A stretch of 64,000 bases of DNA from positions 17,489,001 to 17,553,000 of the forward strand of contig OX344765.1 of assembly GCA_947034895.1 (NCBI GenBank), written 5' to 3'. The stretch comes from Rhytidiadelphus loreus (taxonomy: Eukaryota > Streptophyta > Bryopsida > Hypnales > Hylocomiaceae). This document shows positions 1 through 64,000 of the stretch, piece after piece. Position 1 is the first letter of the stretch, and every line of letters starts with the position of its first letter. The notes under the pieces are model-generated. The model had not been told where the DNA came from and ran no database searches. It saw only the letters and a list, made by a program, of their open reading frames with translations. Both the position numbers and the translations under genes were made by a program.

Positions 1-775
1 TTCTAAAGTAGAGAATCCATCATTGCATGTAAACTAAAACTCTTCATAACTTTTGACTCATTGATCAAAATGAAATGATTCAAAGCTTTTCACGTATATA
101 TAACTCTAGAAAACCAATTCCAAATTTTTGTTTATGAAACAAGTTTATTTTTTATCTATCCAAATTCCCCATTTACGGGGGGGGGGGGGGGGGAAGTAGC
201 ATATTAAACCATAACTTTTGACTCATATTTTCAAATGTCATGAAATTTAGTGCATATAGAAGATATTCTTCGTCCCCACCTTCTATTAAAATTTCAGCCT
301 AAAATATGCAAATCTCCAATCACACGTACTTGCCCAATATTTCTATGTTGCCACAAAAATGCATACTAGTTCTTTAGAGGTTAAGAAACAGTATAAACAG
401 ACAACCTAACTTAAGGTACGGATATCAGTATAGGGATGCATAGTCCAGGCATAGTCCATGAGATCTCACTGTGACAAACAAAACAAACAGCCAGCCTAAC
501 TTAAGGTATGCATATCAGTATAGGGCTACGGAGAGAGTGATGCTCGGAAGCTTTGAAAGGCCCCAGGTGGATATACTTGCAACAGATGATAGATAGTGGA
601 ACCCATTAGAATGGAACTCGTGTATCTGCTTTTATCAGGTAATTTTGCAGGAACAGTGTGGGTTGTAGAACTGAATTCCTGCATTCTTTGCCTACTCGAT
701 CAATCTCGTCTTAGAATCTGCTATTAACTCCGAATGATATCATGTACTGTACGGTAGATTTAATTTGCGTCTCTT
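1..775. other. AT-rich intergenic stretch with a short duplicated segment
   Basis: No gene is visible. A run of 17 G occurs at about 177-193. A segment of about 50 bp is present twice, at about 391-440 and 482-531 (shared words CCTAACTTAAGGTA and ATATCAGTATAGGG). Part of it recurs in inverted orientation at about 28,776-28,800, so it belongs to a dispersed repeat. Confidence 0.5.
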
Positions 776-1130
776 CCACAAATGTCAGAGTCTGCTTTCG
801 TTGAGAAATCACGCAATAGAGCTCACTGGAACGACTTACTTTGGGTTCTACAAGAGCCAACGCTCTTTAGATACAAAAATTCTGACTCAACCACAAATGT
901 AAGAGTCTGCTTTCATTGAGAAATCACGCAACAGAGCTCACTGGAACGACTCACTTTGGGTTCTACAAGAGTCAACGCTCTTCAGATACAAAAATTCTGA
1001 CTCACCCACAAATGTAAGAGTCTGCTTTCATTGATAAATCACGCAATAGAGCTCACTGGAACGACTCACTTTGGGTTCTACAAGAGCCAACGCTCTTTAA
1101 ATACAAAAATTCTGACTCACCCACAAATGT
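776..1130 (+). repeat. 115-bp tandem repeat, three copies
   Basis: The word CCACAAATGT starts at 776, 891, 1006 and 1121, giving an exact period of 115 bp with three full units and the first ten bases of a fourth. Units differ by only a few substitutions, so the array is young. Short open frames that cross it are by-products of the repeat and are not called as genes. Confidence 0.9.
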
Positions 1131-1473
1131 GTGACGATTTCTTATGCAATCATTCAAATTCAAACTGGGAGGTTGTCGACCACAATTGGAGGGACAACGT
1201 CATTACCATTTACACTTGTAACCACATGTACATTTAGCTAAGCCGTATTTACACCACTCACACCACTTGCACATAAGGCCAACCAAGTGCATGAGTTGCC
1301 TTTGCTAATAGTGATCAGTCAATGGGAGATGGGATCAGGTCTCGAGCAATTTTAGTATCCTCTACCTTAATTACATTCAAAGAGTTCGAATCCACTAACT
1401 GAATGAGTGAAGAGTGATGGAAATTAATGTAAAAAAATTCAGAGCATTCATGCTGGAGTGTTTTCTAACCGTG

Positions 1474-1898
1474 TCAAGTATCAACTGGCAAAATGTAGGA
1501 GGGTAAACTAGTCCCACGGCGTCTGGCTGATGGGTGATTCTCGGTGATGAGTCCCTTCAACCGGCACTGCGCCAAGCGACTCCAATCCATGGCCTTCTCC
1601 AACGTTTCCATGACGGTCTCGGGGATGTGGGACTGCACCGCAATCCTGGCCAGCGGGTTGCCATAGCCAGGCTCTTCTGCTGCTGCTGTTGCTGCTGCTG
1701 CTGGGGTTTTGTCGGGAAACAGGCTCAAGAGCATGTTCCACACATCTTCCTGGTGCAGGATCGCCGTGCTGATCATCGCCTCCACCTTCTCAATGCACTC
1801 GGTGTTGCAATCGGAGCTCGGTCTGTGGAAGCCTGTGTGTCCCTGCCGATCCATTTCTCGCCGAGTATGACAGTGAGAACCTCTTCCTTTAAGGTCTG
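1474..1898 (-). pseudogene. Coding-looking GC-rich remnant, family unknown
   Basis: This island is clearly richer in GC than its AT-rich surroundings. It has a 126-codon open frame whose ATG is at 1854, and the same frame stays open upstream to about 1898, next to a possible splice acceptor (GCGCAG at about 1899-1904). The product would be soluble, with an alanine run encoded by GCA/GCAG-type repeats at about 1681-1702. A second minus-strand frame is also open over the 5' part, and a plus-strand frame of 135 codons overlaps, so the true frame is uncertain. I do not recognise the family. It could be an exon of a gene, a gene fragment captured by a transposon, or a decayed gene. Confidence 0.3.
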
Positions 1899-2165
1899 CG
1901 CTCGTAACCTAATACTCTTATACTTTCTAGAACCTATGTAGAGGATTCTGGCGACCGTTTACTTGTTCTCCCATGCAGTCGTCTGCTAAGGATCCAGAAA
2001 CAAATAGGTCTCTTGCATTGATAATTACACTCATATCGACCTTACAACAAGACTGACATTATTCTTCGTCAAACGTGGAGTCGTGAAGATGCAGGCTAGG
2101 GAGTTGCAGTAGAATTTCTACAGAGTGATGAACGTGGAGTTGCGGAGACTCAGGCGAGGGAATTA

Positions 2166-2551
2166 CAGTATAACTTCTATAAAGTGAAATGCTGTGAGAC
2201 AGCAACCTCTCTACAGTGATACGGGAGACCTTCTAGAAAGTGAACTTTTTGTAAGCCAATAACCTCTCGAAAGTGATACTATTCTTGAGATCGGTCCCTG
2301 ACCGGACTCATTGAAGATGTATAAAATAACTTGTAAAAAACAAAAAAAAGTCACTTTTCATTGGATTTGGAATCTAGACGTTGCTTTGGTGAAATGTGAC
2401 TTCAGTTTACATGTGCCACGAAATTGAAACTTGCTAAAAAAAATATTTGAACATCATTCATGTCATGTCGTAACCCCTCTAAAAGCAATAACCTCTGCAA
2501 TGTAACATTCTCCTTTGATCCTAGAGCTATTATCTTATGGAAGTTCTATTG
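2166..2551. mobile_element. Possible pogo-like MITE flanked by TA
   Basis: The left end (TA then CAGTATAACTTCTATAAAG) and the reverse complement of the right end (TA then CAATAGAACTTCCATAAG) are similar inverted termini next to TA dinucleotides. The form resembles pogo/Tigger-type ends in the Tc1/mariner superfamily. Related words such as AACCTCTCTA recur several times between 2,200 and 2,900, so this is an old, rearranged cluster and the exact boundaries are uncertain. Confidence 0.35.
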
Positions 2552-2935
2552 TATTATTCCTTCAATACTGGCCTAGACACATTGAAGATGTACAAAATAG
2601 ATTTATTTTTTTTAAAAGCAACTTCCATTGAATTTGCAATTCACATGTTCTTCTTGTGAAAAGTGACTTCCAATCACATTAAATGAAATATGATACAGTA
2701 CAATACATGTGCCATGAAATTGGAGCCCACGATAAATATCTTCAAATGTCATTGTTCTTCTTGTGAACATGACTTCTAGCCACATCAAATGAAACTTGAT
2801 GTAGTACAATACATGCACCATGAAATTGTAGCCCACTGAAAAAATCTTCAAATGTCACTAAAGTTGCAAAGCCTCTCTAAAGCAATAACCTCTAAAATGC
2901 CAGTAATGCTATCCTCAGGTCCCAAGGCTAGCTAT
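2290..2935 (+). repeat. Diverged direct duplication with an internal 106-bp tandem repeat
   Basis: The segment at about 2,305-2,550 (from CATTGAAGATGTA to the AATAACCTCT words) is repeated, diverged, at about 2,580-2,935. Inside the second copy a unit of about 106 bp beginning near TTGTTCTTCTTGTGAA is present twice (about 2,645-2,750 and 2,751-2,857). No coding signal is seen. Confidence 0.6.
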
Positions 2936-2937
2936 TA

Positions 2938-3489
2938 TTCCCTCCATCCCAAAATAAATTCAGAGTTTCTAAATATACTTGTCTCAAATTAAATTAGAAA
3001 CTAGCTCTCTACAACTTGATCAACAACAAAAGCTAGGTCAAACACCCTAAAGCAAAAGAATTTGTAGAGACTATATAGCAATTTGATCCTCGCAAAGGGA
3101 ATTGAAACACAACCTCTAACCAACCAAAGGTGATGAATTCAACCCACAACTATATAGCAATTGTGGCTACTAACAAATCTCTTGTTGAGAATTTCTTGGA
3201 GTTGAATCATAGGACATCATTGAACTTCACTGGAGGAACATTGCTCGCACAATGATCCAAATTAGTAGCATTGGAGCGGTTCTAAAAAGGGGGAAAATTT
3301 GTCAATTTCATTGCCTATTTTCAACGTGTGCAGCTTCGTTGTTGGCTTCCGTTCTCTCATGCGTAATGGGATTGACTAGAAACTACATTAACTACATTAA
3401 CTACGTTATCCCCTGCAAATAGGAGCAACTCTTGCGTTAATCCAACCATTTCTAAGAAAACAACGGATTTATTTAAGGACGGGAGGGAG
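2938..3489. mobile_element. Stowaway-like Tc1/mariner element
   Basis: The left end reads TA then TTCCCTCCATCCCAAAATAA. The reverse complement of the right end reads TA then CTCCCTCCCGTCCTTAAATAA. This is the CTCCCTCC-type inverted terminus of plant Tc1/mariner and Stowaway elements, with the expected TA target duplication. The length is 552 bp. I see no intact transposase inside, so it is non-autonomous or a decayed element. Confidence 0.75.
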
Positions 3490-5919
3490 TACCTCATGGA
3501 AGGTTCTACTATTGATAATCAACACCCTTTGATTCATGCCACTTCTTAAGCACGAGTACACTTCTTTTTCAAATATGTCGGTTAGAGAATTAAAAAAAAA
3601 GCACTCTCTTGATTTCATGTCAATTTTACAACAAAGACGAAGTCTTCTTAGAGTGCTTTTTTTCAACCATGGAGTCGTGGGGCTTGGTTTAATAATTAGC
3701 AACCACCACTCAAGGCTCTTCATGTCAACCTCCGTGAACAAAACGAGACTATCTTATTAGATATTCTCCTTCCAATGGGGGAGTTTCACTTGGAGGCAAA
3801 CTGAAAAGGCTGGCGGTTTTAGAAGAAACTACAGGCACTCTTTTTATTCTTTTTTTCCTTTTCTTTTTTAATCTTTTTTTTTTCTGTTTTTTATTTGGGC
3901 AATTTCAACTGCTGCCACTTTTGTCAAAATTATTTTTCAATGGCGTGGTGACGAGGAGATTTCTCATGAATACGTGTCTCACTTTCGTTGCTTCAATGAT
4001 GGAAAACTGAATTGCAACGGTGAATTAGAAACACACAGTTGTGATCTGGTGAAGGAGAGAGAGGTATAACACTTATAATACTTGAGAAGGGGAAGGTAGC
4101 TGGCACAGACTGGTCAGTCAGTCTTTGGCCTGGTTTCTAGAATCCGGCACTTGGGATCTTTTTCTTTTTCTTTTTCTCTTTTTTCTTCTTCCTTCTTCTG
4201 AATGAGCCAGGTGGTCGGTCCTACGTACGGGAGAGGTCAGCGGAGCACTAGATTGGGATTGGATATCGGCTCTGACCGTGAGACCAACCTTTATGACTCA
4301 GTTCTGCCCAGGTCAGTCGTCAGCTTGCACCAATTCCTATCTTATTAATCTCTATTAAGGTGGAAGCACCCAAAACCAATTCAGCATACTTGGAGGCACC
4401 TTTTCCTAAAAATGATATTTTTCTAGTATTAGAAAGGAAAAATAATGAATATTGGAAAAATAAAAATAAAAAATTCAGATGTGGTATGTAATTTCTATGA
4501 TTTTTCAAAGTGCCAAATCCCTAAACCATTGAAACTATCACATAGGTGGACCCTAAACAGAAATCTGCAAAGTTAAGTACGTGTCCTTCAAATGTGTTAG
4601 CAAATCAAAGGTAAGCAAGTGAAGGAAACACGAACTATAGTTTAGGGACACATTAAGAGGTACTCTTAAGGTACATGAATAGGTGCAAGGACACTTGGGG
4701 GGGCCTCCACCGTAATAAGGTTTTAATCCCTAAATGGTTTTGGAAGTGCATTAAAAGAAAGGAGTCAAAATAAGGGCCTCTATTGAATGTGAAGAGAGAA
4801 CAATAAATGACAACTTGTTTAGGGTTTTCGACCGTAAGATCTTGAACTTGTCTTTCATATTTAGCTAAGGAAGACCAACCCAATTTTGATTACTACCCAA
4901 TTCCATCACCTTACTTTTGGCCCCAATTCCACGTAGAAAAACATCCAAGTTTGTTCATTTTTCTAATATACTGATTTTGGACAAAATCAATGCATTAATG
5001 CTTCAAAGGGACAATGTTTCAATCCTTTACTGACAATTATAGGTTGTCTATGAAACATTTATGACTTCACTCTATAGGCGAATTTATAATTTTAGGGCAG
5101 AACATTTTAGAAATTCATAGAAATTATAATTTTGATAAAAAAATATTTATAATTCTACGTGGGTTTGATAAATTTTAATAATAGCCTACACCTTTGAAAA
5201 AATGTGCCCCTCTTAGAGTTGACCCCAAGATATTCAGATTGCACATTAGGGGGTAATAGAATTATCTACCTTACCTACCAATTTTCAAAACTAAATTCTT
5301 TGAAATAAGTTCGGTCCAAAGTTGGGGGATTTTTTTATTTCCTCACTGCAAAAATTCCAGGCAGCCGCACTTTGACTGCTCATAATACTCAGTAGCTTGA
5401 AGCAGTACTGCCTGCCCTCCAACCACGTGCTTCAAAAATCGAAGCTCTCAAAAAGTTGAATAGAAGTTATCATAGTTGCGGGTCCAGTGAACGGGGAGTT
5501 TATGGGGTGATTCAGCTTTTTGTCGTTCTTTTCACATGTCATTTGGTTTTTTTCCATGGTCATTCGGTTGTTGCCTACGTGAAGTCATTTAGTTTGGTAG
5601 AAAACCCAATTTTTTTTGGCATTTCGGTCATTTTCCTTAAGTTTGTAAAAGCAATCAGTTAAAAAAAAAATACAATACAACTTAGATCAAATACTAAGTT
5701 GAAGGCAATTCATTTACATACTACCATACGTGGATAGCAAGTTTGGCTTAAATTAATATAAAAAAGTATCGAGTTTTTTTGTTTATTCTAGGACCAAATA
5801 GGTAAATCTACAAATAAATGTAAAAATGGTTTGTCAAAAACCCAAAAAATCAAATAATAATCCATTGAGTCAAATACAAATCTATCATTTGATCATCTAC
5901 CATCAAGAAATTTTTTGAT
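3490..5919. other. Gene-free AT-rich stretch
   Basis: No supported gene. Pyrimidine tracts lie at about 3,838-3,897 and 4,158-4,200. The short open frames here have no recognisable domain and sit in low-complexity sequence. Confidence 0.5.
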
Positions 5920-6570
5920 GGCAAAATTAAGGAATTACTTCATTGACATTTAGTGAGAATGAAGAGTAGAGAGGTTATTTTTATAAATGAAATCCATTCT
6001 CCGTCATAAATCCTCAAAGGATATGACAATTTGAAAATGAGAATTTGACCACTCATTGTCAAAAAGCAGGAATTGTGTTTAAAGCATAACTTTAAACCTC
6101 ATTTGGGGATAGCAGAATAACTTTTTCCAAAAACCTTTGAATTGAGAAAAATTGTAAAATCAAGCCAAGTTTCATTTCCGAAAAATTGTTTTTGATTTTG
6201 AGCCTCCAAGAAAGAGTTATGGACAAAAATCACAGAATGTTTGAAAATGTCAAAGAAATGTTCTTCCAATCCCTCTCTGAACTATGTCCATAATTTTTGA
6301 TTGGAAGCTTGAAATTTCAAACGGATTTTTGGAAATGAAATTTATCTTGATTTTTTACATTAATTAAATTCAAATCTTTTTGAAAAAAAAGATTCTATTA
6401 TGCCTAAATGAGGTCTGAAAGTCTACTTTGAACACAATTCTTGCTTTTGACTTAACTATGAGTGCTTGAGCTCCTACTAATTCTAATTTACATATCCCAC
6501 ATGTCTTGTTTTACCTCTTACCAACTCACTTGTATAAAGAACTTATCTTCCCATCTTTCTAACACTTGCA
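5920..6570. mobile_element. Nested repeat: dispersed element interrupted by a 430-bp foldback element
   Basis: The interior, about 6,037-6,470, is an imperfect inverted repeat with arms of about 190 bp centred near 6,250. For example TCAAAAAGCAGGAATTGTGTT on the left pairs with TCAAAAGCAAGAATTGTGTT read on the other strand at the right. The outer parts (5,920-6,036 and 6,470-6,570) are joined directly in an inverted copy at about 31,090-31,330 that lacks the foldback, so the foldback is an insertion. Confidence 0.6.
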
Positions 6571-7378
6571 ATTATTAGCTTTTGAAGCTGTGTGAGATAG
6601 TTGTTGAACATTCTTGAATTCTTTGAATTTAATGCTAGCTATCCCCCTTGGGCTACTTAGCTAAAAACCGGTAGGAGCTTTTGTAGGGAAGTTAATATCT
6701 GCTTGTTCTTGATGGAGGAAGGTTGAAAACCGTCATTTCTCTTTCCTAAAAGGTTCATTTCCTATACTCCAAGTTTTTTGTTAGGTTATACGACCTGAAA
6801 CATTGAAATTAAGGGCCAGCTTATATGCTCACCTGGAGGGCAAACTTTCCTCTAATTCAAGCAAGAAGACAAAAGTGGCTCCACCAATGGTCTTGCTGAG
6901 GTGGTCAAGTGGGAAAGGAGGAGGTGAAGTTTCACTGATACCAGTGGACAACCTCATTGGTGGAGACTTGGTGGAGACAAAGGAATCTAATACGTGGAAA
7001 CTTTTTATTGTCTCCGTCCCCACCCACTAGATCCAGATGAAAGTGCAATGTCTATTTTTCACTGTAACACCCGTTGTGAAAGTTCCCCAATGACCGATAC
7101 ATGTAAGGAGGCCCTAAGACGGTAATTTACTGATATCATTTGGCTGATTTTACACTAGCTCCCAAATCTCCCCGTTCATTGTGCGGGTCAGTTGCAACTG
7201 TACAGAACACTACGAATCACTAGAAAAAACAAATTTTGGTACTTCTGAATACAACTTTAAAGTACTGCCTTTAGTGCACTGATTCCAATGAAATCAACAG
7301 CTAAAAGTTCACTCACTGTGCTCCTCAAGGAATTCATTCTATTGTATCCAAAATGGACGGAAGACAAGTTATATATAT
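6571..7378. other. Gene-free stretch
   Basis: No supported gene. Two overlapping opposite-strand frames at 6,803-7,030 (75 and 64 codons) have slightly higher GC but show no domain and no supporting splice context. Confidence 0.4.
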
Positions 7379-7593
7379 AGGATCAGGGTGGATTGACCCC
7401 CTCGCTTGGCCTTTACAGGGGTGCATGTAAAAAAAAGCCCACTATTTTGGGACGTTCTAGGGTATACTCTTGACCTCTCTTGACTAATTTGCAAAAATGA
7501 ATTAAAAATTTGCAAAAAACTTCATGTGCGGAAAATAAATAATTCCAGGATTTGCCCGTAGGGCCGAGCGAGGGGGTCAGTTCACCTTGGCCT
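7379..7593. mobile_element. Short MITE with inverted repeats of about 35-50 bp
   Basis: The left end (AGGATCAGGGTGGATTGACC then CCCTCGCTTGGCC) matches the reverse complement of the right end (AGGCCAAGGTGAACTGACCC then CCTCGCTCGGCC) over about 35-50 bp. It is flanked on both sides by ATATATA, a plausible target duplication although the sequence is simple. The length is 215 bp with no coding capacity. I could not assign a superfamily. Confidence 0.6.
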
Positions 7594-7619
7594 ATATATA
7601 GGGTGGTAGGAGGTATCAA

Positions 7620-8075
7620 GTAAAATCAAGTAAAATTTCATATCCAAAAACCCGTTCGAGATTTAGATCTTCCAATCAAAAGTTATGAACAAATTTTAGA
7701 GAGGGGTTGGAAGGGACATTTTCTTTGACATTTTCAAACACTCTTCTTTGAATTTTGTTCATAACTTTTGATTGGAGGCTCAAATTTAGAAAATTATTTT
7801 TGTAAATGAAATTTAGCTTGATTTACCAACTTTTATTAGTTCAAATGCTTTTGGAAAGAGTTATTCTATTATGCCTAATTGAGGTTTGCAATTCTACTTC
7901 CAACATAATTCCTATGTTTTGACAAAGAGTGGTCAAACTTTCATCTTCAAATTATCTTATACCCTTTGAGGTTTCATAATGGACAATGGGTTTCAATATA
8001 AAAATGACATCTCCACCTAAAGTTCCCACCCATACCTTTAAAGTAATTCCTTCATTAGATCATTAGAGGATTTTT
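7620..8075. repeat. Partial second copy of the foldback/dispersed element
   Basis: Positions 7,640-7,920 are homologous to the foldback arms at 6,180-6,450 (shared words such as TCTATTATGCCTAA and CATAACTTTTGATTGGAGGC). They run straight into 7,930-8,075, which matches the outer flank seen inverted at 5,920-6,036 and directly at 31,190-31,330. The far outer arm is missing. Confidence 0.6.
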
Positions 8076-8221
8076 CAAGCCATTGAGAGACCGCAAGTTC
8101 CCCGACATTCCTAGATTGTAGGAATGTTGCAAAAGCAATAGTTCGACGTGGCATAGAGACTGCTATGCCAGGCTCCATTCATTCATTAAAATTTAAATAT
8201 TTTAAATAAATTTTAAAATTT

Positions 8222-8239
8222 TAAAATTTTAAAATTAAA

Positions 8240-8300
<61 letters not shown>
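8222..8300. repeat. Poly(A) then (AT)n microsatellite
   Basis: A run of about 20 A is followed by roughly 20 AT dinucleotides. It is preceded by TTTTAAAATTTTAAAA-type inverted words that could form a cruciform. Confidence 0.9.
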
Positions 8301-8303
<3 letters not shown>

Positions 8304-10225
8304 CTGAATGTCCAATCATGGTTCATAGCATTGGGAACCATGGCTGGACAGTCTCTTGGAGGCCTCATATTTCCTCTAATGGGTAAATTTTTTTTTGATG
8401 GTAGAGGGTTAAATGACATTAGGATTTGATTCAAATGATTCTTTGGACTATTTGCAAACCATCTCAACATTTGTTTTTGATTTGTCCTAAAATTACAAAA
8501 AATAATAGAGTGCACCATAAATGTACTACCACTATTCCAATAATGAAGCTTGCTTTAATTTCTCATACATGGATGAATTTTGTGGATGAGGACTCCAGAG
8601 AAGAAAAAGAAGCCTCTTTGAAATCTATCGAATGTTATGTTGAATTCCACCTCCTTTCAATACTTGGCAAGTTTCACGTACCATGAAAAAAATTCAGTGG
8701 TCAATACTAGGTTAGGTGAGGGTTAATTTTTTTGGTTATCAACCTCCTAGTGGCACCTCCAAATCAAGCTACAGTCTAAAATTCTTAAAAAAACAAAAAA
8801 ATCCCTAGGAGGGAGGGTCAAGAGCCACCTTATCTAAACATCAGTGTGAGCATTGTGACTTTTTTTGTGTACAACAACATATAGCAAAAGTTTTGAAATG
8901 GCATGACAACATCAAATTTAGATGGTATCATGCAATTGGCCTTCGAAGGACCAAACAATGACTTTGACAACATTCTAGAAGATTCCATTGTTTTATAGAA
9001 GTATTCTTTTAAGTTTCACTACTTACATACCAATTGAAGAAAGTGATTCCTAAATTCTTTTGATTTTATGCAAACTTTTCGTAACTATCTTCAACTCCAT
9101 CTTGCATCATGGGTTGAGAGGATCCTTGGCCTTCAAATGGTGAAGGGCATTGCCAAGTTCAATTCCTACTATAGATGCAATATTAATTAGTACATTCATT
9201 TGGAATTTTTTTTTACATAACAAGAATTTAGTAATTCAACTAATGCTGATTTCAATTTGGAAGAAATTGGGCAATGAGAAATTGATATAGCAAGAAATAA
9301 ACCGAGACTTTTTGTAAATAAGAAGATGTAAACAATGATCATCAGGAAAAAAATTGTCCATTTTCATCAATGGAGGAAATCAAATAGAGGACCTCCAAAA
9401 ATTTCCCAAATATTGGTTGGGAGCTATACAAAATAGATGAAGTACATCAAAGTTTGTTGAAGAAGTAATTTTTGTCTACTCTTCATCAACATGACTTCTT
9501 TAGTCACTTGGTGTGTCATAATTTTTGTGCAAGGTCCTCTATCAATTCATGTAGAGATGGGAAGAAATGAAATGTGAAACACATAACCACCCTTGTCTTG
9601 AAGTATATAGCTTGCAACCCTACCAATAATCGGTGAATACATTACCCATAAGCAAATGACACGACACTTACTATTAGGAGTCACAGTTGTATCCCACAAT
9701 GATATTCATCAGAATGTAAACATTTAGTTCTCAAATGAATTACAAGAGGGTTTGCTAATGAACTCATGGATGTGCTAGCAGAGAAAATACTTAAATGCCT
9801 AATGAAATACTTTAACGCTTGAATGGCACAAATTGATGTCGTTAAATTATCGGTTCATCAATGGAATACTACACGACTCTGGCTGAAGCAAGTCATGAAC
9901 ACCATATGATTCATAAAGCCTATATGAGATATTCAGTGGTCCTCGTGCTCACCCAAAAGTGTCACTGGAGTCTCCTGTTGCTAAGGAAACTGACTTTTAA
10001 GCAACAAGACTTCTCATGGGAACTCACCGTACTTTGTGCCTGCAATCACAACCAGAAACACAAGTCAAGAGATGCATATGTAGCCACAAGACTCCAGAGC
10101 ATTAAGATGATTGCTTTGGGGAAATTTCTTGGCATAATTCCCCAAGAATAACTTAAATCTTTTCAACAAAAAAAGAGAAACAAAGGAACAAAAAAATTGG
10201 AAAGATGTAGGAAGAATGATTCAAT
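8301..10225. other. Intergenic region downstream of F2KP
   Basis: No gene is supported. The part nearest F2KP (about 9,850-10,225) is less AT-rich and probably contains the F2KP 3' UTR. A 96-codon plus-strand frame at 9,861-10,151 has no recognisable domain and is not called. Confidence 0.45.
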
Positions 10226-17715
<7,490 letters not shown>

Positions 17716-18780
17716 ACTTACTTATTTTCCTGGATTATAGAAACCTGCTAACTTTCCATAAGTCCTCCTGATCCCAGTAGTACCTGTCTCAACCACGTCG
17801 AATTTGTGCACTTGCAAGTTGCAACAGTCAATTTCCGCAGAGCATACTGCACTTATTGACCAACAAGAAATTTTTCCATGCCATTCAAGACTTAATAAAT
17901 CAGAAACAAGAACTAAACCAGATGGAAATCTCAGCTGCTCTGTCTGTGCAAATCATCATCTCCTCAGTCCTGTCAGTATATAAAGAAATTCAAGATGAGA
18001 GGATAGATCAGCTCGATAAGGTGCGTTGCTTGGTGACCATCACATGCTACACAAACGACTTCCTCGACCTCTGATTGATATGCAATACTAATGCATTAGC
18101 TAAACAACACATCAGTCAAAATTACGAAGTGCAATTTCAATACTGAGCAAAGTAGAGCCGCCAAAACACTCGTCAGTCCTCCATAATTTCGGTAAAAATA
18201 TACATGCCAGACGCATCCAACATATCACACGTGACTACCAAACTAGTACTGCATTTGCAAAATTAAACATCAAAAACACGATTCGACAATGAAAACTCAC
18301 AAGTACAAATAGCCACAAAATTATCAAAAAAGGAGATAACAGTGGCGCAACTAGAAATTAAACAACCAGAAATCTGGTTACTGTTCACTACACATCCAAA
18401 CATTCCTCAAAAAAACAAGATAACAATGCTGCAACGAGCGATTCGACATCCACGCACCCCGAGGAGCAACAAACAGCGATTTCCAGTAATTCCGTCCGCA
18501 ACTCTTCACCTAAACAAGCGGCGAATGTATCAAAATGCGCCTCTCGAGATGAACAAGCTCCACACATATGAGAAAGTCCAGAATGCCTGCTTCGCGGACG
18601 CGAGGGCGACAGCACTCTCCTAGCACGAGGAGAAGGGCTAAAAGAGAATGGCAGAAAGGATGGCAGAAAGAAGCAGGACCTTCTTTGGGACCCCAAAGGG
18701 GATCTGGATGAATCATTAGTACCATTTTCGGGATCTCCCTTGGGCCCTCATCGAGTGGCTTATCCTTGTTCACTTAACAA
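17716..18780 (-). promoter_or_regulatory. 5' leader and probable promoter region of F2KP
   Basis: This region lies directly upstream of the F2KP ATG. GC rises at about 18,400-18,750, where several overlapping open frames on both strands are low in complexity (Ser/Pro/Arg-rich on minus), as expected of a leader or CpG-rich promoter rather than a gene. No clear TATA box or leader intron could be fixed. Confidence 0.35.
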
Positions 18781-20327
18781 CTAGAACGATCCATTGCTAC
18801 TATGGCACCAATAAGGTTTCATCACCATGCAAGGGATCATTGAGAAGTTGTGGGAAAATCATTGGAGTTTAGTATGATCAAATGGATGAAAAGAATGTAG
18901 ATTAGAACATGATTCTTTGTATAACAAAAGAATATTGTAAGACTTTGCACTTAACAAAAAATAGATAATCTAAGAGAGCCTAATAGGAATGAAAATGTAG
19001 AATTGGAGATTTGAGTTTTGTAGCTTGAGAAGAATTCAAAACTACATGCATTAATTGAGAACCTTGCACAAAAATCATGAAGCATCAAGTGACCAAAATA
19101 GTCACACAATTGATGAATAAATAAATAATTCACCATACTTGAATGTAATTCATCTATTCTATATAGTTCTTACAATAACTGGAGCTCTTGAAAATGATCA
19201 ATATCCACACAATGAAAGTCAACTTGGTTTCATGGTTATGCTAATAAAGACATTCCAAATAATACCATATGCTTCAATTAGTTTCAACACATATATGTTG
19301 AAATGGTTTACTTTTAAATCTTAGACAATATGAAATGTCATTTTTTAATTTGCAAATTTTTAGAAAAAATAATAATTCTAGCATTTCAAGTAATCTTCTT
19401 TGTCTTCAAAGAATTAAAAGCATTTAAAATTGTGAGTGTGTAGATTTTTTGCAATTGTTAGTTTTACTCTCAACAAATTTGATTTTCTTTGATTTTACGA
19501 TACATTTATACAACTATAAAATATAGCTACGGTAACACAACTACAAATATATAAAATTATATACACTTTTAAATACATAATTTCTCAAACAATTATAAAT
19601 TGTGCAAAATAGACAAACTTAAGTCTCTCTAATGTCACTTAGAGATGTCTCTAATTGTACAAAAGAGAAATTTGAACTTAGAGTATACATTTTTTAGGAT
19701 TTTGTTAGGAATATAAAGTAAAAAGAAGCTTCTAGAAAAATTTCTTAGATTAAAAGTAGAGTTTCCTAAATAAAAGCATAACTTCTTAGGTAGTAATATA
19801 TAAGGATATCAACATTACAAGAGATTTTAGAGCAAGGGAGGTCCGTTTCAGGCTTATCCCCTGCCCTAGGAAGAATTAGAATATAAAATTATTAAAAAAT
19901 TAAACTCATAGTCTTGTTTTGACCTCAAACATCTTCTAATGGACTATAGAGATTTTTAGTCTTAACAACACATCTCTTGAAATGTAGTTTCTTGTTTACG
20001 TGTTCTTATTTCTCGTTTTTAATATATTTCTTGCTCTTTTCTTGTTTGTGGTGTCTATACTAGGTTTAATTGTTAATTACAATATGTCATATTAGAGAAG
20101 GTGAAATGAAAATGAGAGAGGTCTAAGTGAATATCTAGTTTGGACAAAGAAATACAACTATACGGATTTGTCCTACTAGTGAGGGGGAGAAATTAGACCA
20201 TCACCTCGAAAATTAGTGTCACCAATTTCTTTTCATTTTTTTGGAATTGATACAAAGTAGTGTGGCTTTGATAAATTAGAGCACATACACATTGCCCGCA
20301 ACATTCATCTGGGTATAAACCCGGGTA
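18781..20327. other. AT-rich intergenic region between F2KP and UFC1
   Basis: I see no gene, RNA or repeat of note. The region separates two divergently transcribed genes. Confidence 0.5.
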
Positions 20328-20639
20328 TCAATACGAGGTTCGTCTTCTGCTCGACAAGCTTGAAATCAACGCGAGTCCGTCAGTAGTCGTGCTGTGAAAA
20401 TTTGCAGCGTGTTTTTTTGAGAAAGTTTCCCAGCTTGAAGGAGCTTCCGTGTGGACCCTCAACTTCACGGCGATCGAAGAGGAAACATTAGAGGATTGGG
20501 TTTCTTTGGGAGCAAAAAGTTGCGAAAGAAATTTAGGGTTTGAGCTCTGGGAGCTCGGGTACAATTGCGTGTGTTTGAGAAGTGTTTTGGTTTGTGTCTG
20601 AGTTGAGAAGCGATTGAAGGTTGTGGAATTTCGGTAGAG
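20328..20639 (+). promoter_or_regulatory. 5' UTR / core promoter region of UFC1
   Basis: GC rises sharply at about 20,330 compared with the AT-rich upstream DNA and stays high into the coding region. No splice signals are needed to reach the ATG at 20,640. Frames on the minus strand here (for example a 234-codon one at 20,465-21,169) are shadows of the UFC1 coding strand. Confidence 0.45.
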
Positions 20640-21155
20640 ATGGACGGGTGGGACACGACGACCAAGTCGACGGTGCAGAAAATCCCGCTGCTGGCGACGC
20701 GGGCCGGGCCGCGCGATGGGGAGAAGTGGATGCAGCGACGGAAGGAGGAGTTTATGGCGTTGATCAAGTACATGGAGATGAACAAGGAGAAGGACAACGA
20801 CTGGTTTCGAATTTCGCCGAACGAGGACGGGACCAAGTGGAAGGGGAAGTGCTGGTATGTGCATAATTTGCTCAAGTACGAGTTCGATTTACAGTTTGAG
20901 ATTCCTGTCACGTACCCTGCAACGGCCCCGGAGCTTGAGCTTCCTGAGCTGGATGGGAAGACGGCAAAGATGTATCGTGGCGGAAAGATCTGTCTCACCA
21001 TCCACTTTAAGCCGCTCTGGGCGAAGAACTCTCCCAGGTTTGGGATCGCGCATGCATTGTGCTTAGGGTTAGGACCGTGGTTAGCCGCGGAGATTCCACA
21101 TCTCGTGGACACAGGAGTGATACAGCACAAGGAGAAGCAGGTAGCTGCAACGTGA
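20640..21155 (+). CDS. UFC1: Ubiquitin-fold modifier-conjugating enzyme 1 (UFC1), intronless
   Basis: This is the E2 enzyme of the UFM1 pathway: it takes UFM1 from the E1 (UBA5) as a thioester and passes it on with the UFL1 ligase, acting mainly at the ER on ribosomes. The product is 171 aa, close to the 165-175 aa of the family. The diagnostic active-site segment [19 protein letters not shown] is present with the catalytic cysteine at residue 118, followed by the family C-terminal block [17 protein letters not shown] and a charged tail IQHKEKQ. The start at 20,640 gives the expected N-terminus ([18 protein letters not shown]). The absence of introns, next to neighbours with many, raises the chance of an old retrocopy, but the frame is intact, has a GC-rich leader and retains every key residue. 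Confidence 0.97.
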
Positions 21156-21837
21156 TTGGTGTTTTCCAAGTGTTTCTAGGATGGGAATTGCAGAAGACTT
21201 TTCTTGCACTTGCATTTGGTTTGACTGTAGTATTGCCGTGGTGTGGCGTTGCGAACTGAAAGATACATTCTTTTATTAATTTGCATATTTTTTAAACCTT
21301 TTCCTTTCTTATGGTTAAGGCTCCCGGGGAGGTTGAATGGGATTTGGTTGTGTACATTCTTTGTACTTAGATATCAGATTGTCGATGTAAATGATAACAA
21401 AGGATGAAAAGGTTATAATGTTTTCTTATGTTTGATTGGCAAAACTCTTACATTCCATTATAGGTAAGTACTTTGCTAATCAAACAGGATGATAAATGAC
21501 AGATTTTACCAACTATAAGAAAACGTTTCAGAACAACGGAGGTTAGTTATATAATGCAACTCACTTCTCATGCCCTATGAGTAAGGCTACAAGTTGTCGG
21601 TTGTAGATGCGTTGAGACGGAGATAAATCTCTGAAGTTCAGTAAAATCTCGTATTATTAGTATGGACAAAGAATTTAATATTGTACAAGTCTGGGAACTG
21701 AAAAGCACGCAGTCGTGCGTTAGACATAATGCCTATCTAGTATAACTATGACTGAAAGAAAAAGCCGGTTCCCAGTAACATCAAAACTACCCTGATACAT
21801 GTCGGGCAACTGCGAGCTCTGCACAAAGGCAGAGCGC
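21156..21837. other. 3' UTRs of UFC1 and RNR2, tail to tail
   Basis: This gap between two convergent genes is 682 bp. AT content rises quickly after the UFC1 stop. No third gene fits. Confidence 0.5.
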
Positions 21838-23798
21838 TCAGAAATCTTCATCTAATCTGAAGACATGGTTGTTTGAGTCACCGCCATTAAGGTTGGACAT
21901 AACTGAGGCCTTCTGGTACTCCCCAACCCTCTTCTCGAAAAAGTTCGTCTTCCCTCTGCACATAATGCAAACCTCCACATTAGATACACATGGTCTGGAA
22001 AACTTAAGGAGAAGCAGAGTTCAACAAAATGAGAAGCAGAGTTCAGCAAAACGAGAAACAGAGTTCTAGGTAACGTACTGGAGAGAAATAAGCTCCATCC
22101 AGTCGAACGGATTTTGGGCATTGTACCTCTTCTTGTACCCAAGTGAAACCTGCAATATACACGAGTCATAAAAACATGAAAATGGCTGTAGACGTGGAAA
22201 CTCGGTTGTGTAGGATTGCAGCTTCATCTACAGTAGATCAAATATTTCATCTCAAATGTCACAGAAAATGAATGTATAATATAGTGGTGATGATTACCAG
22301 CAAGCGGTCAGCCACGAAATCAATGTATTCGCTCATCATGACCTTATTCATACCGACAAGGTCACAAGATAGAGCCTCACACACGAACTCGCGTTCAATT
22401 TCCACAGCCTCGCAAACTATCTCGTAGACTCTCTCTTCCGAGAGTTTGCTGTTCAGCAACCTGGCATTTAAAGCAAAACAAACCAAACGAGCAGGTTTAT
22501 CCATCAAGGCCAACAAAAACGAACGATCAAATCCTATGGAACCGTATTCAACTAAAACAAAATGCCAAACCCCACGCGAAATCACAGGAAATACGATGGG
22601 TTATTGTCACTTACGTGTACAACAGACACGCGAAATCACAGTGTAAACCCTCATCTCGGGAAATGAGCTCGTTGGAGAAAGTGAGCCCTGGCATAAGACC
22701 CCTTTTCTTGAGCCAGAAAATGGAGCAGAAGCTGGGGAGCAAACAAGAAATGTTAGGACTATCCGTAACTGTGCAAGACGTGATAAGCTGTAATAATTAT
22801 GATGATAAACTGGAAACTGGTCCGTAACATCGGATCACTCAAAAGATGTAACAATTAGTCAACCGGAACAATTTCATAAATGTTCAGCAAATTAACATTT
22901 GAAGCAACAGCAGCTTGTGAAATTATACCTCCCAGAGAAGAAGATTCCCTCCACACAGGCGAAAGCCAAAATCCTTTCTGCGAAGCTCCCAGAACTGCAC
23001 AAGAATCGTAAAGTTAACAAAGTTAGATCTGCTTCAGCGAATTCACTAACCACTCATATTGACCCCTTCAACCTCAGAAAAGAGCAATTGAAAGTTGTGA
23101 ATTAAGGTGGCAGCACGAAATACCTGTCAATCCACTTGAGAGCCCACTCTGCTTTCCTAGTGACACAAGGAATGGTTTCTATGGCATTGAAGAGATGATT
23201 CTTCTCGTCATGATCCTTTATATATGCCTCCAACAACAAGCTGTACATCTCTGAATGAATGTTCTCAATTGCTATCTGAAAGCCGTAGAATGCTCGGGCC
23301 TGCACTCAAAAACAGAAGCCCACTATAAATATCGAAATACAACGTCAGAGTCTTACCGTACCAAAATTGGTGTAAGTCAAGATGCTCACCTCAGGTATTT
23401 GAATTTCCTTCATGAAGCGGACAGCCAAGTTTTCAAGAACAATTCCATCAGACGCTGCGAAAAAAGCCAGCACATGGCTGATAAAGTGACGTTCGTTGTC
23501 CGTCAAAGCTTCCCAGTGTTTGGAGTCTGCTGACAAATCGACTTCCTCCGCTGCATCAGGATGTAGTTTACTTTTAGAATAGACCAACCATGCAACAGAC
23601 TTAAGTCACGAGATCAAAGCGTTGATTCCTGTAAGATTGGGCTGGCTTCTACGAACCTGTCCAGAAAGATGCTTCGGCCTTCTTATACATTTCCCATACT
23701 TCCGGATACTTAATGGGAAACATACAGAAGCGGTTCGGATTCTCAGCCAAGATTGGTTCCTTCTCATCCGAGTGACCAGACATGTAAATGGAAGGCAT
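21838..23798 (-). CDS. RNR2: Ribonucleoside-diphosphate reductase small subunit (R2), 8 coding exons
   Basis: This is the beta subunit of class Ia ribonucleotide reductase. It houses the di-iron centre and tyrosyl radical that start reduction of NDPs to dNDPs, with the large subunit R1, in the cytosol. Exons: 23798-23657, 23550-23390, 23299-23124, 22994-22929, 22731-22615, 22460-22298, 22149-22079, 21955-21838. They sum to 1,014 nt, giving 337 aa, the usual plant R2 size. Iron ligands by family alignment: Asp82 (AASDGIV), Glu113 and His116 (ENIHSEMY), Glu175 (VEGIFFSGS), Glu209 and His212 (EGLHCDF); radical Tyr120. The C-terminal tail RLDEDF is the peptide that docks onto R1. The ATG follows a likely leader intron (acceptor CTCGCAG just upstream of the ATG, donor GTAAGG near 24,130). 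Intact. Confidence 0.96.
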
Positions 23799-24150
23799 TT
23801 TTCCTCTGCGAGAAAGACAAGGTCAGATTCTGAATTCCATGAATTCCGCTCTGCCAGAATATATCAACTCAGTGAACAGAATCAAACCAAATCAGACAGA
23901 TAGCCAACTACATTTTTTGATTTGCACCTCGGATATCTTCCACTCGCTTAACCTCGACGAACACTCGAGAGGAGGCGACTAATCACCCCGAAACCAAACA
24001 GTATAGAAATTTGACATTCTAGTACAGCCGACGGCTAAACCCTAACAACGATGAGCGGCGCATCCCTCATGCTAGAAAACGATTGTCCTGAAAAACACCA
24101 AATTTAGACTCAAACATCAACACTCCTTACCAGTTATTGAGAATAACCGC
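23799..24150 (-). other. Probable 5' UTR intron of RNR2
   Basis: On the minus strand a donor (CTG then GTAAGG, 24,130-24,125) and an acceptor with a pyrimidine-containing stretch (TTTCTCGCAG, about 23,816-23,825) bracket about 310 bp directly before the ATG. A leader intron is common in plant genes. It was inferred from the signals only. Confidence 0.4.
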
Positions 24151-24472
24151 GCTGCAGCTTGAAACAATCAAACGCAAGAAACTGGGAAATGAGGCTCTAA
24201 ACCCTCACAAATCTGCTTATTCTCGACTCCGTCTTCACCACAATCGCACAAACGTCTTACGCAATCACAATGTTGAGTTAGAGCAGGCTAGGGAACCACT
24301 CGAAGTTGGAAACACAGAAATGACAATCCAATGACGCACAAACCGAGGTGGGATGCAAGTCAGGGTTTTACAGACGAATGGCGCTGGCTTCAGAGATAAG
24401 CCTCCCGGAGCGACCGTGAGTCGGCGCCCAGCATGAACAGCGATCGAAGATCTAGTATCGGGCGTCCGTTGG

Positions 24473-24520
24473 TTGCGCCAGTGGCCGTGGCGGGAGATTT
24501 GAACGTTTGAAGTTGGCGCC
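24473..24520 (-). promoter_or_regulatory. E2F-like sites in the RNR2 promoter region
   Basis: TTGGCGCC at 24,513-24,520 fits the E2F core TTSGCGC/TTGGCGC. TTGCGCCA at 24,473-24,480 and CGGCGCC near 24,422 are related. They lie about 700 bp upstream of the RNR2 ATG and 350-400 bp above the likely leader exon, inside a GC-rich block. R2 genes are classic S-phase E2F targets, so the placement is sensible, but short GC-rich words also arise by chance. Confidence 0.4.
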
Positions 24521-25065
24521 ACGGCGTGGAGGGAAACTGGATGATAGCGTGGCCTCCCCTTGGAGTTTCCCTCCCTATTTCATGAGTGCCGGTGCAACGA
24601 TCTCCAGCTTTCTAATTATACGTGGCATATCCATTTTCCCTGCTGGCTGGATGTGCGCTTCTAGATTTAATACTTGCTCTCATTTGTAACTTACCCCCCT
24701 TACTCAACCCTCCAAGGCTTCCCGCCATTCCACCTTGAGAGCCATGATGCATTGTCAGGTGTATGGTGGAACCTCAGACTGTAAGAATTGGGTAATGTAG
24801 ACTCCACGCCTAAGTTACGAGAACGACCAACAAATTCTTCTTCACATTGGCCTTAATTCCTCTTCTTCTAATGCAGAGTCACGGTATTCGCCCTTCAAAG
24901 ATTTCAAAATGCAAAAGCTGCCATCGTTTCCTTATGATGCTGCGTAATTGGAAGTTTAGGCGGTTAGATTATCAAGCTCGATGGATGCCCGATAATCTAA
25001 CCGCCTACGGGTTGGGGGGAGTCCACCGTAAATCCCACTACGGCTACAAATATTGCTAAACTTTG

Positions 25066-25223
25066 GCAAAAAAATTCTACAAACTTTTTTTTTTTTTTTT
25101 TTTGAAACACATGGACAATTTCCATTGATAGGGGAAACAGTACACAGAGCCAAAGGAGAAACTCCTCGGCAGCAATTTTTACATTTTCAACAACTAATTT
25201 TCAGAGCCAAAAAATTCTACAAA
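25066..25223 (-). mobile_element. 5'-truncated LINE-like insertion with target duplication
   Basis: An insert at about 25,084-25,206 begins on the plus strand with about 19 T, which is the poly(A) tail of a minus-strand copy. It is flanked by near-identical 17-18 bp repeats, CAAAAAAATTCTACAAA at 25,067-25,083 and CCAAAAAATTCTACAAA at 25,207-25,223. A tail plus a long target duplication is the signature of LINE-mediated retroposition. Only the last 105 bp of the element body remain, so the family cannot be named. Confidence 0.7.
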
Positions 25224-25772
25224 AAATTTGTATACCACAATTCAAGATTTGAATTTGTTGCACATTTATACGGTAGTGTTTTAGCAACGCGAGCTAACTA
25301 TAAAAATCACAATTGGGATCACCTGTAATGGAACCATGATGAAGTTTTGATGATTGCCTTACCGTGTTCAAGAACGTGGGTACTGTGGCGAACAGACGAC
25401 GTAAAGACGTCCGCCCCTCTGCCAAGTGTGTTCTTGGTTGCGAGGCACAAGCCTTGGAGTCCTCGTCAATCAACAACTGCTGAAGTGTACTGAAAGTTAA
25501 ATTTAAATAATCCAATGAGTTGGCATTCACGGTCCATTGGTGGATCTTGTGGCAGATTAGGTAGATTCATCCCCAGCTAATTCTTTACGTTTTTGATGCA
25601 GTTCAACTCTCAGTTCGTTCAATTCTCAATCCTCTCAAAACTGTGGAAAATGTTGAATTGCTGTTATGAGTATGCTATTTGGTAGTCCTGTGCTTCCTGA
25701 AAGCGTGATATTCTAGGTCTTCGGCTTTCTGTAATTCTAGAATGCTTGCTTTCTTGCTAGATCTTGACGAGT

Positions 25773-26918
25773 TTATTTTTGCTCTGTTAATCCAAACAAT
25801 TGCAACCACGTCGGCCAGGAAGCAGCTTCTGCAACATCAGAGACCGTGTTTGTGCCAGGTGATGGATCGCTTGGACCAGATTGTTCAGGGATCTCGAAGG
25901 CTGATGGAGGACTCATACATTCACTGCTGCAATCTTGGTCCACCTTCTCCCACGCGACCAGCTTCCCATCTATGATATGCGAAACTTTGCCCCCCCCTCC
26001 CGCAACTTCCTCCAACAATTTGAAAGCCTCTGTTTCGGAGTAAAGTATTTTACCTCTACGTTTTTTCGTCCTCGCAGTACCATCAGCCTTCCGGTTCGCT
26101 CGCGATTTAGGGTTGCTCTCCTTCTTTCTGATGCTACCTGGCAGTCTGGATCGTTTTACTTTGCGTTTAGGGCTTTTTGTTGTTGATGAGGGCTCCGATT
26201 CGGACGGACTTGAATCATCGTCGGAGAATCGCAAAGTGTGACTCGGAAACTTCTGGCGATGGCGAATGGCATTGCTGTTTCGTCGTTGGACGAGCTTTCC
26301 CGCTTGTGAGAATATGTACACGACGAATTTGGATTCAGCAACCACTGAGAAGAGGAGGAGATCTCCCCTTTCGAGTTGATGTGCATGAGAGAAGTCCCGC
26401 CATCCTGCCGCGAAGCTCACTCGCGCTTGAATCTTGGAAATCTGGATTTTCAGTCGCACTTTCCATACTTCACCGGTAGGTCCTTCAAGAGTCACGCATC
26501 TGTGGAACTTGTCACCATGCTCTTTTACGAAGGGCGCTGGCAGCTCCTAATCAATGCAACATGATAGAGCATGAGTAAACGCATGTGTTGTCCCTGGATT
26601 TGGAACCTCTGCCTTGTCAACGAATTTCTGGCTCGGAAGAAAACCGAAAGTACCAAAGTATTGTTCACTGGAAGAGAATATATGAAGGATCGATAGAATT
26701 GCAAAGATTGCTCGAGTCGTCTCTGCCCTTACCATGTGGTAACCTCCATGGTGATGTCCATTAAACACCATGGCATTGTACATCGTTCGCACAAAATAAG
26801 GAGTGGTGAATTCCTGGATCTTCGCCATCACTTCTGGACTGTATTTCACCGCACGCCCGCTGCTGACGTCCACGTTGTCCACATTCACTCGCACCATGAC
26901 GACGAGCTCCAGTTGCAT
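25773..26918 (-). CDS. B3-domain DNA-binding protein, two exons
   Basis: This is a plant-specific B3 transcription-factor-type protein expected in the nucleus. Exon 1 is 26918-26733 (donor CACATG then GTAAGG) and exon 2 is 26546-25773 (acceptor TTGATTAG). Together they give 319 aa in frame. Joining them completes a B3 domain (about residues 34-125): PYFVRTMYN then MELPAPFVKEHGDKFHRC, WKVRLK, GWRDFSHAHQLERGD and FVVYIFSQ. The domain is split by the intron just before ELPAPFV. A lysine/arginine-rich region follows (PKRKVKRSR, TKKRRGK), probably for nuclear import, then an acidic/serine-rich C-terminus. An in-frame TAA nine bases upstream supports the ATG at 26,918 unless another exon lies upstream. 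A single B3 domain with a basic tail resembles REM-like members, not ARF or ABI3/VAL. Confidence 0.85.
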
Positions 26919-29900
26919 GAACTTTTAAAGGCTTTTCAAGAACGCACACTCCAATTTTGTTGCCTTAGCGAGGGAAGGCTGTGTCAGCAAGGACAAGGAC
27001 GACCAAATCCCGATTATCAGATAAACCATCGTCGAACCTAGGTACGTTCCGTCGTTGCTTTTCTTAACACTAAGCTGCGAAAATCGCATTTTGAATATCT
27101 TTCACGCTAATGGGAAGCAATGTTCAAGAAGTTACAAGCACCAAATTTCCGATGCTTCATTCCGGAATAAACGAAGCAAAATAAATGAATAGCAATTAAT
27201 TTGAACGTTCTGTCCTAGAGCTGCAGGGGAAATTTAGGAGATCTTCAAAACACAAAATTAACAGTTGCAACATAGCCCTCTCACAGTTGCAATTACATGC
27301 AACCCTCAAACAAGACGAAGTCTAATCCACTAGAAAGATTCTATAAAGCTTAGCTATTAGATATTGCAAGCAACGACCACATGTTTTGTTCAGCACGATG
27401 AATCTTGTTACACAGGCGCTAACTACTGCCCTTCCAAAGAGAGCTCCCAGCATTCCTTCACTGATTCAAACTCACAGAGAATGTCGACAACAATGTTACT
27501 GCTCAGGAACAGTGTCATTTCTTCAGAACTTAGAAAAAAGACGATGCCTATGCATGCTCAGCGCAGAATGAAGCAACAACAAGATAACATTGAGAGCTTC
27601 CTCCACATGTACTTGCAATTTACCTCGCAATTTGCTGGAAGAATAATGCTGTGGACTGCTGGCTAGATGGCTCCCCGGCAATTGATTTTTTCAATCTCTC
27701 CGCAGATCTATTGCTCTTTGGCCTTGTAAAGCAAAAGCTCCTCACTGTCAAGTTAACAGAATATAAATTCTGTACCTACTCGTATGGAACAAAAACTTCG
27801 CATCGCAATACTAACACCGCAAAGGACGGTGATCATTTCATGAAGGTACGTACCCGCCAATTGCATAGCCTAGGCTTTCACTTCACCGCCATTGAGAGGC
27901 TCATCATTGAAGCATTCATTGATTTGACAAGGTTGGTTCCAGGGGTAACATTCTTACGTGGGTTGCAGGATCATTTTAATTTCTTTAAATTGTTTTTACT
28001 AGTATAGTGCACATGCCACTGGGTTTCAATATGGTTTTCCACATGGCAATTACTACTTTTTTTTATTATTTAAAAAAAAAATTGCAATTAGTAAATGAGA
28101 TGAGAGTATTGTGGTAAAATGAACTGACAATTGTATTTGAAAAGTTGTGACCTTTCTACAATCAAGTTCACAACTATATGTATCAATGTGTGATCAATGT
28201 GCCATTCACTAACCATCCATGTTAGGTTTCACTATAGGAGTTATAAATGTGGCGCTCTTCTTTCTTAGCATAGCTGTGAGACATTTTGATCAAATATGGC
28301 TCTAAGACATTTCTTGCGCAATATGGTGGCATGCACAGTAAATGGTGTTGCACAGTTAGTAGCATGTCTACAATATACTAACATAAACACCGCAAGGAAA
28401 TTTTTTCGGATGGATTATTTAGCTTAGTTAGGGTTTCAAATCAATTGACCCGAGTTTCCCTACGTAGTCAAGGAATATGAGTTTTTCATTCATTGATGAA
28501 CTCCATGTATCCTAATTTATCTTTAGTTGTTTCATTCAATTCAAATTTCTTTGTCATTACTAACCAATAGCCAATATATCTTTTAACATATATTATATGA
28601 GCTATTAAACTAGGTCATTTAATAAATCTAACATGACTGATTTACATAATACAAACACACAAGAACAACAATTATACACATTATCTTACAAAAGCCTTCT
28701 TTTGTTGTACAATTTATTCTTGTATTCCAAAACCTTACAATGGTAGTAATCAACTTACAATGATATGATCTATACCTTAAGTTAGGTTGTTTGTTTTGTT
28801 TCATATGCTGAGAGTGTGGCTAAGATCTAAGAGACCATGAGGCATCCAACGACGCTAGCATGTGAACGTGTGAGCGTGAGCCTAAGAGCGGTGAGCAGGG
28901 ATTGTGTGAGCCTAGAGCCTAGAAATGTAAAATATAATGTAATTTGTAAATATTTTTGATTAAAAAGTTAAAAGACTGATTTTTTTTCACCAAAATTGCT
29001 ATGTCTAGAGAAGAAATGACCTATTACCATGGGACCTATGCCCGTGGATTTTATATCTAAAAGCTTGGGAAGTTGGTGCTATTGTATGTTTGGAAGTTTA
29101 TATTACATCTCGTATTACATTCTAAGAGGTTGTTTGAGGGTGGATTGATCAAGTGAGATTACATATAATTTATAGTGAATTCTAAAGATAAGAGGAAAAC
29201 AAATGCAGTGAAAATATTGTAGGATGTAGAGCATTGTGTACATAATAAAATATTCTTTCATTGCAACAAAGAATACATATTGGAATATGAAAATAATACT
29301 TTTTTACTTGAATTTAGAGATTTTGAAGATAATATGTTGATACTACGTATCTACTTCATATTATGTTATTATCTACCAACTAACTTGAATACTCACACGT
29401 CTTGATGATTTTAGCAACAACAATTACTTGCTTTATTTCATCTAAGTTGAAGGTAGGAGCGTAGATGAATGTGTCTATCTTATAATCAAATTTACACAAA
29501 TAATGAAAGATATAATAAACGTGTTTGTAGTTTATGTATATGTCACGTTTTCCAATAGAGGCCTCATTTATATTTCCATAATGAGGACAAGTACAAATTC
29601 ATGGAAAATTGCAAAGTGTAATATTATAAACCTTCTGGTTAGGGTTTGTACCAAACAAAAATATAATAATAGCACCTACATGCTAGAAGTTCAAACAAGA
29701 TAGTAAAGAAATAATTACCCCAATTGATATTAACTTTGAATGTATGTGTAATTTTTTGTTAAAGACAAATTTTGAAACTTTATATCATTTCTTGCACTTT
29801 GAAAGCATGATTCCAACAGTATATAGCATATAAAAAACAGATGCATATTGAGTCATTTATGACCTCAAAACTACAATAGCATCCTGAAATTTAGCTTGAA

Positions 29901-30020
29901 ATGTTTAGATTTCAAAGATTTTAAGGTGCCTTGCTACCCTCAGTCGTTGACGGGTGCAATTTTCAGGGTTGCAATTTAGGGCAACAAATGTTAGGATTTA
30001 GTCAAACACTATAGATCATG
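26919..30020. other. Region without a supported gene
   Basis: About 26,919-27,060 is probably the B3 gene leader. Open frames of 60-118 codons between 27,364 and 28,007 have no recognisable domains. From 28,000 on the DNA is strongly AT-rich. Confidence 0.4.
28830..29055 (+). repeat. Dispersed repeat family, copy 1
   Basis: It begins near GAGGCATCCAACGACGCTAGC, continues with a run of GTGAGC/GAGCCTA words, then an AT-rich body, and ends near CCATGGGACCTATGCCCGTG. Similar heads or bodies are found at about 32,180-32,250 (inverted), 32,845-33,050 and 36,640-36,860. Confidence 0.55.
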
Positions 30021-30029
30021 TATTCTTTA

Positions 30030-30950
30030 CTATCCTCTGTTGTTAACGGCTACGCTTTTAGAGGATTCAACTTCGCTTCTTCAATGAACCTTGCTACCCC
30101 CTGCCGTTAATGGCTGCGCTTTTAGAGGATCCAAATTTGTTTTTTTATGGACCTTTCTACCCTCCGCCGTTAACGGCAGGAGATATAGAGATGCAACTTT
30201 GTTTTTTTTATGGACCTTGTTACCCCCCGCCGTTAACGGTGGGGTTTTTGGAGATGCAACTTTATTTTTCTTAAGGACCTTGTTACCCCCCGCCGTTAAC
30301 GGCGGGGGGTTTGGAGATGCAACTTTGTTTTTTTTATGGACCTTGTTACCCCCCGCCGTTAACGGTGGGGGTTTGGAGATGCAATTTTTTTTATTTTTAT
30401 GGACCTTATTACCCCCCGCCGTTAACGGCGGGGGGTTTGGAGATGCAACTTTGTTTTTTTTATGGACCTTGTTACCCCCCGCCGTTAACGGCGGGGGTTT
30501 GGAGATGCAATTTTATTTATTTTTATGGACCTTGTTACCCCCCGCCGTTAACGGCGGGGGGTTTGGAGATGCAACTTTGTTTTTTTTATGGACCTTGTTA
30601 CCCCCCGCCGTTAACGGCGGGGGATTGGAGATGCAATTTTTTTTTCTTTATGAACCTTATTACCCCCCGCCGTTAACGGCAGGGGGTTTGGAGATGCAAC
30701 TTTGTTTTTTTTATGGACCTTGTTACCCCCCGCCGTTAACGGCGGGGGTTTGGAGATGCAATTTTTTTTTTTTTATGAACCTTGTTACCCCCCGCCGTTA
30801 ACGGCGGGGGGTTTGGAGATGCAACTTTGTTTTTTTTATGGACCTTGCTACCCCCCGCCGTTAACGGCTACACTTTGAAAGGATCCAACTTCGCTTCTTG
30901 TATGGACCTTGTTACCCCCTCCATTAACAGCGGGGGTTTGAAAGACCACA
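30030..30950 (+). repeat. 63-bp minisatellite with a GTTAACGG-centred palindrome, about 14 units
   Basis: The core GTTAAC occurs at 30,169, 30,232, 30,295, 30,358, 30,421, 30,484, 30,547, 30,610, 30,672, 30,735, 30,797 and 30,860, with decayed units near 30,042, 30,103 and 30,924. The period is 62-63 bp. Each unit holds a GC-rich perfect palindrome of up to 22 bp with centre CCGCCGTTAACGGCGG, then a T-rich spacer ending in TATGGACCTTGTTACC. Two spacer types (AACTTTGTTTTTTT and AATTTTTTTTATTT) alternate through much of the array, so dimers of about 125 bp were probably amplified. Because 63 is divisible by three, a 236-codon frame with a 21-residue repeat results. I do not call it a gene. Confidence 0.9.
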
Positions 30951-31089
30951 ATTTTTTTTCTACATAACACCATAAGTAAAGTACAAGGTTGGCACTTTTA
31001 TGTTGAATATTTTGGAAATTCAACATTATATTGAATAAAATCCAAAATGTTCATCACAAAGCCTCAAGAGTCACTTATTTGGATGTTTA

Positions 31090-31330
31090 TAAAATTGAAG
31101 AAGATAAGATCTTTATACAAATTGGATGGTAGGAGGTGAAGCAACGCATGTGGGATATATTAATCTTTAAGATTAGTAGGAGTTTAATCTTCAAATTATC
31201 CCATATCCTTTGAAGGTTCATAAAGAACAATGGATTTCATTATAAAACCACTTCTTTACCTTCCATCCTCACAAAGTATCATTGTAAAATTTCCTTTAGG
31301 TTTTCATCGAGAATTTATTTGATTATACAT
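31090..31330 (-). repeat. Inverted copy of the 5.9-kb dispersed element without the foldback
   Basis: The reverse complement matches 5,920-6,036 followed directly by 6,470-6,570. The words CTCCTACTAATCTTAAAGAT, TATCCCACATG and TGTATAAAGATCTTATCTTC are shared. It serves as an empty-site reference for the foldback insertion. Confidence 0.6.
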
Positions 31331-33818
31331 GATCTTTGAACATTTCGACTTGTATTAAAAAAATTATTTTTTTACAACAATTTGCTCAATTAATTCTTGT
31401 TGAATTCGACAATTTCTTCTCTTCATTTTATTTATTTTTCTGCATACTTCAAAATAATTATTTTCCACTAATCTTATCTTTCACCTATAGTCGAATCCAT
31501 ATATTGCATACTGAAATTTTTCACCTTACTACCTCCAGCCATTAATCACTTTATTTTCATGATTTGATATTTGATTTCTATTGTCTTGTTTCTCAAATTG
31601 AATTGACCTATGTATGATGTGGCAACAATTTCATTCAATGCCTAAAACTTCATCCTGTGCCCAAATTGAACAATAAAACATGAATCTTAAATCACACTCC
31701 ACCATTGAACTTTATGAAATTCTAGAAAATGAAATTTAACTTAGAATTCAATTAAACTACTTCCATTGAATTAATCATGTTTTTTATTTATTAAAAATAT
31801 TTTTTATTTAATAAATAAATAAAATTTAAATAAAGATAGTTAAAAAAAAGGGACATCAATTAGCAAAACGGTCATTTAGAAAATTAAGGGTTAATACATT
31901 TATTTGGTGTATAATATATATCTACTATGTTCATTTTATTTTTTTCATATTCAAGATATTTCTAAAAAATTTAAAGCATAGTTAAAAAAATAAAATAAAA
32001 TAGGTGGACCATTTTCATCCTTTAAATTTATATAAAGGCCCGTGGTTCAATGTTTTGGTACAAAATCATTAGTAGCATATTCATTTTGTTGTTTAGTCAG
32101 ACTATACATCCTTTCATCTAATTCTACGGTCATAGGTCCTCAATGGATTTATAATTTCTAAAAAGAAAAAAAAAATTGGAGGCTCACAGGCTCATAGGCT
32201 CACAGGCTCATGCTCTTAGGCTCACATACTAGCATCCCCGATGAGGCATCCATCAACATTCTTGGTACTATTGGAAAGCTCTTCACAAGGAGGGGTGCAC
32301 GGACTTTGTTTTATAATGTTAAATTTTGGACTTTTTTCAATATGGAAATTTTTGAATTTCAAAGTTATTGAATTAAATTATCTTTTATTTTGGAAAAATG
32401 ATAACTTTCATGTCACAAGTCCAAACACCACAAAACAAAGCCCTTAGCCTCCTTAGTGCAAGAAACTTTCTAATTCGTGCCAATTTTGTGGCGATTGGAC
32501 TTGATGTGTGAAAGTTATGGATTTTCTTAAATTAAAAAATTGAATTAAATTATCTTTTATTTTGTAACAACATGACATGCACAACAACACAAAACAAAGC
32601 CCTTTGCATTCCTTTGTGCATAAACCTTTCTATTTGTACCAAGAATGCAAATTCTCACACTATAATGTGGAAGTTATTGAATTTCAAAGTTTTAATGACA
32701 TAAAAAAAATAGGAGGTGGCTCTACAAGTGTGCACTTCTTGAAGTGTACATTATTTGCACATTACTAGTGCAATTAGAAAATAAAATGTACAAATAGTGT
32801 ACATTTTAGGTGGATATTTTTAGTGACCACTACATTTGAATTCAACGACACTAGCTTGCGAGCTTAGAGCGGCGAGCTTGTGAGTTGCAAGCATGGAGCT
32901 TGTAAGCGTGGAGCCTTGAAATTAAAAAATTTCAACTTTTTTATTCCAATTTTTTTTTCGTTTTATTTTCTAATGTGCCAAAAAACTTACTTTTTTTAGT
33001 AAATTTTGGAACTTATAACCACATATCCTATTACTATGGAAAATGGATTTGAAGAATTTTTTTTCATGGCTATGCAATTGCTTTTTTCAACAGTTCAACA
33101 ACTTTAATTTGCGATACAAAGTTTTGCATTTAGTTCACCAACTACAATTCTCATGTCTAGCCACTTACAAATTATTTCAAGAATATAACATAAGATGTTA
33201 AGTAAATAAGTCTCACAAAAACAAAGGTGGATGTAGTTTCATAAACCTCTCGCAAAAATATTTGAACCTCGTGAAGAGACTATTACTTAGGGAAACAAAT
33301 TTTTAAACCGGAATTCAGGGTCTTTCAAAAACACAATAAAACAAATGCAAAACAAACTCTGAACTAAAAAAAAATTGATAACTTTGTGATGGAATGTAAA
33401 CCCCAAAACAAAATAAAAATTAAATAGGAGAATGAAGTGAAAAACCAAGAAGAAATTGAAAAATATAATGGGAAGAAAAACATAAAAAAATGAAAAAAAA
33501 TGAAAATGAAAATATAAAAATCTAGAAAATTAATAGAAACTCAATTTCAAAAATGATGAATAAATGGAGAGGCAAAAAAAATATAGGATTACATGGGTAT
33601 ATATATATATTCAAATGTCATTTTCTGAATTAGGATGTACAATTATAGGGCTTAGCCATTCATAACTTTTTGTTTTTTTAAATTTCACTTTTTATACATA
33701 TTGTCACATTCAAAAGAGATATAAGCATGTTCCATTCAATATACTTAAAAACATTTCAATCGTACCAAATGTAAATTAATACAATACGATTCAAGTACAT
33801 AAAACAATCTAGCCATGA
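31331..33818. other. AT-rich region with repeat copies, no gene
   Basis: No gene is supported. It contains an inverted head of the dispersed family at about 32,180-32,250 (reiterated GGCTCACAGGCTCATAG words) and another copy at 32,845-33,050. Two diverged segments near 32,400-32,480 and 32,560-32,620 share ACACAAAACAAAGCCC-type words. Confidence 0.45.
32845..33050 (+). repeat. Dispersed repeat family, copy 2
   Basis: The head (ACGACACTAGCTTGCGAGC followed by reiterated GCGAGCTTGTGAG words) and the tail (CCTATTACTATGG then ATGGATTTG) match the copy at 28,830 and the copy at 36,640. Confidence 0.5.
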
Positions 33819-35217
33819 CTACCCTGAAATTGTGATGATCTTTGCTTTAACTAGAAGAAGCTTCAACTTGTTGAAGCTATAACTTGGTGCATGAATGAAT
33901 TTGTCCTCATGGATGTCCATCTTGCAAAAGTACTTGTACAGGTAGTACAAGTGCTTGCAATTTACGTATTGTTGACAGCCTCCAATGGCTGAAATAGCCA
34001 TGTTGTATAGTCAGGGCATGTGCACGAGGGATACGTTCCCATTGTGATTCAATACACGTTTTTGTTATGGTCTAACCTGGTTTGTAGTGACACAATTACA
34101 CCTAGTCCCGGGAAAGACAACAATGTAACTTCCAAAATTTCTCCTTTGACATTGCTAGCACTCTTCTACTTGTTATGTTGTTCTATAGTTGGTGCATTTG
34201 TAATTCACCTTATGGTTCAATTGTTTCAAACCATTGGATACACAGTTGCATCTACTGGAGGTGGCTGATTATAGAACACACTTTTGAATATGTTAGATTG
34301 AAGAGTCGACGTGGAAGTAGTATAGGGCACTCTTAGAAATGAAAGCCACCATGTTGCAATAGTAAAGTCTCATCTCGGCTCAAATCTATTCCAATCAAAA
34401 CAAGCCAGACCTCTGGTACCTTAGGCCAATCAAGAACCCATTTGTGCTTGTTTCCTTTCACACATCGTTCAATGTCGTCACCATAGAACCAAAAGTCAAC
34501 CACCACCTCTCGCTTACTTCCATAATCTTCTTTTCTTCTATGATATGTGGGAGCAAGGATTCCCTTCCACCCCTTTGCAATTTTGGCAGTGCACTTTATA
34601 TTTGAACCCTGCTATTGAACAAAACATTTTGCATTTGATTTGTGTTTGATTCTAGCTATGTGCCACTTTAAAGTGTCGCAATCACTTTTGAAAGCAATCG
34701 TCACATGTCTAGAAGTGTTGACTTCAGGTAGTTTACCTTTGTCCCCGAAAGAATCAACAGAAGCTGTTGTGGACCGCATTCGAACACAAGGTTGGGAGTA
34801 GTTGACTTTATCCAGTCTATGTGAGTCTACAGCATTGCTAATTGCCTAATTGATACGTCCAACTTCCTTTTTGTGCTTCTAAAGATTTCAAATGAGGTAT
34901 GCGACTTTCAACACCTTTACATCTAGGTAATGTATTTAGCGCTTCTGGAATCTTTTAGGGTCTCCGCTTTGTCTTGAAGCTCTTAAATTCAACTCACCCT
35001 TTGATGGACTAGATCCAGATGCATGTCCCTTCAAGTATGTACAATAGTTTGTCATTTGCATCCATACACGAATCCTATCATTGCAAGTGGCATCAAACAA
35101 ATTGTTTCTACGATTCTCAGACATTTGAAGCCACTTGTTATGTACTATTTCTGACAAGTTGCATGATGGCATATCCGCCATCTCCTCCAAACTTAAATCC
35201 TCCAAAAGCATCCACAA
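33819..35217 (-). pseudogene. Orphan 3' part of a MULE-like SWIM transposase gene
   Basis: This is a second, independently decayed copy of the C-terminal part of the transposase at 38.07-39.42 kb, in the same orientation. Shared pieces include NKWLQMSENRRNNLFDATC with WMQMTNY, the conserved region at 34,350-34,620, and the C-terminal block QQYVNCKHLYYLYKYFCKMD. The SWIM cysteines upstream of that block are disrupted here, and the frame stops after FQKR at 34,936. The catalytic part is absent. The 3' flanks of the two copies also share words (AACATTTCAATCGTA), so this is a truncated transposon copy or a segmental duplicate. Confidence 0.75.
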
Positions 35218-37724
35218 AATATTTTAACTATTGACATTCAATAGCATACGCCACAACCCAAACCAGAACAATTCTGAACTAAAACACATCAATTCACATA
35301 ATATTGAAATCATTTCAAGTAAATTCTAAGACATCAAAATAGAATATTCATATTCTATAAAATATCCTTCTACAAAACAACCAACTTCACGTTTATTTTG
35401 AGACACTAGTTACCAATATATATATATTTTTTAAATTTAATTAATTAATTAATTTTTCTTTCTAGATTTACAATTCAAGAAAGGTTCCTAGAGACACTCT
35501 TGATATTATTATCTAGCATGCCGATACAATCTTATATAGATAAGGCATGAAAATAATAGAATACCATGACCATGACTTGGTAGACATATATACAAATTTC
35601 TATTCTTATATGCATATATATAAATACATATGCACTCATATATGTATGAATATTTATAGACATTCATATACATATATAGAGACTTTTCTCTATTTATTTT
35701 GGCATATAGTTGTATGCATTCTAGGAATGGTCATATGACATTCATTCCTAATGTTAACTAATAAAGACTTGTCACTTTGACTCCAATTAGATTTTGTGGG
35801 AGAATGAAGATTTTGTTGCACAACTCATGATGCTTAAATCTCATCACTAGATCACATTTAAATTACCTCTCATGGCTCCTCATGTGATTCACTAATTATA
35901 ACAATTAGGGGTGTATACAAGTGTTATTACTCATAAGCCTAGCAAAATGATGTTTAACTACCTTATTTGACAATTTCATGAGCCACCTGTCTTACAGCTG
36001 GTTCTTTAAATATATATGCACCTACATTTATTGATGGCTTGAGTTTCTACTGAATTTGGTGGCTGGGGTTGCTAATTACCTGGATCTATGTGTAATTAGT
36101 CTTACATCAAATTGGTCACTACATGTGATAAGTTAATGACTATGGACCCATGCTCCATTATATGATGGCTGGTTACTTTCAATAAGCTCATTCTACCTTT
36201 TTACTTGGAGCTCCCATGCAATCATGTTGTACTAAAGTTGAGTCAAGCTCCTCACTGTGAAGCTAAGTCACTCCCTTGCTGGGTGTTTATTTTTTAGGCC
36301 ATTCAGTCCTTCATGCTTCTCAGCCCCTCAGTCTTGGTGCTACTTTCCTCTGCTGCAATTTTAAGTCTGCTTTTGAAGGGCAAGTTCATTTGTTCATTGG
36401 AGCTTTTTGGCTTAGGACAGATTCCTCTCACAGATGACTTCTACATAGTCTACGTCTACCAGCCAGGTTTTGGGGTTTATTCTCTTTAGAGCATCCCCAC
36501 CAGTGGCTTCCCTATCCCTATCCCCAAATGTACTTGTCATCCAGACGGGGAAGGATAGGGAAGCTCTGCTCCACCCATTCGTCCCTTAAACCCAGAAAAT
36601 GGAGCCACAATTACCATGATGGGAGTCACAGTTACCATGACGAGATGCAACGACGCTAGCATGCGAGCTTGGAGTGGCGAGCCTACGAGCTGTGAGCGTG
36701 AAGTTTGCGAGCATAGAGATCCAAAATTATATAAATTTTGTTAATGATGTCTAAAAAAGGAAAGTTTGAAAAAAATTGCCTAAAATAGAAAAAAATTACT
36801 ATTTATAGTAAGTGTTGCGGCCTATGACCATGGCTCCTAAAACCGTGGATTTGGTTAAATTTTTATTTTTATTGTCTTAAAATTCTTATTTTCTATGTCT
36901 TTAGGCTTTTACTCATTTTGACTTTTTGGCAAAGTTAAAGCACTTACAACATGTGTTGAATGAGTACACAGCTTCAAAGGTAGTTTCAGATGAATACCTC
37001 ATATCATTGTTGTAGACATATGACTCCAATGTTTAAGTGTTTAGTATATAGAGTTCAAAATTTTGAAATTAATTTCTAGGACTCGTTGTAAATTTGTAAT
37101 ATCCTGCCTCATGTTCACATCTTAAATTTTTTTGTAGAAAATGGAAGAAGACAAGGTTTAGGGGTTTAGGGTTTAGAAATGGAAGGTGTTGTACTAGAAA
37201 AAAAGATGAAGAAAGTGAGAACCTCAACGAATGAAATGAATGAAAAAAAAAGTGGATTAAAAAGAAAAAGAAAAAGAAGGTTTAGGGTTTATCGAAATTG
37301 AAGGGAAATAAAAATTGAGAATTACAAATGAAAGGAAGACGAGAAAGAAATGGAAATACAAATGGAAGGGAAATGAAAAAAAATTATAAAAGAAAAAAAA
37401 ATGGAAAAGGAAAAAAAATGGAAAAGAAAAAAAATGGAAAAGAAAAATGGAAAAGAAAAAAAAATGGAAAAGGAAAAAAAAATTTAAATGAAAGGAAAAA
37501 AAAGTGAGAAGAGACTAAAAAAATAGGAAAGGATAAGGAAAGAAAATTAAGCAGGCCAATAAAATCGAGAATGGATTGAATGAAAATGATTATAATATTC
37601 ATATGTGTAGTACTGAATTAGGCGTTTAGGATCATTTACATGAACTCACCATAGAATAGTGTACGAATGAGAGTTTTCAGACATATTTTGAATTTTCTAT
37701 ACTTCAAAAATGCCTACCCATTTT
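35218..37724. other. Gene-free stretch with low-complexity DNA
   Basis: It contains ATATAT-rich sequence near 35,400-35,450 and 35,580-35,680, a dispersed-family copy at 36,640-36,860, two short TTTAGGG telomere-like words at about 37,160-37,180 and 37,280, and a strongly purine-biased tract at 37,200-37,560 made of GGAAAAG/AAAAAAATGG units. Confidence 0.5.
36640..36860 (+). repeat. Dispersed repeat family, copy 3
   Basis: The head GCAACGACGCTAGCATGCGA and the tail GACCATGGCTCCTAAAACCG then TGGATTTGG match the copies at 28,830 and 32,845. The body has AAATTGCCTAAAATAG-like sequence. No coding capacity. Confidence 0.55.
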
Positions 37725-37894
37725 TTATTTTTTATTTTTGTGAATAGCTAAAAAATGCATTGCATTAAAAAAAACCAAAAATGCAAACAACAGCCAAGTC
37801 ACAGGTTTGCACAATGAAGAGAAAAGGACACAAGATAAAAGAAAAGAGGAAAAAAACACACGAGTGAAGGCCCTCCCAAAAGCCAACCCATTTT
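37711..37894 (-). mobile_element. Second 5'-truncated LINE-like insertion
   Basis: An insert at about 37,725-37,880 starts with a T-rich run and is flanked by TGCCTACCCATTTT (37,711-37,724) and AGCCAACCCATTTT (37,881-37,894), a 14-bp duplication with two differences. The insert sequence (GAATAGCTAAAAAATGCATT) is typical of a LINE 3' tail read on the minus strand. It is older than the copy at 25.1 kb judging by the broken tail. Confidence 0.5.
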
Positions 37895-37970
37895 CAATAT
37901 CATGGTTTTCAAATCATTTCAATCGTAATATACTTACATGGATACAATACAAATGAAGTACATTTGAAAA

Positions 37971-38026
37971 TGTGCCTATGTGTCTATGTGTCTATGTGTC
38001 TATGTGCCTATGTGCCTATGTGTCTA
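37971..38026. repeat. 8-bp microsatellite TGTGYCTA
   Basis: Seven consecutive units of TGTGTCTA or TGTGCCTA. Confidence 0.9.
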
Positions 38027-40921
38027 TTCGGGAATTGCAATGATTCCTGCTCGAACTAGAAGTAGCTTTAAGCCGTTAACTCATTGAAGCTATAACTAGG
38101 TGCATGAATGAATTTGTCTTCCTTGACATCCATCTTGCAAAAGTACCTATACAAGTAGTATAGGTGTTTGCAATTTACATACTGTTGTCGACCTCCAATA
38201 GCAGAAACAACCATATTTAGAAAGTCTGGGCATGTGCACGTGGAAAACAGGCCAATTGTAATTCGATAGATGTTTTTTTTATGATCTGCCCCTGTCTCCA
38301 GTGACACTATTGCACCTAAACCTGGATTGGGGATTAAGGTTACTCCCAAAATTTGACCTTTAATGTTTCCTGCACTCTTCCACTTATTCTGTTGTTCTAT
38401 ACTTGGTGTATTTCCAATCCTTCGAATGGTTCGGTTGTTCCTAACCGTTGGATACACATCTGGATTCTTTGGTGGTGTCTGGTCAAATAAAATAGTGTTG
38501 AAAATCTTTGACATATTGAAAAGGCGACGAGGCGACAGTGTAGGGCGTTGCTGGAGTTGGAATCATGCATGTTGTAAGATCAGAGTTTCCTCCCGATTGA
38601 GGTGTGTTCCTGATAGAACTAGCCAAATCTCTGGCACCTCCGGCCAATCGATTATCCATTTCCGCTTTGAGCCTTTGACACATCGTTCTATATCATCCCA
38701 ACAAAACCAAAAGTCAACCACCACCTCTCGCTTACTTCCATACTCTACTTTTCTACCTCGATATGTTGGAGCTGGAGTTCCCTTCTTTCCCTTTGCAATT
38801 TTGGCAGTGCACTTCATATTTGACCCCCGCTGTTGAGCGTGACATTTTGCATTGGATTTGTGACTAATCCTTGCAATATGCCACTTTGATATGTCACAGT
38901 CACTTTCACACGCAACAATGACATGTGGAGAACTATTAGCGTCAGACTCTTTACCTTTCTCCTGCAAGATGTCATTAGAAGTTGTTGTAGACCTCGTTCG
39001 CACTCGCGGTTGACTGAAATTCACTTTGTCCAATTTGTGTGAGTCTCCAGCATCTCCAATGGGTACATCTAACTTCCTCTTTGTACTTCCAAAGACTTCT
39101 TCACCTTCCAAATGCGGTACACGATTTCCAAGCCCCTCTGCTCTAGGTAAAGTGTTCAATGCTTTTGCAATTTTCTTAGGATCTTTGCTTCATGTGGCAG
39201 CCCTCAACCTCAACTCTTCCTTAGAAGGACCAGAACCACATGCATGACCTCTAAGGTATGCCCGATAGTTTGTCATTTGCATCCAAGCACGAATACTGTC
39301 GTCACAAGTGGCATCAAACAAGTTGTTTCCCCTTTTCCCAGACATTTGCAGCCACTTGTTGTGGACTGTTTCAGATAAATTGCAGGACGGTAAGTCCAGC
39401 ATCTCTTCCAAATTCAATTTCTACATATTCAACCAAGTACAAGGTATAGTTAGCACTTCATTTTACAAACATCATAGACTTCTGTATTTACAAACTCAAT
39501 TGTGGTCCACTTAATATGTACTCTCATAAAGTCAAGGACAATCCAAGAGAAACTCATCTAGAAATATATTACAATATCAACAGCAAGAAGTACAATATTT
39601 ATCCAACTTCTATATATAGGAAAATGGTCACAATTTCTTTTAAAAACTAATTACTACTAGGCCATAGTTACTTTCAAAATATGGACTCCTACTAATCTCA
39701 TATTCTGTTGAAGGTATAAAAATGAAGAGGTCTAGCAATTACCCAAAACAGAATCGTCGGATCCGACGGATTTATCTTAACCATTTAAGGGACCCCCACA
39801 ATTTCGGTACTTTCTAGTAAATAATCAACAAATTTTTAAAATACAAAAGTGAGCGGCTTAGGGTCAGTATATGAACACATGTAAATTATAGAAAATTACA
39901 TGCAACAGTACAGGCTCAGATTTGCATTCAAGAAATGCCTCTTCTAAAAATAAAATACTTGCAAGCATTGAAATAATGAATCCACTGACCATGTCCATGA
40001 AACCTCCCCATTGCCGGTACCGAAAATGCTAGAATGCTAGCCAATGGTCTAAGTGATGAAGTAATTCTTCATTTGCAGCTCCAGATGATAGCCACCAGGA
40101 TCGTATTGCAGTGTACCGTGTCTCAGCCTAATCCATATTCTTCGAATCTTTGTACTGTTTATACAGAGAAATATGTTGATGTTGAAGTGCTTCTTTGATA
40201 TACTTCTGGGTGTGTTTATGAAGAGAACTACTCCAATGCAGCAAACATGTTCTCTCACGATTTTCCATTTTGTCATTGGTAGAGCCATTGTTGTAGACAA
40301 TACGTACCACGTTCCAATTGGCCATGGCACTATCTGCCATGAATCCTTTAAAGTTTGGCTGAGCCACTCCATGTTGCTCCATGACAGCGTTCAAACTTTT
40401 CCAAAACTGTACCTGCACCACAGTATCTTCGGACTGCATATCGCACATGGCAATTGTCATCACTTTTTTGTACTCAACATCGTATACGTGGTAGGCCATT
40501 GTGGTCCAATCCTTCACGCGCTTCACGTGATCAAACATCAACCACGCATTCTGAAGATTCCCTCCTGGTTGCATGCGCTTCACGAGGTCCACTCCACTTC
40601 CAGGTCCTTCCGTCAGCATTTTAAAAATGTAAACTTTCTCCTTGCCTTGACCTGGGAAGACGCTGTCATGTATGAATTCGAACTTTGACTCCTTCTTCAT
40701 TGTCATGATGTTGTCAATGATCCCTCCTCTGTTGTTTGAGCGAAATGACGAGATCACATTCCGAATATTTGGAGATGAAAGATATTGGAAGCGGTCCATA
40801 ACTTCTTCCATTTCCTCCCCCTTCAACATCTTCTTCTTTCCTTCTCCGTTGTGAAATAGATGATTAGTCAGAAAGTCTTTACTAGCAGAGAGAACAATTG
40901 CTGAGTTTGTGGCCGACGGTG

Positions 40922-43900
40922 TATGGGCGCTTATTTACCCACCCTTGGTAAATCGGCGAACACAACCAGGTTCTAGTTTTATGATAGTGTACTACTCTAA
41001 TGGGTGTCTAAGCGTCAATCCATTGTGCCTTCCAAGCAATGGATCTTTTTTGCTAACTCCCTAATCGTGACTCTCTAATCGTGGTTCTAAATGACTCCTA
41101 AGTGGCTATCTTGCTAGGTTATGATTTGTGTTCCCTATTCCTAAAGTTTGCTCTATTGCCCTGAGGTAGAAGATCATCTCACGCCATTTCTAAAAACCTA
41201 AGGCTCGTTCAAATTGGATTCTCTAATCACCCGCTATGGGCGGACCGCAAGGCTATCAAACTTCATCCACGGTTTTTTATGGGTTTCCAAATTTGGTTAA
41301 AGGTGAAATTTGACCTATGGACCTGACCCCCTACTTTCTAGCTAAATCCTAAGTCCCAACTTGGTGGGAGGAAATCTCTATGATTTCATCCATCATGGGT
41401 TCCTAAACTTCATCCGTCCGTATTGTGGTCGTCTTGACTCTGATTTGGGCGTGTCTTATGTTTTTGGAAACCTCTCACGGTCTACTCTAAGATTTCCTAA
41501 TCATATCTGACCTGACTTGGACTCTAATGGTACCTAGCTCTCGGCCTAGTTGGGATTTTCGCCCTTGGTGGGCCAATGACACGGGGGGAGTTTAGGTTCT
41601 TACCCCGGCATGGTGTCCCATAAGGAGGGCGGTCAATTCACCTTCTTCCACCATGGTAAGTTGCGGTTGTAGGTCACGTTTTCGTTGGTACTGTACGTGT
41701 TCGTATATTCCAAAGACTAGCACTTCTTTCCCTACATGCTACTTCCTTCTTTCTCCTTTTCTTTTTCCTCAACACGCGTGCCCAATTGATGGAGAGGAGT
41801 GGGTTGGACACCTACCTACTTAGAAGGTCAAACTATGGCCTAACTACCACTTACGCGTCATCTTATCCTAATGTGGAAGGAATCTAGAAAGTCAAGATAT
41901 AGCCTAACTACCACTTACACTCGTCTCACCCTAATGGTGGAGAAGATTTCCTTTCTACCCTATCGATGGTGCCCCATTTCTATCTAAGCTCTTTCCTCCA
42001 CTTCTCCTCATTACATTTGGTGGTGGTGATGTGTGGTGTTGGAGGGGAGAGTTGGTGAGGTGGGATGGAAACGTCTCTTGTATTTTGATTGCTCCTTCCT
42101 TAGTGTGTATGGCGAGGTCCTTCCCTTGTTTCCTACACTATCTACTTGCTAACTTCCCCTAGTTTTCTACACTATCTACTTGCTAATTTTCCCTTAGTTT
42201 CCTACTCTATCTACTTGTTAATTTTCTCCTAGTTTCCTACTCTACCTACTTGCTAATTTTTCCCTAGTTTCCTACTCTATCTACTTGCTAATTTTTTTCC
42301 CAAAAAAAACAACGAACCCCGACCCCAATTGGGCCAAGCTGCAGGCAAGCTACCGGCTGGCTGAGCTAGGCGGGTTGCTGGGCTGAGCTGCCGGGCAAAC
42401 CCAAAAAACGTCCACACACTCTGAGCGAACGAACTGGGGGACCCCTACTCCCTTGGGGGTTATAACAAGACATGACTAAGATTGGTTGTTACGGTTGACA
42501 CACTACTTTTAGAGGCTAAACTTTGAATAATTTCCAAGCGTTTTGGAAACTAAACTTTGGAACTAACCACGGGTAGGGGGGGGGGAGGGGGTTCAAGGCT
42601 TCGCCGTCAATTTGGCTTTAACACCAAATTTAGGATTTTTGCCTTCCCCTAGAGGTTCAAAGCTCCGCCGTGCGGTGGACCCTTTAACACACAATTTAGG
42701 ACTAAACTTTGGACAAGGAACGGTGTGGTCTGGTTACCCCGAGGGGAACTACTCCACTCTTTTCCAAATACGGACACAAGGACTCGACTCAAATGCAAAG
42801 GTAATAGACTTGGTTAGTAACGAAATACGGAAAGAGACGTGGTTAGTAAAGGAAGGTTAGTGCAACATAAATAACACAACATGAACTGGAAGCCCCCAAA
42901 GCGGCATCGCCAAGGTACGGTGGAGGGTGGTTCCAAGGTTAGTACAAGACACGAACGAAGGACACTCAACTCGACTTTGGACGGTAAGAAAACTTAAAAA
43001 AGAAACCACACAAGAGTTACAAGACAAGAAAGAAGGGCCCCCCACGGACCTTCAACACTAAAATTGCAACAACAAAGAGGAGCAAAGTGCTCCAAAAACA
43101 CCATAGGGAGTTTTGGCCAAAAGTTGCCAAAACCAAGAGAGGTTGGACCCACGGACCCAAAACAAGTATTGGGGGTGTTTTGGGAGAGAGAAGGGCCCCC
43201 TTTTATAGGTTTCCAAGGGCCCACTCCCCCCCTCGACGAGTAACCTCATCCATCCGGATTTTCATCCAAATTTGAGGTTTTCATTTAATTTGGAGTTTTA
43301 CGCTGGTCCTAACTTCTAACTTTTGGAGTTTAGCTCGGAATTGCAAACGGATTGCACCAATGGCTTCGGAATGCCATTTTTAGCCTAAAAGACCTCGAAC
43401 CCCTATTTCTATCACAAAAAACCCATCGGAAACTAGGGCCAACTAGGGCCAATTAAAAGGGTAAAAACCTAACTTTTGGGGTTTACCTCTTTTGGCCTGG
43501 GTAACTAGCTAGGGTTTTGGGGGAGGCTCTAGGGAGTAAGAAAAGACTCCTTGATGTCTTCGTTCCGACTTTGTACGCTCCCGGGACACCGGTCAACCCC
43601 GCAAAGATCTTGCCGTAAATATTAATTGGGGGAATGTTGTCGATTTCGGCTATCTCCCGCTATCGGAACATCGTGAAATTTTTCGGGGCGCGTTATTAAC
43701 ATAAAAGATGCTAGTTTAATTTTTAGTGAGATTTTACCGCAGCCTGGGTATTTTCTATGAATTTCCCGTCGTGGCCTTTGGCGGTTGACTGCTCGGAAAA
43801 AGATCCTTTGGAGATCAGAAAAAACCGAGACTTTTTGGGGAACCTCTCATGGAATCCCCCAAGCCACGTGCCAAGTCTTGGGCTATTCTGGCACACAATC

Positions 43901-44468
43901 GATGGCGAGGTGAAAACTGACTTCGTTTAAATTATCGGCAGTCAGGGAATCTTTTACACGTGAGGGAATCTTGGCGAATGGATTTTGCCGTGGATATCCC
44001 GACATGTTCCAGATCCAAGAACACTATCTGGCGGCCGTGGGTTCCTCCATGCGGCCTGTCTTGGACAAGTAACACCTGCAAGCTAACAATTGGGATTCCT
44101 AAAGTTTCATCGATGGAACGGGGAAACTAGAACCTATCTTTGGAGATTTATGTGGGGATCTCCCTAACTCTCCTAAGACCAACTTAGCCTATCATAGTCA
44201 CATGCACTGGATTTGGCTATTTTGGATAAGTTCTTGGTAGCCCTATTGTTTCCCACTATTTACGGATTCTAACCCATATACTAGTGGGTTTTGTGGTTAA
44301 TCTATGGACAAAAGGCTATTTATGACCAAATGCTATACTGGTATGTGACATACCTATTTTGGTTCTACACTCTTTTTTGGGCTTTTTGTAGTACTTTATG
44401 CCTTAATTTGCACTAAACTAAAAAAAAAAAAAAACAATAAGTCCCAAGTGATGAATTTGGGGCTCACA
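40922..44468 (-). mobile_element. Long solo LTR (3,547 bp) inserted in the transposase exon
   Basis: Both sides carry CGGTG (40,917-40,921 and 44,469-44,473), a perfect 5-bp target duplication. The minus-strand left end is TGTGAGCCCC and the right end is GCGCCCATA, probably a mutated CA end (compare CTCACA in the related insertion at 50,760). Deleting the insert and one duplication joins the transposase frame exactly across the conserved RTP-SATNS segment. A minus-strand TATA box (TATAAAA, 43,207-43,201) lies about 1.26 kb inside. There is no gag/pol frame, primer-binding site or second LTR, so a solo LTR is the simplest reading. Its homologue in opposite orientation lies at 45,672-50,760. 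Confidence 0.75.
42115..42295 (-). repeat. Tandem repeat of about 38 bp inside the LTR, 4-5 units
   Basis: Units contain TTTCCTAC(A/T)CTATCTACTTG and CTAATTTTCCC. This repeat is not seen in the sister insertion, which carries other tandem repeats, so internal repeat turnover explains much of the length difference. Confidence 0.8.
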
Positions 44469-45671
44469 CGGTGTTCTGGAAACTTGCTCTTCTATGAGTC
44501 CAAAGATTTCGTGTGTAGAATCTCTGTACATTCCGTTCGCAACCGGGTGCTTGTGCTCTCCAAAGTGGATAGCGGCCCTACTCATTTCTGGATTACCACT
44601 GAAACAATAGTATATCCTAGCACTGCAAGTGCCAAGACACAAAGGTGGTATCTTGCACACCTTACAAACTAGAGTAGACTCTTTAGGAGGACCATTTCCA
44701 ACTGCAAAAGAAAATGATGTGAAGCCAGACCACTCTGTTTCATTCTTCATAGAAGCTCTTGTTAAGTAATCACAGTTGGGATTTTCATAAGCAAAATGGA
44801 CAGCACAGACAGACTTACAAAACTTGAGATTGTCGGAGTTGTTGATATTTGTAGTCATGACCCTACACCATAGATGTCCATCATACCGCTTGTCCATTCC
44901 TTCCAAGCTTCACGCCGCTGATGAGGATGAAGTAGACCGGCACGGTGGCAGTTCGAAGATGATATCTCCATCAAAAACCACTAGAAGAAAGGAAACATGA
45001 TGGTCAAATCTATTGTAGACAATTCATTCTGAGATCGACACATGTTGGCTAATTTCTGCAAACAACCCATTATACTTACTTTGGAAGTTGGATATGGCTG
45101 CAACGGAAGACAAGGCATTGTAGATTGCACATGACTACTCGAAGGGCTATCAAATAGTGAGTTCAATACAGCCTTTTTTCCAGTTGTAGTTCCAATCGAT
45201 CCTCGTATATTCTCAACAGGCACATGAGGAGACTCTCCTTCCGATTCACTAGATAGTTCTATGATTGGATCTAATTTCTCTACCTTCACAACATGAAGTA
45301 ATGAAGGCTTCAAGAGAATCGGAGAAACTGAAGGACCTGTACTACGTGAAACATGCTGGACTGTATATGGCATATCTACTATTGAATTATCTGACTGATG
45401 ACTCAAAATTTCAATGGAAGCACCGAGCATGGAAAGAGGTAGTCCGTAAGCTCTATAGTTCCCTGGGGAAAGGTACCAGCACTGTCCTTCATCTTTTCCT
45501 TGGATTTCACAATAGGGACAAACTCTTTCACTTTGCCCGACTTAGACATCCTTTCTTCTTCAATATAGATAGAGGATTCTACAAATCTAAATTGCACATG
45601 TAGAAGATGACTGAGAACTCTAGCGTGTCCTCCGTCCTCCACTGGAAAAAGAAGAGGTACCTCATGACCAT

Positions 45672-48600
45672 TGTGAGCCCTCAAGTTGGCACTTGGAACT
45701 CTGAACTTATTTTTCGCGATTTTTAGTTAATTTTTAAGTGAAAAATAGAAAAAAACATCTAAAAATACAATTATTGTGGGTTTTGGTAGAAGTCCCTACC
45801 AAAAAGGTGTGTCATGGCCTTAAATGCGTGAAACACGTAAGACGTTACATTTTCACTAATTTTAGGTCTTATTAGTATAAATAAGTAGTTAAGTCAGTAA
45901 TTCCGAGCGATGTGAGAATTTGAGAGTTAACCAGTCCTAGTGTCTTGTTCATGTAATACAACAGCTATAAGTATACATGTAACAAACTGGTTAAAAGTTA
46001 GAGTCTAGTCCGAGTCAGTCCAAATCCAACTCGAAAGAGTTAGATTTATTGTTTGCAGGTAATTTTGAGAAATACAGTCATTCATAGACTAAGATGGAGG
46101 AAATGATGATTGGAACATACAGAGAGGTGCTTTTCTAGGTCAAAGCATGCCAGGAGGTTAAATAGAAGCCCGATCATCCAAGATTCCCCCGGTATCAAGA
46201 ATAATTTCCCCCCCTGGGTGGAAATTATTAAAGAATTGCTAAAAATAGCATTCTTATTGGAGATTTGGTTTTGCCCTTAGTTGATGGACATCTTGTAGAA
46301 GATTTCCCAAAAGTTTCGGGATTTTACAAAACTCCACGATGACTCCATGGGAAGTCAACCGCTTAAAACTGCATTCGTAAATTCCTAGAAATTACCAATG
46401 TTGCGGTAAAATCTCACTAAAAATTAGGATAGTGTTTTGTGTGTCAATAAAGAGCCCAGTCAAGTTTGAAGACATTCCGACATTCCCAAGTACCAGAATT
46501 AGGACCGACAGCGAATTTTACAAGAATTTACAACTTGGCGGCGGGTTGACTGGCGAACCAGGAGCTAGCGGTGTCCGAACGGAGCGTTTCAAGGGTCAAT
46601 TCTTACTCCCACAAATATTCTAAACCAACCAAGACCAACAGTTTCATCAAAAGATGCAAACTCCAAAAGTTAGCTTTTTAACTTTTGTTCTAAGTTACCG
46701 TGACTCAAATTTGAGCTTTAAAACGGCTGGAGAGGTAGGGGTAAGGGATCCCTTAGGCTAATTGGGGTCTTCTGAACGCGATGGCGCAGTTTTTTTTTTC
46801 AGTTTCGAGTTGTCCCTCAAAAGATGGAGAGGGTCAGCCCTTAGTTTGACTTTTAAAAGGTAATTTTGGATTAATCTGGGTTGATTTTGCAAATATCTCT
46901 TGTAAAATCGAAGATTGGATTTGCCCAAGATACTTGTCTTGTGTAAGAAGCCATCTTTTGGACTAAAGAAAGCCAATTTAGAACTAACCCTAGATTAAAA
47001 CACAAAATATCTTGGTTAATTAGGTAGGTTTTCAAAATATCTTTGGGAAAATCAAATATTTGATTTGGGAAAAGATTCTAAGGCCATTTAGGGCCTAGAA
47101 GGAACTCGCTTGAGAACCTTCTTTCCCATTAAACAAAGATTATTTAGAAAATACGTTTAGGTAGTTTAGCAAAATATCTAGATTGAAAGTGAAGATTATT
47201 TTATGAACAACTTACCGGGGGGGGCCGGGAGCGAGTATATAAGGCCCTTCCTCGAGGTTGTTCGTGGCCCTCATTCTTTGTTTCATTCTTGTTGTTGCTC
47301 TTGTCGTGCTACCGACACTTGTCGGAGCACTTTTTAAAGCCAAATTTTGGCTAGTTCTTCTATTTTCTTCTATTCTCTTGTACTTTGAAGGTCCGGAGGG
47401 CCCCTTCAAAGCTTTTTTTTTTTTCTTGTTTGAATTTGGAGGCTTCAAGCCCCAAAACTTTGCTTTTCAAGAGTGTAGGTGGAGGAAATCCCCTAACTCT
47501 AGTGTTGTTTGTGTTAATTAACTTATTTCTTGAATTTGGAGGCTTCAAGCCCCAAAACTTTGATATTTTGGGAGTTGTGGGATTAGTGCCCAAACTCTAC
47601 TTTGATTTTATTGTTCTTTTGGATACTAACCAACCATTTGTGCGAATTGATACTAGTTTGTGAACTTAAAACTTTAAAGCGGCAAGGCTGGACTTTGCCA
47701 AAAGGGTTTAAGAATCACCACATGCCAAAACTCGTTGTATAACGGGTGTTTGGTTTGAATAGTTGCTAATGTTCGGTTAAACACTGTCATGTGTACCTCC
47801 TTTAGTGATTAAACTTAAAACTTTGCTTGAATTTTGGAAATTAGTTTTTAATGTTCGGTTAAACACTGTCATGTGTACCTCCTTTAAGAATTAAGTTTTC
47901 AAAATACTAGTTTGGGTCTTTGGATACTGGTTATTCCTGGGGTTGCTCCCGCACGGCGGAGCTTTGACTTTGAAACCTGGAAACGGGTACTTGAAACTTT
48001 GATTTGACTATTAATTCTTGGGGTCACTCCCGCACGGCGGAGCTTTGACTTTGAAACCTGGAAACGGGTACTTGAAACTTTGATTTGACTGTTAATTCCT
48101 GGGGTTGCTCCCGCACGGCGGAGCTTTGACTTTGAAACATTAAAATTAAGCCATACGGTGAAATTTTAAAATTCAAACCTTTACCGAGGAAATTTAAGTA
48201 ATCCGGTGTCATACTCCTTGTAGAGGAATTCTTTTCTTTAGTATTTGGAACTTGTCACTTGCATCATCGAAGAAAGATATTAAATTAGTCTAGATACTTA
48301 GTGAAAATTCCCTACTTCAAAGAAATTAGTTTAGTTGTTGTCATTGTTCTTAAGGAAATTGTTTTCCTGAAATTATCCGCAATTAATTGTGGTTAAAGTT
48401 TATACTTGGGAAAATCAACATCCAAAATTCGGATTAACCCATCACGATTGTCAAAATTAGTTGGGAGGGTATAAGAACCCATTCCCAACCGATTTGATAA
48501 ACCACTGAGAAGGCTGACCGTAGAGGACTGTCTGCTGCTGAAGGTCGCACGCTGATGCCGGGGGCCGCGCTCTGACGCCGGTCTGCTGGGGGTTCCCGTT

Positions 48601-50760
48601 GGTCGTTCAAGGGGTCCTGGGTGTTCGGGGTTCTGCTGGGTGTTCGGGGAGTCTGACTGGGTGTTCAGGGGTCTGCTGGGTGTTCGGGGAGCCTCTGCTG
48701 GGTGTTCGGGGAGTCTCTACTGGGCTTCCAAATCAATAAGTTGGGACATAGGTAGTCCACAAGGAACTCTCATTCGGGGAGAAGGGAAATAATAACTCAT
48801 AAAGCAAAACTAAGCCTAGGCGGTGGTTGCCACGCACAAAATTTTTGGCTCTTGAAAGAAAAAATCAAGCATCAAAAATTTGCTTAAGATACGAGTATTA
48901 TAAACCACCATAGCTCACCATCAACAACAATCCAACAAAAAACAACAAGTGAAGGAAAGAGAAGGATTATAAGAAGTTGGCCAAGGAGAACGAAGGATCA
49001 AGGTAAGAATCTTCTTAATTAGTTTAATTGATTATTTAATTGTTTTAATTGGCATCTTACTATTGAAGTTGGGATTGTTTGGATTGTTTTATTCTTTTTA
49101 CTATTCATTTGGATTGTCGTTCATCCTTTTATTCCTTTTCCTATTCATTGATAGATTTGATTTAGATTATTTAAGATTATTTTATCAAAATACTATTCAT
49201 TCATTTGGTTTTAGTTATTAATTAGGATTCCAAAGCCAAATTAGTTGTTTGTTTGTAGTTTGGGAGATTTGTTTTATTAGGCCTAATAAGCCAAAACAAT
49301 AAAAACAAACAACAACTAATATCTTGGAATATTTAACAAAATAACTATTAAAAAATTGGCAATTGAATAAAACTACTATTCATTGAAAACTTAGGAAATA
49401 CGAATTAAATTTATCATTTAATTTAATTTCCTAAAATCAAAGGATTAGTTTTAAATTGCCAAAACTAACAAACTTGGACTTTTTAGATAGGTTTATAAAC
49501 AATAATACTAAAATTTCTTTCAAATTCATGAAAGACAATGGAGAATTTCGAGGAGACAATTATGATGGTGTTTTGCGATGACGGGACGATCGACATTCTT
49601 GACACCAAGGTATGATTTCAAAATTTATCTTTTGTCTTTTCTTTTGCTTTCATTCTTTTAAAATTTAGATTAGAAAATTAAAACTAACAAAATTAACCAT
49701 TGAGAATCCAATAGCTAGTAGAATTTAAATTGTTAGAAAACCTTTGAAAATTTATCTAAAATCGTAAAAAATAATAATTAGATTAACTTTGAATTAATTT
49801 GGAAAACGAAATAGTAATCTCATCCAAAAGAATCTCAAAAGGAATCTAATTTAATTTAGGAACTTAGGGAATATTAGAATAATTAGGGAAAGTCAAAACC
49901 TAATTTATCTACTTATTCTCTTGAAAATTATTAAAGGAAGGAATTCCATCCAACCAAGGGGAATCTTCATCCATTTAAAAGTTTTCACCTAAAAGTTCTA
50001 AATTCTTACTTTTTATCTTAATAAAAAGTTAATTAATCACTTTACTCATAAAAACCATAAAACCCTAAAATTCACTAAAATTAGAATAATAACTTAGAAT
50101 TAGGATTAATTAAAGAACAATTAGGAATATTCTCAAGGCACAACTAGGGAATCTTTTGAAAACATAATTTTTTAAAGAATCTTTTGAAGATTCTAAATCC
50201 ACCTTTTACTTTTTAAATTACTTTAATTTGGAAAGATTAAAGGGTGGATGAAGTTTTGACTTAATTTTGGATGAAAAATCTTAAAATAGGTCAAAATTAG
50301 GTTTTCTCTAAAAATTCCGTTAAATAACTTAATTAACCTTTGAACCCTGAAATTTAGATTTATTTTACATTATTTTGCTATTTCTAGTTGACGGATGAAG
50401 TTTTTAGGATAGAATTAGGTACGAATTTCATCCACACATAACTTTCATTAGGAATATTAGAATCCAACTTGCTTGACCATTTTGGAAAGGGCAAATTGTA
50501 TTCTTTGATTTAGTTTAGGTACAATTTTAGTTTAGCTAGAAGTTTAAATCACAATTAACAACTCTCCACAACCTTTATTTCTTAACTATTAGAGTGTTTT
50601 GAAGTACTTAAATTAGGTAAAAATCAACATAACAAAGTGTCCATTGCTTGGAAGGCCAAAGAACACTACGTTTATATTTCACCCTTACAATTTGCTAACT
50701 TATGCCGCTAGAACCTGTGTGCAACTTTCTGACTTAAGGGTGGAGTTAGAAACACTCACA
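45672..50760 (+). mobile_element. Very long LTR-like insertion (5,089 bp) in the transposase 5' end
   Basis: It is flanked by ACCAT on both sides (45,667-45,671 and 50,761-50,765). Its ends are perfect inverted repeats, TGTGAG and CTCACA. It is homologous to the reverse complement of 40,922-44,468: shared start TGTGAGCCC, the TTTTTAGTGAGATTTTACCGC block (46,403-46,430, inverted), CGCACGGCGGAGCTTTGA, CCATTGCTTGGAAGGC (50,642-50,657) and CTAGAACCTG near the end. A TATA box TATATAAG lies at 47,236-47,243. Deleting it joins the transposase N-terminus in frame. Internal repeats: an 82-bp unit with GCACGGCGGAGCTTTGACTT three times (about 47,950-48,135) and reiterated GGGTGTTCGGGG at 48,600-48,720. 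No gag/pol frames are seen. Confidence 0.75.
48840..49609 (+). other. Spliced leader and 24-codon exon-like frame inside the long LTR
   Basis: A donor (AAG then GTAAGAAT at 49,002/49,003) and an acceptor (ATGAAAG at 49,534) would remove an intron of about 530 bp. The ATG at 49,538 then opens a 24-codon frame (MENFEETIMMVFCDDG and further) that ends exactly at another donor, AAG then GTATGA at 49,609/49,610. GC is higher in these two blocks than around them. No continuation exon is recognisable. It may be a decayed LTR-encoded transcript or chance. Confidence 0.25.
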
Positions 50761-51060
50761 ACCATCTACTCAAATGCAAGCCATCTTGAAAAAATCATAC
50801 AGGGAGTACTCACGGGAGAGTTCTATCCAAAATCCAAAGCATAATTTGAGGAAGAATAGAAGTTCTAGAACCTAAGATAGTCCATGACTATGAAATGCAG
50901 AGAAGCAAAGCTCTAAACCACCTGTGAACTCATCACTTCTTTTTGTATTCACCCATGTAGTTTTTTAATCTTTTTCCGCGAAAATGAAAGCCGCCATCTT
51001 TTTCCATTACATGACCATTATGTGTCACCAACTACATTAGGTGTGTTCAGGGTTGTTCTC

Positions 51061-51152
51061 TGCGACAGCGCGACAGACAAACGTCGCGCGACGTCTAGTA
51101 GAGCTCGCGCGACGTCACGAAAAGTCAAATTTACCTTTGACTTTATATAAAA
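51061..51152 (-). promoter_or_regulatory. CpG-rich repeated motif next to a TATA box, possible transposase promoter
   Basis: The words GCGCGACA, GTCGCGCGACGTC and CTCGCGCGACGTC occur within 60 bp, followed (on plus) by TTTATATAAAA at 51,142-51,152. Read on minus, this is a TATA box about 25 bp upstream of a CGCGCGACGTC cluster and about 360 bp upstream of the transposase ATG at 50,784. It may be the promoter or the terminal region of that transposon. The rest of the neighbourhood is strongly AT-rich. Confidence 0.35.
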
Positions 51153-51239
51153 TTACCCCCCTCCAGCTGGATGCCATGTGGCATCTACATGGCAAACTCA
51201 AGGGGCGCATACGGGTACTAGGCGATTGCATGTAGGGGC

Positions 51240-53137
51240 GAGTGGAGGTAGGGGCGACCTCTTGTAGGAGTGATTTGTAGTGCAATTCAAAACTGCCACT
51301 TCTGTTGCAGTCATCCAAGAAAATAGAAAAAATATTTTTTGGAGAATCTAACCGTAACATCTTGTACTTAAGTTGTCTAAGATCATGTGGTAAAAATTTC
51401 ATAAAGTTTGGCCATATAGATTGGAAGATATTAGCATTCAAAGTTGGAAAAAAAAATTGAACTTTGGCTTGCAATTTCAGATGGCTTTCAATTGACCACC
51501 ATTTGTAGAAAAAAATTGCACTATAAACTCTAAATTTTAAAAAATTATGTTGAAAAATTGAATTGAAAGTTTAAGCAAAAAATTTCAATAGAAACACACT
51601 TTATTTTCATTCTTTAAGAAATTGTTGAATAGAAGTTGGTCTATGATTGAATGAAAAACTAAATTGTTAATAGCTCTAAGTTGGAATTGAAACACAATAA
51701 GCACAATGGTGAGATTGTTCTAGTAGACAAACTTAACTATATTAAACAATTTTCAAAAAAATTGTATAAATTGCATTCAAAAATATATCATATAAGATGT
51801 TTTTTCAAAAAATTGTTTAGATTGTCTAAAAGACAAGATTGTCCATAATTTTTTCATTGCTAGTCCAAATGGAATGAATCAAAGCTTCACATGTAGACAA
51901 AAATATAATATTTGAGGGAAAAAAATTTAATATTAATTGACTTATTGTAATTTTTTTGTTGCTTGCTGACCTCTATTTTCAGCTTAGGGTGGCATAAATT
52001 TTGCTTTTGGACACCAATTGAAGAAAAATTTATATTCTTACAAAGATGATGTATTCTTCTATCCTCCAAAAAAGTTCAAAAAATGAAAATGAAAATTGAG
52101 ACTATATGCACCTACTTGAACTCTTTAAAGTCCTTCAAAAGGACTCAAGTTGGTCCTTTAGGGGTTAAAACTCAAATTTATTTTTGTACACTTTTACACA
52201 CATTAGTTTAGAAGCAAATAAATTAAAGTACATTGTTTGGAAAAAATTACAAAATATTTGCACAAAAGAATTCAAATTCAAGATTCAATACATAGACCTT
52301 GGCACCTAGCGTTTTGAATATTTAATATTTTTTCTAAATGAAGGCCATATTCATTAAATTGAGACAATGTGGATTCTCATTTTAATCATCTTCCTAAATT
52401 TAGTATATAGAAGAGTTCATTAAATTGAGAGAATTCAATAAATTGAGACCATAAAATGCTGAAAGAATAAAGAATTTCTACAAGTATAAGAAATTGGGGG
52501 AAAAAAATAGTAATGAAGGACGTTGAAAGGAGGGATTTTGGACGGAAAACTTGAACCATTTATAATAAGTACTTAACTAAAATATCTAAGTAAATAGTTT
52601 GACATATGGTGAGGTAGAGAATTTTGAAATCATGCACAATAGAATACATTTGTACACCTAGTCTTACCAAAAACTACAATTTCAAAGTAAAGAATTTAAC
52701 ATATGCTTAGATAGAGAAGTTTAGAATTACTTTGTATAGAAAACATTAGTACTCCTAGTGTTCCAAAACAAATGTCATACACAATGGAATTACAATGAAG
52801 AATTTACAAAATACACAATACAATACAAGAATAAAGAATAGGAATATATTATATTATATTGTACAACATCTATAACATCAAATTCTAAAGTAATATAACG
52901 ATTAAAACAATGAACTAAAAGAATAAAAAAACTAAATCTATTTCATCTTCTCCACATGTTTTTTTCTAACAATTTTTCATTATATTTTTTTTGAGACATA
53001 TCTAAAAACACTATCAACTTCTACAACTCCTTATAATTTTTTTTTCCATTTTTTTTTCATCCTTCCTAAAGTTAAGAAAATAACGTACAAACACGCGAAA
53101 CTCCTAATGACTTTCTATGCCTACAAACTATTCATCT
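51240..53137. other. AT-rich gene-free stretch
   Basis: I see no gene, repeat array or RNA gene here. Confidence 0.5.
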
Positions 53138-55997
53138 TCACTCCGAAGATACATTATTGCTTTCGCCAGAGACATATGCATCCACCGATGTGTGGATGAT
53201 AGCAATTTGCGTTTTGGGAATTCTAACTCTTGGATCAGAAGTGCCTTCTTTGAAACGTGGCTTCCAAGCAGTCATAATGCAATCTGTATGCGTCCAACTC
53301 GGAGAGATAGCATTATCCTCGCACCAAGAATTCCCTTGTTTTGTGTCCCACCCAACATATGTTTCTTCATTGGTATGATGAAAAGACGTAGGTGTCCAAT
53401 ATTGCAGTTGAATTGAATTGACATGCCCTGGATCTGGATTAGGATTTGTTAGAGCTCGAGTAAGCCAAAATGGACGGAGGTCACCGTCAGCAGGGCGCAC
53501 AACAACTAAGTAACCTGCATATACATCACGGCCAACACGAAATGAAGGAGGTGGACGATCACGCCTGTGACCAACAAAAGGTGCATCTTCCGCAAACTCT
53601 TCACGCATCGTGCCATCATCTAGGTATTGGTCTTCCACCTCATCGGCAATTCGAGAATTTGGCCAAAGTCCATACCGTAATGTCTCATGCACCACAAGTG
53701 GAGCATTGAGAGCACTTCTTACACCCTCCCAATATTTTCGCACCGGCTCATTTTTCCTCCTAAACTCGCCAGATAAGTCTTGATTTCCCATTGCTCCCCA
53801 CAATGCAATGTATCCATCCAAACCCTTGCAAATCTCATCAAAACAACGCATTTGTTGCGGTGCCAAAGGTAGAGGACTACCCCTCGGTACTTTAGGGTGT
53901 CCATCTATTGTCTCCTTCCACAAGCGAATCCCCCCACCCTCTTTCGGCAACCAATCAACATCGGTACAAAGGATCTTGTATTGCATCAATGGCCATCCAT
54001 TAGAGTCCTTATAAAACTTGAACTGCTGCGCTTGAGAATGACCTTGAAGAGAATCATCGCCTGTATGCAAATACCCGTCCACAAATCGCTTGAAATCTGG
54101 AACCTCTTCAATGAGATGAGGAATCACGGGTTGTGTTTCGCAATCCATGAAAGACTTCATCAACCTCGGAAGCGTGGGGTAGTCATTCGTCTTCAATTTG
54201 GTGCTCCAACGACCAAATAGAGCATCAATGTCCTCGTGAGTGTGTCCAACAATGAGGAAATTGATGTATATCTCTCGGAAAATAGCTCTATAGACAAGGA
54301 GAGAACAGAATGCAAAAACCCACCGATTCTTGTTGTCGCCAGAAGCATTGTCAAGCTGAAGAGTCAATGTTGGAGGAAGAGGTTGAGCTTCCGCCAACAC
54401 TTTAGGGGGGGACCCAAGAGAGTCCGTGCAAATCTCTGAGCCTATTAACAAAGCCTCTGTCAATTCAGCACGCTCTCCTCCTACAAACAATTGACGAGAT
54501 GAATGCTTCGGTTGGGACTCTAGATCACGCAATAATTTTGCAATGGATCCAATAGTATGGTTGGAGTCTGTTGGGAAGATGTCCAAGCCATAGTGTGCAT
54601 ATCGCACATCTCCATGACCATGAGCAATCATGCCCGTAACAGCGACAGGCATCTTCATGAAAGAATCATTTCCCTTACTCTTGTGAGAGTAATGAGGAGA
54701 AGCAGTCTTGGAGTGATCCATCTTGTCATGGATTATAGTCAAAACCTTGTCAGGATACATCTCAGACATTGAGCGGTTTCCATAATACAAGTCCCTATGC
54801 GCCTTCTGTCCCGATAGGTGCACTCTCAATTTGTTAGACCACACGTCTTGTGCTCGCGAACGTGGAGTGCAAGCACTCTTAAGTTGCCTATATCTATCGC
54901 ACATTCCACAACGAGCAAAACTATCTCCTCTAGCCTTGGGAGCATACTCAGGAAAAGATTGACGACGAATGTTGCTCAATCCACTAGTCGAAATATGTTG
55001 CAATTGAAGTGAAGAATTGACATTGTTGATCTGTGGCAACTTGTCCTTCCAACGAAATGCAGACGGTAGGACCATGGAGGGAACTTTCTCTCCAGACTCA
55101 AGGGTCCTCGATTTGTGGGGCATCGTGTCCGCTTCATTCTCCACTAATAATCGAAGAGTTGCTGTGGCTTGCAAAGTGTGTGTCCGAGGTTCTTTCATTC
55201 CAAGGTTGCCATGATGCTCTGGTTTTTGGTCATCTTTTGCCATCTTTTGCCATCTTCTTGTATCTATAAAAAGTAGCCTTCGATACTCCATGGATGGCGC
55301 ACCAAGCAACCGAACAAATCTCATGGTTTGCCAAGGTGATTATGTCCCTACCATTGGAATCAGTGTGGGTTTGCTTGTGCACGTCAAGCAGACGTGACTT
55401 GCGCCAGAACACTCCACCGTCAATATGAAGTAGAGACCGAACGGCTTGAATCTGACCCCGTGGAAATGGTTGCAAGCAATTATTTTGGCAACATTTCATA
55501 CTAGAAACATCTGCAATTGCTTGCTCAATGAGGAGGGCTTCTTTCTTCGGGAGATTGGTAGGCTCAATCCTCTCACGTGAGCTTTCATAAGAGCGAACTC
55601 CAATCCGAATACGCCGCCTCGAACCGCTTGAAGAGACTGCAGTATTGAAGAGATGCGTTTGTTCGTGGTCATATAAGCTGGCACCATTAAGGTAGATCCT
55701 GGAAATGTGCCAGGAGTGCATGGACCACATCCACTCCGATGGAACATCTGCCTCACACAAAGACTCTGCAATTTGAATTGCAACCCGGTCATCACCGAGT
55801 GGCTTTCCGTCCATGTCAATGACGAGATCTGCATCAACACTATGACAAATTCCTTTTGCCACTTCGACCCCCTCTTCATTTCTGAGTGTGACGCATTTGG
55901 TATACCAAGAAGCTCGAGGAAATCCCTCGCAGGCTGCGACACCCAGCGGCAAAGTTGGCACTGGAACTGTAAACTCGTTGGCTTCTGAAGTATCCAT
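53138..55997 (-). pseudogene. DUF7869-like RNase H-fold transposase gene split by a 10-bp duplication
   Basis: Two adjoining minus-strand frames form one gene. The first runs from the ATG at 55,997 (MDTSEANEF) to 55,230. The second occupies 55,324-53,138 and ends VSSE. The word CATCTTTTGC at 55,231-55,240 and 55,241-55,250 is a perfect tandem duplication. With a single copy the frame would be continuous for about 949 residues. Visible features: Cys-rich N-terminal motifs (KCCQNNC; SVAWCAIHGVSKATFYRYKK), a second Cys pair (RCGMCDRYRQLKSAC), then acidic motifs in the order of an RNase H-like core: TIIHDKMDHSKT (54,709-54,750), LTLQLDNASGDNKNR (54,323-54,366), LIVGHTHEDIDALFGRWS (54,205-54,258). 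The family name comes from recall of similar proteins. Apart from the duplication the frame is intact over 2.8 kb, so decay is recent; a sequencing or assembly error is also possible. Confidence 0.8.
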
Positions 55998-57040
55998 TCT
56001 GCGCGTGAAAGAACACCAATTAAGTAATACAATTGAGAGTATCCTCGAGGCGAGGATAATAAATAAGAACGACACATTGACAAAATCAGGTGCAAAGTGA
56101 CTTGCACAGGAGAGTAAAATTGTAAACAATTTTGTGATCATGTATAATATTCCATCCACCTAGACTAAAGAACTGAAAATGCGACGAATTAGCATAGCAG
56201 AACCAGAAAATAGAATTTAATCTATTATCTTTGCATTCCTGAGAAGAATAATGAATTTTATTACTTTATCTACCAAACACTCTTAACTAGGAGTAAGAAA
56301 ATCAAAGGTATCTTCGATTCGAAGATAGCAGACGTCAAAGATTAAGAGATTTTATGCAGTCCCACACACATCGTTTGAGTGTCAGAGTTATTTTGTATAT
56401 AGCTTTGTATACCATCTCGAATGTCAATGAATGTCTTTCCTTGTCCATGGTTATCATTTACATTCTATGCATGTGTGCGATTATCCTCGAGCCGAGGATA
56501 ACCTCCATGCTTGTGCATGATTATCCTTGAGCCGAGGATAGCCTCCATGCATGAGTGTGATTATCCTCGAGCCGAGGATAACCTCCATTCATGTGTGTGA
56601 TTATCCTCAGTTCGAGGATAACATCCATGCATATGTGAGATTATCCTCGGTTCGAGGATAACCTCCATGCATGTGTGAGATTATCCTCGGTTCGAGGATA
56701 ACCTCCATGCATGTGTGAGATTATCCTCGGTTCGAGGATAACCTCCATGCATGAATGTGATTATCCATGCATGTTTGTGATTATCCTCGAACCGAGGATA
56801 TCCTCCATGCACGTATGTGTTAGACAAATTTATAGTTCCGATATTTACGACGTGAAAAGCGGTTGTTCTTTCTCGAGCATAACAGACAAAGTCCAACATT
56901 TGAGACGTGACATCGGAATTCTGAACTCCAAGAATCGGAGGACTATGTAATACTGCATGTACCTTTGCTTAACACTGAGGAGCAAGAGCACGAATCTAGC
57001 ACTCAATGAGAAGGGAAGAAGGGAAATAGAGGCACTTACG
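55998..57040 (-). other. Probable 5' intron of the DUF7869-like gene, carrying palindromes
   Basis: On minus, a donor (TTATC then GTAAGTGCC, plus 57,040-57,035) and an acceptor (CACGCGCAG then AATGG, at about 55,999) bracket about 1.04 kb that ends directly before the ATG. The intron holds ten copies of a 19-bp palindrome (see the array entry). The inferred leader exon, about 57,041-57,350, is pyrimidine-rich on the sense strand and less AT-rich than its flanks. Confidence 0.45.
56040..56810. repeat. Palindrome array 1: TATCYTCGRNYCGARGATA
   Basis: Nineteen-bp palindromes start at 56,040, 56,309, 56,482, 56,522, 56,562, 56,602, 56,642, 56,682, 56,722 and 56,782. From 56,482 on they form a 40-bp tandem unit with spacer ACCTCCATGCATGTGTGAGA; one unit near 56,762 is truncated to 20 bp. 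Both arm forms occur, TATCCTCG with CGAGGATA and TATCTTCG with CGAAGATA. Confidence 0.9.
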
Positions 57041-57359
57041 ATAACCCGTGCGAAACTAAGCCCCTTAGTCAATGAAACATGTAACATGTAAATGAATGCA
57101 AAAACAGAAGTTCGAAGGCCGTGCGGTAGCAATGTCTGCAAGAAGCCGCGGAGGAGGGAAAACTGGAAAACACGAGAGAGGAAATGAGGTGAGGAAGAGA
57201 GACGATGCAAACACTAGCGGGAGAAAATGAGCGGGAAATACAACGGCATTTGAGTTCTTCATGATTTTCTGGACGTAGGGGAGAAGTACCTCCTCGGATT
57301 AGGGGGGCGTTGACATTCGATTCGCACAAATAATGACAACGATGTGGAATATGAAGGAA

Positions 57360-60065
57360 CTTTTCATTAATAGAATTGGAATCTGACGTAGCCGATCTTT
57401 TTAAGATTTAAATAGGGCAATTTATAATTTGTGGATTTTTTGGCAGTCACCTTTTCTCAGAGAATGTGGAAATATTCGTTGAAAGCAGAGCGGAATTTAG
57501 AATTTGGCAAATTTGGCAATTCATACACCACCCGCCAAACACCCTTATCTTTAAAATAGTTTATTCTTAAGTCCGATTTAGATGAATGTGTAGGGGGAGG
57601 TAACCACACCAATTTGCCACATGTTGGGTCCAATGTGCATTGGCTATAAACAAAATTGTACCTAATGTAAGCTTTTAATAGGGAATGAAGTTAGGGCTTT
57701 AGGGTCTGGGGATCAATGTTTCTAGGGTTTAGGATTTAGGGTATAGGCTTTAAGGTTTAGGTTCTAGGGTTTAGGGTTTGACAAAGTATTGAATAAATGT
57801 AAATTGTACATTCACGAATTTAATATTCTTCAACATTAAGATTTTGCAAATTATATTGACAATTCATATTTGTTATTGAAATTCCAATATCCATAAATTG
57901 AAGGATGTTTCTTATTTAAAATTTGTTGGTTTTCTTAATTTTTTCAAATTAAAGCGCACGATAAAAAATAATACTTCCTATTTTGAATATTATTACTTTT
58001 GGTTAATAAATGATGTCCAATGTTGTGGATTTCTAAATGTTGTCCAATCTTTAACTTAATGTCATGGAAAATATACACAACTTAGAACTTCATTATTCAG
58101 AACAAAGAACAATGTGCAACTGTGAATTTTTTAAGATTCAATTTTATAGAATGTAGTTCTTCATATATTTTATTTTCCATAATGTTTTAACACATCCTAA
58201 GGAATTTTTATTTATAGAGGAGCACATTAAATACTTGTTATTCTTCTTCTAGAGTACATTGGAAACCAAAGAAGAAACGAAGACATTGATGCTATACTAC
58301 ATAGAATTAAAATCACAAAATCTTAAAATTTAATGAAGACAACTATAGGAGAACAAGAAAATAATATACGAGTTAAATTATGATAAAAATTTGAAAGAAT
58401 AATGATTCTTCAACATAGTAGATTATTGTGTTCAGTTGTTTTTTAAATTAGGAGGATTTGTAGGGGTAAACCAAAAATTTGCACAACACTGTAAAGAACT
58501 ACAATAAAATGAGATCCAAAAACTTTTATGAAGATGATGAGATGAAGGAAATAAAAAGCAAATGTTTAAAATATTTCAAAAAGAAAGTAGGATACTTGAA
58601 CTATACAAAGTAGGACCCCTATTTTTACAAGCTTGGTAACTATGTGAAGAGTACAAAATATTCAAAGACCTTTGCTCTAAGAAGCCAACATGTCCACCTT
58701 CATGGCATTCCAAACCATGATTTGAAGGATAATTGGCTTCAAATGAGACTACTTCGTTAGTACACTGAATGAATGATGGATTTTGCATTCATTTGCTCCC
58801 AATCATTATTATTAACTCCATCATGTTTTAGAGACTTGAACCACTTCAATGTCTCATAAATAATAATCATGCGAGGTTCACCTCCTAGAAATGAATGTAC
58901 TACAATGTATCCCATACAATGACTTTCAAAATTGTATGAAATTAAATACTATACTATACAAGTTTCAGAAATTCTTTACATCTTGTGTATTTAAAACACA
59001 TAATTATTCAAAAAGTGTAAGTTATGTATCAACGAAAGGCCTATTTTTTAACTACTACGAACAATTTTGAGTGTTATACTTTTATAATTTTGTGATGATA
59101 ACTTTTCAATAAACAAAATATTATATCGAACTAATTCGAGGTCTTTTTAACATGGAATTAAGAAGTAAAACAAACCAAGAGTTTAGGGTACTTTAAAAAC
59201 TAAATTCAATGCACAACAATCATGGAATTCTAATGAAGACAACCGATTGAAGAAAATGTAGAAGTTTCATTTTTTTTCTCATTCCACCCTAAAACCTATT
59301 CCGTGAATTCAAAAATAATAGTTCTTTAAACTACAAAACATGAAAACTTAATTTTTATGTTTTGTTGTGAAGTACCAAACAAATGGCACCAAAATAATTA
59401 ATACAAGAATCATAAATTCAAGTTCGAAATTTTTTCTACTTCTACATTTCATTTCTTGTCCCAATTTATGGTTATTCCATACCTTTTTAAATGTTAAATA
59501 TTTTAAATATGATGTTTAGGGTTTTATGGGTTAGAATCATCTACAAAATAAAAGTTCAATCTTTCTAATTTAAAAAAAATGAAATGGTAAAAATGGAATA
59601 GTTTATTATTTAATTATTCTTTTATTAATCACAATACTCAATATTACATATAAAATTTTAGTATATGGAATGCCCAAAATGTAATGTAAGCTTTGAATAG
59701 GGTATGGAATTCAGGTATTGTGTTTTGGTGCGTAAGTTCTAAAGGTGCTTGATTCATTTGAAATTCAGAGTGAATTCCACGAAGCTCAAAAAACATGTCA
59801 GTCATTTTGGATGTTGAATACATAACAAATTAAAAATATCATTGATTGAATTCTATTTAAACTTGATTAAACTAGCAAATATGGAAAACTCCTGCCAATG
59901 GCTATGGAGTATTTCCCACGTTCTTGTAGTACTAAGAGAAAGTCTACATTCAATAAAAGAAAGCCCAAAACAAATGAATTATAAAACTGGAAAATATAAG
60001 ACACACTTTGACAATTGTATGATTTATGTGTTCAACATCTCTTAGTCCCATCAGAGGGACTCTTC
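57360..60065. other. AT-rich stretch with degenerate telomere-like repeats
   Basis: No gene. At about 57,690-57,782 a degenerate run of TTTAGGG-type heptamers (TAGGGTTTAGG words) is an interstitial plant telomere-like repeat. Segments near 57,665-57,690 and 59,683-59,710 share AATGTAAGCTTTNAATAGGG, so another dispersed repeat is present. Confidence 0.55.
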
Positions 60066-60690
60066 AACTTCCTTATTTCGTAAATGACACCAAGGCCATT
60101 TCTTGGTCGATGAATGACAAACAATCTTGCCGATAAGGACACAAATGCAACTATTCATGCTCTAAAATGTGTGTGGGAAGGGAAGATCATCTACAATACT
60201 TTGTCTTGCAATGAGTACTTTTTCATTTTTTTAATCGAACAATTCATATACTGAGACAACAAACAATTTCCACGATGATTGACGTAGTGTTCAAGGATTA
60301 TTATTTTTTTAAACTAGCAACATTTAGGGAGCGCAAATGTCATGAGATATGATTTGTGGTTGAATAGTCAATTCTTTGAAATCAAATGCCACTTCTTAGA
60401 ATAACTGTGACCTACAAAAACTTAGTGAAGTGAAGTAAGTTCTCTTACATTCTTCAAACGCATAATGAAACCAAGGCCATTTTCTAGTCAATTAATGACA
60501 AAGAATCTTGCTACGTAAAACAAAAATGCAACTATTCATCCTCCAAAAAGTATGTGGAAACATAAGATCATCTACAATAGTTTCAATTGTCTTCCACTAA
60601 GTATTTTAAGATTTTTTGAAGCCAACAATTCATATAGGGACAAAATAGATAATTTCCGCGGTGACCTACTCATCGTTCAAGGCTTAAGGT
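60066..60690 (+). repeat. Diverged tandem duplication, period about 375 bp
   Basis: About 60,066-60,310 and 60,441-60,685 are homologous in the same orientation (ACCAAGGCCATTT, AATGCAACTATTCAT, AAGATCATCTACAATA, CAATTCATATA, then GTTCAAGG). No coding frame is conserved between the copies. Confidence 0.75.
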
Positions 60691-61705
60691 CTTAGGGACA
60701 CATACGTGAGCAGGGCCCCAAGCTCAAAACCAAAGTTTGGCGATGTAAATTTGGCAAAATAGGTTTGGGACAGGTAGTAGGTTTCACGAGGTAGGTTTGG
60801 GGAGGCCAATAGGATTGTGGAAATTGGTTTGTGAGGCCGAAGGCTTGGGAACGTAGGCTCGGGAGGTATAAGGCTTTAGGGAACGTAGGTTCGGGCGGCC
60901 GCAGGCTCGGTGGCGTAGGTTCGGTTGGTCGTCGGCTCGGGAGGACCTAGGGTCGGGCGGCCGCAGGCTCGATGGAGTAGGTTCGGCAGGTCGCCGGCTC
61001 GGGAGGACCTAGGGTCGGGAGGTCATCTCTCCCGACTCACAGGGCGCGGGGTTGTCGTGGAGTTTTCCAGCGGCGCTGAATTCAGTGTCTAGTCTTCCTG
61101 TTCTTGCTCGCAAGTTTTTGGTGCGTTGCTTGTCTTCTTTGAACGAGTGCGAGTTTCAGGTGAAGTTCCAGGCGTGGGTGTATCTTGAAGTTCCAGGCGC
61201 GAGTGCATCTGCAAGTTCCATGCGCGAGTATTTCGGCAGGCGCGAATTCGTTCAGTTGGGAGGAGCACTTCAACGACTGTTTCTTCCGGCGCGGGGGATT
61301 TCTAGCAGTGCGCTTGGATTTAGGGTTCAGCCCTGAAGAGCTCAGTTTTTTAGAAGTGCCGGAAGCTCAGGGTCGGAAGCTTAGGGTCGCGGGGATTTCT
61401 TCCGGCGCGGGGGATTTTGAGCGGTCCGCTTGGATTTCAGCAGTCCGTTTACAGCTGGGAGGATTTTTAGCAGTGCTGGAAGTTACAGGCGCGGGGATTT
61501 CTTCAGGCGCGGGATTTCGACCTGTCGCGGGGATTTTGAGCTGGCACGGGCATTTCGAGCAGGCGCGCGAGGTTTTCAGCTGCCGCGGGGAATCTGTGAC
61601 TTCTGAGCAAGCACGAGCGCAATTTTCAGGAGCGGCATCTTTTGAAGTTGTTGCATTTTTTGACATCAGAGCTCGGGAAAAAACACTTGTTGTGTTTTGA
61701 TTTCT
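60690..61705 (+). promoter_or_regulatory. GC-rich repeat island and probable leader exon of the plus-strand gene
   Basis: GC jumps from an AT-rich background to very high, CpG-dense sequence at 60,720-61,680. About 60,887-61,020 holds a unit of about 62 bp present twice (TAGGGTCGGGCGGCCGCAGG and GGCTCGGGAGGACC). About 61,150-61,610 holds reiterated GGCGCGGGGATTT and TTCCAGGCGCGAGTG words. The island ends at a strong splice donor (TTTCTG then GTAAGTACAG, 61,705/61,706). Open frames of 94 and 171 codons here are Ala/Gly/Arg-rich by-products of the repeats and are not called as genes. Confidence 0.45.
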
Positions 61706-62974
61706 GGTAAGTACAGTTTTGTGCTTGGCCTCCATGTAATGTGTTTTCTGAATTTGAAATGCTTGGAGTTTGTTTTCAACCCTTGTGACAGTTTTTGTTT
61801 ACAAGTGCAAATAGTTTTCTAGTGGTTGAGGTTCTTGAATTGAGTGCAAGGTTATACAATTCAGGTTTCAGTTCCTGTTTTCATTCTTTAGGCATGTTTA
61901 GTTTGCATTTCTTCTTCTTCTTGTTTCAATTGTTGTTGTCTTCACCAATTTATAACATTGTTGCAATTCCAATGCAAGTGCTACTGGTTTTGGTTTCTTG
62001 AGTTGTAGTATTCTGTTGTTTCCAGCATTGCTATTGGATTCATTGCTTGATTTCAATTCTATTTTGTATGCATGTGTTCAAAGTGAACTATAATCAAATC
62101 TCTGAATTCTGCGCGTGCCAAGAAGATGAGTATTACAATTAGGGTTTTCGTCACCATTCTTGTCAATTACTACTATTACCAACAGAAATTATCTTCGGCC
62201 CGAAGATAAAGAGAACAAAAAAATAAAAATGAAACACAATTATCCTCGGGCCGAGGATAAAAACACCAACAAAACCGACAGATATGTAAAAAAATAAAAT
62301 AATTATCCTCGGACCGAGGATAAAAACCCAACAAACCCAACAGAATTATATAAAAATAAAATAATTATCCTCGGGCCGAGGATAAAAATCAAACAAAACC
62401 AACAGAATTGTACAAAAATAAAATAATTATCCTCGGGCCGAGGATAAAACCCAACAAACCCAACAAAATTGTATAAAAATAAAAATAAAACAAGAAACTC
62501 CTATCCTCAAGCACGAGGATAATTATTTTATTTCCTAACTTCTAAAAATCAAATAGTTCTATAATAAAATAAAACGAGGAATAATTATCCTCGACACGAG
62601 GATAACTACTCAACGAAGAACATAGCCGAGGATAAAAATAACCGGAAATGCACAAATATAATATAAAAACTAAGAACATGTAGGTGTTATCCTCGACTCG
62701 AAGATAAAAGAAAATAAAAACTGTACAATGTAATGAAAATAAAAAAGAGAACGTACAGTATTATCTTCGTCTCGAAGATACAGAAACGTAACTTTGATTT
62801 ACAAATAAATTCTGTATGTTGATCACTGTCTTATATGATTTGTAGCCTTGCACAGAAAATATGCAGACGAATTACATTAGTTAGAACTTCAATCGTCTGT
62901 TATCTTCGAGGCGAAGATAAAATCAATGAATACCTCTGATCATCATGGTCTGTTATGCATAGGTTCATACCAGC
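61706..62974 (+). other. Probable 5' intron of the plus-strand gene, carrying palindromes
   Basis: The donor GTAAGTACAG at 61,706 and an acceptor CATACCAG just before the ATG at 62,975 would define an intron of about 1.27 kb. It is T-rich at first, then AT-rich with the palindrome array. As in the minus-strand gene, the acceptor lies within one base of the ATG. Inferred from signals only. Confidence 0.4.
62190..62919. repeat. Palindrome array 2: TATCYTCGRNYCGARGATA
   Basis: Copies start at 62,190, 62,241, 62,304, 62,366, 62,428, 62,502 (imperfect, 20 bp), 62,586, 62,688, 62,762 and 62,901, with a half site at about 62,625-62,634. Between 62,241 and 62,446 they form a unit of about 62 bp with an A-rich, CAACAAACCCAACAG-type spacer. 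The spacer is unrelated to that of array 1, while the palindrome is the same. Both arm forms (CCTCG/CGAGG and CTTCG/CGAAG) occur. Confidence 0.9.
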
Positions 62975-64000
62975 ATGGCTGCAGATACTGAGTACGATTA
63001 CTCAGCTACGCTCCCGTTTCTGGAGCCATTCAACAAATGGGTGGATGAGGAGCCCTTCATAACGGAAATGCCAGAGCTCTACGGCAAGCTCTGGCAATTC
63101 AAAGCCGTTGTCGACTCTTGGACATTCGGTGTTAACCAATCCAAGGACTACATCTACCTCCGTCACCGAGTGAAAGACAACGGGATGTACGTGAATTGGA
63201 ACCTGAGTGAGAAGGTCGCACTCGTGGAGAACCACCAAGACAAGTATATTGTCATCACCCTACAAGCGTATAACAACGCTGGGAGGGAAACGAAACATAC
63301 CCACTCCATTGTCTGCCATGAAGATGACTCGGTGGGAGTTTTCGACTTCGACAACCTCATCGCCGACTTGTACTCGGCAAACCACGATACCTTGGCTGAA
63401 GACTTTATTTCAAGGTACCACCCCTGGCTAAAAAGGAACGCTAGGGTCACGGCCAGGAAAGTTGGATACATGTTCCATAAGCTCACAGAGCACGCTAAGG
63501 AACATGTCCACAAAGCACCTGCTCGAACGAGTCAGGGTCGTGGTCAACAAAGGCAGAAAACTGCCAATGAGACAAAATCAGCGTCTGGAGTGCGTGGCCG
63601 CACAGGGAGTAGAGGAAGTGGGAGAGGGACGGCCCGCACTCAGGCCCAGAAGAGGAAGGACCCAGAATCCACTACTGGCGAGCCTAGTGGAAAACGCAAG
63701 AAATCTGTAGCGGAGACTCGCCCAGCTACCGCTGGCAGTTCAGGCTCTATACTGACAAATGTGAATCCACGGAAGCCATCAGATAGGAAGCCGATAGAGA
63801 AACATGAAGTGGCTGGAGCGTATCAGTCAGATTTTTGGAAGGAAAATGGCAAGTGCTTCATTTTTCATCCACAAATCTTTACAGTACACATCAAACAATG
63901 CTTCCTGGCCAAGGAAAGATATATTATTCGGAAGCTAGAAATGAGAATGGTGTTTGAGATGAAAGACACCCTTGTTCATCTTGGCTCTGAGCAGCAAAGA
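62975..64000 (+). CDS. Unknown protein, N-terminal 342 residues; continues beyond the window
   Basis: An uninterrupted frame runs from the ATG at 62,975 (MAADTEYDYSATLPFLEPF) to the last base. An in-frame TAG lies 15 bases upstream, so this ATG is the first possible start unless a coding exon is spliced on. I do not recognise the family. Residues 1-175 look like a folded, soluble alpha/beta domain with many aromatic residues and mixed charge (WQFKAVVDSWTFGVNQSKDY, VGVFDFDNLIADLYS, KVGYMFHKLTEHAKEH). Residues about 180-245 are a disordered, basic RG/RK-rich linker (GRGQQRQK, RGRTGSRGSGRG, GKRKK), likely for nuclear or nucleic-acid contact. A second folded region begins near 280 (QSDFWKENGKCFIFHPQIF). 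No signal peptide or membrane segment. It faces away from the transposase gene at 53-56 kb and shares its intronic palindromes, so a mobile-element accessory protein is possible. Confidence 0.7.
   Translation, partial: MAADTEYDYSATLPFLEPFNKWVDEEPFITEMPELYGKLWQFKAVVDSWTFGVNQSKDYIYLRHRVKDNGMYVNWNLSEKVALVENHQDKYIVITLQAYNNAGRETKHTHSIVCHEDDSVGVFDFDNLIADLYSANHDTLAEDFISRYHPWLKRNARVTARKVGYMFHKLTEHAKEHVHKAPARTSQGRGQQRQKTANETKSASGVRGRTGSRGSGRGTARTQAQKRKDPESTTGEPSGKRKKSVAETRPATAGSSGSILTNVNPRKPSDRKPIEKHEVAGAYQSDFWKENGKCFIFHPQIFTVHIKQCFLAKERYIIRKLEMRMVFEMKDTLVHLGSEQQR

What the first reader, a model, noticed from the sequence alone, without database searches (positions are those of the whole stretch)
55998..62974. 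Two divergent, unrelated genes share the same 19-bp palindrome array in their 5' introns
Seen: ten copies of TATCYTCGRNYCGARGATA at 56,040-56,800 and ten more plus a half site at 62,190-62,919, and none noticed elsewhere in the window. Each array lies between a strong donor and an acceptor that is within a base or so of an ATG, once on minus and once on plus. The spacers differ (a 40-bp unit in one, about 62 bp in the other) while the palindrome is the same. The arms switch together between CCTCG/CGAGG and CTTCG/CGAAG, which suggests selection on symmetry. Inference: binding sites for a dimeric protein, possibly one encoded by either gene, or RNA hairpins in the pre-mRNA. The pair could be a two-gene mobile element or an autoregulated module.
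Basis: partly seen in the sequence, partly recalled or inferred. Interest (0 to 1): 0.88.

Follow-up and report, generated by a model that had tools for sequence, protein, structure and literature searches.

The report
Moss transposon carrying self-recognition palindrome arrays
The two palindrome arrays lie inside one copy of an 18-kb jumping gene, repeated some 260 times in a moss-like genome, that probably encodes a relative of a bacterial DNA-clamp protein (ParB) and scatters about 30 likely docking sites for it along its own DNA.

The parts
52341..64000 (.). Part of an 18,157-bp DNA transposon inside the window; the right end lies outside, at the place that would be window 70497 (L009:6497)
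   Evidence: Breakpoints shared with other copies; inverted repeats and TSD AATG/AATG
52341..52367 (+). Left terminal inverted repeat, 27 bp
   Evidence: Perfect inverted copy at the right end; 252 + and 262 - ends genome-wide at <=2 mismatches, control 0
53133..53151 (.). Palindrome site spanning the gene-1 stop codon (2 arm mismatches)
   Evidence: present in 7 of 7 copies, identity 0.99
53138..55997 (-). Gene 1, DUF7869 protein (PF25273), probable DDE transposase; ATG at 55997; the frame changes at a short tandem repeat 55231-55256 that the six other aligned copies lack
   Evidence: Pfam 7.8e-47; integrase/transposase-like fold of relative P0007; tblastn over 947 aa in two frames; repeat
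55999..57039 (-). Putative gene-1 5' intron
   Evidence: Acceptor conserved 7 of 7, donor GT 6 of 7; no RNA data
56040..56800 (.). Array 1: ten palindromes, seven of them at 40-bp steps (56482-56740)
57040..57300 (-). Gene-1 5' exon/promoter region (far limit approximate)
   Evidence: Upstream of the donor; CpG o/e 0.92 over 57042-57700; inference
57701..60700 (.). Central AT-rich spacer without palindromes
60701..61706 (+). Gene-2 promoter/5' exon region (left limit approximate)
   Evidence: Ends at a donor GT conserved 7 of 7; CpG o/e 1.08 over 60701-61710; inference
61707..62973 (+). Putative gene-2 5' intron (the acceptor may be at 62962 rather than 62973)
   Evidence: no RNA data
62190..62919 (.). 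Array 2: nine palindromes plus one irregular (62502-62521), partly in a 62-bp tandem
   Evidence: conservation
62975..64000 (+). Gene 2, first coding exon (runs to about 64400 outside the window; in-frame stop at about 64181 in this copy): N-terminal weakly PH/FERM-like domain, then a ParB-like domain
   Evidence: Homologues; AlphaFold model of homologue P0001 and fold searches; tblastn; stop seen

Best explanation
SHOWN: the arrays belong to a high-copy, roughly 18-kb DNA transposon with 27-bp terminal inverted repeats and 4-bp target duplications. It carries a DUF7869 gene with an integrase/transposase-like predicted fold, a divergent gene with a ParB-like predicted domain, a NIF-type phosphatase ORF and another ORF. 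About 30 copies of one 21-bp palindrome sit at largely fixed places: in introns, at the gene-1 stop, and in some coding stretches. INFERRED: the ParB-like gene-2 protein binds the palindromes as a dimer. The clustered sites nucleate a coat or clamp over the element, so that the element recognises its own DNA and controls its own expression, most likely by countering host silencing. It would be a ParB/parS-like way of doing what VANC proteins do for Arabidopsis VANDAL transposons.
Against: No binding, expression or methylation data. No DNA-binding domain was identified in gene 2; the model covers only the first coding exon of a homologue, and pTM is 0.44. The conserved box reads GQHS, not ParB's GERR (the latter recalled), so CTP binding is doubtful. 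Gene 1 travels with gene 2, so it too could be the binder. Divergence of the site with gene 2 is incomplete: the family of L037 keeps the window-type motif, L039 holds one unchanged site, and in 8 of the 10 L038/L039 sites the two arms differ from each other at the inner positions, so symmetric change is clear only for the variant beside the gene-2 exon. 9 of the 22 perfect variant places, and 20 of the 28 listed one-mismatch ones (17 of the 67 were not listed), lie near no gene 2 that I counted (44 of 86 scored rows, themselves 86 of 1142 candidates). L029 has two palindromes without gene 2 or an inverted repeat. CpG content shows no sign of protection in the array spacers (0.51-0.64). Alignment of repeated motifs tends to place sites on sites, which inflates site conservation in the arrays.
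Confidence: 0.58

Rival explanations
1. The palindromes are binding sites of the gene-1 transposase, used for synapsis or to regulate transposition, like the subterminal repeats of Spm-type elements (recalled).
For: Gene 1 is with the sites in 7 of 7 complete copies and has two Cys/His clusters (my reading). The divergent pair is kept in diverged families, so sites that accompany gene 2 also accompany gene 1.
Against: Over 7 copies the first site lies 792-797 bp from the left end and the last 546-1015 bp from the right end, further in than subterminal transposase sites usually lie (recalled). The variant palindrome sits beside gene-2 exons.
Confidence: 0.19
2. The palindromes act as RNA hairpins in the pre-mRNAs (splicing control, retention or small-RNA production).
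For: A 9-bp stem with a 3-nt loop is possible. Counted over all copies, mixed arms at positions 5/15 favour transcript-sense G-U over A-C, 43 to 15.
Against: Counted over distinct sequences the excess vanishes, 9 to 10. The inner pair 9/11 is complementary less often than expected (0.25 against 0.34). Conserved sites also span the gene-1 stop codon and lie in coding stretches.
Confidence: 0.08
3. The palindromes bind a host dimeric protein (transcription factor, insulator or origin factor) and serve only as promoter-proximal enhancers.
For: Many lie in first introns next to promoter-like, CpG-rich regions. Window-type sites persist in some diverged families (L037), as a shared host factor would predict.
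Against: At the gene-2 exon position both arms changed together in a diverged family, and the genome-wide site count matches the element count. A host factor would not be expected to diverge with the element.
Confidence: 0.12
4. Neutral tandem-repeat homogenisation made the arrays.
For: Site number varies between copies (28-39).
Against: The same palindrome sits in unrelated units of about 40, 37 and 62 bp and as single sites; conservation stops at its edges.
Confidence: 0.03

Closest known systems
ParB-like + DNA-methyltransferase accessory proteins of algal giant transposons (Sola1-1_Ec32 of Ectocarpus, PMC12477816, passages seen; its refs 50 and 51 not read)
   Same: A ParB-like protein encoded on the strand opposite the transposase of a large DNA transposon; the authors suggest that such proteins bind and modify their own element
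   Different: Here the host is a land plant and the transposase is of the DUF7869 family; a methyltransferase domain is only suggested by motif reading; likely binding sites are visible. In the passages seen no sites are described.
VANC21/VANC6 anti-silencing proteins of VANDAL transposons in Arabidopsis (PMC5735166, outline and passages; PMC10398659, abstract and section list)
   Same: Element-borne protein; short motif arrays, often tandem, in non-coding parts including introns; high motif density confined to the family; related families have different motifs
   Different: The VANC21 motif is a 9-mer repeated in one orientation; here it is a 21-bp palindrome. The protein has a ParB-like predicted domain; no loss of DNA methylation has been shown here.
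Bacterial ParB/Noc/KorB with parS-type palindromes (PMC7333895, passages); VirB of Shigella, studied as a CTP-dependent regulator that offsets silencing (PMC10653881, start of abstract; ParB kinship recalled)
   Same: Predicted ParB N-domain fold; clustered palindromic sites; array of short tandem units like sopC (recalled)
   Different: Eukaryotic transposon; other site sequence; GERR box reads GQHS; ParA not looked for; no helix-turn-helix domain identified
DUF7869 proteins (PF25273) of mosses
   Same: Gene 1 belongs to this family by sequence
   Different: Pfam describes it as a domain of unknown function, and no paper in the library names it

Membership tests
Cut-and-paste (TIR) DNA transposon | Terminal inverted repeats | tested here: met
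   27-bp perfect repeats at both ends of the complete copies (R6 and R7 within 2 mismatches)
Cut-and-paste (TIR) DNA transposon | Target-site duplication of fixed length | tested here: met
   Exactly 4 bp in 7 of 7 complete copies
Cut-and-paste (TIR) DNA transposon | DDE/RNase-H-like transposase | tested here: inconclusive
   [not shown]
DUF7869 (PF25273) | Pfam gathering score | tested here: met
   159.8 bits, cut-off 26
ParB family (ParABS) | ParB N-domain fold | tested here: met
   [not shown]
ParB family (ParABS) | Arginine-rich GERR nucleotide box | tested here: inconclusive
   Nearly invariant I406 N407 G408 Q409 H410 S411 in alignment A4; correspondence read by eye, GERR recalled
ParB family (ParABS) | parS consensus sequence | tested here: not met
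   The site TTATCYTCGRNYCGARGATAA differs from bacterial parS (recalled)
ParB family (ParABS) | Helix-turn-helix DNA-binding domain, ParA partner | not tested
ParB-methyltransferase transposon accessory proteins | ParB-like gene opposite to the transposase in the same element | tested here: met
ParB-methyltransferase transposon accessory proteins | DNA methyltransferase domain | tested here: inconclusive
   Motif-like stretch in L009:499-2088; no Pfam match, no named PHROGs match; BLASTP with E. coli YhdJ aligns the motif region at only 16.9 bits
VANC-type anti-silencing system | Motif arrays in non-coding parts, largely confined to the family | tested here: met
   some sites also lie in coding stretches
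VANC-type anti-silencing system | Related families use different motifs | tested here: inconclusive
   Altered palindromes in 2 of 3 diverged loci and 67 variant places; the third locus keeps the window-type motif and most altered sites are asymmetric
VANC-type anti-silencing system | Protein related to VANC | not tested
   No VANC sequence compared; Pfam gave no family above its cut-off for gene 2
VANC-type anti-silencing system | Loss of DNA methylation over the element | not testable with these tools
   Needs bisulfite data
Sola superfamily | 4-bp TSD (recalled) and Sola transposase | tested here: inconclusive
   4-bp TSD present; no Sola transposase compared

The most novel reading that the evidence does not exclude
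A eukaryotic ParB/parS-like self-marking system: the transposon's gene-2 protein is a nucleotide-gated DNA clamp that loads at the palindromes and spreads over its 18 kb, excluding host silencing. Diverged families are splitting into mutually blind versions as the palindrome arms change together with the protein.
Probability: 0.23. Interest if true: 0.9.

Novelty: new variant of a known kind. Interest (0 to 1): 0.73.

Why it matters
ParB-like proteins of algal transposons have been suspected of binding their own element. This finding supplies a concrete, testable site, hundreds of natural copies, and diverged families with altered sites as built-in specificity controls. If the protein does bind, it would be a self-recognition device in a land-plant transposon that resembles bacterial ParB/parS, and would extend the VANC idea (element-borne anti-silencing through motif arrays) to another kind of protein. 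It also proposes a role, probable transposase, for the undescribed DUF7869 family of mosses.

Tried and rejected
Rejected: chance; a window-only curiosity; neutral repeat spread. RNA hairpin: transcript-sense wobble counts were mixed, 43:15 over all sites but 9:10 over distinct ones. CpG protection of array spacers: not seen. Methyltransferase domain: only a motif reading; Pfam, PHROGs and YhdJ did not support it. Copy R3 as a test of which gene the sites need: not usable, because its fetched stretch is interrupted before gene 1 and a left end lies some 46 kb from the right one. Sequence search of solved structures gave nothing useful for gene 1 (best E 0.88), the gene-2 profile (none), exon 2 (best E 0.086, ribosomal protein) or the NIF ORF (none). 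Viral contigs: none confirmed for gene 1, the palindrome pair, gene 2 or the gene-1 profile; prokaryote genomes: none confirmed for gene 2. Before the genome could be searched, equal contig lengths in two protein lists hinted at linkage (9 shared, shifted control 0.006 for contigs above 15 kb; only the 120 listed of 227 and of 210 hits); distances in the two lists did not agree clearly (by eye, no statistic). Literature: no paper names DUF7869; the searches listed none that, by title or abstract start, describes ParB-like proteins or palindrome arrays in moss transposons (listings were capped; only CC-licensed PMC papers are held).

For these I lowered the best explanation from 0.60 to 0.58 and the novel case from 0.27 to 0.23, and raised the transposase rival from 0.17 to 0.19.
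Full report
WHAT WAS REPORTED AND WHETHER IT IS THERE. The window holds 19 palindromes at most one mismatch from TATCYTCGRNYCGARGATA in two clusters, 56040-56800 (10) and 62190-62919 (9), plus a weaker one at 53133; shuffled sequence gives 0.23 on average. A tenth right-hand site has a 4-base centre (62502-62521). Both clusters lie in putative first introns just before the ATG of two divergent genes. The splice signals are largely conserved between seven copies (gene-1 donor 6 of 7), except that the gene-2 acceptor is probably 62962 rather than the AG touching the ATG, which only the window copy has. No RNA data could be consulted.

WHAT IT IS. When the whole genome became searchable, the window proved to lie at G000:C5:17489001-17553000 of a 407-Mb assembly. 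The palindrome (<=2 mismatches) occurs 7776 times, the pattern read backwards 66 times. Comparing six regions showed similarity that starts and stops at the same two points (R3 on the right side only). These points are a 27-bp terminal inverted repeat, flanked in 7 of 7 complete copies by an exact 4-bp target duplication: AATG, CTTG, TATA, GTAC, TACA, TATT, TTTG. The repeat occurs 252 + 262 times, control 0. So this is a DNA transposon. Six complete copies are 18.1-18.7 kb; the seventh, R1, is 25.8 kb, with about 7 kb of extra DNA in its central region. The window copy runs from 52341 to what would be 70497. Complete copies carry on average 29.4 palindromes by the same criterion, so 7776 sites predict 264 elements, against 257 from half the number of ends, fragments included.

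THE SITES ARE UNDER CONSTRAINT. Over seven elements there are 203 sites at <=1 mismatch with a 3-base centre, and 0, 0, 0, 1, 0, 0, 0 with centres of 0, 1, 2, 4, 5, 6, 7. Information content is confined to 21 bp, TTATCYTCGRNYCGARGATAA, although the sites sit in unrelated repeat units (40 bp before gene 1, about 62 bp before gene 2, 37 bp near the right end) and as single sites. In an alignment of seven copies, 24 of the 30 window-copy sites are more conserved than both flanks; the other 6 are not. In the gene-2 intron the better ones read 0.9 against 0.6-0.7; 62241, 62688 and 62762 read 0.66-0.75. Alignment of repeated motifs inflates this in the arrays, less so at single intron sites such as 64411 (0.97 against 0.83 and 0.73) and 64522 (0.89 against 0.58 and 0.66). 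Positions 5 and 15 covary (75% complementary against 51% expected among 93 distinct sites).

THE SITES ACCOMPANY GENE 2 AND, IN PART, DIVERGE WITH IT. A clustered palindrome group without the inverted repeat (L030) lies directly before a decayed, diverged gene-2 relative (46% identity to P0001). A search with P0004 found more diverged families (86 scored of 1142 candidates). The upstream 2 kb of three such loci were fetched, and each holds five hits of TTATCNNCGNNNCGNNGATAA at <=2 mismatches; shuffles (<=3 mismatches) give about 0.1, and 130,640 bp of other fetched DNA outside the elements gives 2, both in L029. L037 keeps the window-type motif. In L038 and L039 most sites have altered arms, but in 8 of these 10 sites the two arms are altered unequally. 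A symmetric variant, TATCACCGANTCGGTGATA, occurs 67 times in the genome (<=1 mismatch), control 0. Of its 22 perfect occurrences 13 lie 7-20 bp after the end of a gene-2 match, the place held in the window family by site 64411. The other 9, and 20 of the 28 one-mismatch places listed (17 of 67 places were not listed), are near none of the 44 gene-2 rows used. Gene order is kept as well: of 54 gene-1 matches to P0012 (scored of 2116 candidates), 15 pair with one of those 44 gene-2 rows within 20 kb, all divergent, none in another orientation, 0.23 expected.

HOW IT MOST LIKELY WORKS. A protein that reads the palindrome as a dimer explains the symmetry, the placement in unrelated units and the paired arm changes. 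Diverged families keep site positions around gene 2 while some change the site, which a host factor would not readily explain, and the gene-2 protein has a fold whose bacterial members (ParB, Noc, KorB) load at palindromes. The transposase is the next candidate; over seven copies the outermost sites lie 792-797 bp from the left end and 546-1015 bp from the right end. Sites throughout the non-coding parts of the element, tandem growth, a family-bound motif and gene-proximal position match VANC anti-silencing arrays in Arabidopsis (PMC5735166). I therefore favour self-recognition for control of expression and silencing by the gene-2 protein (0.58), with the transposase, a host factor and RNA hairpins as rivals. 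Not shown: binding, nucleotide dependence, any effect on methylation or transcription. ParB membership is not claimed: the fold is met, the parS sequence is not, the nucleotide box looks altered, and the DNA-binding part is unknown.

NOVELTY. ParB-like accessory proteins with methyltransferase domains are reported in algal and brown-algal transposons (PMC12477816; passages), and motif arrays bound by element proteins are known from VANDALs. The combination, the visible palindrome arrays, their partial divergence with gene 2, and the land-plant host were not found in print in the searches (CC-licensed PMC papers, capped listings). I rate it a new variant of a known kind.

Noticed in passing
L009:3906-4754 (right part of the same element, outside the window): The transposon carries a NIF/FCP1-type phosphatase ORF (PF03031, E 1.9e-15), an unexpected cargo for a DNA transposon.
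   Followed up: partly
L029:4984-5122 (C1:4716384): Two palindromes 120 bp apart without gene 2 or an inverted repeat in the 10 kb fetched; their element, if any, was not identified.
   Followed up: partly
window 53133-53151: A palindrome spans the gene-1 stop codon and is present in 7 of 7 copies, so coding sequence and site overlap.
   Followed up: partly
window 38068-39189, minus: ORFs with a weak SWIM zinc-finger match and look-alikes near L029 and L030 (by eye), probably another mobile family.
   Followed up: no
window 30084-30940: A 63-bp tandem array (about 13.7 copies) open in several frames.
   Followed up: no
protein P0224: A gene-2 relative is deposited in a MAG named Candidatus Nitrosocosmicus; this looks like moss contamination.
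   Followed up: no
R1 copy, C1:316001-356000: This copy is 25.8 kb, with about 7 kb of extra DNA in the central region, probably a nested insertion.
   Followed up: no
[not shown]
   Followed up: no
window 25773-26546, minus: B3 DNA-binding domain ORF (PF02362, E 4.8e-15), consistent with a plant genome.
   Followed up: no
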